Positions 1 through 64,000 of a DNA stretch of 64,000 nucleotides are shown here, one piece after another (within the stretch, counting starts at the first letter, position 1; the number at the start of each line of letters is the position of its first letter). Source of the stretch: Halobellus sp. MBLA0158 (GTDB lineage Archaea; Halobacteriota; Halobacteria; Halobacteriales; Haloferacaceae); contig NZ_JBGNYA010000001.1 in NCBI RefSeq assembly GCF_041477585.1, positions 2,790,001 to 2,854,000 of the forward strand. The letters run 5' to 3'. A model generated the notes under the pieces. It was not told the DNA's origin and made no database searches. It saw only the letters and a list, made by a program, of their open reading frames with translations. Made by a program: the position numbers and the translations under genes.

Positions 1-221
1 CTCGAAGGGGGGGCAGGGGGCAGGGAGCAGCTTCGGCGACCGGCACGGCCGTCCGGAGGGGGAGAGGCGTCGGACCGGACGGCCGACCGCGGGCGACGAC
101 CCTGCAAGTGGTGCTTGGGGTGGAAACGTTATATAAACGGCGTAGACTCAAATGTCGCTTTGATCATTCTCGATCAGCGACAGAATCGGCGCGGGCGCAC
201 CGCGGTCCCGACAGCCGCGGA
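1..221. other. Intergenic edge of window
   Basis: No gene is supported here. The stretch is very GC-rich except around 125-180. A TATA-like ttatataaac lies at about 129-138 and could serve a promoter, but the reading frames that cross it are high-GC shadows of the gene on the opposite strand. Confidence 0.4.
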
Positions 222-1112
222 CTACCGCTGCCACGCGATCGCGACGAAGGCCAGCGCGACCACGCCGCCGAGGAAGAAGAACGCCCCCGGCGGGAGCGAC
301 GCCACGGCCGATCCGAGCGCGCCGATCGGATCCCCGCCCGCGGCCGACTGGGTCGTCGCCGCGGCGGTCTGGGCCGCCTCCGTCGCCGTCCGCGTCGCCT
401 CCGCGACCGTCTCTGTGGGTTCCGGAAGCGGAGTCTGGGTCGGCGTCTGGGTGGGCGAGCCGGTCGCCTCCGCGATCTGCATATCGCTCTCTGTCGCCGT
501 TGGCGTCGCGGGTTCGGCCGTCGGCGTCGCGGTCGGCTCGGCCGTCGTCCCTCCGGTGAGATTCGCCCCGCCGCCCCCGGCGTCGGCCGCCGTCGCACCG
601 CCGTCGGCGGATCCGCCCGCGCCGCCGTCGCCCCCCGCGCTCCCCGCTCCGGTCGAGAGCGTCGGGCCGGCGCCCGCCCGCACGAGCCGGTCGACGACGA
701 CGCTCCCGAGCGCGACGACGCCCAGCCCGCCGAGGAGTTGGGTGAGCGCGGACTGGAGCCCGGTGGTGTCGTCCTCGCTCCCGGCGACGACGACGAGCGC
801 CTGGTCCGAGGGCGCATAGACCGTCATCTCCCGACCCTTCGCGGAGTAGGCCGTGCCGGCCGGTTCGATGAGGCCGGCGGTCTCCAGGCGATCGAGGTGG
901 TACTGGGCGTTCTGGATCGAGGTGTCCGCGCGGTCTGCGAGGTCCGATGGCGGCCCCGGTTCCTCGTGGAGTTCCCCCAGGAGCTGCCGCGCCGTCTCGG
1001 AGGAGATTGCCGCCAGAAGGTCGTCGACGTCGTCGCTGTCGAGCCCGACGACGCGGGGGTCTTTGTCCTCGTCGTCGGGGAGGTCCGGCCGGGAGGGCAG
1101 GATATCGGCCAT
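222..1112 (-). CDS. Membrane-anchored winged-helix (ArsR-like) regulator
   Basis: Probable DNA-binding regulator tethered to the membrane, 296 aa. Residues about 36-110 form an ArsR-like winged helix (the run SIQNAQYHLDRLETAGLIEP is the recognition-helix region). A hydrophobic segment follows at about 126-144, then a Gly/Ala and Thr/Pro-rich linker at about 150-265, and a final hydrophobic segment ends near FVAIAWQR. This domain order is common in haloarchaeal regulators of unknown target. I chose the ATG at 1112 because the upstream in-frame part is basic and low-complexity, unlike the acidic MADILPSRPDLPDD start. It is divergent from the small membrane gene at 1240. Signal and regulon cannot be read from sequence. 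Confidence 0.8.
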   Translation of the reverse strand: MADILPSRPDLPDDEDKDPRVVGLDSDDVDDLLAAISSETARQLLGELHEEPGPPSDLADRADTSIQNAQYHLDRLETAGLIEPAGTAYSAKGREMTVYAPSDQALVVVAGSEDDTTGLQSALTQLLGGLGVVALGSVVVDRLVRAGAGPTLSTGAGSAGGDGGAGGSADGGATAADAGGGGANLTGGTTAEPTATPTAEPATPTATESDMQIAEATGSPTQTPTQTPLPEPTETVAEATRTATEAAQTAAATTQSAAGGDPIGALGSAVASLPPGAFFFLGGVVALAFVAIAWQR

Positions 1113-1209
1113 CGCCCCACGGTATCGACGCCTGTATGATGAGTCTTCCCCCTGTCGGCGGCCGGAGCGCCGCGTCGCCGTCGCACCGCCGCGCGACGCC
1201 GGCGAAACG

Positions 1210-1217
1210 CCTTTACT
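1210..1217 (+). promoter_or_regulatory. TATA-like box for the gene at 1240
   Basis: cctttact is centred about 27 bases ahead of the ATG at 1240. This is the spacing expected if transcription starts at the start codon, giving a leaderless mRNA. Confidence 0.4.
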
Positions 1218-1239
1218 GACGCCGGGGAAAGCGGGGCGT

Positions 1240-1461
1240 ATGTCCACCTCCCGGCCGGGCGTCGTCGGCCGATCTCTCGATCTCGAACGCGGCGGCGGGC
1301 CCGCACAGGTCGACGCCGTCGTCGACTTCGCGGCGTCGAACCCGGCGCTGATCGTGCTCGTCGTCTTCCTCCTGGGCTTCGTCTTCTTCGCGTATCTGTT
1401 CGTCAGGCGGACGCTGACGGGGCTCCGGGACGGCTTCGACGAGGGCTACCGGGGGAAGTAA
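1240..1461 (+). CDS. Small single-pass membrane protein
   Basis: A 73-residue protein with one clear transmembrane segment (about residues 33-54, ALIVLVVFLLGFVFFAYLFV), followed by a charged tail ending DEGYRGK. No catalytic motif is visible. It ends five bases before the phosphate transporter gene and is probably cotranscribed with it, so it may be an accessory subunit or regulator; that is inference from position. The start is supported by a TATA-like box 27 bases upstream. Function unknown. Confidence 0.7.
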   Translation: MSTSRPGVVGRSLDLERGGGPAQVDAVVDFAASNPALIVLVVFLLGFVFFAYLFVRRTLTGLRDGFDEGYRGK

Positions 1462-1466
1462 TCGCG

Positions 1467-2663
1467 ATGGTCGCGGCCGCCATCCTCGCGACGCTCGTCG
1501 TCGCCGCGCTCGCCAGCCTGTTCATGGCGTGGTCGATCGGCGCCGGCTCGTCGGGGTCGACGCCCTTCGCTCCCGCGGTCGGCGCGAACGCCATCTCGGT
1601 GATGCGCGCGGGGTTCATCGTCGGCGTGCTCGGCCTCGCAGGCGCCGTCCTCCAGGGCGCGAACGTCACGGAAGCGGTCGGGACCGAGCTCGTCGTCGGC
1701 AACGTCCTGACCGCGTCGGCGTCGACGGTCGCGCTCCTGGTCGCGGCGGCGCTCGTCGCCACCGGCGTCTTCGCCGGCTACCCGATCGCGACCGCGTTCA
1801 CCGTCACGGGCGCGGTCGTCGGCGTCGGCCTCGCCAACGGCGGCGGGCCGGCGGTCGCCAAGTACCAGGAGATCGCGGCGCTGTGGATCCTGACGCCGTT
1901 CGTCGGCGGCGGGATCGCCTACGGGACGGCGCGGTTCCTCCGCAACGAGTCCGTCCCGGAGCCCGTCGCGGTGCCCGCACTCGGCGGCGTCGTCGGCCTG
2001 CTCGTCGCGAACGTCCGGTTCGCCGTGCTTGGCGGGGAGTCCGGCCGCTCGCTCGCCGAGGTGGGCGCGGCCGCGACACCCCCGATCGTGCTCCCGGTCG
2101 TCGGCGTCGACGCCGGCGTCATCGTCGTCTCGGCGCTCTTTGGATTGGTCGGCGCCGGGCTCGTCCGCCGGGAGGTGACGAAGGACCTCGCGCAGGGCCA
2201 GCGGCGGTTCCTCCTCGTCCTCGGCGGCCTGGTCGCCTTCTCGGCCGGCGGGAGCCAGGTCGGGCTGGCGATCGGCCCGCTCGTGCCGCTCCTGGGCGCG
2301 GTGGCGATCCCGCTGCCGGCGCTCCTCGTCGGCGGGGGGCTCGGGCTCCTCGTGGGGTCGTGGACCGGGGCGCCGCGGATGATCAAGGCGCTCTCGCAGG
2401 ATTACTCCTCGCTCGGCCCCCGCCGGTCGATCGCCGCGATGATCCCCTCGTTCGCGATCGCCCAGACGGCCGTCGCGCTCGGGATCCCCGTCTCGTTCAA
2501 CGAGATCATCGTCAGCGCCATCATCGGTAGCGGCTACGCGGCCGGCGGCGCGGGCGTGAGCCGCGAGAAGATGCTCAAGACGGCGGCCGCGTGGGTCGGA
2601 TCGCTGGCGCTGGCGTTCGGCGCCGCATACGCGGTGTTCACCGCGATCGAGTTCGTGCTGTAA
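1467..2663 (+). CDS. PiT-family inorganic phosphate transporter
   Basis: Integral membrane permease of 398 aa resembling the PiT (PF01384) family, which imports phosphate with a cation. The family's internal duplication is visible. The N-terminal copy has the Gly/Asn signature region SSGSTPFAPAVGANAISVMR followed by QGANVTEAVG, and the C-terminal half has PVSFNEIIVSAIIGSGYAAGG. About ten hydrophobic segments alternate with short loops, with a cytosolic loop near residues 235-250 (RREVTKDLAQGQRR). It sits directly behind the small membrane protein with a five-base gap. No PhoU-like gene is adjacent. The family call is firm; phosphate as substrate rests on family membership. Confidence 0.88.
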   Translation: MVAAAILATLVVAALASLFMAWSIGAGSSGSTPFAPAVGANAISVMRAGFIVGVLGLAGAVLQGANVTEAVGTELVVGNVLTASASTVALLVAAALVATGVFAGYPIATAFTVTGAVVGVGLANGGGPAVAKYQEIAALWILTPFVGGGIAYGTARFLRNESVPEPVAVPALGGVVGLLVANVRFAVLGGESGRSLAEVGAAATPPIVLPVVGVDAGVIVVSALFGLVGAGLVRREVTKDLAQGQRRFLLVLGGLVAFSAGGSQVGLAIGPLVPLLGAVAIPLPALLVGGGLGLLVGSWTGAPRMIKALSQDYSSLGPRRSIAAMIPSFAIAQTAVALGIPVSFNEIIVSAIIGSGYAAGGAGVSREKMLKTAAAWVGSLALAFGAAYAVFTAIEFVL

Positions 2664-2702
2664 AATCGAGTGTGAAGTCGGGAGTGGGGCGGACGTCGCG
2701 CG

Positions 2703-4181
2703 CTACTCCTGGGTCGGCGACTCGGACCGCTCGTCTTCGCCCTCGGAGTCGTCGTCTTCCTCGTGGTCCGGCTCCTCGGGGATCGTGATCCGGGCCTTCA
2801 TGATCCGGGTGTTGTCGACCTGTTCGATCCGGATCGTGATGCCGTCGTAGGTGATCTCTTCGCCCTCCTCGACGAGGCGGCCCGCGCGGTTGAAGATGAA
2901 GCCGGCCAGCGTCTCGAACTCCTCGCCCTCCGGGAGGTCGAGGCCGAGTTCCTCGTTGACCTCGTCGATGTTGACCTCCCCGCGGACCAGCGTCTCGCGG
3001 CCGTCGAGGGTCTCGAAGGACTCCTCCTCGTCGTCTTCGAGGATGTCACCGACGATCTCTTCGACCATGTCTTCGAGGGTGACGAGTCCCTCTGTGGTCC
3101 CGAACTCGTCGATGACGATCACCATCCGCAGGCGGTTGTCCTGGATCTCGGTGAGGAGTTCGTCGACGTTCTTCGACTCGGGGACGTGCAGCGTCGGCTG
3201 GACGAGGTCCGTCAGCGACGCGGTGCCCTCGCCGTAGTGCTTCTCGCGGACGAGGTCACGGATCGTGACGATCCCGATGATGTTGTCGAGGTTGCCGTCG
3301 TAGACCGGGACGCGCTCGTGGTCGGACTGGACGCAGGTCTCGATCGCCTCGTCGATGCTGGCGTCCTTCGGGACCGCCGTCATATCGAGCCGCGGCGTCA
3401 TCACCTCCTTGGCGATGGTCTGATTGAACCGGAAGATGCGGTCGAGCATCTCCCGTTCGTCCTCCTCGATGACGCCCTCGCGCTCGCCGGTCTGGATGAG
3501 GTCCTGGATCTCGTCGCGGGTGACGTAGGACGTCTCGATCGCCGACCGGCCGCCGGTGACCTTGTTGATCACGCGGGTCAGGTAGTCGAAGACGACGACC
3601 AGCGGGAGCAGGACGTACTCGGAGTACTTCAGCGGCCGGGCGATCCGGAGCGCCCACGACTCGGTGTTCTCGACGGCGTACGACTTGGGGGCGCTCTCGC
3701 CGAACAGGAGCACCAGGGTCGTGATCCCGAACGTCGAGACGAGGACGGCCGTCCCGGGATCGAAGAAGATCCCCACGATCGCGGTCGCGATCGACGACAT
3801 CGCGATGTTGACGATGTTGTTGCCGACGAGGATCGTAACGAGCAGGCGGTGGGGGTTGGACTTGAGCTCGGCGACCGTCTCGGCCCGCGGGACGCTGTCT
3901 TCGACCAGCGAGTCGACGCGGTGCTTCGCGATCGAGAACATCGCGATCTCCGAGGAGGAGAAGAAGGCCGAAAAGCCGATGAGGACGAGGATCGCGATCG
4001 CGCCCGCGATCGTGACGGTCGTGTCGTTGACCGGGATCGCCTGGAGGACCACGGCCGACGGCACGGCCGCCGCGTCGACGACGGTGCCGTCGATGGGACC
4101 GGCGGATCCGACGGTGATCCGTTCGACGAGGCCGCGAAGACCGCGAACGGCGAGAGACGTGAGTGGCGGAGACAAGCCCAT
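2703..4181 (-). CDS. CNNM/CorC-type (hemolysin C family) transporter
   Basis: A 492-aa membrane protein with the CNNM/CorC order: a hydrophobic DUF21 domain at about 55-230 (with FFSSSEIAMFS and the VGNNIVNI helix), paired CBS domains at about 245-370 (VMTPRLDMTAVP, then LVTLEDMVEEIVGDI), and a C-terminal CorC/HlyC domain near residues 385-465, ending in an acidic tail. The family is linked to magnesium/cobalt efflux or resistance. It converges on the phosphate transporter gene. The start is uncertain: a TATA-like TTAATT about 30 bases upstream supports the ATG at 4181, but a second TATA-like element overlaps that ATG, so a GTG at 4064 is possible. Confidence 0.85.
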   Translation of the reverse strand: MGLSPPLTSLAVRGLRGLVERITVGSAGPIDGTVVDAAAVPSAVVLQAIPVNDTTVTIAGAIAILVLIGFSAFFSSSEIAMFSIAKHRVDSLVEDSVPRAETVAELKSNPHRLLVTILVGNNIVNIAMSSIATAIVGIFFDPGTAVLVSTFGITTLVLLFGESAPKSYAVENTESWALRIARPLKYSEYVLLPLVVVFDYLTRVINKVTGGRSAIETSYVTRDEIQDLIQTGEREGVIEEDEREMLDRIFRFNQTIAKEVMTPRLDMTAVPKDASIDEAIETCVQSDHERVPVYDGNLDNIIGIVTIRDLVREKHYGEGTASLTDLVQPTLHVPESKNVDELLTEIQDNRLRMVIVIDEFGTTEGLVTLEDMVEEIVGDILEDDEEESFETLDGRETLVRGEVNIDEVNEELGLDLPEGEEFETLAGFIFNRAGRLVEEGEEITYDGITIRIEQVDNTRIMKARITIPEEPDHEEDDDSEGEDERSESPTQE

Positions 4182-4343
4182 ATAACTACGTCACCTTGTC
4201 TGGCCCGGGAATTAAGAGTTACCCTCGGCGGCGGCTACGGGCGCGAGCGCGGCCGTTCGAGGCCCGGTCCGTCGCGCCGGCGGCCGGGCGCGCGGGCTGC
4301 CGCGTGCGAAGACCTTAGGGACGGCTCGCCCCAAAGGTCGGGT

Positions 4344-4613
4344 ATGAGCGAGTCCGAGCCACAGATCACGCTGTATCGGCTCCAGGCGTGCCCGTACTGC
4401 GAGCGCGTCGTGCGCGTGTTGAACGAACTCGACCTGTCGTACCGCTCGCGGTTCATCGAGCCGATGCACTCCGAGCGGAACGTGGTGAAGCGGGTCTCCG
4501 GCAAGCGGAGCGTGCCCGCGATCGTCGACGAGAACACCGGCGTGACGATGTCGGAGTCGGCGAACATCGTCGAGTACCTGGAGAAGACCTACGGCGAGGG
4601 GGGTGCGGCCTGA
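4344..4613 (+). CDS. Glutaredoxin-like protein
   Basis: An 89-residue thioredoxin-fold protein. A dithiol CPYC motif sits near the N terminus (LQACPYCERVVRVL), a cis-proline segment follows (KRSVPAIVDENTG), and the end resembles a glutathione-transferase N domain (MSESANIVEYLEKTYG). It is likely a cytosolic thiol-disulfide reductant; in haloarchaea the small thiol is usually gamma-glutamylcysteine rather than glutathione. Its stop codon overlaps the start of the next gene, a redoxin-fold protein, so the two are translationally coupled. The ATG at 4344 is the first plausible start and has a TATA-like ccttaggg about 30 bases ahead. Confidence 0.85.
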   Translation: MSESEPQITLYRLQACPYCERVVRVLNELDLSYRSRFIEPMHSERNVVKRVSGKRSVPAIVDENTGVTMSESANIVEYLEKTYGEGGAA

Positions 4614-5122
4614 TGGTCGACTTCGAGGTCGTCTCCCTCTCGGAGGCCGACCACCCCGAGGAGGGCGACACCGCGCCGGACTTCACGCGCCCGCTCGTGA
4701 ACGAGGAGTACTGGGAGGACACCTCGCTCTCGGCGGTCGTCGCCGAGGGGCCGACGCTCCTGGCGTTCCACCCGATGGACGGCGCGTTCCCGACGACGTA
4801 CATCTGGAACGAGTACGACGACCGCGGGTTCACCGAGGACGTCCAGGTGGTCGGCCTGTCGATCTCCTCGCCGTACGAGCACAAGGACCTCCTGGCGGAG
4901 CGCGCCGAGGGCGCCCGCCTCTTTTCGGATCCCGCGGGCGACGTCGCCGAGCAGTACGGCATCGAACACGACCTCGACGGGATGACCGGCGTGGTCGAGC
5001 CCCGGCCGGCGGTCTTCCTGCTCGACGACGACCGGACGATCGAGTACGCGTGGGTCGCGAGCGAGTGGCCCGCCTTCCCCGAGTACGACGAGATCGAGGC
5101 CGCGATCGACGCCCTCGTCTGA
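4613..5122 (+). CDS. Peroxiredoxin-like (redoxin-fold) protein without cysteine
   Basis: A 169-aa protein with the AhpC/TSA-type redoxin layout: GDTAPDFTRPLVNEE, then a strand and loop TLLAFHPMDGAFPTTYIWNE, then PRPAVFLLDDDRTIEYAWV. In peroxiredoxins the loop after the first strand holds the peroxidatic Cys (PxxxT/SxxC). Here it reads PMDGAFPTTYIW and there is no Cys anywhere in the protein, so it cannot be a classical peroxidase. It overlaps the glutaredoxin stop by one base, suggesting a stable functional pair. It may be a binding, chaperone or scaffold derivative. The fold call is confident; the activity is unknown. Confidence 0.78.
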   Translation: MVDFEVVSLSEADHPEEGDTAPDFTRPLVNEEYWEDTSLSAVVAEGPTLLAFHPMDGAFPTTYIWNEYDDRGFTEDVQVVGLSISSPYEHKDLLAERAEGARLFSDPAGDVAEQYGIEHDLDGMTGVVEPRPAVFLLDDDRTIEYAWVASEWPAFPEYDEIEAAIDALV

Positions 5123-5143
5123 CCGGGATGCGAAGCGAGACCG

Positions 5144-5794
5144 ATGACTGACTTCGACGAGTCGCCCCCCGGCCGCCTGGACGGCGCGCTGGACGAAGCG
5201 GCGGCCGCGATCGAACGCGGCGAGACCGTCGTCTACCCGACCGAGACGGTGTACGGCCTCGGCGCGGACGCGACGAACGCGGAGGCGGTCGAGCGCGTCT
5301 TCGAGACGAAGGGCCGGAACCGCGACAAGCCGCTGTCGATCGGCGTGCCGTCGATCGCCGTCGCGCAGCGGCACACCCAGCCGAGCGAGCGCTCGCTCCG
5401 GTTTATGCGGGCGTTCCTGCCCGGGCCGGTCACGGTCGTCGTCGAGCGCGACCCCGCGCTCCCGGACGCCGTGACCGCTGGTCGCGACCGCGTCGGCGTG
5501 CGCATCCCCGACCACGACGTGGCGCTGGCGCTGTTCGAGCGGGTCGCGCCGACGCCCGTGACGGCGACGAGCGCGAACCGGAGCGGCGCGCCGAGCGCGG
5601 TCCGCGTCGCCGACCTGGACCCGGACCTCCGCGACTCGGTCGGCGCCGTGATCGACGCCGGCGAGGCGCCGGGCGGCGGGAGCACGGTCGTCGATCCCGA
5701 GCGGAACGTCGTCCACCGCCGGGGCGCGATGGGCGACGCCATCGTCGCGTGGCTGGCCGACGAGACCGGGACGGAGCCCGACGTCGAGGGCTGA
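5144..5794 (+). CDS. sua5: L-threonylcarbamoyladenylate synthase (Sua5/YrdC family)
   Basis: Makes threonylcarbamoyl-AMP from threonine, bicarbonate and ATP, the first step of the t6A37 modification of ANN-decoding tRNAs in the cytosol. At 216 aa it is a YrdC domain without the extra C-terminal Sua5 domain, so it is closer to the short TsaC form. Visible motifs are GETVVYPTETVYGLGADA, the ligand-binding KGRNRDKPLSIGV, PGPVTVVV and the family hallmark PVTATSANRSG. It lies 21 bases after the redoxin gene on the same strand and may share its transcript. A gene for a later tRNA modification enzyme of the t6A pathway (ms2t6A) lies far away at 60766. Confidence 0.92.
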   Translation: MTDFDESPPGRLDGALDEAAAAIERGETVVYPTETVYGLGADATNAEAVERVFETKGRNRDKPLSIGVPSIAVAQRHTQPSERSLRFMRAFLPGPVTVVVERDPALPDAVTAGRDRVGVRIPDHDVALALFERVAPTPVTATSANRSGAPSAVRVADLDPDLRDSVGAVIDAGEAPGGGSTVVDPERNVVHRRGAMGDAIVAWLADETGTEPDVEG

Positions 5795-5815
5795 CCGTTC
5801 TCTCCGTTCTCCCCG

Positions 5816-6601
5816 CTACCCCAATCCGAGCATCGTCTTCAGCGAGCGCGTCTTCGTCCCGCAGGCGCCGCGGTACTCGCAGGCCTCGCACTTCGACTTC
5901 TCGTGCGTGCGCGAGGGCACGCCCGACATCGACCGCACCGTCCAGAGGACGCGTCGGTAGGCGCTCTTGTTGCGCGTCGTCAGCCGAACCGTCCGCACGA
6001 CGCCGTGGGCGGGGTACTCGACGAGCGCTGTCGGAATGTCGCGCTCTCGCTCCCACGCGAGCGCCTTCGCGGCGGCGACCGCCCGGACGCGCTGGGGCTC
6101 CCAGACGCCCCGCTCCGGCGGCGCACCGGGGGAGATGACGACGGGCGTCGGCGAGACCCCGTTGCGGTCGCCGTCGGCGACGCTGTTGGCACCGTCGTCG
6201 CCGGCATCGACGTCGTCGGACGCCCCGTCCGCCCCGCTTCCGGCCTCAGCAGCCCCCTCGGGATCGACGCCGATCACCTTGTGGGCGATCCCGTGGCAGT
6301 CGCGGCCGCGGAGGAACGCGTCGCGGACGGCCGGCTCCGCGAGCGCGGCGTAGTCGTCGCGTTCGGCGACCGTCGCGAGGTTCGCGCGGTACTCCGCTGG
6401 CGGAACGGCGATGGGCCGATCGGCGAGGCGCTCGTCGCGCATCCCCCGGAGGCGGTCGTAGGCGAACGCGAGGTCGCGGACGGCGGCGACGTCCTCGGGC
6501 GGCGAGAGATCGTCGTCGCGGCGGGCGTAGTAGAGCTGTCGCGGGCAGTACGCGGCGCGGGCCAGGTGCGAGAACGGGATCGTCTCGGGGCGAGTAGACA
6601 C
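5816..6601 (-). CDS. Cas4-like (Dna2/RecB-type) protein, nuclease motif eroded
   Basis: A Cas4-family-like protein of 261 aa from the GTG at 6601. The N terminus has the family's first iron-sulfur Cys (FSHLARAAYCPRQLYYA) and the C terminus has the three-Cys cluster (CEACEYRGAC). Between them the usual catalytic strand (D then ExK) is not obvious: the corresponding region reads VVISPGAPPERGVWEPQRVR, and an Asp/Gly-rich filler of about 35 residues precedes it. No CRISPR array or other cas gene is present in the window, so this is a stand-alone, possibly non-nucleolytic member. The GTG start is chosen because TTCAAATAC lies about 26 bases upstream; an ATG at 6685 would add 28 residues. Confidence 0.72.
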   Translation of the reverse strand: MSTRPETIPFSHLARAAYCPRQLYYARRDDDLSPPEDVAAVRDLAFAYDRLRGMRDERLADRPIAVPPAEYRANLATVAERDDYAALAEPAVRDAFLRGRDCHGIAHKVIGVDPEGAAEAGSGADGASDDVDAGDDGANSVADGDRNGVSPTPVVISPGAPPERGVWEPQRVRAVAAAKALAWERERDIPTALVEYPAHGVVRTVRLTTRNKSAYRRVLWTVRSMSGVPSRTHEKSKCEACEYRGACGTKTRSLKTMLGLG

Positions 6602-6622
6602 GACGGAGGTGGGGCCGTCCTC

Positions 6623-6631
6623 GTATTTGAA
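6623..6631 (-). promoter_or_regulatory. TATA-like box for the Cas4-like gene
   Basis: TTCAAATAC on the minus strand is centred about 26 bases ahead of the GTG at 6601. This fits a leaderless transcript and argues against the longer ATG start at 6685, which lies upstream of it. Confidence 0.5.
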
Positions 6632-6691
6632 CGCTCGCGCGGGATCGGCCGGCTCTCGCGGCGGCGCGCGGAACGCCGCGCCCATCGGTGA

Positions 6692-7171
6692 TCAGCCGAT
6701 CTCGACGTCGAGGATCTCGATCTCGAAGACGAGCGTCCGCCCGGCGAGTTCGTGGTTGAAGTCGACCTCGACGGTTCCCTCGCGGACGGCGACGACGTCG
6801 CCGTGGAGGCCGTTTTCGGCCTCGACGTGCATCCCGGCGGTCGGATCGGTGCCGACCATCGCCGTGAACGCCTCGACGTCGTACTCGCGGACGCGCTCCT
6901 CGCGGACCTCGCCGTAGGCGGCCTCCGGCGGCACGCGGACGGTGGCGGACTCGCCGGCGTCCATCCCGCGGACCGCGTCGTCGAGTCCCTGGATCACCTC
7001 GTCCGCGCCGACAACGAAGACGAGCGGACCGTACGCGTCCGGGTCCGTCTCCGCCGGATCGGCGAGTCCCTGATCGACCGCGACGTCGTACTTCGAGGTC
7101 CCGAAGACGGTGCCGTCCTCGAACCGCCCGACGTACTCGACGGCGACCTCGTCGCCCGCGTCGATGGTCAT
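6692..7171 (-). CDS. FKBP-type peptidyl-prolyl isomerase, SlyD-like
   Basis: A 159-aa prolyl cis-trans isomerase with chaperone activity expected in the cytosol. The split FKBP core is visible: VEYVGRFEDGTVFGTSKYD at the N terminus, GADEVIQGLDDAVRGMDAGE and VRVPPEAAYGE in the middle, and VDFNHELAGRTLVFEIEIL at the C terminus. The intervening residues about 95-135 form the insert-in-flap chaperone domain. There is no His-rich metal-binding tail as in bacterial SlyD; the protein ends shortly after the FKBP core. The ATG at 7171 is chosen because the upstream open frame is a basic high-GC shadow. The gene is divergent from the DoxX gene at 7275. Confidence 0.9.
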   Translation of the reverse strand: MTIDAGDEVAVEYVGRFEDGTVFGTSKYDVAVDQGLADPAETDPDAYGPLVFVVGADEVIQGLDDAVRGMDAGESATVRVPPEAAYGEVREERVREYDVEAFTAMVGTDPTAGMHVEAENGLHGDVVAVREGTVEVDFNHELAGRTLVFEIEILDVEIG

Positions 7172-7274
7172 AGCCGGTGTCCGGGTGCCCGCGGCAAGAT
7201 TCTGTCGGGGACGGTCGCGGGAGGCGCTGCGTCGGGCCGAACGCTTATCCGCGGCGCGCGATTCACCCACGGGT

Positions 7275-7673
7275 ATGAGCGAAGCCACCGGAAGCGACGA
7301 CGGCGGCGGAAGCGCGCCGTCGCGCCTCGGACGCGTCCTGTTGGGCCTCGGCCTCGCCCTCCAGGCCTCCGAGGACTTCCGCGATATGGAGGATTCGATC
7401 GAGTACGCCGAGTCCGCGGGCGTCCCGATGCCGGAACTGGCGGCCCCGTTCGCCTCGGGGATGATGCTCGTCAGCGGCCTCGGCGTGGCGCTGTGGCGGT
7501 TCCCGCGGCTCGCCACCGGCGCCGTCGTCACCTTCCTGACGGTCGTGACCGCGACGATGCACGACTTCTGGAACGCCGACGAGGGCTCGAAGAGCGGCGA
7601 GCGACTCGCCTTCTTCGGGAACGTCGCGATGCTCGGCGGGGCTCTCGTGTTCCTCCGCGAGGCCTGGAAGTAA
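7275..7673 (+). CDS. DoxX-family membrane protein
   Basis: A 132-aa protein with four hydrophobic helices, matching the DoxX/DUF417-like group in size and topology. The segments start near RVLLGLGLALQASEDFRD, APFASGMMLVSGLGVALW, TGAVVTFLTVVTATMHDFW and LAFFGNVAMLGGALVFL. The conserved TATMHDFW helix with a His is typical of the group. Members are linked to thiol or redox stress or to quinone oxidoreductases, but the role here is not defined. A TATA-like cttatcc lies about 29 bases upstream of the ATG at 7275. The next gene on this strand starts 49 bases after its stop. Confidence 0.8.
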   Translation: MSEATGSDDGGGSAPSRLGRVLLGLGLALQASEDFRDMEDSIEYAESAGVPMPELAAPFASGMMLVSGLGVALWRFPRLATGAVVTFLTVVTATMHDFWNADEGSKSGERLAFFGNVAMLGGALVFLREAWK

Positions 7674-7722
7674 CCACAGCGGCGCGGCGACTCGCGCCGC
7701 ACCAGAGACAGAATTCAGACCT

Positions 7723-9969
7723 GTGACCGACGACCACCCGTCGCTCCGCCGTCGCACGCTGCTCGCCGCGCTCGCCGGCGCGGGGACCGCCTCGGTCGCC
7801 GGCTGTTCGTTCGCCCAGCGGGAAGGAGACGGCGGAACGACCGCTGCCGACGAGGAGACCGCGCGCTCTCTCGCCGAGCGCTTCGCGCCGACGCTGTACT
7901 TCGACGCCGGCGAGCGATGGTTCCCGACTGATCCCCGCCCGTACGCGAGCGAGTCCGACGAGGGCGTCGTCGTCGACGGCTTCGACGCGCTCGACGGCTA
8001 CCACGAGCGGTACGCGTCCGCGGGCGAGCCGCCGAACCGGACCCTCTTCTACAACGCCGTCGAGTACGCGGACTCCCCCCTCGCAGTCGTGCAGTTCTGG
8101 TGCTACGCCGCGTTCGATCAGTTCACCACGAACTTCCACTGGCACGACTGGGAGGTCCTGCACGTCTTCGTCGACACCGACACCGGCGACCCGCAGCTCT
8201 ACGTCGCCAGCTCGCACTCGCGGAAGGTGCCGAACAACGAGTTCCTCGATCCGGATCCGGCGATCGGCCCGCGGATCCTCTCGGAACTGGGCTCGCACTC
8301 CAGCGCTCTCTCGGTGAACGACGAGCCCGACCAGTTCCAGCGGCTCCCGGGCGCGGACCTGCTCGCGGACATCACGAACTCCGCCATCGGGACGGTCGAG
8401 GACGTCGCGGAGCTGCCGCTGGCGTACGGACTTCCCCGCGACGAGGGCGCGCGTCTCCCGTATCTCGTCCCCGAGTACGAGGGCGAGCCGGTGTACGAAC
8501 ACGACCGCCTGCCGAACGTCGACCGGGAGTCGCTCGTCCCCGAGGACCTGACGGTGCGCTCCTTCGAGTCGCTGTCGTCCCCGCCGACGGACCTCCCCGA
8601 GCGCGAGACGGGCGCGGTGCTCTACCACGGGGACCGGGAGGCGCCCGAGAGGGACGCCGACGCCTACGCCTACGATCTCGTGCCGACGAGCGAGCTCGAA
8701 CACATCACGGCGTTCACGGGGCCGCAACTGAGCTTCGAGTTCGACGTGCCCGAGGCCGTCGAGGACGCCGTCGCGAGCCACATCACCACCGCCGGCGTCC
8801 CCTGGACGCAGTCGCGCTACGAGAACCCCGCCGCCGACATCACCGATCCCACCCACCGGGCCGCGCTCGCCGAGCGGTACGACGCCATCGGCGACGCCGC
8901 GCCGGTGAACACCGTCGTCTCCCGCGTCGCGGAGACGATCAGCAGCGACGACGCGCCCGACGGCGAGGGGCTCACGACCCGGCCGACGACCGTCGAGGCC
9001 GTCGCGCTCCTAGAGAGCGACCCCGAAGCGGTGCCGACCTTCCTGGGCGTCGCCGTCGTCGACGACGTCCCCGCGGGCGACCACCGGCTCACCGTGAACG
9101 GCCCCGGGTTCGCCCCGTACAGCGAGCGGGTCGGCGTCGGGACCGAGAGCGGGGCCGGAACCGAGACAGCGACGACCGAAGCGGGCACCGAAACAGAGAC
9201 GACCGAATCGGGCACCGAGACGGCGACTGCGACGCCTGCCGACGCGTCGGCGACGACCACGACGGAAGGAGACGACGGGGCCGGCGAGCCGTCCACCGAT
9301 CCCGGCCGACGCGTCACCGCCGGAGGCGTCGCCGGCGAGGTCCCGCTCGTCGCGCGGGAGGACGCCCGGAAGCTCGAAGTCGACGCGGAGGGCACCGACG
9401 CCGACCTGACCGCGCTCGCGGTCGAGGACGACTTTGCCGGGCGGCTCTACGAGTCGCCGCTGTCTGGGTCGGACGCGGTCTACGTCCACCGCGGCGGCGC
9501 GTACACGGCCGAGGTCCGCGATACCGCGGGCGCGATCGGCGCGTTCCGCGTCAATCCCGATCCGGACCCCGAAGGCGACGAGCGCATCCGCATCGACGAG
9601 CCCGAGACGGGGAAGGCCTCGCTCGCGTCGTTCCTCGCGTCGATCGCGACCGAGACGGCCGACGAACTGGAGGCGCTCTTCGACGGCGAGGTGACCCTCG
9701 ACGGCGCGGCGAACGCCCTCCGCGGGCTCGTTCGGGCGTTCGCCGCCGTCGTCGAGGCCGCGACCCGGGCGGTCGAACGGGCACAGGCGGGCGACCGCGC
9801 CGGGACGAACCGCCAGCTCCGGGCCGTCGCGGACGCCCTCGAACGGGCCGTCGAGCGGATCGACGACGCGAGCGACGCGGTCCCGGAGACGCTGGCGAAC
9901 GCGGCCGCGAACCGCGTCGAACAGGCCCAGCGACGGGTCGAGCAGGCGCGTCGCATCGAGAAATTGTAG
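7723..9969 (+). CDS. Tat-exported lipoprotein with Vps62/NLP-like domain
   Basis: A 748-aa secreted, lipid-anchored protein. The N terminus has a twin-arginine signal and lipobox (SLRRRTLLAALAGAGTASVAGC), so export should be by Tat with the Cys acylated. The following domain begins RFAPTLYFDAGERWFPTDPRPY, as in Vps62/DUF946-like proteins, and contains NFHWHDWEVLHVFVD, which recalls the HxxDWE metal-site motif of that group and of NPP1-like proteins. Residues about 470-530 are Thr/Glu-rich and low in complexity. A carboxy region resembling a beta domain is followed by a long helical tail rich in Arg/Ala/Glu (about 620-748). The GTG at 7723 gives the signal peptide. Function unknown. Confidence 0.75.
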   Translation: MTDDHPSLRRRTLLAALAGAGTASVAGCSFAQREGDGGTTAADEETARSLAERFAPTLYFDAGERWFPTDPRPYASESDEGVVVDGFDALDGYHERYASAGEPPNRTLFYNAVEYADSPLAVVQFWCYAAFDQFTTNFHWHDWEVLHVFVDTDTGDPQLYVASSHSRKVPNNEFLDPDPAIGPRILSELGSHSSALSVNDEPDQFQRLPGADLLADITNSAIGTVEDVAELPLAYGLPRDEGARLPYLVPEYEGEPVYEHDRLPNVDRESLVPEDLTVRSFESLSSPPTDLPERETGAVLYHGDREAPERDADAYAYDLVPTSELEHITAFTGPQLSFEFDVPEAVEDAVASHITTAGVPWTQSRYENPAADITDPTHRAALAERYDAIGDAAPVNTVVSRVAETISSDDAPDGEGLTTRPTTVEAVALLESDPEAVPTFLGVAVVDDVPAGDHRLTVNGPGFAPYSERVGVGTESGAGTETATTEAGTETETTESGTETATATPADASATTTTEGDDGAGEPSTDPGRRVTAGGVAGEVPLVAREDARKLEVDAEGTDADLTALAVEDDFAGRLYESPLSGSDAVYVHRGGAYTAEVRDTAGAIGAFRVNPDPDPEGDERIRIDEPETGKASLASFLASIATETADELEALFDGEVTLDGAANALRGLVRAFAAVVEAATRAVERAQAGDRAGTNRQLRAVADALERAVERIDDASDAVPETLANAAANRVEQAQRRVEQARRIEKL

Positions 9970-10033
9970 CGGGGTTGTGCGGCGGCGCGGGAAGCCGCGA
10001 CGCACCTTTGTGAGCGGTAGTCACACGGAGGGT

Positions 10034-10546
10034 ATGGCGCGAACCGATCCGCCGGCGCTGGTCCGATGTCCCGCCTGCGACGCCCTCGCGATCGGATCGG
10101 CAGACGTCACGTGTTGCGACGGAGCGATGGAGCCCCTCGACGCCGACGTCGACGCCGCGGTCGCGGAGCCGACCCTCGATGCCCTCCTGGAGACCGTCTT
10201 CGGCATCTCGGAGACGGAACTGGAGCTCTGTCTGTGCGTGATGGAAGACGGCGACGCGACCGTCGCCGAGCTCGCAGAGCGGGTCGGCGTCGACCGGAGC
10301 GTGGTGGCGCGGCACCTCGCCGACCTCGTCGAGATCGGCGTCGTCGAGCGCGAGCGGCGGCTCCTCAGGCAGGGCGGCCACGTGTACGTCTACACGCCCG
10401 TCCCGGAGGCGACGGTCCGCGACAGGCTCGCGGCCGCGTTCGCCGCGTGGGTCGAGGCCGCGGCGACGGAGTTAGATGCGGTGAGCCGCGAGAAGATCGA
10501 GGCGATGACCGACCGCGGCGACGACTCGCAGTCGGTCTTCCGGTAG
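10034..10546 (+). CDS. TrmB-like winged-helix transcriptional regulator
   Basis: A 170-aa regulator. A short Cys-rich N terminus (VRCPACDALAIG...TCCDGAME) could bind zinc. It is followed by a TrmB/ArsR-type winged helix: ETELELCLCVMEDGDATVAE, then the recognition-helix region VDRSVVARHLADLVEIGVVE, then a wing ending GHVYVYTPV. The C terminus is helical (AAFAAWVEAAATELDAVSREK). This build is common in haloarchaea, where the target genes are usually unknown. The ATG at 10034 follows a short gap after the lipoprotein gene; cotranscription is possible but not shown. It converges on the membrane protein gene at 10559. Confidence 0.8.
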   Translation: MARTDPPALVRCPACDALAIGSADVTCCDGAMEPLDADVDAAVAEPTLDALLETVFGISETELELCLCVMEDGDATVAELAERVGVDRSVVARHLADLVEIGVVERERRLLRQGGHVYVYTPVPEATVRDRLAAAFAAWVEAAATELDAVSREKIEAMTDRGDDSQSVFR

Positions 10547-10558
10547 GTCGAGGGACCG

Positions 10559-11032
10559 TCAGAGCCGATCCCGCGCGGCGGCGTAGACGCCGCCGAGGAC
10601 GGCGCCGTAGACGACGTGCCACAGGAGCGACGGCGGCGCGAAGTTGGGGAACGGCGGCGAGGCCGGCGAGCCGACGGCGCCGAGCCACACCGGCATCAGG
10701 ACCGCCGCGAGGACGGCCCACGTGACGACGCCCCAGCCGACGCCGGCGGCGACGAGCCGCCCCGGCGAGTCGAGCGCGAGCGCTCCGGCCCCGCCGGCGA
10801 AGGCGACGCCGAGGACGGCCCCGTGGGAGAGGTGGACGACCAGCCCGGCCGCGGGGTTCGCCGGCGGGGCCAGCGCGTACAGCGAGGGGATCGCCACGGC
10901 GAGCGTCGGGGGGTTCATCGCGAGGATCAGCGCGCCCATCGCGGCGGCGCCGACGACGCCGCCGAGGACGCCCGCCTGCCAACTGCCGGGGAGCGATTCG
11001 GTCGCGGTCGCGGTCTCCGATTGCGTCGACAT
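10559..11032 (-). CDS. Polytopic membrane protein of unknown function
   Basis: A 157-aa hydrophobic protein with four to five membrane segments, starting near QAGVLGGVVGAAAMGALILA, LVVHLSHGAVLGVAFAGGAG, VGWGVVTWAVLAAVLMPVWL and WHVVYGAVLGGVYAAA. The conserved His in LVVHLSHGAVLG and in LLWHVVYGAVLGG occurs twice in a similar setting, suggesting an internal repeat (H-x3-G-x-V-L-G). The N terminus is Ser/Thr-rich and polar. It resembles a haloarchaeal family of uncharacterised membrane proteins. No operon partner is evident. Confidence 0.65.
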   Translation of the reverse strand: MSTQSETATATESLPGSWQAGVLGGVVGAAAMGALILAMNPPTLAVAIPSLYALAPPANPAAGLVVHLSHGAVLGVAFAGGAGALALDSPGRLVAAGVGWGVVTWAVLAAVLMPVWLGAVGSPASPPFPNFAPPSLLWHVVYGAVLGGVYAAARDRL

Positions 11033-11175
11033 ACGGATCGGCGTTGGGCGCGGCGGTCACTAAGCGCCGCGAGGGTGTTCGCCGCGCGCCCGGATTCCCC
11101 CAAAGATCAAGTGGGTGGTCGACCGCGCCGCGGCCCACGTGAGGCGGCCGTAAGCCCCCGACCACCGGTTCATTT

Positions 11176-12375
11176 ATGCTCCGGGTGAGAGACGACACGT
11201 CCGTGATCGTCGCGACGATCCTCTCGGTGCTCGGGTTCGTGCTGGCCGCCGCCGTCACGCAGACGAAGGGGCTCCGGCTCGGCGGGGCGATACTGGTGCC
11301 GACGCTCGTCGTCTACGCGCTCAAGGACTTCGAGACGCTGCCGATCTTCCTCTTCAGCACGGCGGTCGCCTACCTCGTGCTGTGGCAGGCCAAAGAGCGG
11401 ACGCTGGCTTACGGTCGCGACGAGTTTCTCATCGCCATCGGAGCGGGCGCGCTCATCCCCGTGGCCGGGTTCCTCGTGATCGCGTGGGTGTCGCCGGGGT
11501 TCGTCGAGGTCCACCCCCTCGTGTTCGCCGGCAGCATCCTCCCCGGGCTGGCGGCGTTCAACGTCTCCCAGACGAAACCGGAGTACCGGCGGCAGGACCT
11601 CGCGTACCTGTCGGCCCTCGTGGTCGGCCTCGTCCTCCTCGGCTGGCTCGTGATCCGACCCTGGACGGCGCGGCACGTCGCCGACCTGACGCCGCTGGTC
11701 CTGTTCGCGAAGACGTCCGACGTCGCCGTGCTCAACGGGGTCGTGGTCGAGGGCTACCTCGCGCCGAACATCATCGAGCGGCGGGGCGTCATCGCCCTGT
11801 TCGTCCTCGGGGCGGCGATGGCCGAATTCGTCCGCCGGCAGTTCGGCGTCCGGATCGGCATCATCTCGATGGCGCTCCTGGCGCTTTTCGCGCTCGTCTC
11901 GCGGTGGCTCCTCGTCCTCTTCGTGCTCTCGTTCGTCGTCTCGCTCCTGGCGATGCACCTCGTACACCGGGCGACGCTGCTGTACGGTCGCGTGCTCATC
12001 AACATCGGCTGTGCGGTCGGATGCCTGGCGGCGCTGCTTTTCACGACGCAGTTGCCCATCATCCGCGGCTTCTCCGCGCTCTTCGTCGGCGTCATCGCCG
12101 GCGTCGACGCCTACGCGGTCCACGCGACGCCCCCCTACGAGCGCCGGATCCAGCCGTTCCTGGCCGGGGCGGTGTTCCTCGGGATGGCGCTGCTCCTGCG
12201 GACCGCCGTCGAGCCGTTCCGTCGGGGGCTCTTCCAGACGTTCTCGCTCGTCCACGTCGCCGTCGGGGCCGTCGTGATCCTCGGGTGTCTCCTGGTCGCC
12301 TACACCCTCTCCGTTCCCGAACCGGACGACGAGGACGTCCTCTCGGCGTCGGTGCTCTCGGGGGGTGAGGGCTGA
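11176..12375 (+). CDS. pgsC: PgsC/CapC-like poly-gamma-glutamate biosynthesis membrane protein
   Basis: A 399-aa integral membrane protein with about ten hydrophobic segments. Each half carries a PgsC-type pattern (GLRLGGAILVPTLVVYALKDF and RRGVIALFVLGAAMAEFVRR), so it looks like two PgsC-like units joined; bacterial PgsC is only about 150 aa. It should form the membrane part of a poly-gamma-glutamate synthase/export complex. Its TGA shares one base with the ATG of the PgsB-like ligase, which is the strongest evidence for the call. No PgsA or PgsE gene is seen nearby. The ATG at 11176 lies in a TATA-like context, so a downstream GTG could be the true start. Confidence 0.8.
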   Translation: MLRVRDDTSVIVATILSVLGFVLAAAVTQTKGLRLGGAILVPTLVVYALKDFETLPIFLFSTAVAYLVLWQAKERTLAYGRDEFLIAIGAGALIPVAGFLVIAWVSPGFVEVHPLVFAGSILPGLAAFNVSQTKPEYRRQDLAYLSALVVGLVLLGWLVIRPWTARHVADLTPLVLFAKTSDVAVLNGVVVEGYLAPNIIERRGVIALFVLGAAMAEFVRRQFGVRIGIISMALLALFALVSRWLLVLFVLSFVVSLLAMHLVHRATLLYGRVLINIGCAVGCLAALLFTTQLPIIRGFSALFVGVIAGVDAYAVHATPPYERRIQPFLAGAVFLGMALLLRTAVEPFRRGLFQTFSLVHVAVGAVVILGCLLVAYTLSVPEPDDEDVLSASVLSGGEG

Positions 12376-13574
12376 TGTTCCCCTTCGACGGGACCCTCAC
12401 CTACGGCGGCCGCTCTGTCGGCGGGGCTGGCCCGCTCGAACGGATCCGGTCGTTCTTCGGGCGAGGTGGGGCCCACCGCGAACTGCTGGCCGACGCGGAC
12501 GTCCGCATCAGCGTCTCCGGCATCCGGGGCAAGTCCTCGACGGCGAAGCGTCTGGGGGCGCTCCTCAGCGACCGCGGCTACGACACCTACACGAAGATCA
12601 CCGGCGATCACCCGACCTCGTTCCACAACGGGCGACAGATCCCGATCCAGCGTCGCGGCCCGCGGGTGACGCTGTACGAGAACCTCCACCTCGTCAGGGA
12701 GTTCCTGCCGCAGCTGACTCAGACGCACCCGAAGGACGCCGTGATTATGGAGAATCAGGCGATCACCGAGTACACGATGCGGATGGTGAACGAGCAGTTC
12801 CTCAAGCCCGACGTCCTGCTGTTCTGCAACGTCCGCCAAGACCACAACGACACGCTCGGCAAGCGCCGCCAGACCATCGCGCGCTCGTTCGCGCGGTCGG
12901 TCCCGGAGGGGTGTCACGTCATCAGCGGCGAGCAGCACGGTGTCATCCACGACTACCTCGAAGACGAGATCGAGGCCCGCGGCGGGACCATCGAACAGGT
13001 GTCCGTGCCGGACCGCCACCGGAGCCTCACGGGCGCGGAGACGATCCACGCGCTGAATCACGTGCTCGACTACCTCGACGAGCCGCCGATCCCGGACGCG
13101 GAGCTGGACGCGATGCTCGAAGACATCCAGCCCGAGTGGACCGAGCTGCCGGGGGGACGGGTGTTCAACGCCGCGAAGGTGAACGAGATCGAGAGCACCG
13201 AGCTGTTCCGCCGGCAGCTCGCCGGCACGGGCGACGACGCGGAGCTCGTCTGTCCGTTCGTCTTCCTCCGGCGGGACCGCCGCGGCCGGACGGCGTCGTT
13301 CGTCCAGTACATCAACATCCTCGCGGACCGCGACCTCATCGATCGGGTCCACGTCGGCGGCGCGTACACGGAGGTGTTCGCCCGCCGCGTCGACGTCCCG
13401 GCGACGCGGCACGACACCGACGCGACCGACCCGGAAGACGTGCTCGACGCGCTGCTCGCGACGGGGCAGCCGGTGATGTTTATGGCGAACACCGTCCACC
13501 CGTTTATGCGGAAGCTCGCGACCGAGGTCGAACGGCGCGAACACGGCGGAACGGTACCGCTACCGCCGTACTGA
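12375..13574 (+). CDS. pgsB: PgsB/CapB-like poly-gamma-glutamate synthase (Mur-ligase fold)
   Basis: An ATP-dependent amide ligase of 399 aa, expected to join glutamates through their gamma-carboxyl groups at the inner face of the membrane. The P-loop GIRGKSSTAKR at residues about 49-59 is the PgsB form of the Mur-ligase ATP site. Other family-like parts are TKITGDHPTSFHNGRQIPIQ, VIMENQAITEYTMRMVN and LLFCNVRQDHNDTLG. Bacterial PgsB has a similar length. It overlaps the PgsC stop by one base. The substrate is inferred from the family; in haloarchaea the product could be a capsule or a compatible polymer. Confidence 0.85.
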   Translation: MFPFDGTLTYGGRSVGGAGPLERIRSFFGRGGAHRELLADADVRISVSGIRGKSSTAKRLGALLSDRGYDTYTKITGDHPTSFHNGRQIPIQRRGPRVTLYENLHLVREFLPQLTQTHPKDAVIMENQAITEYTMRMVNEQFLKPDVLLFCNVRQDHNDTLGKRRQTIARSFARSVPEGCHVISGEQHGVIHDYLEDEIEARGGTIEQVSVPDRHRSLTGAETIHALNHVLDYLDEPPIPDAELDAMLEDIQPEWTELPGGRVFNAAKVNEIESTELFRRQLAGTGDDAELVCPFVFLRRDRRGRTASFVQYINILADRDLIDRVHVGGAYTEVFARRVDVPATRHDTDATDPEDVLDALLATGQPVMFMANTVHPFMRKLATEVERREHGGTVPLPPY

Positions 13575-13831
13575 GGCCGGCGGCGTCTCTCCCGGAACAG
13601 ATATTGTGAATTTCGTCGAATACCGCAGTATATAAGATGTTCGTTTTTCTTTCACCCCCAGATAGAAACGAACAGTGGTAAATTTCGCTCAAAACATTTA
13701 CATCGAAGTATACGAAACAGTGTGGTATAGTATGCTACTCCGTGCCATATCTGGAGCACAGCGGTGCCGGACTGGTCGGGCCGCCCGGGAACGGCATCCG
13801 AGATTCGCTGGGTGACGGGCCGAGGTCTACT
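13575..13831. other. AT-rich intergenic region between pgsB and gshA
   Basis: No gene is seen. The sequence turns AT-rich at 13610-13735. An inverted repeat with perfect 8-base arms (gttcgttt 13639-13646, aaacgaac 13666-13673) is followed on the plus strand by T-rich sequence inside the loop. It could be an operator for gshA or part of the pgsB terminator. A tatagtat element near 13724 is a candidate TATA box for gshA with a leader of about 80 bases. Confidence 0.4.
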
Positions 13832-14941
13832 ATGTCAGCCACCGAATCAGCGCCGATCCGGCGGAGCATCGAAGTCGAGTACTGGGTCGTCGACGAGACG
13901 GGGCGGTTGACCGAGCCCGGCGATCTCGCGTCCGCGACGGGCGCCGAGCGGGAGTTCGTCGAGCCGCTCTTGGAGATCAAGACCACGCCCTGCGAGTCGG
14001 CGGCGGCCCTCAGAGCGGAGTTGCTCGAACGGATCCGCGAGGTGCTCCGGCTGGCCGAGGAGCGCGGAAAGCGGCTCGTCCCGCTGGCGACGCCGGCCGC
14101 CCGCGAGGAGATCACAGAGCTGGACAGCGAGCGCACCAGCGTCCAAAACGAAGTCGTCGGCGAGGACTTCGAGCACGTGCGACACTGCGCGGGGACCCAC
14201 ATCCACGTGGAACAGCAGCCCGGCTGTGCGGTCGATCAGGCGAACGCGTTCGTCGCGCTCGACCCCGCGCTGGCGCTCGTGAACTCCTCGCCGTACGTCG
14301 GCGGCCGCCGGGTGACTGCGGGGGCGCGCTCGGAACTGTACCGTCGGCGCGCGTACGCGACGATGTCCCACCAGGGCCGCCTGTGGCGGTACCTCGACGA
14401 CACCGACCAGTGGGATCGGCGGCTCGAACGGCGGTACGAGGAGTTCGTCGCGGAGGCGCTGGCGGCCGGAATCGACCGGCAGACGGTCGAGGCGAACTTC
14501 TCGCCGGAGAGCGCGGTGTGGACGCCGGTGCAACTTCGAGCCCGGTTCGGCACCGTGGAGTGGCGCTCGCCCGACACGGCGCTGCCGTCCCAGGTGCTCC
14601 GGCTGGCGGACCGACTGGCCGCGATCTCGGCGACCGTCCGCGACGCGGAGGTGCGGATCGAGGGCCAGCGGGGCGAGGTGTCCGACGAGGCGGTCGTCCT
14701 CCCGGAGTTCGCGACCGTGCTCTCCCACGTCGACGACGCGATCGAGAAGGGCCTCGCCTCGGAGTCACTTCGGCGGTATCTCGACCGGATGGGCTTCGAC
14801 GTCAATGCCTACGATCCCCTCACGCAAGAGGTGGATCGAGGTCGGGAGCTGTCGGACGCGGCGGCGCGGGAACTCCGGCTGGAATCCGCCGAGCGACTCG
14901 AACGCGACGCATTCCGACGGAGCGCGATCAATGCGGACTGA
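13832..14941 (+). CDS. gshA: Glutamate-cysteine ligase (haloarchaeal GshA, GCS2 type)
   Basis: Makes gamma-glutamylcysteine from glutamate, cysteine and ATP; this is the main low-molecular-weight thiol of many haloarchaea. The protein has 369 aa and the GCS2 (carboxylate-amine ligase) pattern: SIEVEYWVVDETGRL at the start, FVEPLLEIKTTPCES, CAGTHIHVEQQPG with the His pair, NSSPYVGGRR and FGTVEWRSPDTALPS. The ATG at 13832 is chosen because the conserved IEVEYW strand begins soon after it; an in-frame GTG at 13742 would add an unlike 30 residues. The next gene, a class I amidotransferase, starts 11 bases before the stop. Confidence 0.88.
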   Translation: MSATESAPIRRSIEVEYWVVDETGRLTEPGDLASATGAEREFVEPLLEIKTTPCESAAALRAELLERIREVLRLAEERGKRLVPLATPAAREEITELDSERTSVQNEVVGEDFEHVRHCAGTHIHVEQQPGCAVDQANAFVALDPALALVNSSPYVGGRRVTAGARSELYRRRAYATMSHQGRLWRYLDDTDQWDRRLERRYEEFVAEALAAGIDRQTVEANFSPESAVWTPVQLRARFGTVEWRSPDTALPSQVLRLADRLAAISATVRDAEVRIEGQRGEVSDEAVVLPEFATVLSHVDDAIEKGLASESLRRYLDRMGFDVNAYDPLTQEVDRGRELSDAAARELRLESAERLERDAFRRSAINAD

Positions 14942-15791
14942 GATCGGCGACCGAGACCGAGAGACGATGCGCGCGGACGCGGACGGAGATCCGAACGGAG
15001 ACGAAAAGGGGAACGACCGGCACACCAGCGGCGGCGCCGACGACTCGGCGACCGAGGGGACGAGTATCGAGGAGCGACGGCCGAGCGAGCCGCAGGGCGA
15101 CCGCCCGCGGATCGCGCTCCTGAACGCCGCGCAGCTCGCGGAACCGACGCGGCGGAATTTCCGGCGGGTGTTGGACGCCGACCTGACGGCGTTTCACGCC
15201 CCGTCGGGAGAGCTCCCCGAGAGCCTCCGCTACGACGGCGTCGTCATCACGGGGTCGTGGGCGTCGGTCTACTGGGACCGCGAGTGGATCGGCCGGCTGA
15301 AGGCGTGGATCGGCGACGCCGTCGAGGCCGGCGTCCCGACGCTCGGCGTCTGCTACGGCCACCAGCTGCTCGCGGACGTCCTCGGGGGCCGCGTGGCATC
15401 GATGGACGAGTACGAACTCGGCTATCGGACCGTCGAGCAGGACGGCGAGAACCGCCTGCTCGACGGCCTCGACGAGACGTTCACGGTGTTCACCTCCCAC
15501 TCCGATCGGGTCGTCGAGGCCCCGCCGGGCGCGACGGTGTTCGCGAGAAACGACTACGGGATTCACGGCTTCCGTCGCGGCCGCGTCTTCGGCGTCCAGT
15601 TCCATCCGGAGTACGATCCGGAGATGGCCGAGCGCGTGACGCGTCGGAAGGACGACCAACTGCCCGACGAGCGGATCCGATCCGTGCTCGACGGGATCAC
15701 GCCGGCGAACTACGCGGCCGCTCGCGAGGCGACGCGGCTGTTCGACAACTTCACCGAATACGTGCTGGACGCATCACGAAGAACGGAGTAG
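14931..15791 (+). CDS. Class I glutamine amidotransferase-like protein
   Basis: A 286-aa protein with a disordered acidic first 55 residues and then a class I amidotransferase domain. The nucleophile Cys141 sits in PTLGVCYGHQLLADVLGG, and the His/Glu pair lies in VQFHPEYDPE (His225, Glu227). The subgroup is the GMP-synthase-like set without an attached synthetase. It overlaps gshA by 11 bases, so the two are translationally coupled. Plant gamma-glutamyl peptidases belong to this fold, so cleavage of gamma-glutamyl thiols is an attractive but unproven role. The start could also be the ATG at 14967. Its stop lies three bases before attL of the integrated element. Confidence 0.82.
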   Translation: MRTEIGDRDRETMRADADGDPNGDEKGNDRHTSGGADDSATEGTSIEERRPSEPQGDRPRIALLNAAQLAEPTRRNFRRVLDADLTAFHAPSGELPESLRYDGVVITGSWASVYWDREWIGRLKAWIGDAVEAGVPTLGVCYGHQLLADVLGGRVASMDEYELGYRTVEQDGENRLLDGLDETFTVFTSHSDRVVEAPPGATVFARNDYGIHGFRRGRVFGVQFHPEYDPEMAERVTRRKDDQLPDERIRSVLDGITPANYAAAREATRLFDNFTEYVLDASRRTE

Positions 15792-15793
15792 TG

Positions 15794-15830
15794 CGGATGG
15801 GACCGCCCGGATTCGAACCGGGGTCACGGG
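15794..15830. repeat. attL: 37-bp copy of the tRNA-Pro 3' end
   Basis: This is a perfect 37-base match to 23990-24026. It contains the last 33 bases of tRNA-Pro (T arm, variable loop and 3' half of the anticodon stem) and four flanking bases. There is no 5' half here, so it is not a tRNA gene. It marks the left junction of the integrated element, next to the integrase gene. Confidence 0.9.
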
Positions 15831-15886
15831 ATCTATTCGGCTTATACTGGCTCTCGCGGGCGCTAATGGGCGCTTCGGAGAAAGCT

Positions 15887-16912
15887 ATGAGCGAAGAACT
15901 CGAACCCATTTCGCCTGCTGAGGCGAAGGAGATGTACCTGAACGCGAGAGAGCACGAACTATCACAATCCTCTCTCGACAGCTATCACTACCGACTGAAG
16001 CATTTCATTCGGTGGTGTGAGGAAGTCGAGGGAATCGAGAATATGAACGACCTCTCCGGTCGAGATCTACAGCGGTACAAGACTTGGCGGAGAGACGACG
16101 GCGATTTGAAGCCGGTGACCTTGGATGGCCAACTCGATGCGCTTCGGGTTTTCATCCGTTGGTGCGAATCCATCGACGCAGTTGAACAGGATCTTCACCA
16201 GAAATTCAAAGCGCTGATGCCGAATCTCAATAGAGGCGATCAGCAATCTGAGGATATCCTCACGACCGATGAAGCAGAGATGCTCCTCGAATACCAGCGG
16301 AAATTTGAGTACGCTTCTCGATCCCACGTTATCATCGAAATCTTGTGGCATACCGGGATTCGCCTCGGAGCGCTTCATTCTCTAGACGTGGATGACTACG
16401 ATCCGGAGGCTGAACGGCTGGAGTTCCACCATCGACCTGATTCAGGGACGCGACTGAAAAACGGCTCCGAGGGCGAGCGAATGGTTGCTCTTGATGCAGA
16501 TGTTTGTCGTGTCATCGAAGATTGGATCGAATACCATCGCCACGACGTAGAGGACGAATATGGGCGGGAACCCCTAATCACGACGAGAAACAGCCGACTC
16601 AATAAGACGAATATCAGAGATGCGGTCTATCGGGTTACTCGCCCCTGCTACTATGGGGAAGATTGCCCGAAGGGACGCGATCCTGACGACTGCGAGGCTA
16701 CCACTTACCCAGACTACTGTAGATGTCCGGTGAATGTATCAACTCACGCTATCCGCCGGGGATCAATCACTCACTTCCTGACCGAAGATGTGCCCGAGAA
16801 GGTTGTTTCTGATCGAATGAATGTGGGGCAGGACGTTCTGGACAAGCATTATGACAAGCGCGATGAAGAGGTGAAGGTCGAGCAGAGACGAGGATATCTT
16901 AACAATATCTAA
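15887..16912 (+). CDS. int: Tyrosine recombinase (element integrase)
   Basis: Catalyses site-specific insertion and excision of the element at the tRNA-Pro 3' end. The protein has 341 aa. The N-terminal SAM-like core-binding domain covers about residues 8-112 and the catalytic domain the rest. Catalytic residues can be read: Arg159 in HTGIRLGALHSLDV, the His287-x-x-Arg290 box in STHAIRRGSITHFL, and the nucleophile Tyr322 in DKHYDKR. A five-Cys insert at about 254-280 (CYYGEDC...CEA...CRCP) precedes the HxxR box and could bind zinc. It starts 57 bases inside attL, the usual place for an integrase. An in-frame ATG at 15866 is the alternative start. Confidence 0.92.
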   Translation: MSEELEPISPAEAKEMYLNAREHELSQSSLDSYHYRLKHFIRWCEEVEGIENMNDLSGRDLQRYKTWRRDDGDLKPVTLDGQLDALRVFIRWCESIDAVEQDLHQKFKALMPNLNRGDQQSEDILTTDEAEMLLEYQRKFEYASRSHVIIEILWHTGIRLGALHSLDVDDYDPEAERLEFHHRPDSGTRLKNGSEGERMVALDADVCRVIEDWIEYHRHDVEDEYGREPLITTRNSRLNKTNIRDAVYRVTRPCYYGEDCPKGRDPDDCEATTYPDYCRCPVNVSTHAIRRGSITHFLTEDVPEKVVSDRMNVGQDVLDKHYDKRDEEVKVEQRRGYLNNI

Positions 16913-16998
16913 TCTCTCTTTTGTGTCCGGTCACGAAATCCCTCTCCGCATCATCTTATTACCGTGGCTAAGAGCTCAAAATCCATATTCTAAGAAAG

Positions 16999-18711
16999 TT
17001 AGGTGGTGTGTGAGTCACCAGTTTTGATCGCCATATCTACCAGTTCATAATTACCCTCTATGTGATCATAGAACTGCTTCCGTCTTCCCAACTCATATTG
17101 TCTTAATGAATACGCAATTACAGCCTTAGTAAGCTCTCGCTCGGCCTCTCCATAGAGTACCTCAATACGTTCCCAATCAGAATAATCACCATACTCAGAG
17201 AGTATAGCAGTAGCATATTCTCGACTTTCAACCAATTCATTTCTTCTCCCGATCACTTGACGCGCACAATGAATAACTTCCGTTGAATTGAATTCTTCCT
17301 CAAAGAGCCACCTAAGTATCAGGAAATTGTGATAATTGTATCTCAATTCCTGATTAGCAACCGCTGATGCCATCCTTGCCGCGACCTCATCCTTATTGGG
17401 AAGATATTTGAAATAGTTATATAAGATCCTTCGAACATCTGCCTGACCATCTTTGATATAATCAATACAATAATCAATCGCAATCGTATCTTCTGCTTTT
17501 CCTAATCGGTTAATTATATATCTAAAAATATGAGTGTCAACATCTTTGAATTCTTTATCTTGGATGTGGCGTGAATATGCTTCTTGCAAATATTCCCGCT
17601 GCTCTTCAGTTATTTCATCATCTGAATCGTCAGCAGTTTCCGCCGAATCATCCTCTTCAGGTGGTAGACCCCCATCAGAAACTGTTTCACGATCCTCCGA
17701 CTCGGTACCGTAAGGAATTGTACCACCACTTACCGTGCGTGCATACTCTGCAGCAGCTTCGGCAAGTGATCGATCCGTAGTCTCAGTATCTTCTACCTCA
17801 TCGGAGTCATCTGCCTCTTGATCCCCCAGTTCTTCTTTTATTTGCTCAAAGGTCGCCTCCGGCTCGGCATAGGCCTGAAGAGCATCTATTGATGGCATAA
17901 TTTCCGTCTTTCCTGATTTCATATTCAGGCCTCGTATTCTGAATTCACGCTCCAGAAGGTTCTGCGCTTCAATTGCTGCATCCCGGGAGTCACAGAATAT
18001 AACAAAGTCATCGTTGTATCGGACGTGATCAAATCCGTTATTCTTGAGCCGTCTGTCTACCCCATCCAGATAAATTTCTGCAAGTATATCTGAGGGGCCA
18101 TAGCCCTGTGGGACACCCCGCTTACGTGGGTCTGCCCAAGGCCGGATTAAATGCCTAATTTCGTTTCCAACGTCTTGCCGATCAGTGAATTGTTTGAAAA
18201 TTGATGTGACCCTCTCAATATCGATATTTTCATAAAATCCAGACACATCCGTTTCCAATACATATTCGTTCTCTTCTGCAAGATCTATTTTCTTTTCTTG
18301 CATTTCTTTCCAATAGGGCTTCTCAAATTCATCCCATTGATTGCTATCTTCAATATCCTCTCGAAGTATATGCGAATAGCGACATTCTCCAGCCGACCAT
18401 TCAATTGAAGAACGCAATTCATCAAAGACTTCTAATATCAAAGCTGAATATACAACCAAATCTTCAGGATGTAGTACGCTAGCAGGGCGAAGATGGTAGT
18501 CCCTTTTTGGGACATCAATTATTCGTGGGGAGCGTGGATCAAATTCACCACATTCAAGAGTTTCTCGTAGATCTTCAAGCCAATCCTCCTTCTTATGCTC
18601 TAAAACACGGATAATATACGGGCTACTGATGAATGAATTCATATAGTGGCTATAATCTCGCTTCGTCTTCCTCCAAGCGAGGGTTAAATTCAGGCTCCCC
18701 GCGAAGTCCAT
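16999..18711 (-). CDS. Stand-alone reverse transcriptase, UG/Abi-like
   Basis: RNA-directed DNA polymerase of 570 aa from the ATG at 18711 (578 from an in-frame GTG at 18735). Numbering from the GTG, the RT motifs are: VPKRDYHLRPASVLHPEDL at about 75-92, the first catalytic Asp163 in ETDVSGFYENID, GVPQG at 207-211, and the active-site YNDD at 240-243. There is no maturase or HNH domain, so it is not a group II intron. After the palm comes an acidic Ser/Asp/Glu-rich spacer (about 303-377) and a helical C-terminal region of some 200 residues. That build recalls UG/Abi and DRT defence RTs with helical repeats. It is strongly AT-rich and converges on the integrase. A defence role is inference. 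Confidence 0.85.
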   Translation of the reverse strand: MDFAGSLNLTLAWRKTKRDYSHYMNSFISSPYIIRVLEHKKEDWLEDLRETLECGEFDPRSPRIIDVPKRDYHLRPASVLHPEDLVVYSALILEVFDELRSSIEWSAGECRYSHILREDIEDSNQWDEFEKPYWKEMQEKKIDLAEENEYVLETDVSGFYENIDIERVTSIFKQFTDRQDVGNEIRHLIRPWADPRKRGVPQGYGPSDILAEIYLDGVDRRLKNNGFDHVRYNDDFVIFCDSRDAAIEAQNLLEREFRIRGLNMKSGKTEIMPSIDALQAYAEPEATFEQIKEELGDQEADDSDEVEDTETTDRSLAEAAAEYARTVSGGTIPYGTESEDRETVSDGGLPPEEDDSAETADDSDDEITEEQREYLQEAYSRHIQDKEFKDVDTHIFRYIINRLGKAEDTIAIDYCIDYIKDGQADVRRILYNYFKYLPNKDEVAARMASAVANQELRYNYHNFLILRWLFEEEFNSTEVIHCARQVIGRRNELVESREYATAILSEYGDYSDWERIEVLYGEAERELTKAVIAYSLRQYELGRRKQFYDHIEGNYELVDMAIKTGDSHTT

Positions 18712-18845
18712 ATACACCCCATTCAACTCAAACACAATGAATTTTAGACCCTCTAAATGCTGATTTCCACTTCTCTCATAGCCGGTATTTATCGACTCTC
18801 GTCGCCCAGCGCCATCTTCTTGGATGTCAATTCACGTGATATGGT
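18712..18845. other. Divergent intergenic region between RT and zinc-motif gene
   Basis: A 134-base gap separates two divergent genes. A minus-strand GATAAATACC at about 18785-18794 is a candidate TATA box for the RT gene, giving a leader of about 50 bases. Several defence RTs use an adjacent structured RNA as template or effector. I see no strong hairpin here, but the leader is the first place to look. Confidence 0.35.
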
Positions 18846-19172
18846 ATGCTCTGCCGATGCAAAGATCACGAATGGCCGAATGGGAGAACCAATACCTACG
18901 TTGCTAAGGTAGAGCCAGCTGACCCGCCAAACTATGCGATAATCTGCGGGAATTGCGATACTCACGGGGCACTCTTCCTGAATGAATCAGAATATTATGA
19001 ATACGCGTATGAGGGGAAGAGGGACTTCTCGCCGACAAAAGCCAATACGTTCAAAATTCGGCTAAACAAAGAGCCTGCCTCCGTTGATCAAGAACGGGCC
19101 CCAAGTGAAGAAAATCCTCCCGAAGAGTTGAGCGGGCTTGATCACGACAGCGCAGCGGATTCCGATTGGTAA
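18846..19172 (+). CDS. Small zinc-motif protein, unknown function
   Basis: A 108-aa protein with a putative zinc site. CRCKDHEW at the N terminus supplies two Cys and a His, and IICGNCDTHG supplies a second CxxC pair with a His, about 35 residues apart. The middle is aromatic (NESEYYEYAYEGKRDFSP) and the last 30 residues are an acidic, Pro-rich tail. It is transcribed away from the reverse transcriptase and lies between it and the replication gene, converging on the latter with one base between the stops. It could be a partner of the RT or a DNA-binding accessory protein of the element. Not assigned to a family. Confidence 0.55.
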   Translation: MLCRCKDHEWPNGRTNTYVAKVEPADPPNYAIICGNCDTHGALFLNESEYYEYAYEGKRDFSPTKANTFKIRLNKEPASVDQERAPSEENPPEELSGLDHDSAADSDW

Positions 19173-19173
19173 A

Positions 19174-20649
19174 TTACTCTACGTCGCTTAATTCTGGTTC
19201 GTCGGTCCACGAGTTGATCCCATCGGCTTCTTCGGGATCGTATCTTTGGCCGTACTGCAGCACATAGTTAGCATTCGGCGGATCCGGCCAATCGGCAGGA
19301 TAGTATACCCACGTGTTACCGATTCGGGCAGCCTTCACATCACCATAGATTGCTTGAAGCCGTCGGAAGGCCTCCTCGTAGCTTCTCCGTGTATTGTATC
19401 CATCGTCGTGTTCGTACGCTCTATCGATGACTTCCTGCTTGCCCGGGTACTGTTCGTGAATCGCAGGCAATTCGTCGGGTATGCGACCCTCGGATATCTC
19501 CGACTCCGTCTGCGAATTCCGCGGGTCCATATCATTAGACAGGAGGGGGGGATTATTGGGGAGCAAATCATTGAGTGCAGTCCAGATGGCGTCGTAGGTC
19601 AGTACAGCGTATTCGTTGTTCTCGCGGCGATTTCCTGTACTTTTCTTCTCGACTAGCTGTTTGAATCGCTCTGGATCGAAGGAGTTGAGGGCGTATGTGA
19701 TGATGTAGCTTCGATAGCTCTCATTTTCGTAAAGCCAGCGTCGTTTCTGTCCATCTTTGGTCCACTGGTGCTCACGGCAGTAGTGTGTATAGGTTCCAGT
19801 TGCAATACTGATTGACTCATCGTGATCGTAGTCGCAGTAGTCTCGGAGTGTTCCATAGAGAAGCGAGAGCGCGATAGCATCGTGCGTATTCCTGTCGATT
19901 TGGCCATTCTCTTTGAAAAGATCCTCTCCCTCAAAATCGGCAGTTCCTCCCTGCAGGAAATCCATAATAGCGTTGAAAGCGGGGGTCGAAATCTCTTGCA
20001 GAGTGTGCAGGGCGAGTTCTCCTCGATCAACAAGTTCGGAATCCGGTGCAGCAATGAGATTATGATTGGGGACCTCTTGATCCCCGTCACTGGTGCAAGC
20101 CTCTTGGAGGTCTTCGAAGGAATCCCCGGAGAGTGTCGCCATCGCCTTGTCCGTGTCAATAGTATACTCCCCGATTCCCGTACCTGGGCAGTTTTCTTTG
20201 CCTTCGTCGCAGTTCGCGTGATCGATAGTTGAGCCTGGTCCGAGCGCATACCAGCCGTAACGGACACTTCCCCACCAGAGATCGGTGTTCGAGATCTCCT
20301 CGTCATCCTCAACGATGTAGTAGAAATGATATCCACCGTGGGCACTTTCAACGACGAATGTTGATGGCAGATCTTTGATCCATTCAGGGAGATCGTCTAT
20401 AGGTACGTCGATATCGAGGATAACTAATCCGTCGCCACCGTGAACGGTGTAGTTCTCGTCAACAAGACCAGGGAATGTTTGATTCGAGAGGTCGGAATGG
20501 CCCTCTTTCTGAGGCTTCTTGGTCCCGTCAATTGCGCTAACACTCCGCTTGACGCGCACCCCTGCTTCGTACAGTCGTTGTTCTATACGACTCTTAGTGT
20601 CGCTCTCCGCTCCGGTACGGTTATTGGAATGAGGCTCCGATTTGCTCAC
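19174..20649 (-). CDS. Primase-polymerase (PrimPol/AEP) replication protein
   Basis: Likely the replication initiator of the element; PrimPol enzymes both prime and extend DNA. The protein has 491 aa. The archaeo-eukaryotic primase motifs are visible: the metal-binding DxD in GLVILDIDVPIDD (Asp79, Asp81), the SxH-type motif in VVESAHGGYHFYYIV (His108), and the PGS motif in RYGWYALGPGSTID. The C-terminal region (about 425-475) with TRRSYEEAFRRLQAIYG and IGNTWVYYPADWP looks like a winged helix. No superfamily 3 helicase Walker motif is seen, so a host helicase would be needed. The GTG start is supported by a strong ribosome binding site. A small ORF lies upstream on the same strand. Confidence 0.82.
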   Translation of the reverse strand: MSKSEPHSNNRTGAESDTKSRIEQRLYEAGVRVKRSVSAIDGTKKPQKEGHSDLSNQTFPGLVDENYTVHGGDGLVILDIDVPIDDLPEWIKDLPSTFVVESAHGGYHFYYIVEDDEEISNTDLWWGSVRYGWYALGPGSTIDHANCDEGKENCPGTGIGEYTIDTDKAMATLSGDSFEDLQEACTSDGDQEVPNHNLIAAPDSELVDRGELALHTLQEISTPAFNAIMDFLQGGTADFEGEDLFKENGQIDRNTHDAIALSLLYGTLRDYCDYDHDESISIATGTYTHYCREHQWTKDGQKRRWLYENESYRSYIITYALNSFDPERFKQLVEKKSTGNRRENNEYAVLTYDAIWTALNDLLPNNPPLLSNDMDPRNSQTESEISEGRIPDELPAIHEQYPGKQEVIDRAYEHDDGYNTRRSYEEAFRRLQAIYGDVKAARIGNTWVYYPADWPDPPNANYVLQYGQRYDPEEADGINSWTDEPELSDVE

Positions 20650-20658
20650 GTCGAAGGG

Positions 20659-20666
20659 TCACCTCC
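20659..20666 (-). promoter_or_regulatory. Shine-Dalgarno site for the PrimPol gene
   Basis: The minus strand reads GGAGGTGA, followed by nine bases and then the GTG at 20649. So strong a site is unusual next to the leaderless host genes. It fixes the GTG start and implies the gene is translated from a longer transcript, probably starting ahead of the small ORF at 20742-20885. Confidence 0.7.
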
Positions 20667-20741
20667 TTCGGCCCGTCTCGATTGAAGCGTCGGGGGTTCC
20701 GAGTTGGGCGCTCGCCCCCAGCACTCTTCCCATTCATAATG

Positions 20742-20885
20742 CTATTCGGTATTTGATGCGAGTTCGTCCGCCCCTTGTTCAAGAAATTGGCTCCAAGTTA
20801 GTTCGAGATCATCTTTCACATCACGTGCTTTTTGAATCGAATCCTCGTGCGCTGCGATGTCTTTGTAGTTTTCTGGATATGGCAA
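20742..20885 (-). CDS. Small ORF upstream of PrimPol, 47 aa
   Basis: An open frame of 47 codons from a TTG start, ending about 90 bases before the PrimPol GTG on the same strand. The predicted peptide begins MPYPENYKDIAAHEDSI and contains VKDDLELTWSQFLEQGADEL, a soluble amphipathic helix resembling the C-terminal part of small haloarchaeal plasmid or antitoxin-like proteins. There is no ATG and a stop lies 10 codons upstream of the TTG, so it may be a truncated relic. It could be a copy-control or partition peptide. The protein-like composition is the main support. Confidence 0.4.
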   Translation of the reverse strand: MPYPENYKDIAAHEDSIQKARDVKDDLELTWSQFLEQGADELASNTE

Positions 20886-21018
20886 ACCTGTTAGAATATT
20901 GGGGATAGGATCCCATCAAGTGTCGGTTTCCTCAGATGGGCGGAATATGAAAGTACTCCGAAAGTAGTTAATTTTCAGGAAATTCTATCAGGCTTGAATT
21001 TCAAACTCAAACTCAATA

Positions 21019-21456
21019 ATGTCAGTGAATGAAGAAAGAACGTCGAATGTCGGCGCTCCAGTCGGGAATGATAATGCAGTCGGTAATCCAGGTGGCGGGG
21101 CTCCAATTGGAAACACCAATGCAGTCGGGAATAGCGGTGGTGGTGCGCCCGAAGGGAATGTGAACCGAAAGTCACACGGAGTACATTGTTCTCTGGAAAA
21201 GATTGATGAGCGTGCTGAGGGCGAGATAGCTGAATTCATCGATCAGATGGAGAGTCTGATTCGAGAACGAGCTACTGAAGATCCGGGAGCAGTAGCGCGA
21301 GAAATTCCTCTACGTATCATCCGCTTTGATCGAGCGGTTCAGTATGTTCAGCAGGAAGGTCTCCGATTAGATGATGGATTTAATCCGATGCTCGCTACTT
21401 CACGACGGATTTCGGCCCGCATCTTTCAGGATCTCCAAGAGATAGGGGCGATATAG
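21019..21456 (+). CDS. GAPxGN-repeat protein, possibly DNA-binding
   Basis: A 145-aa protein whose first 52 residues hold three near-copies of a Gly/Ala/Pro/Asn unit: GAPVGNDNAVGN, GAPIGNTNAVGN and GAPEGNVNRKSHG, spaced about 20 residues apart. The rest is helical (SLEKIDERAEGEIAEFIDQMESL ... RIIRFDRAVQYVQQEGL). Similar GAPxGNxNAxxHG starts are found in many phage and mobile-element proteins, including small-terminase-like ones, where the unit precedes a helix-turn-helix. Its job here is unknown. It is divergent from the PrimPol cluster, with about 130 AT-rich bases ahead of the ATG. Confidence 0.6.
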   Translation: MSVNEERTSNVGAPVGNDNAVGNPGGGAPIGNTNAVGNSGGGAPEGNVNRKSHGVHCSLEKIDERAEGEIAEFIDQMESLIRERATEDPGAVAREIPLRIIRFDRAVQYVQQEGLRLDDGFNPMLATSRRISARIFQDLQEIGAI

Positions 21457-21714
21457 GCCCGAATCTCTGAATCGCCGTGAATGCTAGTGAGAGAAATCTC
21501 TCCCGAGAAGATGATGCTTTCCTCTGCCATCCCCCCTCGGATTGCTTAGAGCCAATGTCAGCCCGCTTAGAATTAATTCTGACCGGATAGAGAGGTCGGA
21601 ATGGGAATGTGGCCTTCCCCAGGTGTTGTTCGTGCCTGGGTCGATCAGAATTATATACCAGATACCGCGTTACTGGCCGGCGGCGATTTTGCTAAACACG
21701 GACTCAACCTGCGA

Positions 21715-22392
21715 TTAGATATCATCAAGTAGTGATTGTTTCTTTTCTTGGAATTCTTCTTCCGTAATTGCGCCATCATCGTAGAGCGACTTGAGTCGGG
21801 TAATCTGGTCAAGAGCATCATCTGAATCTTCTTCAGTAGTTTGTTGCCGTTTCTTGCGGAGATAATCGACTGCACTCTCTACCTCCTCAGATCCATACTT
21901 ATTCTTGGTTTTGGTTGCAGAACAGTGATAGGTTGCGCTCTTCGTTTGAATAGAGAGTCGAATGCCCACCATTCCTCTATTCAAATTGACTGCTGTGACG
22001 ATATCATAGGGAATGGTATGTTCGTCATATCCGCGAGCGTGGTTTGCTATAACCAGGATTCGTTGAGAAGTGAGAATCGTATATGCACCCCCGATCCGGC
22101 GATCACGATCCCAGCCGACGATACTCTCTGATCCTGCGCCCTGTCCTTCCACATCAACGGTTGAGCCATTGAGAAAGTAGTGAGGTTGTTCCTCATCGTC
22201 TAATAGGTTGATAGGAGCAACGAACCCATCAAGGACTATCAGGAACGCATCCCGAGTTACTGATTCTCCTTGTGCGCTCTCAACAAGTGTCTGAAGTCGC
22301 TCTTCGTCAAAATCGAGTTTGCTTTCGATCCATTCCTCTGTTCGTCGATCAGCTTCGTCGAATTTCTCTTTGATGCTATTCCAGAACCCCAT
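21715..22392 (-). CDS. PH-like domain protein with C-terminal SHOCT motif
   Basis: A 225-aa soluble protein. Residues about 60-180 look like a bacterial PH domain: LNGSTVDVEG, YTILTSQRILVIANHARGYD and IPYDIVTAVNLNRGMVGIRL are typical strands, as in 'short PH' proteins that report on lipids or partners. The last 27 residues (ITRLKSLYDDGAITEEEFQE and the following KK) form a SHOCT motif, a short helix pair found at the C terminus of many proteins that oligomerise. The N terminus is helical and charged. It is a frequent passenger of haloarchaeal and bacterial mobile elements, but no function is established. Transcribed towards the GAPxGN gene. Confidence 0.72.
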   Translation of the reverse strand: MGFWNSIKEKFDEADRRTEEWIESKLDFDEERLQTLVESAQGESVTRDAFLIVLDGFVAPINLLDDEEQPHYFLNGSTVDVEGQGAGSESIVGWDRDRRIGGAYTILTSQRILVIANHARGYDEHTIPYDIVTAVNLNRGMVGIRLSIQTKSATYHCSATKTKNKYGSEEVESAVDYLRKKRQQTTEEDSDDALDQITRLKSLYDDGAITEEEFQEKKQSLLDDI

Positions 22393-22509
22393 ATCAGATT
22401 TCTATCTAGTTCATAGAAGATGTAGCTTTCCCTCGCTTCTATAGCTTCTTAGGTAGCCCAATCCATTTTTCCGAAGTCGGCTTTCTGTCGGATAATCCAG
22501 TTGCAGTAG

Positions 22510-22776
22510 ATGCGGTATTCCGCCGACTGGATGACTATCGCCGACGAGCGAATCCTCGAATATCTTTCCACCACCGAAACAAGCACGCCGAAGAAGATGG
22601 CTGATAGCGGTGATGTTCGATTCTCTCGTCAGTATATCGGTGAGCGATGTCGGAAGTTAGCGGATTATGGAATGGTTCAGCATCTCGGAAATGGTGTCTA
22701 TCGAATAACCAACTCGGGTGAGGAGTATCTTAGTGGTGATCTTGATGCTGAGGATTTGAGTCCAGATATTGGATAA
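22510..22776 (+). CDS. PhiH1-repressor-like winged-helix protein
   Basis: An 88-aa DNA-binding protein of the haloarchaeal PhiH1-repressor-like group. The start MRYSADWMTIADERILEYL is typical. It is followed by a helix-turn-helix (KKMADSGDVRFSRQYIGER, with recognition helix around SRQYIGERCRKL) and the wing GMVQHLGNGVYRITNSGEEYL. The tail is acidic. In phage PhiH the repressor holds the lysogenic state, so here it is a good candidate for controlling integrase or replication genes. The second winged-helix gene follows in the same direction after 93 bases. Confidence 0.78.
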   Translation: MRYSADWMTIADERILEYLSTTETSTPKKMADSGDVRFSRQYIGERCRKLADYGMVQHLGNGVYRITNSGEEYLSGDLDAEDLSPDIG

Positions 22777-22869
22777 TGATCGGGGTGGTTGAGGGGAACA
22801 ATGTATCTCAGGTTTGCCGATAAGCAGTTGATTTCATCTTTTTATCAGTTGGTTATCTAATAGTTCGAT

Positions 22870-23145
22870 ATGACCGAGGACGAAATCACGGATGAGCAAT
22901 GGAATATCCTCAGAGTGTTACGACAACATCGTCGAATTCCCGTCCGTGAAATTCATAATGAGCTTACGGAGTTGCCGGAGTCCCGATTTGAGGTCTCGCC
23001 TGATTACGGTGAGGGATGGAACGATGAACGAGAGGAAGTTTGGGATCTGAAGTCTGAACTCCACAATAAAGGGCTTATCACAAACGACTATCAAGAGTGG
23101 TACCTCACTAAAGAGGGACGAGAGATTCTCTCACGAGAGTCGTAG
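22870..23145 (+). CDS. Small winged-helix protein
   Basis: A 91-aa predicted DNA-binding protein. Helix one starts TDEQWNILRVLRQHRRIPV, a putative second helix is REIHNELTELPESRF, and the end has the winged-helix shape (DLKSELHNKGLITNDYQEWY, then LTKEGREILS). An insert of about 20 polar residues (VSPDYGEGWNDEREEVW) separates the helices, which is unusual in the group. It follows the PhiH1-like gene and may work with it in a lysogeny-like switch. A TATA-like stretch (tttttatc) lies about 30 bases upstream of the ATG. Confidence 0.65.
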   Translation: MTEDEITDEQWNILRVLRQHRRIPVREIHNELTELPESRFEVSPDYGEGWNDEREEVWDLKSELHNKGLITNDYQEWYLTKEGREILSRES

Positions 23146-23208
23146 TGCTAGTAGATCTCTATTGATGTCTGTCGAATTAGTTTTAGAATCTTATTTGCTA
23201 TGATTCAG

Positions 23209-23502
23209 TCACTCCTGCGATTTTTTCACGGTCTCAAATCCGAGTTGTTCGAGTAATTCTTCACCCCGATCAGAGTGAAAGTCTCTCCGCTCCTCGCCAG
23301 TTGCGTGCGCAATAGCGCGGCCGACAGTGTATTTTAGAGGATATTCAAATCCTCCGAATTTGACGTATCTGCTTCTTTCACCTTTAGATTCGTTCGGATC
23401 CATTTCGGCCATAGCTGTGAGAATGTGAATATTAGTGAGAGCAATCGGTTCGTCTGTTCCGGACCAATCTATCGTAGCCGTAGTGAGTTCAGTCATTGCC
23501 AC
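23209..23502 (-). CDS. Orphan protein of the element, 97 aa
   Basis: A 97-residue polar protein without a recognisable domain. The first part (ELTTATIDWSGTDEPIALTN) resembles beta strands; the second (VGRAIAHATGEERRDFHSDR, GEELLEQLGFETVKK) is helical. There is no Cys, membrane segment or signal peptide. It is convergent with the winged-helix gene and closest to attR among the element's genes. A start at the second Met (23496) is equally possible. The TATA-like gatatatatta about 25-30 bases upstream, on the minus strand tttaatatatatc, supports this start region. Function unknown. Confidence 0.55.
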   Translation of the reverse strand: MAMTELTTATIDWSGTDEPIALTNIHILTAMAEMDPNESKGERSRYVKFGGFEYPLKYTVGRAIAHATGEERRDFHSDRGEELLEQLGFETVKKSQE

Positions 23503-23989
23503 GATCCAAGTTTGTGGCTGATATATATTAAATCAATGAAACTTATATTAGAGCTTATGAGGAGAAGGACTCCGCCTGAAGGACAGCAATTGGATTAAAT
23601 CACCTGTTCTCTGTTCTCTGTTGTCTAAGTCCGGCCGCGAATACTGAGTGCGAAGGAATTGCGGTATAAGCAGAGATAATTCTGAATCAGATGCTTCCTT
23701 TAGCTCTTAGGAACCAAATCGCTCTCACGGCAAATATGAGCCGTAGAGAGGATTCTGACCTATCGGAGGCGATGGAAAATTCGGACTCTCGCAGATACGA
23801 GGCTCTCAGGGAATGAGTGTGGGAGATACAGTACACGAGTAACTATATCCGGCTTCCGAGTCAAATATAGGGTGAAGCGCCTGACGGCGTCGGGGCGCGA
23901 GTAAAGTATGGGTGGAATGAGATCCCGAAATGCGCGAAGAAATCGCTATAAAGCGTCGTGGTCGTGCGAATTTCGAGCGAGTGAAGATT
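23503..23989. other. Gene-poor stretch between the orphan gene and attR
   Basis: About 490 bases without a convincing gene. Two short open frames exist on the plus strand: 20 codons from about 23537 and 26 codons at 23736-23816 (MSRREDSDLSEAMENSDSRR, then six more). Neither has a clear promoter and both are too short to call. The last 110 bases are GC-richer and more host-like. The stretch may hold recombination or arm-binding sites for the integrase. Confidence 0.35.
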
Positions 23990-24026
23990 CGGATGGGACC
24001 GCCCGGATTCGAACCGGGGTCACGGG
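23990..24026. repeat. attR: 37-bp repeat within tRNA-Pro
   Basis: This is the perfect partner of 15794-15830. It overlaps the last 33 bases of the intact tRNA-Pro gene plus four bases past its 3' end. The element therefore restored the tRNA gene on integration, as usual for tyrosine integrases that use tRNA 3' ends. Confidence 0.9.
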
Positions 24027-24066
24027 CACCCAAGGCCCGAAGTATACCAGGCTAACCCACGGTCCC
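23994..24066 (-). tRNA. tRNA-Pro (anticodon UGG)
   Basis: A 73-nt tRNA on the minus strand. The acceptor arms GGGACCG and CGGTCCC pair, the T arm is CCCGG-TTCGAAT-CCGGG, and the anticodon stem CGGGC/GCCCG encloses the loop CTTGGGT, giving anticodon TGG. The discriminator base is A, CCA is not encoded and no intron is present. Its 3' half is the attachment site of the integrated element. A TATA-like box lies 25-30 bases upstream, so the gene should still be expressed. Confidence 0.95.
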
Positions 24067-24091
24067 GCACGTCTCCCTCCAACCGTCACCG

Positions 24092-24099
24092 AGTAAAGG
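24092..24099 (-). promoter_or_regulatory. TATA-like box for tRNA-Pro
   Basis: CCTTTACT on the minus strand is about 29 bases ahead of the tRNA 5' end. This is the expected archaeal spacing and suggests a leader of only a few bases. Confidence 0.55.
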
Positions 24100-24135
24100 A
24101 TTTCGTTCGGCCGCGGCTGCGACCGCGACCGCGGG

Positions 24136-25986
24136 TCAGAGCCCCCAGATGGCGACGATGCCGACGGTCGTCACCGCGGCGAACACCAACTGCAAGGGGC
24201 CGCCGACGCGGATGTAGTCGCTGAAGCGGTAGCCGCCGGGACCGTAGACGAAGAGGTTCGTCTGGTAGCCGACGGGCGTCATAAACGCCGTCGAGGCCGC
24301 GAAGGTGACCGCCAGCACGAACGAAAAGGCGTTCGCGCCGAGCGACTGGGCCGCCTCGATCGCGACCGGGATCATCAAGACGACGCTGGCGTTGTTGGAG
24401 ATGACGTTCGTCAGGACCGCCGTGAGGAGATAGAACACCGCGAGCACGCCGACGAGCGGGAGGACGTCGCCGCTGGCGACGACCACGTCGGCCAACAGCG
24501 CCGCGCCGCCGGACGTTTCGAGGGCGATCCCGAGCGGAATCACGCCCGCGAGCAGGAACACCACGTCCCATTGGACGGCCTCGTAGAGCTCCTGCGGACG
24601 GAGACACCGGGTCGCCACCATCGCGAGCGCGCCGGCGAGCGCCGAGACTACGATCGGGAGGACGTTCAGCGCCGCGAGGCCGACGACCGCGACGACGATG
24701 CCCACCGCGATCGGCGTCTTCGACTCTCGGTAATCGTGTTTTTCGATCTCCTGGGCCACGATGAAGTCGCGGTTAGCGTCGAGGCGCTCGATGCTGTCGG
24801 CGGTGGCCTGCACCAGGAGCGTGTCGCCGACGCGGAGCCGGACGTCGTCCATCCGCCGGCGGATGAGTTCCTGGCCGCGCCGGAGCGCGAGCACCGTCGC
24901 GTTGTACCGCTGCCGGAAACTGGCCGAGACGAGCGACTCGTCGACGAGCGACGAGCCCGGCGCGACGACGACCTCGACGAGGTTCTGTCGCGACTCGCCC
25001 GCTTCGAGTTCGTCCTCGTCGACCGCGGTCGGCACGACGTCGAGCCCCTCCACGTCCAAGAGCTCCACGAGCGTGTCGCGGTCGGTCCGGAGCGCGAACA
25101 CGTCGCCGGCCTGGATCTGCTTCGGTCCGAGCGGCTCCAAGAAGACCTCGCCCTCGCGGATCAGCTGGATCAGGTCGACGTCGAAGTCGGTCTCGACGAG
25201 CGCTCGCTGGACTTGCTGGCCCACGAGCGGGGAGTCCTCGCGGACGACGACCTCGGTGAGGTACTCGGCCATCTCGAACTCCTCGGTGAGGTCCCCCCGG
25301 GCCCGGATCCGCTCGGGCGTCAGCCAGCGCCCGACCGTCAGCAGGTACGCCGCGCCGACGATCGAGACGACGATTCCGAGCTGGGTGAACTCGAACATCG
25401 TGAAGGTGCGGCCGAGCAGTCGCCCCGACAGATCCGACGCGAGAATGTTGGTCGAGGTGCCGATCAGCGTGAGCATCCCGCCGAACATCGAGGCATACGA
25501 GAGCGGAAGGAGGAGCTTCGACGGCGACGTGCCGCCGCGCTCGGCCAAGTCTGTCACCATCGGAAGCAGGATCGCGACCGCGGCGGTGTTGTTGATGAAG
25601 CCGGAGATGGGCGCGACGACGCCGATCGTCGCCCCCAGTTGCCGGTCGAGCGACCCCTCGGTGAAGGCGGCGATCCGGGCGCCGAGCCGCTGGATCACGC
25701 CCGTCCGCTGGACACCATCGCTGAGGATGAACATCGCCAGGACGGTCAGGGTCGCGGCGCTCGAAAAGCCCGAGAGCGCGTCCGCCGGGTAGTCCGGAAA
25801 GAGGACGATCGGCTCCGCCAGCAGTCCGACGCCGACGAGCGACGCCGACGCGGGCTGGATCAGGAGGAGCGCGACCATCACCCCGATCGCGGTGACGTCG
25901 ACCGGGACGGGCTCGGTCACGAAGAGCACGAGCGCGCAGACGACCACGAGGAAGACGACCAGGATCGCCGGCGTTATCGAGACCAC
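24136..25986 (-). CDS. SLC13/DASS-type anion transporter with two RCK-C domains
   Basis: A 616-aa transporter of the ion-transporter superfamily. Each hydrophobic half holds an Asn-Thr-type signature: SGFINNTAAVAILLPMVTDL with the GGMLTLIGTSTNILASDL loop in the first, and TNVISNNASVVLMIPVAIEA with the STAFMTPVGYQTNLF loop in the second. Between them lie two cytosolic TrkA-C/RCK-C domains at about 190-370 (VREDSPLVGQQVQ and VVAPGSSLVDESLVSAS). Relatives move sulfate or dicarboxylates with sodium. A TTG at 26037 extends the frame, but it sits beside a TATA box, so I prefer the GTG at 25986, which begins just before the first helix. The substrate is not readable from sequence. Confidence 0.85.
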   Translation of the reverse strand: MVSITPAILVVFLVVVCALVLFVTEPVPVDVTAIGVMVALLLIQPASASLVGVGLLAEPIVLFPDYPADALSGFSSAATLTVLAMFILSDGVQRTGVIQRLGARIAAFTEGSLDRQLGATIGVVAPISGFINNTAAVAILLPMVTDLAERGGTSPSKLLLPLSYASMFGGMLTLIGTSTNILASDLSGRLLGRTFTMFEFTQLGIVVSIVGAAYLLTVGRWLTPERIRARGDLTEEFEMAEYLTEVVVREDSPLVGQQVQRALVETDFDVDLIQLIREGEVFLEPLGPKQIQAGDVFALRTDRDTLVELLDVEGLDVVPTAVDEDELEAGESRQNLVEVVVAPGSSLVDESLVSASFRQRYNATVLALRRGQELIRRRMDDVRLRVGDTLLVQATADSIERLDANRDFIVAQEIEKHDYRESKTPIAVGIVVAVVGLAALNVLPIVVSALAGALAMVATRCLRPQELYEAVQWDVVFLLAGVIPLGIALETSGGAALLADVVVASGDVLPLVGVLAVFYLLTAVLTNVISNNASVVLMIPVAIEAAQSLGANAFSFVLAVTFAASTAFMTPVGYQTNLFVYGPGGYRFSDYIRVGGPLQLVFAAVTTVGIVAIWGL

Positions 25987-26216
25987 AGAAAGGTGTCGCC
26001 GCGGCGGTGCAAAAGGATGGGGGATCCGGACCGACAATTTATATACGAAACGGCGGCCAGATGGCGCGTGCGTTGAGAACGGCCCCGCGCCGGGTCGCGG
26101 GCGTGCGGTACGTCGGCGCGGGCACGGGTAGTGTACCGCCTGTTCGCCAGCCAGTCGAGAGCGGCGCCGCCGTCGCCCGCATCACGATCGACAGCGACGC
26201 GTTCTGTCTCGGGGCG

Positions 26217-28274
26217 TCAGCGCTCCTCTTGCAGTTCCATCTCCGCCACGAGGCCGTAGGGGTCGGTCCCCGAGCGGATGAGATCGAGGATGCGGAACGC
26301 GTCGCTCGGCGAGAGGAAGTGCCGACAGACCGCCCGGCCGAGGGGCGTGGGCTCGAAGCCGTCGATGAATTCCCACTGGAGGAGCTTGCCGAGCGCGTGC
26401 TTCGTGGGGACGTCACCGACCATCCGGTCGTTCAGCCGCTTTGCGCGCTTGCCCGCGACGACGACGTTCGCCAGCGTCTCTTCGGCGGCCGCGGTCTCGT
26501 CGTAGTGGGTCAGGACATCCTCCATCTCGCCCTTCAGGAGCTTGAACGCCACCTCGTCTTCGGTCATCTCCATCGAGTTGTGGTAGGTGCAGTCCGGCTC
26601 GACGAGCAGGTAGACCGTCCCCTTGTCGTGGTAGTCGGGGCGGCCCGCGCGGCCGAGCATCTGCTCGAACTCCTGGACGGAGAGCCACTCGATGCCCATC
26701 GCCAGCGAATCGAAGATCACCTGCGAGGCGGGGAAGTCGACGCCGGCCGCCAGCGCCGCGGTCGTGACGACCGCCGCGAGGTCCTGATTGCCGAACTGGC
26801 GTTCGACCCGCTTGCGGCGGCCGTAGTCGAGGCCGGCGTGGTACGGCGCGGAGTCGTATTCGAGCTTTCTGGAAATCTCGTGGCACCGCCGCCGGGAGTT
26901 GGTGAAGACGATCGTCTGGCCGCGGTAGCCCTTCGAGGACTTCGAGTCGAACTCCCGCCGAACGAGCTTGTTCACGATGTCGGGCTTCTCGCGACCGTCG
27001 GCGAAGGTCACGTGCCGCTCGATCGGCACGGGCCGCTCCTCGAACTCGATGAGCGTCGCCCGCAGGCGCTCGGCGAGCGACTCCGGGTTGCCGACCGTCG
27101 CCGAGAGGTAGACGTACTGCGCGCCGTCGTAGCCGCTACGATCCTGGGCGCGCTCCTCGCAGTAGTACTTGAGGCGGCTTATCAGCCCGTCGAGCCGGTG
27201 GCCGCGCTCTTCCTCCTTGAGCGTGTGGACCTCGTCGATGACGACGGTGCCGACGTCGCCGAGGTCCTTGCCCGTCCGGAGCGCGTGGTCGATCCCCTCG
27301 TAGGTCCCGACGACGATGTCGGCATTCGGATCGAAGCGGTTGCCGTCGTCGTTGATGCGGGAGGCGCCGACCCGGATCGTCACGTCCAGTAGGTCGCCGT
27401 AGCGATCCTCGAAGTCCTCGTGCTTCTGGTTCGCGAGCGCGACCAGGGGGACGAGAAAGAGCAGCTTCCCCTCGCCCTTCAGCGCGCGGTTTAGACCCGC
27501 GAGCTCGCCGACGAGCGTCTTCCCGGTCGCGGTGGCGCTCACGACGAGCTGGTCGCGGCCCGCGAAGAGACCGTTGTCGACAGAGAGCGACTGCACCGGC
27601 AGGAGCGTGTCGAAGCGGTCCTCGACCCGCCGCTGGAGTTCGGGGTGGAGATCGAGTGTGGAGGTTTCCACGAGGTCGACCTCGTCAGTCGTGGCGCTGA
27701 CGGTGTCGAACTTCGTGAGATCGGGATCGAGGCCGCCGGACAGCAGATTCGAGATCCGATCGAGGTCCTGGGTTTCGAGGAGCAGTTCTTCGAGGCGGTC
27801 CTGGGCGGCGCCGGTGAGCCGGCCCGACGCGGAGAAGTCGAGTTCGCGCTCCAGTTCGCGCTTCGCGCAGTCGGGGCAGATGTACTCCCGGTCGGTCTTG
27901 ACTGCCGTCTCCTCGGTGATGGGCGAGTAGCGCCCGTCGGAGGCGCAGTAGCGGCAGGTCCGGACGACCAAGGCGTCGAGCTGGTAGCCGTCGAGCATCT
28001 CCTGGAGCTCTTTTCGGCGCGCTTTCGAGGTCTGCTCGGAGATGCGGATGCGGGAGGCTCGACGCGCGATCTCGACGAACTGGCTCGGGTCCCGCGGCTC
28101 CTCGTTCGACCCGCGGACGACCCGGAACTTCGCGGGGCGCGGGCCGGCGCTCGTCTCCTTCAGTTCGAGCCGCGCGCGGAAGACCCGCTCGCCGTCGCGT
28201 TCGACGACCGCGAGGAAGTCGTCGCCGGACTCGTGGAGGAAGAGCGTGTCGACGGTCCCGACCTGTTGTGACAC
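26217..28274 (-). CDS. DEVH-box superfamily 2 helicase with N-terminal zinc finger
   Basis: An ATP-dependent helicase of 685 aa, related to Ski2/Hel308. The N-terminal 230 residues include a zinc site with two CxxC pairs (TCRYCASDG at 107-110 and ICPDCAKRE at 133-136). The helicase core has Walker A SATATGKT (246-253), the DEVH box (347-350), SAT motif III, and motif VI QMLGRAGRPDYHDKG. The C terminus has a helical region ending in a winged-helix-like QWEFIDGFEPTPLGRAVCRH, similar to Hel308. A role in repair or restart of stalled replication forks fits the family. The ATG at 28274 faces the site-2 protease gene with about 145 bases between. Confidence 0.88.
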   Translation of the reverse strand: MSQQVGTVDTLFLHESGDDFLAVVERDGERVFRARLELKETSAGPRPAKFRVVRGSNEEPRDPSQFVEIARRASRIRISEQTSKARRKELQEMLDGYQLDALVVRTCRYCASDGRYSPITEETAVKTDREYICPDCAKRELERELDFSASGRLTGAAQDRLEELLLETQDLDRISNLLSGGLDPDLTKFDTVSATTDEVDLVETSTLDLHPELQRRVEDRFDTLLPVQSLSVDNGLFAGRDQLVVSATATGKTLVGELAGLNRALKGEGKLLFLVPLVALANQKHEDFEDRYGDLLDVTIRVGASRINDDGNRFDPNADIVVGTYEGIDHALRTGKDLGDVGTVVIDEVHTLKEEERGHRLDGLISRLKYYCEERAQDRSGYDGAQYVYLSATVGNPESLAERLRATLIEFEERPVPIERHVTFADGREKPDIVNKLVRREFDSKSSKGYRGQTIVFTNSRRRCHEISRKLEYDSAPYHAGLDYGRRKRVERQFGNQDLAAVVTTAALAAGVDFPASQVIFDSLAMGIEWLSVQEFEQMLGRAGRPDYHDKGTVYLLVEPDCTYHNSMEMTEDEVAFKLLKGEMEDVLTHYDETAAAEETLANVVVAGKRAKRLNDRMVGDVPTKHALGKLLQWEFIDGFEPTPLGRAVCRHFLSPSDAFRILDLIRSGTDPYGLVAEMELQEER

Positions 28275-28388
28275 GGGTGGGGGTAGGAGAACGAGGTATT
28301 TCAGCGGTTCGTCTGCCGACGACTATCGACCGACCGCAGTCCAGTCGCAGTCGCAGTTGCCGGAGCCGACGCGACGAAGCGCGATTGG

Positions 28389-28397
28389 ACTTAAGTC
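28389..28397 (+). promoter_or_regulatory. TATA-like box for the site-2 protease gene
   Basis: acttaagtc is centred about 27 bases ahead of the ATG at 28420, which predicts a leaderless transcript. Confidence 0.45.
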
Positions 28398-28419
28398 CCG
28401 CGCCCGACTAACGGTCGGT

Positions 28420-29595
28420 ATGCGAGGCATCCGCATCGGGAGCGCGTTCGGGATTCCGATCAAGCTCGATCTCACCTTCCTGCTCGTTCTGCCCCTCTTC
28501 GCGTGGCTCATCGGAACCGACGTCGCCCAGCTGACCGGCGTCGTGAACGACCTGTTCGGATCGGCCATCGACGTCGGCCCGCTCACGGCGGGGTCGATGC
28601 AGTGGGTCCTCGGCGCGGCCGCGGCGCTCGGGCTGTTCGTCTGCGTCCTGCTCCACGAGTTCGGCCATTCGCTCGTCGCGATGCGGTACGGCTACCGCAT
28701 CGACTCCATCACGCTGTGGCTGTTCGGCGGCGTCGCGAGCTTCGCGGAGATGCCCGAAGACTGGAAGCAGGAGCTCGCGATCGCGATCGCGGGTCCGATC
28801 GTCAGCGTCGCCCTCGGCGTCGTCTCCTACATCGCGTTTCTGGCGCTCCCGTCGACGCTCGATCCCGCGAAGTTCGTACTCGGCTACCTCGCACTGACGA
28901 ACGTCGTCCTCGCGGCCTTCAATATGCTCCCGGGGTTCCCGATGGACGGGGGACGGGTGCTCCGCGCGCTCTTGGCGCGAAATCGACCGCACGCGCGGGC
29001 GACCCAGATCGCCGCCGAGGTCGGCAAGGTCTTCGCATTCCTGCTCGGGCTGTTCGGCCTGTTCGCGAACCTCTTTCTGGTCGCGCTGGCCTTCTTCATC
29101 TACATCGGCGCCTCCTCGGAGGCCCAACAGACCGTGATGAAGGCCGCCTTCCAGGACGTCACTGTCCGCGACGTGATGACGCCGCGCGCGGACCTCGACG
29201 TCGTGAGCGAGGACACGAGCGTCGCCGACCTGCTCGAACGGATGTTCACCGAGCGGCACACCGGCTATCCGGTGATGGACGGCGACCGGCTCGTGGGGAT
29301 GGTCACCCTCGACGACGCGCGGTCGGTGCGGGAGGTCGAGCGCGACGCCTACCGCGTCGACGACGTGATGTCCGCCGACGTGGCGACGATCTCCCCCGAC
29401 GCCGACGCGATGACGGCCATCGAGCAGATGCAACAGCACGACGTCGGGCGGCTCCCCGTCGTCGACGGCGACGGGCAGGTGGTCGGTCTCATCTCGCGCT
29501 CCGATCTGGTGACCGCGTTCAACATCATCCAGTCGCGGGGGACGCTCTCCTCGCTGTCCCCGCGAGAGCGCTCGAACCTCCCGAATCCGCGGTGA
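28420..29595 (+). CDS. Site-2-type M50 zinc metalloprotease with two CBS domains
   Basis: An intramembrane protease of 391 aa. The catalytic HEFGH motif (residues 79-83, LLHEFGHSLVAMRYG) and the second zinc-ligand motif NMLPGFPMDGGRVLRALLAR lie in separate membrane helices, with six predicted helices in total. The cytosolic C terminus carries paired CBS domains from about 240 (VRDVMTPRADLDVVSEDTS and DVMSADVATISPDADAM), a nucleotide-sensing arrangement common in the archaeal and bacterial 'Rip-like' group. It probably cleaves a membrane-bound regulator in response to energy state; the substrate is unknown. Confidence 0.9.
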   Translation: MRGIRIGSAFGIPIKLDLTFLLVLPLFAWLIGTDVAQLTGVVNDLFGSAIDVGPLTAGSMQWVLGAAAALGLFVCVLLHEFGHSLVAMRYGYRIDSITLWLFGGVASFAEMPEDWKQELAIAIAGPIVSVALGVVSYIAFLALPSTLDPAKFVLGYLALTNVVLAAFNMLPGFPMDGGRVLRALLARNRPHARATQIAAEVGKVFAFLLGLFGLFANLFLVALAFFIYIGASSEAQQTVMKAAFQDVTVRDVMTPRADLDVVSEDTSVADLLERMFTERHTGYPVMDGDRLVGMVTLDDARSVREVERDAYRVDDVMSADVATISPDADAMTAIEQMQQHDVGRLPVVDGDGQVVGLISRSDLVTAFNIIQSRGTLSSLSPRERSNLPNPR

Positions 29596-29608
29596 GAATG
29601 CGGCCGCG

Positions 29609-30370
29609 CTAGGGGGCCTCCTCGACGGCGTCGTTCCACTCCTCGGCGAGCGTCAGTTCGAGGTCGGCCTCCGCGCGGAGCCACTCGACGGCGTCGGTCA
29701 CCGTGGCCTCGTCGTCGCCGGTGACTTTGAGCCGGGTGTGGCTGGCGTCGCGGTTCGGATAGCTCCCGACGCGGACGCCGAACCGCTCGGCGACCGCTCC
29801 CAGGACGGAGGCGAGCGCGCCCTCGGGCTCCGGCGAATAGAGCGTCTGCGTGGCGACCTCGCCCGCGAAGTCCCCGGCGACGTTCTCGAAGACGGCACGC
29901 ATCTCCTCGGGGATCCCCGGGAGCACGTAGACGTCGTCGACGACGCAGCCGGGCGCGAGGCCCTCGGGGTTCGGGATCGGCGTCGCGCCCGCCGGGATCG
30001 ACGCGTACCACTCGGCCCGGAGGTCGAAGTCGAGATCGGGGTTCTCCTCGAAGATGCGATCGATCGTCTCTTGGACGTCGGCCTCGGCGACGGGATCGAC
30101 GATCAGATCGCGGTCGAGGCCGGCCGCGACGGCGTCCATCGTCACGTCGTCGGGCGTCCCGCCGAGACCGCCGGTGACGAGCACGGCGTCGAAGCGCTCG
30201 CGCCACGAGCGGATCGTCTCCGCGAGGATTGGCTCGTCGTCGGGCACGACGACGATCCGTGCGACGTCGACGCCGCGCCCGGTGAGTTCGTCGGCGAGCC
30301 ACGTCGCGTTCGTGTTCTCGATGTCGCCCGCGAGCAGTTCGTTGCCGACCGTGACGATTCCGGCGTCCAT
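29609..30370 (-). CDS. CinA-like molybdopterin-binding domain protein
   Basis: A 253-aa soluble protein of the MoCF/CinA N-terminal group. Typical parts are VTVGNELLAGDIENTNATWL at the start, LVTGGLGGTPDDVTMDAVAAG in the middle (the GGxGPTPDD-like loop that contacts the pterin or nucleotide), and VYVLPGIPEEMRAVFE. It lacks the C-terminal nicotinamide amidase domain of bacterial CinA. CinA-like proteins hydrolyse ADP-ribose or process NMN in bacteria; the archaeal single-domain form is uncharacterised. It converges on the protease gene with a 13-base gap, and its ATG at 30370 is near the divergent small membrane gene. Confidence 0.85.
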   Translation of the reverse strand: MDAGIVTVGNELLAGDIENTNATWLADELTGRGVDVARIVVVPDDEPILAETIRSWRERFDAVLVTGGLGGTPDDVTMDAVAAGLDRDLIVDPVAEADVQETIDRIFEENPDLDFDLRAEWYASIPAGATPIPNPEGLAPGCVVDDVYVLPGIPEEMRAVFENVAGDFAGEVATQTLYSPEPEGALASVLGAVAERFGVRVGSYPNRDASHTRLKVTGDDEATVTDAVEWLRAEADLELTLAEEWNDAVEEAP

Positions 30371-30486
30371 ACACGGCCCGTCGGGCGGCGACCGTTTAAG
30401 CGCAACCCCACGCGGGTCGTCGTCTGCGGCGCTCGAACGACGGCGTGAAGCGGAAAGTCCATATTCCGCGCCTCGTAGTTCCGACT

Positions 30487-30675
30487 ATGGGATTGTTCGA
30501 TAGCACTCGCGTGCTCGTCGGTATCGCACTCATAGTCGTCGGGACGCTCCTGTTCGTTCCCGGCATTCTGCCGAGCTCCGCGCAGATTTTCACCTACGCG
30601 CTGGTGCCTGCGGCCGCGCTCGTGACGATCGGCACGTGGCTCGTCGGGACGTCCGAAGGTTCGCCAGCGGTCTGA
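30487..30675 (+). CDS. Small two-helix membrane protein
   Basis: A 62-residue protein with two hydrophobic helices (RVLVGIALIVVGTLLFVPGI and QIFTYALVPAAALVTIGTWL) joined by a Pro/Ser turn, and polar ends. No motif gives a function. The ATG at 30487 has a TATA-like sequence (tccatatt) about 25 bases upstream. The gene stands alone, diverging from the CinA-like gene and facing the pilin pair. Confidence 0.6.
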   Translation: MGLFDSTRVLVGIALIVVGTLLFVPGILPSSAQIFTYALVPAAALVTIGTWLVGTSEGSPAV

Positions 30676-30762
30676 GTGCGGTTTACGAACAGAACTACTC
30701 AACTGATTCGGCAGATCGGTGATTGGATCGAAAGCCGCGCTGCGAGGGGCTTCGTAAGCGCT

Positions 30763-30782
30763 GAAAAAGATCCGGAAAAAAT
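30763..30782 (-). terminator. Oligo-T terminator after the pilin pair
   Basis: On the minus strand, a run of six T (30781-30776) and one of five T (30768-30764) lie within 30 bases downstream of the second pilin stop at 30792. Archaeal transcription usually ends at such runs. Confidence 0.55.
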
Positions 30783-30791
30783 TCGGTTCGT

Positions 30792-31232
30792 CTACGACTC
30801 GTCGGGCGCCGTGGATTGACTCAGCGTAGCCGAATTCTCCCCGTTTTGGGACGTCCAGACCACACGGATCGTTTCGCCGTCCCAGTCTACGGTATTGTTG
30901 AATTCAGCGCTCGTTCCCGCTGAAACCGTACTACTTCCCGTTCTTGCACTCCAAGCCACGCTTTTTGCGCCCCCATTGAGCCCAGTCGTGTTCAGTAAGG
31001 CGGTGTCGATTGAATCACCCGTCTGATGGGTGATGGTGACGTTATTGTCCCCCTGAGTTTCGTAGTCGAAGTTGAAACTCGCCTGCGGCGCCGTCTGCTG
31101 GACTTCCTGCCCGAGGTTCAGGACGAACGTGCCGATAACGGCGGCCAGAATCACGGTGATCGCGACCATCAGGATCACCCCGATCACCGGCGACACCGCC
31201 GAGTCGTCCGTGAACAGCTGCTTGAGCCTCAT
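30792..31232 (-). CDS. Archaeal type IV pilin, second of a tandem pair
   Basis: A 146-aa prepilin (DUF1628/PilA-like). The leader [12 protein letters not shown] is followed by the conserved hydrophobic domain [20 protein letters not shown], which PibD-type peptidase should process before assembly into a pilus. The rest is a beta-rich, Asn/Thr-rich surface domain with N-glycosylation sequons. It is separated from its upstream paralogue (31237-31671) by five bases, so the two are cotranscribed. The first 45 residues of the pair are nearly identical while the outer domains differ, which suggests duplication and selection for surface variation. Confidence 0.88.
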
Positions 31233-31236
31233 TTGA

Positions 31237-31671
31237 TTATGCTCCCGGCGCGGTGGATTGGCTCAGCGTGGCCGAGTTATCACCAGTGTCCGACTCCCAG
31301 ACGACGCGAATGGTCTCGCCGCTCCAGGCACCAGAGGTGTTGTAGGTGTTTGAGTCACCAGCGGTGATCTCAGTCGGCCAGTCACTTGGGTTCGTGTTAG
31401 TGAGCGCCCCCCCTGACGACGTCACGTTAATCTGTGACTTCTGGAGAGTGTCTCCAGTTTGATGAGTAACGGTGACTTCACCGTCGCCCGCCGATGTATT
31501 GTAATCAAAGTTGAAACTCGCCTGCGGAGCTGTGTTCTGAATACTCCCCCCGAGGTTCAGGACGAACGTACCGATAACGGCGGCCAGGATCACGGTAATC
31601 GCGACCATCAGGATCACCCCGATCACCGGCGACACCGCCGAATCGTCCGTGAACAGCTTTTTGAACTCCAT
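31237..31671 (-). CDS. Archaeal type IV pilin, first of a tandem pair
   Basis: A 144-aa prepilin. The leader [12 protein letters not shown] and the hydrophobic core [20 protein letters not shown] match the downstream paralogue almost exactly at both protein and DNA level. The exposed domain ([20 protein letters not shown] and beyond) shares a frame of strands with the paralogue but differs in loops. The end, LSQSTAPGA, resembles the [10 protein letters not shown] of its partner. In haloarchaea several PilA proteins share one hydrophobic domain and affect adhesion and motility. A TATA-like element lies 28 bases ahead of the ATG. Confidence 0.88.
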
Positions 31672-31695
31672 ACACTCAGTCTGCCCTACTCTGGG

Positions 31696-31703
31696 TTAAA
31701 TCT
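31696..31703 (-). promoter_or_regulatory. TATA-like box for the pilin pair
   Basis: AGATTTAA on the minus strand lies about 28 bases ahead of the pilin ATG at 31671, consistent with a leaderless or very short-leader transcript. Confidence 0.5.
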
Positions 31704-31971
31704 AGTGCCTTAGTTATCAATACCGATAATTATAGCGGGCAGAGTGAGACGAAAGATCACGCCGCAAAGATCGAGACACGCCGGAGGGATCTCACACAAA
31801 GCCTTTGTCTCTCTGCTGTTTTCTTCCTCTCGGACTGTCGACTGTATAGGATATTCGCGAACGCCCTCACCGCGTTCGGCCTCCGCACCGGCGCACGCAC
31901 GAACCACAGTCGACGAAACCGCCCGAAACGGTCGAATCACGGACTCTGCCGCCCACCACAGCCCAACGACT
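31704..31971. other. Divergent intergenic region before the surface glycoprotein gene
   Basis: About 270 bases between the pilin promoter and the surface glycoprotein ATG. The frame is open upstream of that ATG, but the encoded stretch is polar and lacks a signal peptide, so it is likely untranslated. An AT-rich element (gataattata, about 31725) could be the surface-protein promoter, giving a leader of some 200 bases. No RNA gene is recognised. Confidence 0.35.
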
Positions 31972-34900
31972 ATGACACGATTCACCCCCCAACTACGCGC
32001 GGTCGCGCTCGCGACTCTGGTAGTACTATCAGCGGTCGCTGGGAGCGTCGCGTTCGCTGGCTCAGCAGCAGCCGTCGACAACGTCTCCCCGACTTCCGGG
32101 GGACTGTCCCCAGATAGCGTCGGAGAAGAGACACAGCAGGAGTACAGCTTCAACTATACGTTCACCGGCGTCAATACGAGCGGAGAAACGACACTCTCCT
32201 TTTCGGTCCCCGGAGAGTTCGACATCAGCAATCCGCAGGTCGAGATGAAAAACGAGAGCGGCGCGGTACTGAACGATTCAGCGGTGATCCGGGGGAACCG
32301 ACTGCGCATCTCGGCTACGCCCTCGACAGAGACAGTCTACCTAGCTGGAACCGTCGACATCACCAGCCCCGCTGTTGGCTCCGACACGCAGTACACGATC
32401 AAAGTAAACGCGAGCGACAACGACGGGACGACCGCGAGTTACGACGACACGCTCACGGTCACGAACAGCGATCTACAGGTCAGTTCCGTAAGTGGAAGTT
32501 CGTTCTCGCCGACGACAGTCGATCAGGAGACGGAGTACAGACACACCTACAATTACTCCGTTTCCGGCGTCGACCCGAGTGACAGTACCGATTACTCGAT
32601 CACGGTCTCGAACGATTTCACCGTCGAGAGCTACGACCTCACCGTGAAGAACGCCAGCGGCGAGGTGTTGACAGATTCGTCCGGACAAGGGAGCCTCCCC
32701 ACACTTACAGCCACCTCCGGAACCGAGACCGTCTACTTCAACGGGACGGTGAATCTGACCAGTCCGGCCGTGCCCGAGGGGCAGGAAGAGGAGACGTACA
32801 CGAACGGCGTGACCATCGATGCGAGTGACGACGACCGTGACGCGACCGCCACGGAGGACCTCACCGTCCAGTTCGTCGGCGGCGCCGAAGGTTCTCCCCG
32901 GTTCCTGAGCGCGATCCAATACCTCCCGTCGGCGAACTCGCCCCAAATCGAAGTCGCGTTCTCCGAGGACGTCTCGAACTTCCAGAGTAACTACGGCCTG
33001 TACAACGAAGAGGAAGAAGAGATAACGGGCGACATCGTCGACAGCGTCTCGGAGGCGCAGGGTCGAGCGACCATCGAACTGAATGATACGTACAGCCAAG
33101 AGCTGACGCTCCGACTCGACGACGGGATCGTCGACTCCGACGGCAACGCCCTCGACAACGCCGGGGACAAATCGGTCAGATTCGCACCGACGGTCGTTCG
33201 GAGCGGAGAAGACGCCACCGTGTACAAGGGTTCGACGGTTTCGATCGTCACGTCTTCGACCGGTACGGGCGTCACGCTCCAAGGGACGAGCGACGACACG
33301 GACAACTACTTCTTCTCGGGGTCGACCGGCACGAACAGCCGGGTCTTCCTCTTCGATACGGACGGCGAGTCGCTCGGTGAGTACGAGGCCGACATCGAAG
33401 GAGAGAGCACCGCCACCATCACCCTCCGCTCCCTGGATCTCTCCCTCGGCATCGACGACCAGAACGTGACGAACCTCGACGCGATCGAGGGGACCGTCTC
33501 CGCGCAGGTCAGCGGCCGGGAGATCCGGCTCGAACTCCTCGACGACGACGGCGACCCCGTCGAGGGCGTCTCGGACCGCTTCGTCGAACTCTCCGGCCAG
33601 GGCGAGTACGACTTCAGTTACAATCTGGAGCAGCTCGGCCTCGAAACGGGCGAGTACACCATCCGCGCGACGGACACCGTCACGGGCATCACGGTCGAAT
33701 CCGACACCATCACCGTCCGCGAGGCCGGCGACGCCGAGGCCGTATTCACGAGAAGCACGATCCAGGAGGCGCGCGGGGACGTCGTCGCCATCCCGGTCGA
33801 ACTGGAGAACACCCGGGAGGCGACGATCCGGATCGGAAGTCAAAGCGTCGGCTACGAGGCGAACGTGACGGTCCGCGACGGCGGCGGCGACGACCGCGAC
33901 GGTCGCGTGACCATCTACTTCGACAGTTACGCGGCCACGACCTACCCCACGGGCTCGTTCTCCGACGAGAACGACCTGATCCAGATCAGCGACGACGACG
34001 AGATCGTCAGCGGCGAGGTCTCGGTCGGCGTCTCGAACCTCCTCGACGCCGAGCTCTACCCGGTGGAGGCCTCGATCGACGGGCGCCTGACGGACGTCGG
34101 CCAGATCGACCTGCGGCCGCGCGAGACGATCGCGATCCGGACCTGGACGGCGCCGCGGAACCGCTACGGCAACCTCGACGCGCCCGAGGACGTCCGGGAG
34201 GGCACCGACGAGAACTGGGTCACGCGCGACTCGGAGATCGCCTTCGGCGACGCGGTCCTCTACGAGATCCGGGCGACGGGGCTCGAAGGCGCGCTCGACG
34301 CCCGCGGCGAGGACACCGTCACCTCGGAGTTCTACTCCTTCGCGAACGGGAGCAAGGCCTCACCGGCCGCGCAGTTCACCGTCGAACAGCAGGACCCCGG
34401 TCCGAACCGCGACCCGCTCGTCCTGCAGTTGAACGCGAGCAACTCCCGCGTGATCGCGGACTCGGAGAACGACACCTACTACGTCGTCACGCGGACCGGC
34501 GAGTTCGGTCCCTCGGGCGTCCGCGACGAGGACAACGACGGCGCGATCGACCCCGGTGAGAACGACTACGGCTCGATCGACGACGAAGACGACCTCCGGG
34601 CGTCGTTCACCGTCTTCGGCGACGACGAGAACGACCTCGACCTGACTGAGGGCGGCGACGACGAGGTCGTCGAGACGACGCTGTCGCTGACGCAGGCCGA
34701 ACTCACGATGAACGAGCCGTTCAACGTCACCGCCGCGAGCGGTCAGGAGGTCTTCGGCGAGGCGACCGTCGCGCCCGGCACGGAACTGTCGATCCGCGTC
34801 CGGAGCGCCGACGGGGTCCGACCCGCGTTCCTGAAGACCGCCTCCACGACCGTCGACGCCGACGGGCAGTTCCTGGTGACGCTGTCGTTCAACGACACGG

Positions 34901-35208
34901 AGCCGGGCGACGACTACACCATCACCGTCAGCGACACCGGGCCCGCGTCCGACCTGGAGGTCGACGGCACGGTCCAGGCGGTGATCCCGACCGCGACGAC
35001 CGACACGCCCGAGGAGACGACGATCAGCACCACGACGACCACGGCGACGCCGACGGACACGACCTCGCCGCCGACCTCGGCGACGACCACGACGGAGATC
35101 CCGACGGTCCAGACCCCGACGACGACGCCCGGCTTCGGGGCCGTTGCCGCCGTGGTCGCGCTGCTGGCGGCCGCGCTCCTGGCGCTCCGACGCGAGCGCG
35201 ACGACTAG
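31972..35208 (+). CDS. PGF-CTERM surface (S-layer-like) glycoprotein
   Basis: A 1078-aa exported surface protein. The signal peptide (residues about 1-34, VVLSAVAGSVAFAGSAAA) is followed by repeated beta domains like those of the haloarchaeal BGTF/S-layer group. Two tandem copies near the N terminus share VTVDQETEYRHTYNYSVSGV- and VGEETQQEYSFNYTFTGV-type units. Many NxS/T sequons suggest N-glycosylation. Residues about 1005-1045 are Thr/Pro-rich, typical of O-glycosylation. The C terminus TTPGFGAVAAVVALLAAALL followed by RRERDD is a PGF-CTERM signal, processed and lipid-linked by archaeosortase ArtA. Whether it is the main S-layer subunit cannot be told. Confidence 0.87.
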   Translation: MTRFTPQLRAVALATLVVLSAVAGSVAFAGSAAAVDNVSPTSGGLSPDSVGEETQQEYSFNYTFTGVNTSGETTLSFSVPGEFDISNPQVEMKNESGAVLNDSAVIRGNRLRISATPSTETVYLAGTVDITSPAVGSDTQYTIKVNASDNDGTTASYDDTLTVTNSDLQVSSVSGSSFSPTTVDQETEYRHTYNYSVSGVDPSDSTDYSITVSNDFTVESYDLTVKNASGEVLTDSSGQGSLPTLTATSGTETVYFNGTVNLTSPAVPEGQEEETYTNGVTIDASDDDRDATATEDLTVQFVGGAEGSPRFLSAIQYLPSANSPQIEVAFSEDVSNFQSNYGLYNEEEEEITGDIVDSVSEAQGRATIELNDTYSQELTLRLDDGIVDSDGNALDNAGDKSVRFAPTVVRSGEDATVYKGSTVSIVTSSTGTGVTLQGTSDDTDNYFFSGSTGTNSRVFLFDTDGESLGEYEADIEGESTATITLRSLDLSLGIDDQNVTNLDAIEGTVSAQVSGREIRLELLDDDGDPVEGVSDRFVELSGQGEYDFSYNLEQLGLETGEYTIRATDTVTGITVESDTITVREAGDAEAVFTRSTIQEARGDVVAIPVELENTREATIRIGSQSVGYEANVTVRDGGGDDRDGRVTIYFDSYAATTYPTGSFSDENDLIQISDDDEIVSGEVSVGVSNLLDAELYPVEASIDGRLTDVGQIDLRPRETIAIRTWTAPRNRYGNLDAPEDVREGTDENWVTRDSEIAFGDAVLYEIRATGLEGALDARGEDTVTSEFYSFANGSKASPAAQFTVEQQDPGPNRDPLVLQLNASNSRVIADSENDTYYVVTRTGEFGPSGVRDEDNDGAIDPGENDYGSIDDEDDLRASFTVFGDDENDLDLTEGGDDEVVETTLSLTQAELTMNEPFNVTAASGQEVFGEATVAPGTELSIRVRSADGVRPAFLKTASTTVDADGQFLVTLSFNDTEPGDDYTITVSDTGPASDLEVDGTVQAVIPTATTDTPEETTISTTTTTATPTDTTSPPTSATTTTEIPTVQTPTTTPGFGAVAAVVALLAAALLALRRERDD

Positions 35209-35218
35209 CGCAGTCGAC

Positions 35219-35539
35219 CTACTCCCCGTCGGCGGCGCTGCGCGCCGGCCGACCGAGCCGTTCTTCGACGGCCGCGACCTTCCGCTCGGCGCCGTCGTCG
35301 CTCGTCCGCTTGTCGTCGATCTTCAGGACGGTGCTCACCCGGTCGGCGTCGACGGCGCGGTGGGCGGCCTCCGCGGCGGCGAAGAGCGTCCCGACGTCGT
35401 CGGCCTCGATCACGGTCCCCATCGGATTCGTCTCGTAGTCGACGTCGAAGTCCTCCAGGGCGTCGACCGCGGCCGCGACCTCCTCCGCCATACTCCCTTC
35501 GATCACCGGTGCGACGCTGAGCAGTGCGACGACAGTCAT
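35219..35539 (-). CDS. MTH1187-family thiamine-binding protein (UPF0045)
   Basis: A 106-aa cytosolic protein of the MTH1187/YkoF-like fold, which binds thiamine or its pyrimidine part and forms tetramers. Family features are VVALLSVAPVIEGSMAEEVA at the N terminus, VDYETNPMGTVIEADD in the middle (family consensus YxxxPMGTxIE), and VSTVLKIDDKRT at the end. The ATG at 35539 begins with the conserved MTVVALLSV strand, whereas an upstream start at 35566 would add nine unlike residues. It converges on the surface glycoprotein gene with a 10-base gap. No thiamine pathway gene is near. Confidence 0.88.
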   Translation of the reverse strand: MTVVALLSVAPVIEGSMAEEVAAAVDALEDFDVDYETNPMGTVIEADDVGTLFAAAEAAHRAVDADRVSTVLKIDDKRTSDDGAERKVAAVEERLGRPARSAADGE

Positions 35540-35624
35540 AGGTGAGGGATCGATCCCGGGGCGCAAAACGGTTGTGCGGGCCGCGGCGGCGAGCCGATCG
35601 GTCGGACGCGGACGACGGCTCGGG

Positions 35625-38600
35625 TCAGTCCTCGGACGTCACCTGTTCGGTGCCGGCATTGGGCTCGGGCGCGTCCGGCCGTTCGCGACGGAGCGAGACG
35701 ACGATCGTGGTCCCGTCGCCGCGCTCTTCCCGGCCGATCTCGCCGCCGAACGACTCGACGAGCCACCGGACCAGCCAGAGCCCCAGCCCGCTGCCGTGGG
35801 TGAGCTGGGTGATGTTCGTCTTGCCGGTGACGACGCCCCACTCCGTGTCGGCGATCCCGGGGCCGTCGTCGCTGAATCGGAGCCGGATCAGATCGGCGTC
35901 GCCGCGCTCCGCGTCGATCCGGAGCCGGGGCGCGTCGCCGTCGTTGTGCTCGATGGCGTTCTCGATGAGTTCCTGGAACGCCCGCTTGAGATCCGAGTTG
36001 GCGCGGACCCACAGCGGTTCGGGGACGTCGAGTTCCAGCGAGGCCTCGGGGTGGGATTCGCGGAACGACGCGACGGTCTCGCGAAGGTGCGCGGCGGCGT
36101 CGACGGCGGCCGTCTCGTCGCCGCGCTGGCCGATCACCCGCTCGATCTCCTTGGCCTTCTCGCTCAGCGAGGCGATGTCCTGGGCGTTGCGTTCGAGCGT
36201 GGTGGCGTGATCGAAGAGCCGCTCGTCCTCGATGTTCTCCCGCAACTGCTGGGCCAACGCCAGCACGACGTTGATGTCGTTGCGGAGGTTGTGCCGGAGG
36301 ACGCGGTGCATCACCTGGAGGTACCGTTCCCGCTCCTTCTGGTCGGTGATGTCGGTGTAGACTGCGAAGGCGGACATCCCCTCTTCCCGGGGGTACGGAA
36401 TGACCCGGAGGAGGAAGTCGCGATAGCCGCTTTCGGCCTCGCGCTGGACCTCGACGCGCGTCTGCTCGCCGTCCATCGCCTGCGCGTCGAGCGACAGCGC
36501 GTCCTCGCGCTCGCGGTCCGGGACGATGTAGTCGTTGATGTTCTGGCCCCGGACGGTCTCTGACTCGTGGCCGAAGACGTCCGTGAACGCCGGATTGAGA
36601 TACTGCACGATCGGGTCGCCGTCGCGGAACGTCACCTCGACGACCGGATCCGGGAGGTTCTCGAACAGCTCCTGGAAGCGCTTGCGCTCGGCCGCGAGGT
36701 CGGTCCGCGTCGCCGCGAGTTCGGAGATGTCGGTCACGACGCCGGCCGTGGTGACGGCGTCGCCGTCCGGGTCGGTCCGCGAGAGTTCGAGTTCGACGGG
36801 CTGGATCCCGTCGTCGGTCCGGATATCGACTTCGAGGGTCGCGGTCGTCCGCTCGGAGGCCGTGTTGCCGAAGTCGAGTTCGCGGTACGTCTCGGCGTCC
36901 GCGTCGGCGAGCAGGTCCGGGAGTCGCTCCCCGACGAGCGCATCGGCGTCGCGGCCGACGTAGGACGCGAAGGGGCCGGTCACGAAGGTGAAGCGGTCCT
37001 CGTCGTCGAGGAGGAAGCCCATCTCGTCGACGTGCGCGACGATCCGCTGGAGCTGTCGCATCTCGCTTTCCCGTTCGAGGCGGTCGAACGCGCCGGTCGC
37101 GACGAGCGCCAGCAGCTCCACGAGCGCGACGTCGTCCTCGTCGAACGCGTCGGTTTCGAGCGCGCCGACCCCGAGGACCCCGTGGTCGCCGAGCGGGACG
37201 AACATCGCCGACTCGATCGTGTCGTAGTCGAATTCGGGATGCTCGCTCACGTCAGAGACGAGCTTGGGCGTGCCCGACTGGAACGCCTCCCCGGGGAGTC
37301 CCTCGTCGTCGTCGTAGACCGGCAGATCGTCGACGTACTCGCTGGCCTGGGGCGAGATCTTGGCCGCCGGGAGCGTCCCGGCGTCGGGGTCGTGGAGTCG
37401 AACGGAGTTGAGCCCGTAGCCGAAGACGGCGTCGGTCCCCCCGACGATCGCGTCGAGGAGGTCCTCGACCGTGCCGGCGCGGATCAGCTGCTGGGCGGCC
37501 CGGAGCAGCCGACCGAGCGTCTGTTCGCGCTCTTTCCGCTCTGTGATGTCCTGGGCGGCCCCGCGGATCCGCACCACCTCGCCGTCCTCGACGACGGGGA
37601 TTCCCTGCACGCGGAGCCACCGGAGTTGGTTCTCCGACTTCCAGAAGCGAAGCTCCACGTCGAAGGACGCCGCGGCGGTCGTCGCCTCCTCGACCGCGTT
37701 CTCGATGATCGGCCGGTCGTCCTCGTGGTAGACGTCGAGGGCCTCGTCGAGGGGCGGCTCCTCGTCGGCCTCGACGCCCAGGAGCTCGAAGAGGTAGTCC
37801 GTCCAGAACACTTCCTCGCCGTCGGTGGAGATCTCCCAGCCGCCGACGTTGGCGATCCGCTCGGTCTGGTCCAGGAGGTCGTGGAAGCGTTCGAGCTCCC
37901 GCTCGTGTTCCTTCCGGGCGGTGACGTCGGTGAAGTACACGGAGATGCCGTCGGAGTCGGGGTAGGCCCGGACCTCGAACCAGACGTCGAGCGGCGGGTA
38001 GTACTCCTCGAAGGAGACGGACTCCTGTTCTTCGAGGGCGCGGTGGTACTCATTGTAGAACGTGGTGTCGACCGCCTCGGGGACCTCGTCCCAGAGGTGG
38101 CGACCGATCAGTTCCGCGTCCTCGTAGTCGGCCTCCATCGCCCCCCTGAGGACGTCCGCGCCCGCCTCGTTGACGTAGGTGACGCGCCACTCGTCGTCGA
38201 GCGCGAAGAACGCGTCGTCGACGCGCTCTAAGGTCTGTTCCATCTGCGATTGGCTCTGTTCGAGGTCGCTCCGGTACCGCCGCTCTTCGAGCCCCCGGCG
38301 GAGCCACTGGGCCATAATGTCGATCAGGGTCCGCTCCGCCTCGGAGAACGGCTCTATGCGCGGGGACTCGTCGGCGAAGCAGAGCGTCCCGTAGAGCTCG
38401 CCGTCGACGACGATCTCGTCGCCGAGGTAGCACTCGAAGCCGACTTCCTGATAGAGGGAGGGGTCGGGGAGCTCCTCGCGGGCGTGTGTGACGCCGAAGG
38501 GCGACTCCGAGTCGACCGTAAAGCGGCAGTAAGTGTTCGCCAGTTCGGTCTTGAGGCCGGGCCGGACGAGGTCGTGGTCAGCCTGGGCGTGGACGATCTC

Positions 38601-39533
38601 GAACTCGCCTGTGTCCTCGTCGATCCGCGAAAGGTACGCGATGTCGAGCCCGAGGCGGTCCCGCCCGAGTTCGAGCAGGCGCTCTACCTGCTCGTCGAAG
38701 GCGAGGTCGGGGTCGGCGGTGATCTCGTTGAGGCGCTGGAGGGTCTCCCGGCTCTCGCGGAGCGCGGCCTCCCGCTCTTTGCGTGCGGTGATGTCGCGCA
38801 CGAACGCCAGCACGCGCTCGGCGCCGCCGATCTCGACCGGCTTGTGCTGGACCTCGACCCACTGGCCGCCGCCGTCGTCGTCGTCGCTCCGGACCAGCCA
38901 CTCGGCGGTGTGGCCGCCCGTCTCGGACGCGGACGCGATCAGTTTGTGGGCCTCCGCTTCGGAGTAGCCGCCGCGCTCGACGAGGACGTCCACGTACGTG
39001 AGCGTCGCCTCGCGGTCGGGGTCGTAGCCGAGCATCCGGAAGAAGCGGTCGTTGGCCTCCAGGATGGTCCCGGCGGCGTCGTGGACGACGATCCCGTCCG
39101 TGGCCGCCTCGAAGATCTGTTCGTACTTTCCTCGGTCGCGCGTCTGGGTCGCGATCGAACGGATGCGGTTGATCGCGACCGGCCCGTTGATCCGTCCGTC
39201 GGTGAGCGTGACGACGTCGGTGGCGGCGCCGGAGACCGTCCCGGCCGCGTCGGCGTCGGTTGCGAGGAGGATCGGCACCTCGGGCCGGACCTCCCGCAGT
39301 TCCGTGAGCACTTCGACGCCGTCGATCGCCGGCGGGCTGTGCCGACAGACGACGCAGTCGACGTGTTCGCTGGCGAGTCGCTCGCGGGCGGGATCGAGTC
39401 CGGAGACGGTGTCGATCGAGATGTCCCCCTCGATCGCCGGGGCGAGCTGGGAAGTGAGATCCAGGGTGTCTCCCGCGGGCGGGTCGACCACCAGGACGCG
39501 AATCCCGAGCTCGGGAGATCCGCTGGCTTTCAT
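35625..39533 (-). CDS. Multi-PAS/GAF sensor histidine kinase with N-terminal receiver-like domain
   Basis: A 1302-aa signalling kinase without clear membrane segments. An N-terminal receiver-like domain (about 10-125, IRVLVVDPPAGDTLDL ... SPPAIDGVEVL) is followed by PAS (about 135-250), GAF (about 270-400), two PAS domains (about 420-670), a second GAF (about 690-820), two more PAS domains (about 830-1070) and the kinase module. The phosphoacceptor is His1081 in MHRVLRHNLRNDINVVL, and the ATP-binding domain shows ENAIEHND, DDGPGIAD and GSGLGLWLV. No response regulator gene lies next to it, a common situation in haloarchaea. The ligands (light, redox or oxygen) cannot be assigned. Confidence 0.88.
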   Translation of the reverse strand: MKASGSPELGIRVLVVDPPAGDTLDLTSQLAPAIEGDISIDTVSGLDPARERLASEHVDCVVCRHSPPAIDGVEVLTELREVRPEVPILLATDADAAGTVSGAATDVVTLTDGRINGPVAINRIRSIATQTRDRGKYEQIFEAATDGIVVHDAAGTILEANDRFFRMLGYDPDREATLTYVDVLVERGGYSEAEAHKLIASASETGGHTAEWLVRSDDDDGGGQWVEVQHKPVEIGGAERVLAFVRDITARKEREAALRESRETLQRLNEITADPDLAFDEQVERLLELGRDRLGLDIAYLSRIDEDTGEFEIVHAQADHDLVRPGLKTELANTYCRFTVDSESPFGVTHAREELPDPSLYQEVGFECYLGDEIVVDGELYGTLCFADESPRIEPFSEAERTLIDIMAQWLRRGLEERRYRSDLEQSQSQMEQTLERVDDAFFALDDEWRVTYVNEAGADVLRGAMEADYEDAELIGRHLWDEVPEAVDTTFYNEYHRALEEQESVSFEEYYPPLDVWFEVRAYPDSDGISVYFTDVTARKEHERELERFHDLLDQTERIANVGGWEISTDGEEVFWTDYLFELLGVEADEEPPLDEALDVYHEDDRPIIENAVEEATTAAASFDVELRFWKSENQLRWLRVQGIPVVEDGEVVRIRGAAQDITERKEREQTLGRLLRAAQQLIRAGTVEDLLDAIVGGTDAVFGYGLNSVRLHDPDAGTLPAAKISPQASEYVDDLPVYDDDEGLPGEAFQSGTPKLVSDVSEHPEFDYDTIESAMFVPLGDHGVLGVGALETDAFDEDDVALVELLALVATGAFDRLERESEMRQLQRIVAHVDEMGFLLDDEDRFTFVTGPFASYVGRDADALVGERLPDLLADADAETYRELDFGNTASERTTATLEVDIRTDDGIQPVELELSRTDPDGDAVTTAGVVTDISELAATRTDLAAERKRFQELFENLPDPVVEVTFRDGDPIVQYLNPAFTDVFGHESETVRGQNINDYIVPDREREDALSLDAQAMDGEQTRVEVQREAESGYRDFLLRVIPYPREEGMSAFAVYTDITDQKERERYLQVMHRVLRHNLRNDINVVLALAQQLRENIEDERLFDHATTLERNAQDIASLSEKAKEIERVIGQRGDETAAVDAAAHLRETVASFRESHPEASLELDVPEPLWVRANSDLKRAFQELIENAIEHNDGDAPRLRIDAERGDADLIRLRFSDDGPGIADTEWGVVTGKTNITQLTHGSGLGLWLVRWLVESFGGEIGREERGDGTTIVVSLRRERPDAPEPNAGTEQVTSED

Positions 39534-39619
39534 CTACCGTAAACTGACAAGAAGAGCTGATAAGCGTTCTGGGCCGGAGTCGTCGTGCGATTCGATAGCG
39601 GTCGTCGAAATCAGTCCGA

Positions 39620-40774
39620 TCAGCCGGTCGGTCGCTCGTCCGGCGAGCCGGCGTCGTCTGGGGGGTCCGGACGCTGTGAGCGTCCGTCGACGGGCTTCGG
39701 CGACGCGGTGGCCTCGGCGGTCGCATTCTCGTCGAGCAGCCGCGGGAGCGCCGTGTTGGCGAAGGTCAGACCGACGACGAGGAGCATCGGCGCCAGGAAG
39801 AGCCCGTAGAAGCCCAGGACGACCGGTCCGAGCGTGTAGGCCAGCATCAGGAGGCCAACGTGGGTCTGCTCGCCGCTGAGGAGCGGCCGGAGGACGAGGT
39901 CGGGGATGGTGTCGACGACGACGACCGCGACGACGAAGAAGCCCGCCACGAACACGAGGTTCGTCGGGTCGCCCGAGAGCGCGATCCGGAGCGCGGTGGC
40001 GAGGGTCAGCGGGACGTAGACGATCTTCATCCCGACGACGGGGATCAGGCTCGCGATCCCGGTGAGCGCGCCCGCGAGCGCGGGGTAGGGGATCTCCGCG
40101 CCCGCGGGCACGAAGACGTTGTAGGCGCTGAACGAGCCGATCGCGATCAGCGCGATGGCGAGGACGTTCAGCAGATTGCCGAAGAGCACCTTCTCCAGTT
40201 CCCGGTCGACGGCTTCGAGGTACTCCCGGATGATGGCGCCGTCGTCGAACTGGAGGAGCCAGTCGCTGATCCGGTGGCCGTCCACCAGGAGGTAGTAGGT
40301 GACGATGGTGAGGACGAAGAGGTTCAAGAAGAAGTCCGAGATCAGCGTCGTCAGGAAGCTCGCGTGCTCGGTGGCGAAGTCGATGAAGGGCGCGAGATCG
40401 CCCGACTGGTACGCGTCGTAGAGCCCCTGGACCGTGAACTCGGGGATGTCGTTGACACCCGCGAACCACTCGAAGTTCTGGCTCGCGACATCGATGAGGG
40501 CGTACTGGTCGATGAAGGCCCGCGCCTCGACGACCAGGAGGATCGTCGCGTAGCTGATCAGCAAGATCAGGGGGATGGCCAGGGAGGCCATCACGATGGC
40601 CGCGCGGACGTTGGCGGGCAGCCGGAAGCGGCGGAGGGCGTGGTGGTAGCGGCGGGTCGAGTAGTACAGGAACACCGAGATCGTCAGCGGCGCGATGAAC
40701 TGGTACGCCAGCGCGCCGATGACGGCGGTGACGAGGATACCGAAGAGGGCGACGACGAAGCGGTTCCCGTTCAT
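39620..40774 (-). CDS. AI-2E family (TqsA/YdiK-like) membrane transporter
   Basis: A 384-aa polytopic membrane protein of the AI-2E (PF01594) family, whose members export quorum-sensing furanones, cations or other solutes. It has about eight helices. The pattern of the family is clear: the N-terminal pair (VVALFGILVTAVIGALAYQF and IVMASLAIPLILLISYATIL), a long soluble loop at about 85-150, then the GIASLIPVVGMKIVYVPLTL motif and the LRPLLSGEQTHVGLLMLAYT and GFYGLFLAPMLLVVGLTFAN helices. The C terminus is a short polar tail. The ATG at 40774 precedes the first helix. It is divergent from the orphan gene at 40939. Confidence 0.87.
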   Translation of the reverse strand: MNGNRFVVALFGILVTAVIGALAYQFIAPLTISVFLYYSTRRYHHALRRFRLPANVRAAIVMASLAIPLILLISYATILLVVEARAFIDQYALIDVASQNFEWFAGVNDIPEFTVQGLYDAYQSGDLAPFIDFATEHASFLTTLISDFFLNLFVLTIVTYYLLVDGHRISDWLLQFDDGAIIREYLEAVDRELEKVLFGNLLNVLAIALIAIGSFSAYNVFVPAGAEIPYPALAGALTGIASLIPVVGMKIVYVPLTLATALRIALSGDPTNLVFVAGFFVVAVVVVDTIPDLVLRPLLSGEQTHVGLLMLAYTLGPVVLGFYGLFLAPMLLVVGLTFANTALPRLLDENATAEATASPKPVDGRSQRPDPPDDAGSPDERPTG

Positions 40775-40906
40775 ACGATCGCACGTTCCCCGTATCGCTA
40801 CTAAAACGTAAGCATATCACTGAGATACCACGTCCGGTCGGCGACAGATGTCGGTTCCCGAGCCGAACGCGTCAGTCCGGAGTAGAGCGGCTCGATTCGG
40901 CCGAAC

Positions 40907-40915
40907 GTTAATTTT
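40907..40915 (+). promoter_or_regulatory. TATA-like box for the gene at 40939
   Basis: gttaatttt is centred about 28 bases ahead of the ATG at 40939, which predicts a leaderless transcript. Confidence 0.5.
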
Positions 40916-40938
40916 GGTGTGTAACGACACATCACACA

Positions 40939-41346
40939 ATGGCGTCGTTCCGGCGGGCTAACGAAGAGCGGGTCAACGCCTTCCGGGTCGACGACCGGTA
41001 CGTGTTCAAACACTACTTCGAGCAGGAGGCGGTGTTCGATCGGCTGCGACGGTACTACAACAATCACCAGTACCGCTTCGAGGTGCCGCCCGGGGAGTTC
41101 GACACGCTGCGCTCGTTCCTCTCGAACCACGGCTACGCCCTCGTGGTCGTCGAGGTTCCCGGGGAGTTCGTGGTCGCGGTCAGGAAGTACACCGAACACC
41201 CGGAGAACATCTTCAAGGAGTCGGTAATGCAGCGGAGCGTCCCCGACTACAACTGCTTCCTGATGACCGACCAAGAGGCCGTCGAGGCGGCGGTTCGGGA
41301 CGGCGCGAGGCGGCTCGACGAGACCGACATCGAGAACCCGTTTTGA
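40939..41346 (+). CDS. Conserved-looking haloarchaeal protein of unknown function
   Basis: A 135-aa soluble protein without a recognised domain. The first half is basic and aromatic for a halophile (RYVFKHYFEQEAVFDRLRRY then YNNHQYRFEVPPGEFD). The middle has a strand-turn-strand pattern (GYALVVVEVPGEFVVAVRKY) and the end is helical (TDQEAVEAAVRDGARRLDET). A single Cys sits in VPDYNCFLMTDQ. The well-placed TATA box and normal host codon use indicate a real gene. The low acidity of the N-terminal third hints at nucleic-acid or partner binding. Divergent from the AI-2E gene. Confidence 0.65.
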   Translation: MASFRRANEERVNAFRVDDRYVFKHYFEQEAVFDRLRRYYNNHQYRFEVPPGEFDTLRSFLSNHGYALVVVEVPGEFVVAVRKYTEHPENIFKESVMQRSVPDYNCFLMTDQEAVEAAVRDGARRLDETDIENPF

Positions 41347-41432
41347 GGGTCGATACAAGCAGATATCGGATGCAAATCGCGCGTATTACGGTCCCTAGAG
41401 TTTAAACGGGGTTGTTGAACCCAAGTACACAT

Positions 41433-42509
41433 TCACCACTCACCGATGAATTCGGGCTCGATCCCGACCTTATCGGCGAGTTCCATCGTATATCGTATTT
41501 TGTCGTCTGAACTCATATGTGTGAGCAAGTAGAAATCACCCGCTATCGGCTTAGATCCCTTCATATTATTCCCATTCGGATGCTCAGGCCTGTGATTGAT
41601 CAAGGCCCGGTTCCCTCGTCCAGTTCCGGGGATATACGGAATATCAATTTCGTCAGTCAATTCCTCTTCTTGTATAAGGTACTCAACGGCGGAAGCGACG
41701 ACTTCCGATTGTACATCACCGTTCACCCGCTGAATTTCATCTCCGTTTCGTAGAAATCGGATGACGTACTTTCTATCTTCTCGCCTCTTGTTCTGGTTCC
41801 CACCCGAGTCTCTGGAAGCTGTCACAGCCTCCCGATGAGTCTGTTCCTCCAACGAATCGATCAGATTATCTACGAAATTCTTCGCCTGGTCCTCGACCAA
41901 TTGTGAGACCGAATTGCCCGCGACGTTCGTTACTACACGTGTTACATCCTCCGCGAGCGTTTCTTTGTTCTCTCGAAGTGATTGTACGGCCTCTTGTACT
42001 GCCTCAATCTTCTTGGCAATTTGTCGAGATTCACCCGAAGCGATCGAGTCGTGCGAGAGTGCTTTGAGAGGATGTTCATTGTTCGGTACGGTCTCGATAC
42101 CGAATGCTGCAAGAGAGATTTCGTTCGGTCTAGTACTGGAGATATCACGACGGAATATCTCGAACTGGCGACCGTTCGAGAGCAGTCCCCAGTCAACGCC
42201 GACCTGTCGCATATAACTTTTCAACTGATTTTCGTGGCTTTGATCAAGAGGTGTATCACATCCCTTCGCCTCAACGAACACGACTGGCGCTCCTTCGAGT
42301 TTGAGTGCGTAATCGACTTTCTTCGTCCCGGATCCCATCTGCACAGAATACTCAAGTTCGACATCCGAAGAGAGAATATCCCAACCGAGAGTTTCGATCA
42401 GCGGTTCTATGACCTTCCGCTTGGTATTCTCTTCGTCCATCTGCGGCGAGTCCTCAATGAGATTGGAGGAGCGTTCCGCGTATTCGACCAACTCCTCACG
42501 AAGCATCAT
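41433..42509 (-). CDS. HsdR-N-type PD-(D/E)xK nuclease-like protein
   Basis: A 358-aa protein with the type I restriction HsdR N-terminal fold: TKRKVIEPLIETLGWDILS, then the catalytic strand KKVDYALKLEGAPVVFVEAK with Asp66 and Glu80-x-Lys82, then the Gln-containing HENQLKSYMRQVGVDWGLLS. After a helical middle (about 150-240) comes a second domain (RKYVIRFLRNGDEIQRVNG ...). No helicase, methylase or specificity subunit accompanies it, so it is not a complete restriction system. The base composition is lower in GC than the neighbouring genes, and it lies next to tRNA-Gly, which suggests acquisition. It may be a solitary defence nuclease; unproven. Confidence 0.78.
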   Translation of the reverse strand: MMLREELVEYAERSSNLIEDSPQMDEENTKRKVIEPLIETLGWDILSSDVELEYSVQMGSGTKKVDYALKLEGAPVVFVEAKGCDTPLDQSHENQLKSYMRQVGVDWGLLSNGRQFEIFRRDISSTRPNEISLAAFGIETVPNNEHPLKALSHDSIASGESRQIAKKIEAVQEAVQSLRENKETLAEDVTRVVTNVAGNSVSQLVEDQAKNFVDNLIDSLEEQTHREAVTASRDSGGNQNKRREDRKYVIRFLRNGDEIQRVNGDVQSEVVASAVEYLIQEEELTDEIDIPYIPGTGRGNRALINHRPEHPNGNNMKGSKPIAGDFYLLTHMSSDDKIRYTMELADKVGIEPEFIGEW

Positions 42510-42639
42510 ATATGCCGTAGTTCTCTGGAAGTCTGATAAAGATGGGGAGGAAAAGCGTTTCCCAGAGCAATCTTACTCACAGTCTTGTCCGTAATCAGCC
42601 CCCGGGAATGCAAAATTCGATCTAGTCGAAGCAGTTGTA

Positions 42640-42715
42640 CGCGGGGCGAGCGGAGCGAGCCCCGCGCTCCTTTTTGGTCCAGATTTTTGCAAGGAGGGGT
42701 TCGCGAAGCGAACCC
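42640..42715. repeat. Two GC-rich hairpins downstream of tRNA-Gly
   Basis: Two inverted repeats lie between the nuclease gene and tRNA-Gly. The first has 8-base arms, cgcggggc at 42640-42647 and gccccgcg at 42659-42666. The second has perfect 8-base arms and a 3-base loop, gggttcgc at 42697-42704 and gcgaaccc at 42708-42715. T runs border both. They may act as terminators or RNA-stabilising elements for the tRNA transcript. Confidence 0.55.
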
Positions 42716-42736
42716 GACGCAGCAAAAAGGTGGAAG

Positions 42737-42807
42737 TGCGCTGGCTGGGATTTGAACCCAGGTTGTGACCATGGCAAGGTCACGTGATACCACTACACTA
42801 CCAGCGC
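42737..42807 (-). tRNA. tRNA-Gly (anticodon GCC)
   Basis: A 71-nt tRNA on the minus strand. The acceptor arms GCGCTGG and CCAGCGC pair, the T arm is CTGGG-TTCAAAT-CCCAG, and the anticodon stem TGACC/GGTCA encloses TTGCCAT, giving anticodon GCC. The discriminator is A, CCA is not encoded and no intron is seen. A five-T run follows within about 15 bases of the 3' end. Confidence 0.95.
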
Positions 42808-42844
42808 GTGGTGCGTTCGTCTGCATCCCAAGCGAGGTGAGATT

Positions 42845-42854
42845 GATAAATAAG
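42845..42854 (-). promoter_or_regulatory. TATA-like box for tRNA-Gly
   Basis: CTTATTTATC on the minus strand is about 42 bases ahead of the tRNA 5' end, which would leave a 5' leader of about 15 bases for RNase P. Confidence 0.5.
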
Positions 42855-43035
42855 ACTTGCGAATCGGAGGGAAATCGGGCGATGGCGTGGGGCCGAATAC
42901 CACGGGACGTGGGGCCACGAAACGGCCGCCAACGCGGGTGAGACGGCCTCACACGCCCCGCGAGCTTTCGCTACTCTTTTAGGCTCCCCTCCGGTATCGC
43001 TGGTACAGTCTAGACGTGACGCTGAAGGGACCGGT

Positions 43036-43875
43036 ATGACGCTGACGGTACTCGTGCCGTCCTCGCTGGTCCGGGAAGCCGAGGACAAACGCGAGGCGAC
43101 TCGCAAACTCGGCTACGTCGCCCGCGCGGCGACGGTGTTCCGGGCCGACCGCCTGGATGTCTTCCCCGACCGGGAAGGCGAACGGCGGTTCGGGGGCGAG
43201 TTCGTCGAAACGGTGCTGCGATACGCCGCCACGCCACCACATCTCCGAAAGGATCTGTGGGGGCGACGCGACGAACTCGAGTACGCCGGCGTGCTGCCGC
43301 CCCTCCGCGTCCCGTCTACGACCGGCTCCGAATCAGACGGTTCGGGGTCGTTAACACAGGGAATCGTGACCGAGGTCGGACCTGACGGCCGCGTCCGGGT
43401 CAATTGCGAACTGCAACACCCGATCTCGCTCCACGTGCCTCCGGGAATGGAGGTGCGGGAGGGAGAGCGCGTCGCCATCAGGATCTCTTCGCGAGAACCG
43501 GTCCGTGCGCGGATCGTCGACGAGCCCCTTCCGGGCTTCGACGTGTCCCGTACGGACCTCGAGGAAGCGCTCGGCCGCCCCGACGCGGGCGTCGCCATCG
43601 CGACGTCTCGCTTCGGGGAGGCGCTGACCACGACGTGGCTGCCGCAGCTCGCCTCGCGCATCGAGCGCGAGGGCGCGACGGTCGCGTTCGGGTCGCCCGG
43701 CCGTGGGCTTCCGGAGATCCTCGGGGTCGATATAGACGCCGAGGGTCCGGTCGAACCCGCAGACGGTCCGGGGTTCGACCTCTGGCTGAATACGATTCCG
43801 CGACAGGGCAGCGAGACCGTGCGAACCGAAGAAGCGATGTTCGCCTCGCTCGCGTCCCTGACACTCACGGAGTGA
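43036..43875 (+). CDS. SPOUT-fold RNA methyltransferase (DUF171/C9orf114-like)
   Basis: A predicted SAM-dependent RNA methyltransferase of 279 aa. The family has a SPOUT (trefoil-knot) domain interrupted by an OB-like insert. Here the N-terminal strand TLTVLVPSSLVREAEDKREA is followed by RAATVFRADRL, the OB-like part near 110-165, and the knot with VAFGSPGRGLPEILGVD and FDLWLNTIPRQGSETVRTEEA. Related proteins methylate uridine in rRNA. It starts the ribosomal superoperon, and its stop lies five bases before uL3, as in other haloarchaea. A TATA-like cttttagg at about 42975 is a likely operon promoter. Confidence 0.85.
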   Translation: MTLTVLVPSSLVREAEDKREATRKLGYVARAATVFRADRLDVFPDREGERRFGGEFVETVLRYAATPPHLRKDLWGRRDELEYAGVLPPLRVPSTTGSESDGSGSLTQGIVTEVGPDGRVRVNCELQHPISLHVPPGMEVREGERVAIRISSREPVRARIVDEPLPGFDVSRTDLEEALGRPDAGVAIATSRFGEALTTTWLPQLASRIEREGATVAFGSPGRGLPEILGVDIDAEGPVEPADGPGFDLWLNTIPRQGSETVRTEEAMFASLASLTLTE

Positions 43876-43879
43876 TCAT

Positions 43880-44896
43880 ATGCCACAACCAAGCAGACCA
43901 CGAAAAGGTTCGATGGGCTTCAGCCCGCGCAAGCGTGCGGCCAAGGAAGTCCCACGTATCCGGTCGTGGCCCGACGACGAGGGCGCGCCCGGACTCCAGG
44001 GCTTCGCCGGCTACAAGGCCGGGATGACCCAGGTGATGATGGTCAACGACGAGGCCAACTCCCCCCGCGAAGGGATGGAAGAGGCCGTCCCGGTGACCGT
44101 CGTCGAGACGCCGCCGATGCGCGCCGTCGCCCTTCGAGCCTACGAAGACACGCCGTACGGTGCAAAGCCCCTGACGGAAGTGTGGGCCGGTGAGTTCGAC
44201 GAGGACCTCGACCGCGTCCTCGACCTCCCGAACGAGGACACCTTCGAGTCCGACGCCGACGACCTTCGGTCCGCCGTCGAGGCGGGCGACGTCGACGACG
44301 TCCGGCTCATCACCCACACCGTCCCCGCAGGGATGCAGAACGTCCCCAAGAAGAAGCCCGACGTGATGGAGACCCGCGTGGGCGGCGGCTCGGTCGACGA
44401 GCGCGTCGACTTCGCGCTTGAGCTCCTCGAAGACGGCGGCGAACACGAGATGTCGGACGTCTTCCGTTCCGGCGAGTACCTCGACGTCGCCGGCGTCACG
44501 AAGGGCAAGGGCACCCAGGGCCCCGTCAAGCGCTGGGGCGTCCAGAAGCGGAAGGGCAAGCACGCCCGCCAGGGCTGGCGGCGCCGGATCGGCAACCTCG
44601 GCCCGTGGAACCCCTCGCGCGTGCGCTCGACCGTCCCCCAGCAGGGCCAGACGGGCTACCACCAGCGGACCGAACTGAACAAGCGCCTCATCGACATCGG
44701 TGAGGGCGACGAACCGAGCGTCGACGGCGGCTTCGTCGGCTACGGCGAGGTCGACGGACCGTACGCGCTGGTCAAGGGCTCGCTCCCGGGCCCCGACAAG
44801 CGCCTCCTGCGGTTCCGACCGGCCGTCCGACCGAAGGACCAGCCGCGCCTCGACCCCGAGGTGCGCTACGTCTCGACCGAATCGAACCAGGGCTAA
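43880..44896 (+). CDS. rpl3: Ribosomal protein uL3
   Basis: Large-subunit protein of 338 aa near the peptidyl-transferase centre. It has the archaeal start MPQPSRPRKGSMGFSPRKRA and the family segments GFAGYKAGMTQVM and VTKGKGTQGPVKRWGVQKRK, with the loop that reaches the catalytic centre. First ribosomal gene of the operon. The start sits five bases after the methyltransferase stop, and uL4 follows after three bases. Confidence 0.97.
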   Translation: MPQPSRPRKGSMGFSPRKRAAKEVPRIRSWPDDEGAPGLQGFAGYKAGMTQVMMVNDEANSPREGMEEAVPVTVVETPPMRAVALRAYEDTPYGAKPLTEVWAGEFDEDLDRVLDLPNEDTFESDADDLRSAVEAGDVDDVRLITHTVPAGMQNVPKKKPDVMETRVGGGSVDERVDFALELLEDGGEHEMSDVFRSGEYLDVAGVTKGKGTQGPVKRWGVQKRKGKHARQGWRRRIGNLGPWNPSRVRSTVPQQGQTGYHQRTELNKRLIDIGEGDEPSVDGGFVGYGEVDGPYALVKGSLPGPDKRLLRFRPAVRPKDQPRLDPEVRYVSTESNQG

Positions 44897-44899
44897 ACA

Positions 44900-45646
44900 A
44901 TGCAGGCAACAATTCGCGACCTGAACGGCGACGACGCCGGCACGCTCGACCTCCCCGAGGTCTTCGAGACCCCGTACCGTCCGGACCTCATCGAGCGCGC
45001 CGTCGTCGCCGCGCAGGCGAACCGAAAACAGGCGTACGGTGCCGACCCCTACGCGGGGCTCCGAACTCCCGCCGAATCGTTCGGCAGCGGCCGCGGGATG
45101 GCGCACGTGCCCCGCGAGAACGGGCGCGCGCGGCGCGTCCCGCACACGGTCAAGGGTCGTAAGGCGCACCCGCCGAAGGCAGAGAAAGACCAGGGCAAGG
45201 ACATCAACGACAAGGAGCGGAAGCTCGCCGTCCGATCGGCGATCGCCGCCACCGCGGACGAAGAGATCGTCCGCGAGCGCGGTCACGCGTTCGACGACGG
45301 CGTCGAACTCCCGCTCGTCGTCTCCGACGACTTCGAGGATCTGGTGAAGACCCGCGAGGTCGTCGACCTCCTGGAGACGCTCGGCGTCCACGCGGACATC
45401 GAGCGCTCCGATGAGAACAAGAAGGTGAAGGCGGGTCGCGGCAAGACCCGGGGTCGGAAGTACACCCGACCGAAGTCGATCCTCTTCGTCACGAGCGACG
45501 AACCCTCGAAGGCGGCGCGGAACCTCGCCGGCGCCGACGTGGTCACCGCCGACAACGTCAGCGCCGAGGACCTCGCGCCCGGCACGCAGGCGGGCCGACT
45601 GACGCTCTTCACCGAGAGCGCGATCGAGGAGGTGGCCGACCGATGA
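44900..45646 (+). CDS. rpl4: Ribosomal protein uL4
   Basis: Large-subunit protein of 248 aa lining the exit tunnel. The archaeal/eukaryotic type is shown by YRPDLIERAVVAAQANRKQA, the extended tunnel loop GSGRGMAHVPRENGRARRVP, and RGRKYTRPKSILFVTSDEPS. It overlaps uL23 by four bases (ATGA), so translation is coupled. Confidence 0.97.
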   Translation: MQATIRDLNGDDAGTLDLPEVFETPYRPDLIERAVVAAQANRKQAYGADPYAGLRTPAESFGSGRGMAHVPRENGRARRVPHTVKGRKAHPPKAEKDQGKDINDKERKLAVRSAIAATADEEIVRERGHAFDDGVELPLVVSDDFEDLVKTREVVDLLETLGVHADIERSDENKKVKAGRGKTRGRKYTRPKSILFVTSDEPSKAARNLAGADVVTADNVSAEDLAPGTQAGRLTLFTESAIEEVADR

Positions 45647-45897
45647 GCTCGCTCATCGACCACCCGCTCGTCACCGAGAAGGCGATGGACGAGATGGACT
45701 TCGACAACAAGCTCCAGTTCATCGTCGATCTCGACGCCGAAAAGCCCGAGATCGTCGAGGAGATCGAGTCGCGCTACGACGTGTCGGTCACGAAGGTCAA
45801 CACGCAGGTGACGCCGCGCGGCCAGAAGAAGGCGACCGTACAGCTGAGCGAAGACGACGACGCGCAGGAAGTCGCCTCGCGAATCGGGGTGTTCTGA
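45643..45897 (+). CDS. rpl23: Ribosomal protein uL23
   Basis: Exit-tunnel-rim protein of 84 aa that forms part of the docking site for SRP and the translocon. MSSLIDHPLVTEKAMDEMD and SVTKVNTQVTPRGQKKATVQ are family segments. It overlaps uL4 by four bases, and uL2 starts two bases after its stop. Confidence 0.96.
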   Translation: MSSLIDHPLVTEKAMDEMDFDNKLQFIVDLDAEKPEIVEEIESRYDVSVTKVNTQVTPRGQKKATVQLSEDDDAQEVASRIGVF

Positions 45898-45899
45898 GA

Positions 45900-46634
45900 A
45901 TGGGACGACGAATTCAGGGCCAGCGTCGCGGTCGCGGGACGTCCACCTTCCGGGCGCCCTCGCACCGCTACAAGGCCGAACTCTCGCACAAGAAGGCCGA
46001 ATCGGACGACACCGTCTCCGGGACGGTCGTCGACATCGAACACGACCCCGCCCGCAGCGCGCCGGTCGTCGCCGTCGAGTTCGAGGACGGGGACCAGCGC
46101 CTCATCCTCGCGCCCGAGGGCGTCGCCGTCGGCGACACGATCCAGGTCGGCGTGAGCGCGGAGATCAAGCCCGGGAACACGCTCCCGCTGGCGGAGATCC
46201 CCGAGGGGGTCCCCGTCTGTAACGTCGAGCGCCAGCCCGGCGACGGCGGGAAGTTCGCCCGCGCGTCCGGGACGAGCGCCCAGCTGCTCACACACGACCG
46301 CAAGGTCGCGGTCGTCCAGCTCCCCTCCGGAGAGGTAAAGCGGCTGAACCCGCAGTGCCGCGCCACCGTCGGCGTCGTCGCCGGCGGCGGTCGGACGGAA
46401 AAGCCGTTCGTGAAGGCGGGCAAGAAGCACCACAAGATGAAAGCGCGCGGCATCAAGTGGCCGCGCGTCCGCGGGGTCGCGATGAACGCCGTCGATCACC
46501 CGTTCGGTGGCGGCGGCCGCCAGCACCCCGGACAGCCGAAGTCCGTCTCGCGGGACGCCCCGCCGGGACGGAAGGTCGGTGACATCGCCTCGAAGCGGAC
46601 CGGTCGAGGCGGCAAAGGAGGCAAGGACAACTAA
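45900..46634 (+). CDS. rpl2: Ribosomal protein uL2
   Basis: Large-subunit protein of 244 aa needed for subunit joining and the peptidyl-transferase centre. It starts [20 protein letters not shown] and has the conserved C-terminal loop [20 protein letters not shown] with the functional His. The length is normal for archaea. Its TAA shares one base with the ATG of uS19. Confidence 0.97.
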
Positions 46635-47056
46635 TGAGTTCGGAATACCGCACCGGCCGCGAGGGTGAGTTCACCTACCGCGGCTACACGCTCGACGAGC
46701 TGCAGGAGATGTCGCTCGAAGAGGTCGCGGAACTGCTCCCCGCTCGACAGCGGCGAACCATCGAACGAGGACTCTCCGTCCAGCAGGAGAAGCTGCTGGA
46801 GGAGGCCCGCGAGGCCGGCGTTCAGGAGACGGCCAACGACCCGATCCGGACGCACCTCCGCGACATGCCCGTCCTGCCCGAGTTCGTCGAGAAGACGTTC
46901 GAGGTGTACACCGGGCAGTCCTTCGAGCGCGTCCGCGTCGAGCCCGAGATGATCGGGCACTACCTGGGCGAGTTCCAGCTGACCCGGACGTCGGTCGAAC
47001 ACGGGCAGGCCGGCATCGGCGCGACCCGGTCCTCGAAGTTCGTGCCGCTCAAATAA
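46634..47056 (+). CDS. rps19: Ribosomal protein uS19
   Basis: Small-subunit head protein of 140 aa contacting uS13 and the A-site region. It shows the archaeal/eukaryotic N-terminal extension ([20 protein letters not shown]) and the core [20 protein letters not shown]. It overlaps uL2 by one base, and uL22 begins three bases after its stop. Confidence 0.96.
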
Positions 47057-47059
47057 ACC

Positions 47060-47530
47060 ATGGGTATCAACTACAGCGTCGAGGCCGACCCGGAGACCAC
47101 CGCCAAGGGGATGCTCCGCGAGCGGCCCATCAGCCTGAAGCACAGCAAGGCCATCGCCCGCGAGATCAAGGGGATGACCGTCGAAGACGCCGAGGACTAC
47201 CTCGAAGACGTCGTCGACGAGAAGCAGTCGGTCCCGTTCCGCCAGCACAACTCCGGCGTCGGACACCGCTCCGACATCGACGGCTGGGACGCGGGCCGCT
47301 ACCCCGAGAAGGCCTCGAAGGCGTTCCTCGAACTCCTGCACAACGTCGCGTCGAACGCGGACGAGCAGGGGTTCGACGGCCGTTCGATGGTCATCAAGCA
47401 CGTCGCGCCCCACAAGGTCGGCGAGCGCCAGGGCCGCAAGCCCCGAGCGTTCGGTAGCGCCGACCCCTGGAACACGGTCGAGTGCGACGTCGAACTCATC
47501 ATCGAGGAACCCGAGGAGGTCGAAGCCTAA
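47060..47530 (+). CDS. rpl22: Ribosomal protein uL22
   Basis: Exit-tunnel protein of 156 aa with the archaeal extension. [20 protein letters not shown] and [16 protein letters not shown] at the start and [20 protein letters not shown] at the end identify it. Its stop overlaps the uS3 ATG by one base. Confidence 0.96.
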
Positions 47531-48459
47531 TGGCGGACGAACACCAGTTCATCGAGGACGGACTGCAGCGCTCGCAGATCGACGAGTTCTTCGCCGAAGA
47601 GCTCGGCCGCGCCGGCTACGGCGGGATGGACGTCGCGAAGACCCCGATGGGGACCCAGATCGTCCTGAAGGCCGAAAAGCCCGGGATGGTCATCGGCAAG
47701 GGCGGCAAGAACATCCGCAAGGTCACTCGCGAACTCGAAGAGCGGTTCGACCTCGACGACCCCCAGATCGACGTCCAGGAGGTCGACGAACCGGACCTGA
47801 ACGCCCGCATCGTCGCGGACCGCCTCGCCAACGCCTTAGAGCGCGGCTGGTACTTCCGCAAGGCGGGCCACACGACGATCGACCGCATTATGGAATCCGG
47901 CGCCCTCGGCGCCGAGATCGTCCTGAGCGGCAAGGTCACGGGCGCCCGCTCGCGCGTGGAGAAGTTCAACCGCGGCTACATCAAGCACAACGGCGAGCCC
48001 GCCCAGGAGATCGTCGACGAGGGCCAGGGCGTCGCCGTGATGAAGCTCGGCACGATCGGCGTGACCGTGAAGATCATCCCGCCGGGCGCAGAGCTGCCCG
48101 ACGACTTCGAGATCCACGAGGACGTCGACGTCGAGCCCGTCGAGCAGGTCGCCGAGAGCGAAGGCGTCGAGGCGCTCCTCGAAGAGGAACCCGAGGAGGT
48201 CCCCGACGTCGGCGAGGCCGACGAGGACGTCGAGATCCCCGACGAGGAGCCCGAAGAGGTCATCGACGAGGAAGTCGTCGAGGAGGTCATCGACGAGACC
48301 GAGTCCGAAGAAGACGAGGACGTCGAGGTCCCGACCGAATCGGACGTCGAGGAGGAGCTCGACGAACTCGACGAGGACGTCGAGGCGGAAGCCGAGGAGC
48401 TCCTCGACGAGATGGAAGAGGCCGACGAGGCCGACGCGGACGAGGAGGCTGAGGAATAA
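47530..48459 (+). CDS. rps3: Ribosomal protein uS3 with long acidic tail
   Basis: Small-subunit protein of 309 aa at the mRNA entry. The KH domain has [20 protein letters not shown], and the C-terminal part has [20 protein letters not shown] and [20 protein letters not shown]. After residue about 205, an extra tail of roughly 100 residues is almost wholly Asp/Glu/Val, longer than in most archaea, and typical of a halophile's solubility tail. The start overlaps the uL22 stop by one base. Confidence 0.96.
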
Positions 48460-48671
48460 TGGCGATCCTCTACACCGAAGAGATCCGCGACATGACGCCC
48501 GCCGAGCGCGAAGCCGAGCTCGAAGAGCTCGAGACGGAGCTGCTCAACACGCGGGCCGTCCAGGCCGCCGGCGGCGCCCCGGAGAACCCGGGCCGCGTCA
48601 GCGAGCTGAAGAAGACGATCGCGCGGATCAAGACGATCCAGCAGGAAGAAGGCGACCTCGACGACGAGTAA
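48459..48671 (+). CDS. rpl29: Ribosomal protein uL29
   Basis: A 70-aa two-helix protein at the tunnel exit. [20 protein letters not shown] and [20 protein letters not shown] are the two helices. It overlaps the uS3 stop by one base and is followed after seven bases by the RNase P subunit gene. Confidence 0.95.
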
Positions 48672-48678
48672 GAACCCA

Positions 48679-49209
48679 ATGGCACTGACACCCGAGACGC
48701 TGACGCGACACGAGCTCAACGGCCTCCGCGTGGCCGTCGTCGACGCGCCCAACCCCGACCTCGTCGGGATCTGCGGCCGCGTCGTCGTCGAGACGATGCA
48801 GACCCTGCACGTCGACGTCAGCGACTGCGACGCCGATGCCGAGGCCGCCGAGAGCGCGGCCGCGGCGTCGGCCCGGGTGAAGCAGGTGCCGAAGCAGGGC
48901 TCGATCCTGGAGTTCGAGCTTCCCGCGTCCGACGCCGCCTCGGACGACCCGTCCGGAGGGCGCGACGCGCGGGGACGCGGAAGCGACGAACACGAACGCG
49001 GAGACGAACGCGAACGCACAGATGAAGCCGCCGACGCTGCGAAGGCGTCGGGGACCGCGTCCGAACTTCGGTCGGATACTGCCGGCGGATTCGATGCCGG
49101 TCAGTCTGGCCGTTGCGAGGGTGCGGCCTACGTTACGGTGGATGGCACACGTCTGCTCTCACGACCCGCCTTGCGGACCGAGAAGGCAGGTGACACACTA
49201 TGGCGATAG
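48679..49209 (+). CDS. rnp1: RNase P protein component 1 (Rnp1/Rpp29) with acidic insert
   Basis: An archaeal RNase P subunit (Rpp29 homologue) that helps the catalytic RNA remove tRNA 5' leaders. The Sm-like fold parts are [55 protein letters not shown] and, at the end, [20 protein letters not shown]. Between the last two lies an insert of about 65 residues rich in Asp/Arg/Glu/Ser (about 83-148) that most archaeal homologues lack. The 176-aa length is therefore large. It overlaps the uS17 start by ten bases, keeping the usual archaeal position between uL29 and uS17. Confidence 0.93.
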
Positions 49210-49526
49210 GACTGAACGTAGAAGCACCGGAGGAGGCCTGCTCCGACGAGAACTGTCCGTTCCACGGGACACTTTCCGTGCGCGGACAGACGCTCGAAGG
49301 CACGGTCGCCTCCACCGACATGGAGAAAACCGTCATCGTGGAGCGTGAATACGACGTTCACGTTCCCAAGTACGACCGCTACATGAAGCGGCGTAGTCGC
49401 ATTCCGGCTCACGCACCCCCGTGCGTCGAGCTCGAGGAGGGCGACACGGTGCGCATCGCAGAGACCCGACCGCTGTCGAAGACCAAGGCTCACGTCGTGG
49501 TCGAGACCCTCGGAGGTGAGGAGTGA
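49200..49526 (+). CDS. rps17: Ribosomal protein uS17
   Basis: Small-subunit OB-fold protein of 108 aa. It has the archaeal zinc-less N-terminal part with [20 protein letters not shown] and the core [20 protein letters not shown]. It overlaps both Rnp1 (ten bases) and uL14 (one base). Confidence 0.96.
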
Positions 49527-49924
49527 TGGAGGCGCTGAAAGCCGACGTCACGAAAGGCCTCGAACGGGGCTCGCTCATCACGTGCGCCGACAACACTGGC
49601 GCGCGCCAGCTGAAGGTCATCAGCGTGAAGGGCTACTCAGGAACCAAGAACCGACACCCCAAGGCGGGCATCGGCGACCAGGTCACCGTCTCGGTGACCA
49701 AGGGGACGCCCGAGATGCGCCGCCAGGTGCTCGAGGCCGTCATCGTCCGCCAGCGGAAGCCGATCCGCCGGCCGGACGGGACGCGCGTGAAGTTCGAGGA
49801 CAACGCCGCCGTCATCATCGACGAGATGGAGGAGCCTCGCGGGACCGAGATCAAGGGTCCCATCGCGCGCGAAGTGGCCGAGCGCTTCGGGAGCATCGCC
49901 TCGACGGCGACGATGATCGTTTGA
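49526..49924 (+). CDS. rpl14: Ribosomal protein uL14
   Basis: Large-subunit protein of 132 aa at the intersubunit face. The start [20 protein letters not shown] and [19 protein letters not shown] are typical. The ATG at 49526 overlaps the uS17 stop by one base; a GTG three bases upstream would add one Met. Confidence 0.96.
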
Positions 49925-49936
49925 GGTGAGCACAGC

Positions 49937-50293
49937 ATGACAAAGCAACCACGCAAACAGCGAACACGGACGCAGAACGCGCCCCTACACGAGCGGCAGG
50001 ACCAGGTCCGCTCGACGCTGGCCGACGACCTCCGCGAGGAGTACGGCCAGCGCAACGTTCGCGTCAACGCGGGCGACACCGTCGAGGTGCTCCGCGGCGA
50101 CTACGCCGGCACGGAAGGCGAAGTCGTCGAGGTGGACCTCCGGGAGATGGCCGTCTACGTCGAGGACGTGACGGTCGAGAAGGCCGACGGCGAGGAAGTG
50201 CCTCGTCCGCTCGACGCCTCGAACCTCCGCGTGACCGAACTGGACCTGGAAGACGACCGCCGCGAGGCGCGACTCACGGAGGACAACGAATGA
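49937..50293 (+). CDS. rpl24: Ribosomal protein uL24
   Basis: KOW-domain protein of 118 aa that starts large-subunit assembly. [20 protein letters not shown] and the KOW segment [20 protein letters not shown] identify it. It overlaps eS4 by four bases. Confidence 0.96.
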
Positions 50294-51066
50294 CGCGACA
50301 CCAGAAGCGACTGTCGGCACCGAACGCCTGGCCGGTCGAGCGGAAGACCCAGACGTTCACGGTCAAGGCCGGCGCGGGTCCGCACGGCGAGGCGGGGGTC
50401 CCCCTGCTCGTCATCCTGCGGGACGTGCTCGGCTACGCCGACTCGAGGAAGGAGGCGCGCTACGCGCTGAATCAGGGCACGGTCCTGATCAACGGCGACG
50501 CCGTCTCCGACGAGGAGCGCCCGGTGGGGATGTTCGACATCCTCGCGTTCACCGAGCGCGAAGAGTACTACCGGGTCTTCCCCGACGAGGGCGGTCGGCT
50601 CGCGCTGACGCCGATCGACGCCGGCGCGGCGGGCAGCCGCCTCGGCAAGATCGTGAGCAAGCAGGAGGTCGCGGGCGGCGCGACCCAGCTGACGCTCCAC
50701 GACGGCTCGAACGTCCGCGTCGACGACGCCAGCGAGTACAGCACGAAGGACTCGCTCGTCGTCGGCAACGAGGACAAGGAGATCGTCGCGCACTTCCCCT
50801 ACGAGGAGGGCGCGCTGGTCACCGCTGTCGACGGCAGCCACTCCGGCGAGATCGGCACGGTCGAGGAGATCACCGTCACCGCCGGCAGCGGCGACAACAC
50901 CGTCATCGTCGACGGCAGCGACGCGACCTTCGAGACGATCGAGGACTACGTCGTCGTGATCGACGAGAACTTCGTCGAGGACGACGAGGCCGAGTCGGCC
51001 GACGAACCGGACGAATCGGACGACGTCGAGGACGACGAAGCCGACGCCGGAGGTGACGACGAATGA
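50290..51066 (+). CDS. rps4e: Ribosomal protein eS4
   Basis: Small-subunit protein of 258 aa found in archaea and eukaryotes. It has an S4-like RNA-binding domain ([20 protein letters not shown]), a central domain and a C-terminal KOW domain ([20 protein letters not shown]), then an acidic tail of about 30 residues. It overlaps uL5 by four bases. Confidence 0.96.
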
Positions 51067-51596
51067 GCAGCGAAGCCGACAGCGAGGCCGAGTTCCACGA
51101 GATGCGCGAGCCGCGCATCGAGAAGGTCGTCGTCCACATGGGCGTCGGCGAGGGCGGTCGCGAGCTCGCGAACGCCGAGGAGATCCTCGAAGAGATCGCC
51201 GGCCAGGAGGCCGTCCGCACGACGGCCACGCGCGCCGCGACGCAGTTCGGCGCCCGCACCGGGGACCCGGTCGGCGCGAAGGTCACCCTCCGTGGCGACC
51301 GCGCACACGAGTTCCTGGAGACGGCGCTTCCGATCGCGGACCTGAACGAGCGGCAGTTCGACGACACCGGCAACTTCAGCTTCGGCGTCGAGGAACACAC
51401 CGAGTTCCCGTCCCAGGAGTACGATCCCCAGATCGGGATCTACGGGCTGGACGTGACGGTCAACCTCGTCCGTCCGGGCTACCGCGTCTCGAAGCGCGAC
51501 AAGGCGTCGCGCTCGATTCCGGAGTCGCACCGCCTGACGCCCGAGGACGCCATCGCGTTCCTCGAAGACGCCTTCGACGTGGAGGTCACCAAATGA
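51063..51596 (+). CDS. rpl5: Ribosomal protein uL5
   Basis: Large-subunit 5S rRNA-binding protein of 177 aa. [20 protein letters not shown], the P-site loop [18 protein letters not shown], and [20 protein letters not shown] are family segments. It overlaps uS14 by four bases. Confidence 0.96.
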
Positions 51597-51769
51597 GCGA
51601 ATCAGAGACAGAACAGACGGGCGAGCACGCGAGCCGGCGCACGGGACAGACCCACGAGTGCCGCCGCTGCGGCCGCAATCAGGGTCTCGTCGGCAAGTAC
51701 GAGATCTACCTGTGCCGCCAGTGCTTCCGCGAGGTCGCCCGCGATATGGGATTCAAGAAGTACCGATAA
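51593..51769 (+). CDS. rps14: Ribosomal protein uS14 (zinc form)
   Basis: A 58-aa small-subunit protein with the four-Cys zinc ribbon [20 protein letters not shown] followed by QC. The acidic N-terminal 25 residues are a halophilic extension. It overlaps uL5 by four bases, and uS8 begins two bases after its stop. Confidence 0.95.
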
Positions 51770-51771
51770 TT

Positions 51772-52164
51772 ATGGCAGGAAACGATCCACTGGCCGACGC
51801 GCTCGCCGGCGTCGACAACGCCGAGAGCGTGGGCCACCTGTCGCACGAGATACAGCCCGCCTCGAACGTCATCGGCTCCGTCCTCGAGGTCTTCTACGAC
51901 CGCGGGTACATCGACGGCTTCGAGTTCGTCGACGACGGCAAGGCCGGCCTGTTCGAGGTCGAACTGAACGGCGCGATCAACGAATGTGGCGCCGTCAAGC
52001 CCCGCTACTCGGCGGGCGCAGACGAGTTCGAGAAGTGGGAGAAGCGATACCTCCCCGCCCGCGACTACGGGACGCTCATCGTCACGACGAGCCACGGCGT
52101 GATGAGCCACTACGACGCCCGCGATCAGGGCATCGGTGGCCAAGTAATCGCCTACGTGTACTGA
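51772..52164 (+). CDS. rps8: Ribosomal protein uS8
   Basis: Small-subunit assembly protein of 130 aa. [20 protein letters not shown] and the C-terminal core [20 protein letters not shown] are typical of the archaeal form. The ATG at 51772 is the first in frame after the uS14 stop. Confidence 0.96.
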
Positions 52165-52168
52165 GACA

Positions 52169-52705
52169 ATGACCAGAGTAGAAATCGAAATTCCGGACGA
52201 GGTCTCCGCTGAGGTGTCCAATCTCGATCTGACGGTCGAGGGGCCGAACGGGAGCGTCACGCGGACGCTCTGGTACCCCTCCGTCAGCGTCAGCGTCGAG
52301 GACGGCCACGTCGTCATCGCCTCCGAGGAGGAGGACGCCAAGACGAACGCGACCGTCGGGACCTTCGAGAGCCACGTGTCGAACATGATCCACGGGGTCA
52401 CCGAAGGCTGGGAGTACGAGATGGAAGTCTACTACGCCCACTTCCCGATGCAGGTCAACGTCGAGGGCGACGAGGTCGTCATCGAGAACTTCCTCGGCGA
52501 GCGCGCCGAGCGACGGACGCCCATCCGCGGAGACACGGAGGTACAGGTCGACGGCGAGACGGTCACCCTGACGGGCCCCTCGAAAGAGGACGTCGGGCAG
52601 ACCGCCGCCGACATCGAACAGCTCACTCGCGTGAACGACAAGGACACGCGCGTCTTCCAGGACGGCGTCTACATCACGCAGAAACCCCAGACCGGAGGTG
52701 CCTAA
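52169..52705 (+). CDS. rpl6: Ribosomal protein uL6
   Basis: Large-subunit protein of 178 aa near the sarcin-ricin loop, with two similar domains. RVEIEIPDEVSAEVSNLDLT, VEGPNGSVTRTLWYPSVSV and VTLTGPSKEDVGQTAADIEQ are diagnostic. It precedes eL32 by three bases. Confidence 0.96.
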   Translation: MTRVEIEIPDEVSAEVSNLDLTVEGPNGSVTRTLWYPSVSVSVEDGHVVIASEEEDAKTNATVGTFESHVSNMIHGVTEGWEYEMEVYYAHFPMQVNVEGDEVVIENFLGERAERRTPIRGDTEVQVDGETVTLTGPSKEDVGQTAADIEQLTRVNDKDTRVFQDGVYITQKPQTGGA

Positions 52706-52708
52706 GCG

Positions 52709-53443
52709 ATGGCAGAAGACGAAGACGTCGACGCTGAATCCGAGACCGAAGACGCGATCGAGTCGCTCGAAGACATCAGCGGCGTCGGCCCCTCGAAGGC
52801 GGACGCGCTGCGCGAGGCCGGCTACGAGTCGGTCGACGACGTGAAGGCGGCCAGCCAGTCCGAACTCGCCGACGTCGACGGCGTCGGCAACGCGCTCGCG
52901 GCCCGCATCAAGGCGGACGTGGGCGGACTCGAAGTCTCCGAGGAGACCGAGGCCGAAGTCGAAGACGAAAGCGAGGAGGAGGAAGCCGACGAGGACGTCG
53001 AGACCGAACTCCGCCCCCGCGGCCACGCCGACAAGACGCCCGACCTCGACGAGGAGACGGCGCGCGCGCTCGGCCAGAAGCACCGCGAGGGCAAGCCGGC
53101 GTTCCGTCGGCAGAAGTACCACGCGAAGAAGCGCGTGCCCGAATCGTGGCGCAAGCCCCGCGGCAACCTCTCGAAGCAGCGCCGCGGCATCAAGGGCAAG
53201 GGCGATATGGTCGAGGCGGGCTTCCGCTCGCCGAAGGCCGCCCGCGGACTCCACCCCTCGGGCTTCGAGGAGGTCCGCGTCCACAACGTCGACGACCTCG
53301 AAGGCGTCGACGGCGACACCCAGGCCGTCCGCATCGCCTCGAAGGTCGGCGCGCGCAAACGCGAACAGATCGAAGAGGAAGCCGAGGACCGCGAGATCCG
53401 CGTCCTCAATCCGACCTACGTCGAAGTGGAGGTCGAAGAATGA
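52709..53443 (+). CDS. rpl32e: Ribosomal protein eL32 with N-terminal helix-hairpin-helix
   Basis: Large-subunit protein of 244 aa. The C-terminal half is the eL32 core ([60 protein letters not shown]). The N-terminal about 100 residues hold a helix-hairpin-helix pair ([20 protein letters not shown] and [20 protein letters not shown]) and an acidic linker, an extension found in haloarchaea. Overlaps eL19 by four bases. Confidence 0.95.
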
Positions 53444-53895
53444 CGGACCTGAAATCACAGAAGCGTATGGCCGCCGACGTCCTCGACGTCGGTAAGGACC
53501 GCGTCTGGTTCGATCCCGACGAACAGGCCGAGATCGCGGAGGCCATCACCCGCGAGGACATCCGCGACCTGGTCGACCAGGGGACCATTCGCGCCAAGGA
53601 CGCGAAGGGCAACTCCAAGGGTCGCGCCCGCGAGCGCGCAGAGAAGCGCGCCTACGGCCACCGCAAGGGCCCCGGCTCCCGCAAGGGGAAGGCCGGCGGC
53701 CGGAAGAACTCGAAAGACGAATGGGTCAGCCGCATCCGCGCTCAGCGTCGTCGCCTGAAGGAACTGCGCGACGACGGCCCGCTCAATCCGACGCAGTACC
53801 GCGAAGTGTACAACAAGGCGTCGGGTGGCGAGTTCGAGGACGTGGCGCGGCTCGAAGCGTACATCAGAAACAACTACGACGTGGAGATAGAATAA
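53440..53895 (+). CDS. rpl19e: Ribosomal protein eL19
   Basis: Large-subunit protein of 151 aa found in archaea and eukaryotes. [20 protein letters not shown] at the start and [20 protein letters not shown] in the middle are typical. It overlaps eL32 by four bases and shares one base with the uL18 start. Confidence 0.96.
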
Positions 53896-54449
53896 TGGCA
53901 ACAGGACCACGCTACAAGGTGCCGATGCGACGTCGGCGCGAGGTCCGGACGGACTACCACCAGAGGTTGCGCCTGCTGAAATCGGGCAAGCCCCGCCTCG
54001 TTGCTCGCGTGAGCAACAACCACATCAGGGCGCAGCTGATCACCCCCGGACCCGACGGCGACGAAACGCACGCGGCCGCGTCCTCCGAGGACCTGGAAGC
54101 GTACGGCTGGGAGGCCCCCACGGGCAATCTCCCCAGCGCGTACCTCACGGGCTTCCTCGCCGGGACGCGCGCCGTCGAGGCCGGCCTCGACGAGGCCGTC
54201 CTCGACATCGGACTGAACACCGCGACGCCCGGCAACAAGGTGTTCGCGGTGCAGGAAGGAGCGATAGACGCTGGCTTGGAGATCCCCCACAACGAGTCGG
54301 TGCTCGCCGACTGGTCGCGCAACCGCGGCGAACACATCGCCGAGTACGCCGAGCAGCTCGACGAGCCCCTCTACTCGGGGGACTTCGACGCCACGAAACT
54401 CCCTGAGCACTTCGACGACGTGCTCGAACGACTGCAGGAGGACGCATGA
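53895..54449 (+). CDS. rpl18: Ribosomal protein uL18
   Basis: 5S rRNA-binding protein of 184 aa, archaeal (L5/L18) type. [40 protein letters not shown] and [20 protein letters not shown] identify it. It overlaps uS5 by four bases. Confidence 0.96.
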
Positions 54450-55099
54450 GTCAAAGCAACAACGACGGCTGGACGCCGCGCACGCGGCTCGGCCGAATGG
54501 TACAGGACGGCGACGTCACCTCGATGGAGCAGGCGCTCAACACGGGCCTGCCCCTGAAGGAACCCGAGCTCGTCGACCAGCTCCTCCCCGGACTGGACGA
54601 CGAGGTGCTGGACATCAATATGGTCCAGCGGATGACCGACTCCGGTCGCCGGGTGAAGTTCCGCTGTGTCGTCGCCATCGGGAACCGCGACGGCTACCTC
54701 GGCTACGCCGAGGCCCGCGACGATCAGGTCGGCTCGGCGATCCAGAAGGCGATCGACGTCGCGAAGCTGAACATCATCTCGGTCGACCGCGGCTCCGGCT
54801 CGTGGGAGGACTCCGCCGGCGGCGTCAACTCCCTCACCCGGAAGGCCGAGGGGAAGGCCGGCTCGGTCACGGTCGAAGTGATGCCCGCCCCGCAGGGGCT
54901 CGGGCTCGCCGCGGCCGAGACCGTCCGCAACATCCTCGAACTGGCGGGCGTCCAGGACGCCTGGACCCGCTCGAACGGGAACACGCGGACGACGGTCAAC
55001 CTCGCGAAGGCGACCTACAACGCGCTGAAGAACGCCTCCCAGTCGCGGACGCCCCGACGCGCCGCGGCCAAACAGGCCGAAGCGGAGGTGGACGAGTGA
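54446..55099 (+). CDS. rps5: Ribosomal protein uS5
   Basis: Small-subunit protein of 217 aa linked to decoding accuracy. The double-stranded RNA-binding part has [20 protein letters not shown] and [20 protein letters not shown]; the C-terminal part has [20 protein letters not shown]. It shares one base with the uL30 start. Confidence 0.96.
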
Positions 55100-55563
55100 T
55101 GCAGGCGGTCGTCCAACTGCGCGGCGAAGTCAATATGAGCACGGCGGTCCACGACACGCTCAAGATGCTCAACATCCACCGCGTGAACCACTGCACCTTC
55201 GTCCCCGAGACCGAGACGTACCGGGGAATGATCACGAAGGTCAACGACTTCGTCGCTCACGGCGAGCCGAGCGTCGACGCCGTCGAGACGGTGCTCCGCA
55301 CGCGCGCGGAGCCCGAGCACGGCGACGCCGACATCGACGAGGCGTGGCTGTCCGAGAACACCGACTACGACTCCTTCGAGGCGCTCGCGGAGGCGCTCGT
55401 CGACGAGGAGACGACCCTCAAAGAGCAGGGGCTCTCGCCCGTGCTGCGGCTCCACCCGCCGCGCGGCGGCCACCGCGGCCAGAAGCACCCGACGAGCGAG
55501 GGCGGTCAGCTCGGCAAGCATCAGACCGAAGAGATCGACGAACTCCTGGAGGCGATGCGATGA
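55099..55563 (+). CDS. rpl30: Ribosomal protein uL30
   Basis: Large-subunit protein of 154 aa, the long archaeal form. [20 protein letters not shown] and [20 protein letters not shown] are the conserved N-terminal domain, and [20 protein letters not shown] lies near the end. It overlaps uL15 by four bases. Confidence 0.96.
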
Positions 55564-56063
55564 CGTCGAAGAAGCGACGCCAGCGCGGTTCCCGGACCCA
55601 CGGCGGCGGCACGCACAAGAACCGGCGCGGCGCCGGACACCGCGGCGGCCGCGGCCGCGCGGGGCGGGACAAACACGAGTTCCACAACTACGAGCCGATC
55701 GGCAAACACGGCTTCAAGCGCCCCGAGGACTCCCAGCGGACGGTCGCGGAAGTGAACGTCCGCGAGATCGACGAGGACGCCGCGCTGCTCGCGGCCGACG
55801 GCCTCGCCGAGAAGGACGGCGACGCCTACCACGTCGACGCTCGGGACGTCGCAGACGACGCCGAGGACGCCGACTTCGTGAAGGTGCTCGGCGGCGGGCA
55901 GGTCCGCCAGGAGCTGCACGTCGTCGCCGACGCCTTCACCGACGGCGCCGTCGAACTCATCGAAGACGCCGGCGGCAGCGTCGAGCTCACAGAGCTCGGC
56001 GAGGAGATCGTCGCCGAGGCCGAAGCCGAAGAAGAAAGCGACGACGAAGACGCAGAGGAGTAA
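55560..56063 (+). CDS. rpl15: Ribosomal protein uL15
   Basis: Large-subunit assembly protein of 167 aa. [40 protein letters not shown] and KHGFKRPE are typical of the archaeal form. The last 25 residues are acidic. secY follows after three bases. Confidence 0.96.
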
Positions 56064-56066
56064 TCT

Positions 56067-57536
56067 ATGGGATGGAAGGAGGCCGCCGAACCGGTGCTGA
56101 CGCGGATGCCGTCAGTCGCGCGTCCGGAAGGACACGTCCCGTTCCGCCGGAAGCTCGGCTGGACCGCCGGGATCCTCGTGCTGTATTTCTTCCTGACGAA
56201 CATCACGATGTTCGGACTGCAGACGGGCGGTCCGGGCAGCGACTTCTACGGGCAGTTCCGTAGCATCCTCGCCGGCTCGCAGGGGTCGATCCTCCAGCTG
56301 GGGATCGGGCCGATCGTCACCGCGAGCATCGTTCTGCAGCTGCTCGGCGGAGCCGACCTCCTGGGGCTCGACACCAACGACCCCCGGGACCAGGTGCTCT
56401 ACCAGGGCCTCCAGAAGCTGCTCGTGGTCGTGATGATCTGTCTCACTGGGCTGCCGATGGTGTTCGCGGGCAACTTCCTGCCCCCGAGCGAGACGCTCGC
56501 GCAGTCGCTCGGCATCGGCACCGGCGGCGTCCGAGGCATCATCTTCGCGCAGATGTTCGTCGGCGGCGTCCTCATCCTATTTATGGACGAGATCGTGAGC
56601 AAGTGGGGCGTCGGGAGCGGCGTCGGGCTGTTCATCATCGCCGGCGTCAGCCAGCAGCTCGTCGCCGGGCTGTTCAGCTGGCAGAGCCTCGGCGGCCAGA
56701 GCGGCTTCTTCCCGACGTGGGTCGGCATCATCACCGGCGCCGTCGAGATCGGCTCGCCGCTCACCGCCGGCGGGCTCTCGGATCTGTTCCTCGGCCAGGG
56801 CCAACTGCTCGCGCTCATCACGACGATCCTCATCTTCGCGATCGTCGTCTACGCCGAGAGCGTCCGCGTCGAGATTCCCCTCTCGCACGCGAACGTGAAG
56901 GGCGCCCGCGGACGCTTCCCCGTGAAGCTCATCTACGCGAGCGTCCTGCCGATGATCCTCGTCCGCGCGCTGCAGGCGAACCTCCAGTTCCTCGGGCAGA
57001 TCCTGAACAACTGGTGGACGGGGATGCCCGCCTGGCTCGGCCAGTACACCCAGGGCCAGGTCACCGGCGGCCTGTTCTGGTATCTCGCGCCGATCCAGTC
57101 CCGACAGGACTGGATGTGGTTCCTCGGGTTCACCTCCCAGGAGCCCGCGGCGATCGCCGTGCGCGTCGCGATCGACCTGATCTTCATGATCATCGGCGGC
57201 GCGATCTTCGCGATCTTCTGGGTCGAGACGACGGGAATGGGTCCCGAAGCGACGGCCCGGCAGATCCAGAACTCGGGGATGCAGATCCCCGGCTTCCGCC
57301 GGAACCCGCAGGTGATCGAGAAGGTGATGGAGCGGTACATCCCGCAGGTGACCGTCATCGGCGGTGCCCTCGTCGGGCTGCTCGCCGTGCTGGCGAATAT
57401 GCTCGGCACCATCGGCGGCGTCTCCGGGACGGGGCTGCTGCTTACGGTCTCTATCACGTACAAACTGTACGAAGAGATCGCCGAGGAGCAGCTGATGGAG
57501 ATGCACCCGATGATGCGCGAGATGTTCGGCGACTGA
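56067..57536 (+). CDS. secY: Preprotein translocase subunit SecY
   Basis: The pore of the Sec translocon in the cytoplasmic membrane, 489 aa with ten helices. It starts MGWKEAAEPVLTRMPSVARP and shows the helix-1 region GWTAGILVLYFFLTNITMFG, the plug region near IVLQLLGGADLLGLDTNDPR, the cytosolic loop SHANVKGARGRFPVKLIYAS, and the last helices with KLYEEIAEEQLMEMHPMMRE. It closes the ribosomal superoperon here. Codon use matches its neighbours. Confidence 0.97.
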   Translation: MGWKEAAEPVLTRMPSVARPEGHVPFRRKLGWTAGILVLYFFLTNITMFGLQTGGPGSDFYGQFRSILAGSQGSILQLGIGPIVTASIVLQLLGGADLLGLDTNDPRDQVLYQGLQKLLVVVMICLTGLPMVFAGNFLPPSETLAQSLGIGTGGVRGIIFAQMFVGGVLILFMDEIVSKWGVGSGVGLFIIAGVSQQLVAGLFSWQSLGGQSGFFPTWVGIITGAVEIGSPLTAGGLSDLFLGQGQLLALITTILIFAIVVYAESVRVEIPLSHANVKGARGRFPVKLIYASVLPMILVRALQANLQFLGQILNNWWTGMPAWLGQYTQGQVTGGLFWYLAPIQSRQDWMWFLGFTSQEPAAIAVRVAIDLIFMIIGGAIFAIFWVETTGMGPEATARQIQNSGMQIPGFRRNPQVIEKVMERYIPQVTVIGGALVGLLAVLANMLGTIGGVSGTGLLLTVSITYKLYEEIAEEQLMEMHPMMREMFGD

Positions 57537-57676
57537 GCCGACCGCCGATCGGATCTTCCCTTCTCGCGACGCCCGAGATCGCCGCGCCAGTATCACTGAA
57601 TCGAAAAGTTTGCAAGCCGTGAGTCGAAACGGGGCGTAGAGTACGACGTAGCCCCCACGACGTACGCCCCTCAACG

Positions 57677-58870
57677 ATGAATTGGTCCTCCATCCTCCGC
57701 GCAGTCGTCGTATCGTCGCTCCTGATCAGCGGTGCCGGCGTCGCCGTGACGCCGGCTGCAGCCGCCCCGGCAGTGCAGATGTCGTCGGTGACGGTGACGC
57801 CGGACGATCCCGTCACGGGCGAGCGCGTCTCCATCGAGACGACCATCTCCAACCTCGAAAACAGCGACGCAACCGTCAGGATCACGGACATCTACGTCCG
57901 CGGGAGGGGATCTATCAACGAATACGCCAGGGTCGAAGATCTTGGCTCTGTCGCGCCGGGCGGATCGGTAACCGTTCCGGTGTCGACGACGTTCGAGACG
58001 CCGGGCCAAAAGCGGCTCACCGTCAACGTGGCCGTCCGGTACGGCGGCGGCTCGTACGAACGCTACACCTACCCGGTCTACATCGACGTGGAAGCGCCGG
58101 CGGTGAAGGCAGACCTCGCCGCGACGAATCAGGCCAACGGCACAGGAACGCGCGTCACTCTCACCAACTACGGGAACACGAACCTCACCGACGTGGAGCT
58201 CGTCGCCAGCGCCGACGGAGAGGAGATCGAGCGCAACTTCGTCTTCGATCTCGGGCCGGAGGCGAGCCGGTCGACCGTCTTCGACACCGACGACGTCGCG
58301 GCCGAGCGGATGACGGTCACCGCGCGGTACGCCGCCGCCGGCGAATCACATACGACGACGCTCGACGTCGACCTCGACGAGGCAGCGCCCGTTCTCGGCG
58401 AGATCCGGCTGACGGGAGTCGAAGCGACACAGACCGGCGGCGGCCTGCGGATCGAGGGCGACGCCGCTAACCTCGGCACCACCGACGCGGAGTCGGTCCT
58501 GGTGCGGATCCCCGACACCGAGACGGTGAGCCCGACCGCGCCCGCCGGCGAGTACTTCGTCGGCGCGGTCGAGGGCAGCGAGTTCGCGACTTTCGAGCTC
58601 ACCGCGTCGACGCCGCCGAACGCGTCGGTCTCCTCGGTCCCCGTCGAGATCACTTACATCGTCGACAACGAGCGCGTGACGACGACCCAACGGTTACAGA
58701 TAGACCCCGCGCCGGCGATGGGCTTCGGCGCCGGTCAGGCACCCGGCGGAGGCGGTCCCGGCGGCGGGCCGTCCGGCGGCTCCGGCGGGCCCCCGCTGAC
58801 GCTGATCGGCGGCGCCGTCGCGGTGCTCGTCGTCGTCGGGGGTATCGCGCTCTACCGCTGGCGGCAGTGA
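57677..58870 (+). CDS. Secreted CARDB-like surface protein with C-terminal anchor
   Basis: A 397-aa exported protein. A Sec-type signal (about 1-29, SSLLISGAGVAVTPAAAAPA) leads into several immunoglobulin-like CARDB/NEW3 beta domains, seen as repeats of the type SIETTISNLENSDATVRI, VTLTNYGNTNLTDVELV and GLRIEGDAANLGTTDAESV. A Gly/Pro-rich hinge precedes a membrane helix (LIGGAVAVLVVVGGIALY) and a short RWRQ end, so the protein should be anchored on the cell surface. Its stop overlaps the ABC ATPase start, which points to a three-gene export system with this protein as the outer part. Confidence 0.8.
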   Translation: MNWSSILRAVVVSSLLISGAGVAVTPAAAAPAVQMSSVTVTPDDPVTGERVSIETTISNLENSDATVRITDIYVRGRGSINEYARVEDLGSVAPGGSVTVPVSTTFETPGQKRLTVNVAVRYGGGSYERYTYPVYIDVEAPAVKADLAATNQANGTGTRVTLTNYGNTNLTDVELVASADGEEIERNFVFDLGPEASRSTVFDTDDVAAERMTVTARYAAAGESHTTTLDVDLDEAAPVLGEIRLTGVEATQTGGGLRIEGDAANLGTTDAESVLVRIPDTETVSPTAPAGEYFVGAVEGSEFATFELTASTPPNASVSSVPVEITYIVDNERVTTTQRLQIDPAPAMGFGAGQAPGGGGPGGGPSGGSGGPPLTLIGGAVAVLVVVGGIALYRWRQ

Positions 58871-59547
58871 GCGCGATGAGCGCGAGCGTCATCGAACTCC
58901 ACGGCGTGGTGAAGCGCTATCGGAGCGGCGAGGAGACGATCGAGGCGCTGAAAGGCGTCGACTTCACCGCCGACCGCGGCGAGATGGTCACCGTCATCGG
59001 CCCCTCCGGCTCCGGCAAGAGCACGATGCTCAATATGATCGGCCTGCTCGACACGCCCTCGGAGGGGACGGTCCACCTCGACGGCCACGACGTGACCGAC
59101 TTCTCCGAGGACGAACTCACCGAGGAGCGCCGCTCGGGCATCGGCTTCGTCTTCCAGGCGTTCCACCTCCTGCCGATGCTCACCGCCACCGAAAACGTCG
59201 AACTCCCCTCGATGTGGGACACAGACGTCGACCGCCGCGACCGCGCGGTCGACCTCCTGGAGCGCGTCGGCCTCGGCGACCGGCTCGACCACACGCCCGA
59301 TCAGCTGTCCGGCGGCCAACAGCAGCGCGTCGCCATCGCCCGCGCGCTCATCAACGAGCCCGACATCCTCCTCGCCGACGAGCCGACCGGCAACCTCGAC
59401 CAGGACACCGGCGCGACCATCCTGGACGAACTCACCCGGCTCAAGGAAGAAGAGAACATCGCCATCGTCGCCGTGACCCACGACGAGCAGCTGGTGGAGT
59501 ACGCCGACCGCGAGGTCAACCTCGTCGACGGGGTGATCGGGGAGTGA
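58867..59547 (+). CDS. ABC transporter ATP-binding protein, MacB/LolD-like
   Basis: A 226-aa ATPase. Walker A GPSGSGKST, the Q-loop FVFQAFHLLP, the signature LSGGQQQRVAIARAL, Walker B ILLADEPTGNLD and the H-loop VTHDEQ are all intact. The type (TGNLDQDTGATIL and the ENVELPSMW loop) matches the LolD/MacB group, which drives mechanotransmission rather than import. The GTG at 58867 gives the typical four-base overlap with the preceding stop; an ATG at 58876 is an alternative. It is coupled to the permease by a four-base overlap. Confidence 0.92.
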   Translation: MSAMSASVIELHGVVKRYRSGEETIEALKGVDFTADRGEMVTVIGPSGSGKSTMLNMIGLLDTPSEGTVHLDGHDVTDFSEDELTEERRSGIGFVFQAFHLLPMLTATENVELPSMWDTDVDRRDRAVDLLERVGLGDRLDHTPDQLSGGQQQRVAIARALINEPDILLADEPTGNLDQDTGATILDELTRLKEEENIAIVAVTHDEQLVEYADREVNLVDGVIGE

Positions 59548-60689
59548 GCATCGCCGATCTGCTGTGGCGCTTCCCGAGCGTCCAGATGGCCTGGCGGAAC
59601 CTCGGCCGGAACCGCGTGCGGACGGCGCTGGCGACGCTGGGGATCGTCATCGGCGTCGTCGCTATCGCGTCGCTCGGGATGGCCGGCGTCGCCATCCAAC
59701 AGCAGGCGACCTCGGACCTCGGCGGGATCGCCGACGAGGTGACGATCAGATCCGGCGTCGACAGCACCACGGACGGCGTCACCGACGAACAGGTCGACCG
59801 GATCCGGGATGTCGCCGGCACCGCCGCCGTCGTCCCCGAGAAGTCAAACAGCACCACGCTCACCGCGCGGGACGGCCGGGAGACGTTCGTGACCGTGACT
59901 GGCATCACGCAGGCGAGCACGCTGTATGAGGTCTCGACCGGCGACAACCCCGATCGCCTCCAGTCGGGGGCGCTTCTCAGCAACGACACCGCACAGCGGC
60001 TCGGCCTCGAACTCGGCGACCCCGTCGAGTACGACGGCCAGCTCTACCGGATCAGGGGGCTGATCGAGTCCGGCGGCGGCGGATTCGGCGGCGGCAACGA
60101 ACTCGTGCTCCCGCTCTCGGCGCTCGACGAGGACGAGCACTACGACTCGGTGACGATCGTCGCCGCCGACGGCGACGAGGCCCAGCGGATCGCCGACGCC
60201 ATCGAGACGCGGTTCAACGAGGGCGACGAGGAGATCCTGAGCGTGACGAGCTTCGCGAGCATCCAGGAGAACGTCGGGTCGTTCCTCAACACGCTCAATC
60301 TGGCGCTGATCGGCATCGGCTCGATCTCGCTGGTCGTCGCGAGCGTCGCGATCCTGAACGTGATGCTGATGAGCACGATCGAGCGCCGCGGCGAGATCGG
60401 CGTCCTCCGCGCGGTCGGCATCCGCCGCGGCGAGGTCCTGCGGATGATCCTCGCCGAGGCCGCGTTCCTGGGCGTCATCGGCGGGGTCGTCGGCGCCGCG
60501 CTGTCGCTTGGGGTCGGCCTCGCCGCCTTCGAGGTCCTGGTCGGGGACGCGACGCTCGTGTTCGGGTGGGCGAGTATCCGCTATCTCATCCTCGGCTTCG
60601 GCTTCGCGGTCGTCGCCAGCGTGTTGAGCGGGCTGTATCCGGCGTGGAAGGCCGCCAACGACCCGCCCGTCGAAGCGTTGCGGGGCTAA
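59544..60689 (+). CDS. ABC transporter permease, MacB/FtsX-like
   Basis: A 381-aa permease with the MacB-type layout: one N-terminal helix (TALATLGIVIGVVAIASLGM), a large extracytoplasmic domain at about 55-255, and three C-terminal helices (LALIGIGSISLVVASVAILN, AAFLGVIGGVVGAALSLGVG, ILGFGFAVVASVLSGLYPAW) ending in the conserved AWKAANDPPVEALRG. The GTG at 59544 overlaps the ATPase stop by four bases. With the surface CARDB-like protein it forms a probable lipid, lipoprotein or peptide transporter of the cell envelope. Confidence 0.9.
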   Translation: MSIADLLWRFPSVQMAWRNLGRNRVRTALATLGIVIGVVAIASLGMAGVAIQQQATSDLGGIADEVTIRSGVDSTTDGVTDEQVDRIRDVAGTAAVVPEKSNSTTLTARDGRETFVTVTGITQASTLYEVSTGDNPDRLQSGALLSNDTAQRLGLELGDPVEYDGQLYRIRGLIESGGGGFGGGNELVLPLSALDEDEHYDSVTIVAADGDEAQRIADAIETRFNEGDEEILSVTSFASIQENVGSFLNTLNLALIGIGSISLVVASVAILNVMLMSTIERRGEIGVLRAVGIRRGEVLRMILAEAAFLGVIGGVVGAALSLGVGLAAFEVLVGDATLVFGWASIRYLILGFGFAVVASVLSGLYPAWKAANDPPVEALRG

Positions 60690-60765
60690 GCGAAGGAGGG
60701 TCGGCAGCCGCGGTGGGCCGAACCGTCGCGCTTTTGCCCGCGGATCCGGTACCTCCACCGACCGA

Positions 60766-62019
60766 ATGGCCCGATACCACATCGAGACGTACGGTTGCAC
60801 CTCCAACCGCGGCGAGAGCCGGCAGATCGAGAGCGCGCTCCGCGACGCCGGCCACTACCCCGTCGACGGCCCGGAGGCGGCCGACGTCGCCATTATGAAC
60901 ACCTGCACGGTGGTCGAGAAGACGGAGCGCAACATGCTCCGCCGGGCCAAAGAACTCGAATCCGAGACCGCGGACCTGATCATCACCGGCTGTATGGCGC
61001 TCGCCCAGGGCGAGGAGTTCCGCGAGGAGGACGTCGACGCGCAGATCCTCCACTGGGACGACGTCCCCGCCGCCGTGACGAACGGCGAGTGTCCCACCCC
61101 CGGGCCGGGGACCGAGCCCGTCCTGGACGGCGTCGTCGGCATCCTCCCGATCGCCCGCGGGTGTCTCTCGAACTGTTCGTACTGCATCACGAAGTTCGCG
61201 ACCGGCCGCGTCGACTCCCCGCCGGTCGAGGAGAACGTCGAGAAGGCCCGCGCGCTGGTCCACGCCGGCGCGAAGGAACTCCGAATCACCGGCCAAGACA
61301 CCGGCGTCTACGGCTGGGACGAGGGCGAGCGGAAGCTCCCCGAACTGCTGGATCGAATCTGCACCGAGATCGACGGCGACTTCCGGGTCCGGCTGGGGAT
61401 GGCCAACCCCGGCGGCGTCCACGGCATCCGCGAGGAACTGGCCGACGTCTTCGCGCGCCACGACGAACTCTACAACTTCATCCACCTCCCCGTGCAGTCG
61501 GGGTCGGACACCGTCTTGGAGGATATGCGCCGCCAACACCGCGTCGAGAAGTTCGTCGAGATCGTCGAGACCTTCGACCGGAAGTTGGACTACTGGACGC
61601 TCTCGACGGACTTCATCGTCGGCTTCCCGACCGAGACCGACGACGACCACGCCCAGAGTATGGCGCTCTTCCGGGAAGTGCGACCCGAGAAGGTGAACAT
61701 CACGCGCTTCTCGAAGCGGCCGGGCACCGACGCCGCGGACCTGAAGGGCCTCGGCGGGTCGGTGAAGAAGGAGCGCTCGAAGGAGATGTCCGAACTGAAG
61801 ATGGACGTCGTCGCCGAGGCCTACGAGTCGATGGTCGGCGAGACCAGGGAGGTCGTGGCCGTCCGCGAGGGCACCGGCGACTCGGTGAAGTGCCGCGACG
61901 AGGCCTACCGGCAGATCATCGTCCAGAACGCCTCGGAACGCGGGATCGAACTCGGCGACACCGTCGAGGTCGAGGTCACGAGCCACCAGACGGTCTACGC
62001 GTTCGGCGAGCCGGTCTGA
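60766..62019 (+). CDS. tRNA (t6A37) methylthiotransferase, MiaB/MtaB-like
   Basis: A radical-SAM enzyme of 417 aa that converts t6A37 to ms2t6A37 in tRNA. The N-terminal UPF0004 domain carries three cluster Cys (ETYGCTSNRGE, MNTCTVVEK, ITGCMALAQ), the radical-SAM site is CLSNCSYCITKFATGR, and a C-terminal TRAM domain follows (VVAVREGTGDSVKCRDEAYR). The type is the archaeal/eukaryotic CDKAL1-like e-MtaB. Its substrate is made by the t6A pathway, one enzyme of which (Sua5-like) is encoded at 5144. Confidence 0.93.
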   Translation: MARYHIETYGCTSNRGESRQIESALRDAGHYPVDGPEAADVAIMNTCTVVEKTERNMLRRAKELESETADLIITGCMALAQGEEFREEDVDAQILHWDDVPAAVTNGECPTPGPGTEPVLDGVVGILPIARGCLSNCSYCITKFATGRVDSPPVEENVEKARALVHAGAKELRITGQDTGVYGWDEGERKLPELLDRICTEIDGDFRVRLGMANPGGVHGIREELADVFARHDELYNFIHLPVQSGSDTVLEDMRRQHRVEKFVEIVETFDRKLDYWTLSTDFIVGFPTETDDDHAQSMALFREVRPEKVNITRFSKRPGTDAADLKGLGGSVKKERSKEMSELKMDVVAEAYESMVGETREVVAVREGTGDSVKCRDEAYRQIIVQNASERGIELGDTVEVEVTSHQTVYAFGEPV

Positions 62020-62030
62020 TCGGCTGCCGA

Positions 62031-63023
62031 TTACGAATTTCCGTCCGCCGTCGCGTCCGCCTCACTGCTGTCGGAGCCGTCGTTCCCGTCAGCGCCGCGA
62101 TCGTCGTCGATCCCGGCGAGCCGGTCGGCCTCGGGGTCGGGCTTCCACTCGCCGAGTTCCTTCGGATCGACGTGGACGAACACGTCGTCGACCTCGGGCA
62201 TCGCGCGAACGGCCTCGACGACCTCGGATTCGATATCGTGGGCCTCGAACAGGGTCATATCGCCCTCGACCTCGATGTGGAGACTCACGTCCACCTCGGG
62301 GCCGACGTAGTGGGCGACGACGTCGTGGGCGCCGCGGACCTCCGGGTGCGCGAGCGCGCGCTCGATGATCTCCCGGCGGAGCTCCTCGGGCGGCGCGGCG
62401 CCGACGAGGTAGTTCACGTTGTCGCGGACGATTTCATAGCCCGTGTAGAAGATGCCGAGCGAGACGACCGCGCCCGCGATCGGATCGAGGATCGGCGCTC
62501 CGGCGGCCGCGCCGAGGACGCCCACGAGCGCGGCGGCCGCGGTGAGGATGTCGTTGCGGTTGTCGAGCGCCGCGGCGGTCACGGCCGGCGAGTGACGCTC
62601 CTCGCCGATCCGGAGGCAGTAGCGGTAGAGGCCGTACTTCGCGCCCGCGGTGCCGACGAGGACGACGACCGCGGCCGCGCCGCCGTCGACGCCGTAGGTG
62701 CCGTTCAGGACCGACGTCGTGGCGTTCCAGAGGACGGCGCCGCCGGCGGCGAAGACGCCGACCGCGACGAACAGCGAGACGAACGGCTCGATGCGCTCGT
62801 GGCCGTGGGGGTGCTCGAAGTCCGGCGGCTGGGTCGTGAGATAGAGGCCCGCGAGGACGACGATGCTGTAGACGCTGTCGGCGAGGCTGTTGACCGCCTC
62901 GGAGCCGACCGCGAGGCTCCCCGAGACCCACCAGACCCCGCCCTTCGCGAGGACGAGCGCGAGGTTGACGGCGAGGACGATCGCCCCGACGCGGCGGACG
63001 ACGCGCCTGCGGTCGTCGCTCAT
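62031..63023 (-). CDS. Cation diffusion facilitator transporter
   Basis: A 330-aa metal/proton antiporter of the CDF family, which exports zinc, iron, manganese or cobalt. Six helices are visible. Site A residues appear in GSEAVNSLADSVYSI and in the second motif NRNDILTAAAALVGV. The cytosolic domain has the His-containing motif EVRGAHDVVAHYVGPEVDVS and VFVHVDPKE. The HPHGHERIEP loop supplies further His. The C-terminal tail (DDRGADGNDGSDSSEADATA) is acidic and disordered. It converges on the methylthiotransferase gene with an 11-base gap. The metal is not known. Confidence 0.9.
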   Translation of the reverse strand: MSDDRRRVVRRVGAIVLAVNLALVLAKGGVWWVSGSLAVGSEAVNSLADSVYSIVVLAGLYLTTQPPDFEHPHGHERIEPFVSLFVAVGVFAAGGAVLWNATTSVLNGTYGVDGGAAAVVVLVGTAGAKYGLYRYCLRIGEERHSPAVTAAALDNRNDILTAAAALVGVLGAAAGAPILDPIAGAVVSLGIFYTGYEIVRDNVNYLVGAAPPEELRREIIERALAHPEVRGAHDVVAHYVGPEVDVSLHIEVEGDMTLFEAHDIESEVVEAVRAMPEVDDVFVHVDPKELGEWKPDPEADRLAGIDDDRGADGNDGSDSSEADATADGNS

Positions 63024-63189
63024 CGGTCGTTGGTTTCGGGCGGACGGCTAAGGCGCTTCGATCCTGTACTACTGTGATTTCCTCGCTGATGAAGTCGTGA
63101 ACGCGACAGCGACGGCCTCGGAAGCCCCCGCGCGCTCGGCGAAGACGCGCGACGCAAGCACCGCAGGAGCGAACGACGTGAGCGACGAG

Positions 63190-63210
63190 GAGCGCAGCGA
63201 GCGCAGCGAG
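63190..63210. repeat. Short tandem repeat in intergenic DNA
   Basis: Two and a third copies of the 9-mer gagcgcagc lie in the 253-base gap between the cation transporter and the HIT gene (63024-63276). Similar gagcg-rich sequences recur between haloarchaeal genes and near the hairpins at 42640. No gene is seen in this gap. Confidence 0.4.
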
Positions 63211-63276
63211 TCGAGCGCGCGGCCCCTTCCAGTCCCACCCACTGTGAGGGCCGGGGCAAGCGCAAATCGGCCCCGG

Positions 63277-63855
63277 TCAGACGTCGAAATCGAGCCGGAC
63301 CGCGCGCTCGGGGTCGTCGGCGTACTCCTCGTCGACGGCCGCCGACAGCGACGCGAACGCGTCGTGGAGGCGGTCGTAGGTGTCGTCGAGGGCCTCGACG
63401 ATGACCTTCGTGTCGCCGATCACGGGCATAAAGTTCGTGTCGCCGCTCCACCGGGGGACGAGGTGCGTGTGGACGTGGTCGTCGATCGACCCGCCCGCGG
63501 CCGACCCGCCGAGGTTCTCGCCCGCGTTGACGCCGTCCGGACCGAGCCCGATCTCCAGGGCGTCGATCGTCGCCACCTTGAGCCGGGCGTGATCGAGCAG
63601 TTCGGCGTCCGAGAGCGATCCCCACTCGCCGGTGTGGCGCTCGGGGATGACCATCACGTGGCCCGGATTGTACGGGTAGTTGTTCAGGATCACGAACGAG
63701 TGCTCGCTGCGGGCGACGATCCGGCTCTCCCTGTCCGCGTCGCGCTCGGGCAGGACGCAGAACGGACAGCCGTCGATGTCGTCCTCGTCGCCGTCGCGCT
63801 CGACCCACTCGATCCGCCACGGCGCGAAGAGCTGGTCCCGGTCGGGCTCGGTCAT
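63277..63855 (-). CDS. HIT-family hydrolase
   Basis: A nucleotide hydrolase or transferase of 192 aa. The catalytic histidine triad is DDHVHTHLVPRW, and the N-terminal CPFCVLPERDADRESRIV supplies a CxxC pair that may bind zinc. NNYPYNPGHVMVIPERHTGE is the typical second strand region. The group includes ApaH-type Ap4A and AMP-lysine hydrolases; the specific substrate is not clear. It overlaps the upstream aminopeptidase gene by four bases (ATGA), so the two are translationally coupled. Confidence 0.9.
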   Translation of the reverse strand: MTEPDRDQLFAPWRIEWVERDGDEDDIDGCPFCVLPERDADRESRIVARSEHSFVILNNYPYNPGHVMVIPERHTGEWGSLSDAELLDHARLKVATIDALEIGLGPDGVNAGENLGGSAAGGSIDDHVHTHLVPRWSGDTNFMPVIGDTKVIVEALDDTYDRLHDAFASLSAAVDEEYADDPERAVRLDFDV

Positions 63856-64000
63856 TCGGTCAGGATCTCACACCCGTCTTCGGTGACGACGACGGTGTGT
63901 TCGGCCTGGCTGATCAGTTCGCCGTCATCCTCCTTCAGGACGGGGTAGCTGTGGAGGATGCCCTGCTGTTCGAGGCGGCGCAGCGCCATCTCCGCGCGGG
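63852..64000 (-). CDS. map: Methionine aminopeptidase type II, 3' end
   Basis: Only the last 49 codons lie in the window; the gene continues past 64000. The C-terminal sequence REMALRRLEQQGILHSYPVL followed by ISQAEHTVVVTEDGCEILTE is the signature end of archaeal type II methionine aminopeptidase, which removes the initiator Met from nascent proteins. The Glu in QAEHTVVV is one of the conserved metal ligands. It overlaps the HIT gene by four bases. Confidence 0.88.
   Translation of the reverse strand, partial: RAEMALRRLEQQGILHSYPVLKEDDGELISQAEHTVVVTEDGCEILTE

Follow-up and report, generated by a model that had tools for sequence, protein, structure and literature searches.

A divergent glutamate-cysteine-ligase-family paralogue and its linked amidotransferase-fold partner: a candidate gamma-glutamyl ligase/hydrolase module of Halobacteria

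Haloarchaea have gamma-glutamylcysteine in place of glutathione. Glutamyl ligases of the GS/GCS superfamily are encoded together with a GAT-like or similar hydrolase in several described systems, AtdA1/AtdA2, NpaA1/NpaA2 and PuuA/PuuD. An account of aniline and 1-naphthylamine breakdown describes the GAT-like enzyme as keeping a toxic gamma-glutamyl intermediate low, and as non-essential (PMC11335346); PuuA and PuuD are described as acting in putrescine breakdown, and GlnA-2 of Haloferax mediterranei as a glutamate-putrescine ligase (both PMC8394153). Plant gamma-glutamyl peptidase 1 (GGP1) is reported to have glutathione conjugates as its substrates (PMC6243137), and gamma-glutamylcysteine is given as a major thiol in halobacteria (PMC7278568; PMC3102087). 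Here we describe a two-gene locus in Halobellus sp. MBLA0158, within a window of 64,000 nucleotides (contig NZ_JBGNYA010000001.1, positions 2,790,001 to 2,854,000), and compare it with these systems. Our best reading, to which we give roughly even odds (about 0.5), is that the locus encodes a module of a gamma-glutamyl ligase and a matching hydrolase, probably acting on a substrate other than cysteine.

The first gene (13832..14941, + strand) encodes a divergent carboxylate-amine ligase of the glutamate-cysteine ligase family, 369 residues long, assigned from PF04107, its core residues and its predicted structure; we call this divergent GCS2-family paralogue of the window GCS2-B. Its PF04107 score of 45.7-47.8 bits, against a gathering cut-off of 21, places it in the GCS2 family, and every match to the NCBIfam models falls below cut-off: TIGR02050, the YbdK subfamily, gives 43.9 bits where 176.4 are required, and the GshA model NF010045 (equivalog cut-off 395 bits) is absent from its NCBIfam matches at E 0.001. 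The earlier note had called this gene gshA. A PF04107 scan of the genome returned two genes, the window gene and one at C1:897099-897938 (230 bits), and the protein encoded at this other locus (C1:897057-898130) reaches 631.7 bits on NF010045, making it the GshA orthologue of the genome and, going by that model, presumably the orthologue of HVO_1668. With GCS2-B below the NCBIfam cut-offs and a separate GshA scoring so high, we reject the gshA identity of 13832-14941; by these scores GCS2-B is a paralogue that coexists with GshA, not its orthologue, and a tblastn search with the GCS2-B protein gave no match to the GshA locus at E 1e-3. All 391 Halobacteria searched have a GshA match at E 1e-60 or better, so that gamma-glutamylcysteine needs no second enzyme. 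GCS2-B, unlike GshA, is patchy, with a match in 197/391 genomes, of which a handful are weak (E 1e-20 to 1e-4).

Eight core residues of GCS2-B (E14, E16, E48, H123, H125, R166, E243 and R245), which we take to correspond to the known metal and phosphate ligands of GCS, are invariant among 30 aligned relatives and, in alignment, are common to the true GshA of the same genome. The predicted structure (pLDDT 89) has YbdK as its nearest fold, followed by plant and E. coli glutamate-cysteine ligases; YbdK 1r8g is matched with a Foldseek E of 1.1e-11, a TM of 0.64 and 17% identity, and glutamine synthetases and GmaS align weakly to the model. Searched against PDB sequences, GCS2-B returned zero phmmer matches at E 1, and a GCS2-B profile returned YbdK-type matches at E 0.001 to 0.006 together with chance-level rows. 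From the retained core and these nearest folds we infer that GCS2-B probably remains active as a ligase, though on another acceptor. We know of no amidotransferase partner for YbdK. Decaying copies of GCS2-B also occur, one split over two frames and adjoining an intact GAT-A (L090; G239:C7), the other with one in-frame TAA (G112:C11:188015-189121).

The second gene, GAT-A (14931..15791, + strand), encodes a class I glutamine-amidotransferase-fold enzyme of 286 residues counted from ATG 14931, assigned from PF00117, its clade and its structural model. The class I amidotransferase and the Cys-His-Glu triad that the earlier note had recognized here are both borne out: PF00117 scores 85.3 bits against a cut-off of 22.8, and the triad consists of Cys 141, the nucleophile (TGC, 15351..15353), His 225 (15603-15605) and Glu 227 (15609-15611; the latter two within 15603..15611), all on the + strand, with codons verified in the DNA. 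The three residues are invariant (C85, H169 and E171) in A1, an alignment of 25 GATases from pair loci. PF07722 (Peptidase C26, the PuuD-type hydrolase family) also exceeds its gathering cut-off, with 29.9 against 20.5 bits, a membership that the better fit to PF00117 makes ambiguous. The top NCBIfam name is "glutamine amidotransferase", at a score under cut-off, and the GMP synthase subunit A equivalogs fall short of theirs (NF001975, 75.8 of 198 bits; TIGR00888, 92.1 of 172.15 bits).

In-frame ATGs stand at 14805, 14931 and 14967. The first ~56 residues from ATG 14931 are unconserved and most relatives align from about residue 57, near 15099, the conserved domain being placed at 15099..15788 (+) from A1 and the relatives' alignment starts. 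The 11-base overlap with GCS2-B reported in the earlier note holds if translation begins at ATG 14931, and a 25-base gap, from ATG 14967, is equally possible; with alternative ATGs and conservation only from about 15099, the exact overlap is uncertain.

The predicted structure of GAT-A (pLDDT 94.8) is nearest to Arabidopsis GGP1 (9k7i; Foldseek E 5e-20), in keeping with the likeness to plant gamma-glutamyl peptidases suggested previously, and the match extends over the full-length fold (VIA-align Z 27.6, rmsd 2.1, 222 residues aligned, 24% identity). The runners-up TM1158, 3m3p, DnfC and MsGATase follow at Z 25.9 to 24.7, that is 1.7 to 2.9 lower, so that the margin of GGP1 is small; likeness of a predicted model to GGP1 does not by itself give GAT-A its function.

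GAT-A belongs to a crowded family: at E 1e-3 related proteins match in 391/391 genomes, commonly several in each, and at E 1e-80 or better close relatives turn up in 372/391. We speak of GAT-A only for proteins scoring at least 416 bits with profile A1, made from 25 partners, an ad hoc threshold that gives 43/391 genomes and leaves out the two proteins that come next, an additional GATase in G229 (414 bits) and the G377 GATase (401 bits), the latter with no GCS2-B adjoining. In a tree of 58 GATases, 27 of 28 GCS2-B partners fall in one clade (support 0.85), inside which several unlinked members also lie; a 57% identical paralogue in the Halobellus genome itself (L006) stands outside that partner clade, and the solo GATases L149 and L150 stand outside both groups of the tree, in which the 28th partner (L042), mis-cut to 30 residues, has a void placement and the midpoint rooting is affected. 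Additional GATases occur near some GAT-A genes. In the Halonotius/Halohasta group a second, distant class I GATase, GMP synthase subunit A-like by eye, lies near GAT-A (L210, L215, L219, L223 and L225), and at five loci with an unlinked GAT-A (L089, L253, L255, L257 and L258) a 26-29% identical relative lies ~3 to 5 kb off.

The linkage of GCS2-B and GAT-A is conserved, optional and above chance. GCS2-B adjoins GAT-A in 28 of the 43 GAT-A genomes, 24 times with the GATase following on the same strand (once behind a broken GCS2-B, the two-frame copy at L090, which we count among the 28) and four times divergently. Of the 15 unpaired genomes, twelve match GCS2-B elsewhere and three not at all; GCS2-B is absent from the DNA fetched around GAT-A in all 15. 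An independent set, the best 80 GCS2-B loci in named genomes, contains the pair at 30, the GATase lying downstream on the same strand in 28 and divergent in 2; the GATases of these 30 may not all belong to the GAT-A clade (that of L206 is only 62% identical). The conservation of the pair in Halobacteria that the earlier note had put up for checking thus extends to many genera without being universal: the pair is found, among others, in Halobellus clavatus, Natronorubrum, Halorientalis, Halorhabdus, Natronococcus, Halohasta, Halonotius and Haloglomus, and in MAGs that their record titles assign to Haloplanus and Natronomonas. Across the 30 pair loci any other neighbour family recurs in at most 5, all five of them in the Halonotius/Halohasta group, so that the pair persists while its flanks change; oxygenase or oxidase genes, which would complete a Puu-like set, are not recurrent among these 30.

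GCS2-B is also common without a linked GATase, so the hydrolase is not obligatory: 80 of the 107 loci examined have no such GATase within 300 bases, a set in which 16 loci have only 1.5 kb of flank and from which L090 and superseded duplicate loci are excluded. Because 25 of the 60 fetched regions, which also lie inside the 107, were picked for a visible pair, we take pairing rates from the 28/43 and 30/80 sets. A GCS2-B match is present in 40/43 GAT-A genomes against 157/348 others (Fisher p 3e-10, uncorrected for kinship), and within 3 kb of GCS2-B at 110 distinct loci a GATase is the commonest neighbour (39/110), followed by genes that we named by eye as aldo/keto-reductase-like (13/110) and short-chain-dehydrogenase-like (9/110). 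An aldo/keto-reductase-like gene lies within 4 kb of a GATase-less GCS2-B at six loci of Natrinema and Haloarcula (L176, L178, L179, L186, L187 and L188); its product is possibly another GCS2-B partner. Among the 50 named loci with unlinked GCS2-B, 47 could be scored, and the top neighbour families occur in 7, all of them Haloferax plus Halogeometricum. A scan for promoters and terminators yielded nothing informative; sigma-70 patterns are inapplicable to archaea.

Upstream of the pair in the window (11176-13574, + strand) lie adjoining pgsC-like (Caps_synth_CapC, 77.2 bits) and pgsB-like (TIGR04012, 80.6 bits, below cut-off) genes, the pgsB-like ligase gene ending 257 bases before GCS2-B. The earlier note had remarked that the nearby pgs genes also handle gamma-glutamyl bonds. 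When the window was compared with 60 fetched regions, neither gene had a homologue among the called genes there at 35% identity and 80 bits, and we reject a link to the pair on this ground. Its remark that the amidotransferase lacks a synthetase partner is right of the usual GATase partners and too sweeping otherwise, GCS2-B being itself a ligase and the pgsB-like ligase gene standing upstream. On the other side of the pair, perfect 37-base direct repeats at 15794-15830 and 23990-24026, the right copy covering the 3' end of tRNA-Pro(tgg) (23994-24066, - strand), enclose an integrase gene (~15887-16909), and together they indicate an ~8.2 kb element inserted in tRNA-Pro, whose left end lies 3 bases past the GAT-A stop. 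The element carries a reverse transcriptase gene (16999-18735, - strand; PF00078, 62.5 bits; PADLOC RT_UG21, 479.6 bits), a candidate defence reverse transcriptase on an archaeal integrated element.

Beyond the archaea, two MAG contigs of Bacteroidota carry GCS2-B together with a GATase, one labelled Salinivenus (L229) and one labelled Bacteroidetes SW_9_63_38 (L231). The latter has the bacterial genes for a RecA with the bacterial C-terminal domain, an RNase R-type protein and a DUF1015 protein; the last two of these are present on the former as well. In the trees of both genes the two bacterial copies are sisters and group with Halonotius/Halohasta loci (support 0.95 and 0.94). Two relatives (G463, locus L250; G547, locus L252) have the same DUF1015/RNase locus with no pair, and among 146 genomes sampled across the class around that of L231, a sample without the genome of L229, a strong GCS2-B match occurs only in the L231 genome, with one other, weak match at E 1e-6. 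A pair set amid bacterial genes, both members of which branch beside the same haloarchaeal clade, suggests that GCS2-B and the GATase moved to Bacteroidota as a unit, a single transfer being the simplest reading of the trees.

At L231 the pair sits between the DUF1015 gene and a gamma-glutamyl cyclotransferase-family gene (L231:8018-8542; PF06094, 50.2 bits), and at L229 a PF06094 gene likewise lies directly downstream, clipped by the contig end. Such a neighbour suggests gamma-glutamyl chemistry. We did not adopt it as part of the module, since a PF06094 gene is present at the same locus in the pair-less relatives (G463, with a short match in G547); it probably predates the pair at this place, and its adjacency may thus be accidental. 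Across the family of L231 a PF06094 gene is found in 4/27 genomes, one match being short and weak, and a search of 60 haloarchaeal genomes with the cyclotransferase protein (P0003), run with no positive control, gave zero matches.

What might the pair do? A conserved pair whose second member is modelled nearest to GGP1 makes the forming and breaking of a gamma-glutamyl bond the best reading. GCS2-B would couple, at the cost of ATP, an amine or a non-cysteine amino acid to the gamma-carboxyl of glutamate or to a similar carboxylate, and GAT-A would hydrolyse that gamma-glutamyl bond with its Cys-His-Glu triad; the pair might in this way protect or activate a compound and then release it, or keep a conjugate from building up to harmful levels. 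The data show what the genes are, that their catalytic residues are conserved, that the linkage is specific and conserved, and that the pair has apparently been transferred as one; what each enzyme does, which way the module runs in vivo and a substrate other than cysteine are inferred. The earlier note had proposed synthesis and turnover of gamma-glutamylcysteine or its conjugates; making and breaking of a gamma-glutamyl bond survives from that proposal, and gamma-glutamylcysteine as the shared substrate is disfavoured, because GCS2-B is a paralogue beside a separate GshA. The version closest to that proposal would make GCS2-B an additional gamma-glutamylcysteine synthetase, or one used conditionally, with the pair making and turning over gamma-glutamylcysteine, its disulfide or S-conjugates. 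GCS2-B does have the catalytic core of GshA, gamma-glutamylcysteine is described as a major halobacterial thiol (PMC7278568; PMC3102087), and GGP1 is described as working on glutathione conjugates (PMC6243137), but a separate GshA in every one of the 391 genomes, a PF04107 score of 45.7 bits against 230 for GshA with NCBIfam cut-offs unreached, and a distribution patchy where that of GshA is not, make this version improbable.

The chief rival holds that GAT-A hydrolyses glutamine and passes the ammonia to GCS2-B, which amidates a carboxylate; we consider it unlikely. Its appeal lies in the class I GATase domain with a full triad, in adjoining, mostly co-directional genes whose short spacing suits a two-subunit enzyme, in the weak alignment of the GCS2-B model to glutamine synthetases and GmaS, and in the glutamine amidotransferases that head the NCBIfam matches of GAT-A. 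Glutamine synthetase, moreover, has the GCS fold in common and ammonia as a substrate, so that an amidating pair is chemically sensible. To our knowledge, however, GCS-type enzymes take amino acids and not ammonia; the nearest fold of GAT-A is, by a small margin, that of a peptidase; and GAT-A is lacking from 157 of the 197 GCS2-B genomes, a pattern incompatible with an indispensable ammonia donor unless some paralogue takes over the role. With a close GATase relative in 372/391 genomes, that lack is not decisive against amidation. We regard it as quite improbable that the two genes are mere neighbours with a common regulator or habitat role, acting on different compounds. Their linkage is partial, with 80 of 107 GCS2-B loci unlinked and a non-adjacent GCS2-B match in 12 of the 43 GAT-A genomes, as neighbours of this kind would have it, but the pairing survives both with the GATase downstream and with the genes divergent while the flanks change, both bacterial genes trace to one haloarchaeal clade, and the paired GATases form one clade, though several unpaired ones lie inside it.

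Among the matches listed in the open-access literature we came across no account of a GCS2-type ligase as part of a glutamyl ligase/hydrolase pair, and no paper visibly on the GCS2-B/GAT-A pair. With a little less assurance than we give the ligase/hydrolase module itself, we suggest that a new GCS2 ligase subfamily and a GGP-like hydrolase make up an undescribed halophile cassette, which would make and unmake a metabolite other than gamma-glutamylcysteine and would have passed, both genes together, from Halonotius/Halohasta-like archaea to Salinibacter-like bacteria, beside a gamma-glutamyl cyclotransferase gene. A second GCS2-family ligase that is often encoded beside a peptidase-like protein, and that seems to have reached bacteria living in the same brines, would point to a further gamma-glutamyl metabolite. 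GCS2-B-like genes may receive the gshA label by family alone, though the searched genomes have GshA elsewhere, and as each protein is a single small domain, both activities are directly testable.

Set against known systems, GCS2-B has the GCS2 family and the eight core residues in common with haloarchaeal GshA (HVO_1668 type; NF010045 / PRK13518), from which it differs in locus, in being patchy where GshA is universal among the searched Halobacteria, and in scoring under the NF010045 cut-off. YbdK (TIGR02050; 1r8g) is its closest solved fold, yet GCS2-B lies far under the cut-off of that family. Glutamine-hydrolysing two-component ligases such as GMP synthase and MurT/GatD likewise have a class I GATase domain beside a ligase, but GAT-A stays under the GMP synthase cut-offs and the linked ligase is of the GCS2 rather than the ATP-pyrophosphatase or Mur type. 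GGP1, the nearest solved fold to GAT-A over nearly the whole length, has glutathione conjugates as substrates, whereas haloarchaea have gamma-glutamylcysteine, and the two proteins are 24% identical. The ligases of the Atd, Npa and Puu systems are of the glutamine synthetase type, whereas GCS2-B is a GCS2 protein, and oxygenase or oxidase genes are not recurrent at the haloarchaeal pair loci. The haloarchaeal pair has in common with them a ligase genetically linked to a GAT-like hydrolase, a partial linkage seen at 30/80 loci, and its optional nature fits a hydrolase that is non-essential, as described for aniline and 1-naphthylamine breakdown.

Follow-up and report, generated by a model that had tools for sequence, protein, structure and literature searches.

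What does an intact reverse transcriptase (RT) gene do inside a small element integrated in a haloarchaeal tRNA gene? The gene lies on the minus strand of the 64-kb stretch of DNA analysed here (the window), at 16999..18711, and is the largest gene of its element, placed between the integrase and the primase. The answer that we favour, and that we hold to be probable, is that it encodes a stand-alone defence RT (DRT) of the UG21 family, carried as swappable cargo and working like the single-gene Class 1 enzymes AbiK, DRT4 and DRT6.

An intact gene and its relatives

The gene runs from an ATG at 18711 to a stop at 16999 and encodes 570 aa. Its longest open frame begins further upstream at a GTG (16999..18735, minus strand, 578 aa); homologues start at the equivalent ATG, and the ATG is therefore taken as the start, in agreement with an earlier interpretation of this DNA made from its letters alone (the sequence-only reading). 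The catalytic set recognised in that reading is present in full, with D163 (GTG numbering; the TDV motif, D155 in ATG numbering), GVPQG at 207-211 and YNDD at 240-243 (both in GTG numbering). The key residues of these motifs are invariant or nearly so across relatives, and the Pfam model RVT_1 matches with 62.5 bits against a cut-off of 29.6. The gene is under purifying selection and is maintained as a protein: relative to a copy encoding a 75%-identical protein (locus L025), differences at codon positions 1, 2 and 3 number 114, 61 and 282, with a dN of 0.16, a saturated dS of 2.7 and a dN/dS of about 0.06. It is thus no chance open reading frame.

The PADLOC profile RT_UG21 (PDLC03759) matches the protein with 479.6 bits (E 2.8e-144) over residues 14-571 (GTG numbering) and profile positions 4-497 of 503, whereas the runner-up family, UG20, reaches 199 bits. 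Relatives score 403-591 bits, and among solved structures Abi-P2 is the closest in sequence. None of the curated NCBIfam models that represent group II, retron and DRT2-5 RTs comes anywhere near its cut-off. In an RT-domain tree, a small one of 16 rows built without a retron reference, the RT groups with the UG21, UG20, UG32, Drt8 and Abi-P2 rows, apart from a group II RT, the BPP-1 DGR RT and one further RT (100/99). Haloarchaeal UG21 members cluster in such trees (83-84/84-88), the bacterial members L027 and L030 are loosely placed, and UG20 forms a separate, well-supported pair. Judged by profile score, the RT belongs to the UG21 family, and by profile score and tree position to the UG/Abi (DRT) superfamily. 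The superfamily assignment of the sequence-only reading therefore holds, and the phylogeny that it had proposed as a check parts the RT from group II and DGR RTs within this small, retron-free tree. UG21 is a family already catalogued, and the window RT is a new archaeal member of it, which lowers its novelty. In a limited literature search we found no published function for any UG21 member, the family being named only in passing, and no publication on a haloarchaeal DRT.

Several other RTs were encountered along the way. Another haloarchaeal RT (L003, 1120-2115; about 330 aa, with YMDD) is placed by the tree with the BPP-1 DGR RT and may belong to an archaeal DGR or a related element. Scans of viral contigs with the window RT returned distant RTs only. 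On an IMG/VR viral contig (L033) there is a gene for a full-length Drt8 (UG7) RT (490 bits), and in a P2-like phage, pro147 (L117/L121), an Abi-P2 RT is accompanied by another reverse transcriptase at a distance of less than 1 kb.

Besides the window gene, the searches yielded seven UG21 genes: five in haloarchaea, one in a myxobacterium and one in Nitrospirota. Full UG21 genes occur rarely, in 4/391 sampled genomes of the class, 5/392 of the order and 1/145 genomes of the class to which the myxobacterial copy belongs. With 33-42% GC, every haloarchaeal copy is AT-rich; the settings differ. The 75%-identical copy in L025 stands alone in a chromosome, without element genes and with a tRNA-Ile about 0.9 kb away; L064 and L026 are likewise single AT-rich UG21 genes amid ordinary chromosomal genes. 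The copy in L065, 51% identical to the window RT, adjoins genes of another mobile element, and that in L024 is carried by a plasmid of Halomontanus rarus, with the BREX-1 genes brxE, brxA, brxB, brxC and pglX about 5 kb away. In Corallococcus (L027), a CBASS operon with a SAVED-peptidase effector (704 bits) and a cyclase (348 bits) lies 1.5 kb downstream of the UG21 gene; in Nitrospirota (L030), the UG21 gene lies 64 bp downstream of a SoFic-type Fic gene. The Corallococcus island (L027, 527-2047 and 12959-15728) combines UG21 with this CBASS pair and with PDC-M17A, a candidate defence gene. Co-location with defence genes, which the sequence-only reading had suggested scoring, is thus seen with known systems (BREX, CBASS) at two of the eight loci, and a recognised defence neighbour is absent at five.

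None of the other genes of the window element recurs near UG21 in L025, L065, L064, L026, L024 or L027, and the RT is therefore regarded as a stand-alone unit. A 108-aa zinc-ribbon-like protein, identified by a weak match and encoded divergently from the RT (18846..19172, plus strand), was considered as a partner and rejected, its gene being absent beside other UG21 genes.

A defence role for the UG21 RT is likely in view of its family, its island neighbours, its cargo position (see below), its AT-rich and patchy distribution and the selection acting on it; the sequence-only reading had rightly treated the antiviral role as an inference. The target need not be a virus: the enzyme could instead act against competing mobile elements or plasmids, or be an RT domesticated for house-keeping, as the solitary chromosomal copies without defence neighbours (L025, L026, L064) might suggest. 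However, a gene that is so rare and patchy (5/392 genomes of the order), AT-rich in GC-rich hosts, and found on elements and in defence islands fits such roles poorly, and we regard them as rather improbable.

Domain layout and the search for an RNA partner

The protein consists of an RT domain (about 1-283), an acidic linker of about 80 residues modelled with low confidence (285-365) and an alpha-helical, HEAT-like domain (about 366-570). The sequence-only reading had described the RT as free of maturase, HNH, integrase-fused and retron-like accessory domains; this is correct for domains of these types, but the C-terminal HEAT-like domain had been overlooked. AlphaFold gave a poor model for the window RT (pLDDT 68, pTM 0.46) and, for the Corallococcus UG21 protein, a model with pLDDT 76 and pTM 0.76; both show the RT palm and fingers followed by an alpha-helical repeat domain. 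A Foldseek search with the Corallococcus model, whose protein is 26-29% identical to the window RT, returned DRT4, DRT6 and AbiK as the best full-length folds, with TM scores of 0.57-0.62 against the cryo-EM chains of DRT4 and DRT6 versus 0.36-0.40 against the ncRNA-using DRT9. The C-terminal half of the UG21 profile also matches haloarchaeal HEAT-repeat proteins. Stand-alone HEAT proteins matched in this way (L011-L020) were considered as split partners and set aside; the two read along their whole length, L011 and L020, resemble ordinary HEAT-repeat proteins.

Published work names such a helical, HEAT-like domain as the defining feature of Class 1 UG/Abi RTs. Those Class 1 enzymes that have been characterised synthesise DNA untemplated by any nucleic acid, and in some of them a tyrosine serves as primer (PMC13174585; PMC9508834). 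The models of the window RT and of its Corallococcus relative, together with the HEAT-protein matches, show this C-terminal feature. Beyond the catalytic core, four tyrosines are invariant in UG21 (Y414, Y499, Y520 and Y548) and are, from conservation, candidate priming residues. No invariant tyrosine was found among UG21 relatives in the N-terminal loop that AbiK and Abi-P2 use.

Alternatively, the RT could resemble Class 2 enzymes and copy an adjacent structured ncRNA into repetitive or toxic cDNA, as do DRT2, DRT9 and DRT10. Some DRTs do work with such an RNA, and two UG21 loci, L065 and L024, have a conserved stretch of 170-190 bp downstream of the RT (42.5 bits; shuffled sequences reach 22.6 at most). 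A similar stretch (70%) occurs in genome G371, but away from the RT of that genome, beside an unrelated 268-aa gene, and the stretch is absent from the window; it is therefore not a general UG21 partner and was dropped as a candidate. No conserved RNA was found in the flanks of the window gene. The open reading frame of this gene is 74% identical at the DNA level to that of L025, yet the 300-600 bp flanking the RT show no likeness beyond chance between the two loci on either side. The RNA fold of the 134 nt upstream of the window RT is no better than that of shuffles (z = +1.4), that of the L025 upstream region is marginal (z = -0.9), and an Rfam search returned tRNA only. Architecture and fold are also nearer to DRT4 and DRT6 than to DRT9. 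An RNA partner might still come from another place in the genome or from within the RT open reading frame. We give the Class 2-like mode with an adjacent RNA a low probability.

The 170-190 bp stretch is an observation in its own right. It is non-coding (L065, 11617-11830; L024, about 13690-13890; L100, about 1500-1674), holds an inverted repeat (TATGAACA...TGTTCATA) and, in two of these three loci, has a variable gene on one side and a resolvase-like gene on the other. Perhaps the loci share it as part of a different haloarchaeal mobile element, one that has a cargo slot of its own.

The host element and its cargo slot

The 8.2-kb element (15794..24026) is bounded by perfect 37-bp direct repeats: attL (15794..15830) is a copy of the 3' end of tRNA-Pro, and attR (23990-24026) falls in the 3' end of the target gene itself, a tRNA-Pro(TGG) at 23994..24066 on the minus strand. 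The GC fraction is 0.42 in the RT gene, 0.48 in the element and 0.68 in the rest of the window. A tyrosine integrase (15887..16912, plus strand; Phage_integrase, phrog_1) adjoins attL. On the far side of the RT and the zinc-ribbon gene follow a Prim-Pol-like primase, the replication gene of the element (19174..20649, minus strand; weak PF09250 match, conserved together with the integrase in sister elements), a 145-aa Gly/Asn-repeat protein (21019..21456, plus strand) and a PH-domain/SHOCT protein (21715-22392); two winged-helix proteins and one more small protein complete the element. No convincing virion genes were found in it. The Gly/Asn-repeat protein resembles the N-terminal part of terminase small subunits; these matches are weak and fall onto the Gly/Asn repeat. 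Repeats, tRNA and integrase bear out the tRNA-integrated element described in the sequence-only reading, and the gene content agrees with its statement that the RT is the largest gene of an element devoid of virion genes.

Sister elements were sought with the integrase and the primase. L090 carries an integrase 78% identical to that of the window element, a Gly/Asn-repeat protein (63%) and a primase, and is bounded by 34-bp tRNA-Phe repeats. It has no RT; beside its integrase lies a DUF2254-like membrane protein, and elsewhere it encodes an HNH nuclease as well as a protein that weakly matches AbiJ_NTD4. At the place of the RT, L095, whose integrase is of the same family (68%), has two unknown genes alongside an HSDR_N nuclease, and L092 has a gene weakly matching a candidate defence family. 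Since sister elements without the RT carry other genes there, the RT occupies a variable slot and is dispensable to the element family. L090, L091, L092, L093 and L095 make up a family of small haloarchaeal elements with integrase and primase, with or without the Gly/Asn-repeat protein; several are in tRNA genes, and varied, often nuclease- or defence-like genes lie beside the integrase.

These comparisons bear on the possibility that the RT serves the replication or transfer of the element rather than defence. Its size and its position between integrase and primase would suit such a task, but kin elements of the same integrase/primase family do without it, and UG21 genes are found solitary in chromosomes or on a plasmid with neither integrase nor primase; we judge this explanation very unlikely. 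The sequence-only reading had inferred a cargo position and had named a consistent tie of homologues to element replication as the finding that would speak against it. UG21 genes outside this element and sister elements lacking the RT favour cargo.

An origin as a group II intron, retron or DGR RT has next to no probability and is refuted: the RT motifs are common to all these enzymes and the group II model does reach 80 bits, but its curated cut-off is 300, retron models give at most 36 bits against cut-offs of at least 235, Rfam, which covers the described retron RNAs only, finds neither intron nor retron RNA, the element has no template/variable repeat pair, and the tree split noted above separates the RT from group II and DGR RTs.

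Proposed mechanism and comparison with known systems

Based on the above data, we propose that the UG21 RT works as a single-gene Class 1 defence enzyme. The RT and helical HEAT-like domains would together assemble as an oligomer, and virus infection would trigger the enzyme to build single-stranded DNA untemplated by any nucleic acid. Synthesis would start from one of the protein's own tyrosines, and the DNA made, or its build-up, would halt virus replication or arrest the cell. We infer the untemplated, protein-primed chemistry by analogy, from the architecture and the lack of a flanking RNA; oligomerisation, trigger and outcome are likewise presumed from the related enzymes. A wider proposal is more tentative: small tRNA-integrated elements of haloarchaea may exchange defence genes, with UG21 as a distinct archaeal antiviral polymerase that makes a DNA product of its own, as yet undescribed.

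The DRT work surveyed here concerns bacterial systems, and UG21 is an uncharacterised branch of a superfamily whose branches studied to date make several different DNA products. With this intact, selected gene on a mobile element, experiments in genetically tractable haloarchaea could directly test whether archaea turn DNA-making RTs against viruses, and the cargo slot to which the sister elements point could be mined for more defence genes. Such a swappable slot would play a role comparable to that of the hot spots of bacterial satellites.

Within its own family, the window RT shares the full-length RT and helical domains and the stand-alone gene, is 51-75% identical to two haloarchaeal relatives and differs from them in its longer acidic linker (about 80 residues). 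UG20, partly archaeal (L028), is the next-best family (199 versus 480 bits). Among antiviral UG/Abi RTs, DRT2, DRT9 and DRT10 (Class 2) belong to the same superfamily but need an adjacent ncRNA, of which there is no sign here. AbiK and Abi-P2 resemble UG21 in having an RT without a thumb followed by a helical solenoid, but their priming tyrosine lies on an N-terminal loop and has no invariant counterpart in UG21. DRT4 (UG15) and DRT6 (UG12) are, like UG21, single genes joining an RT to a helical domain, and they give the best full-length folds; they are bacterial, share a sequence identity of only about 13-16%, and untemplated synthesis, which is shown for DRT4, may by analogy extend to UG21.
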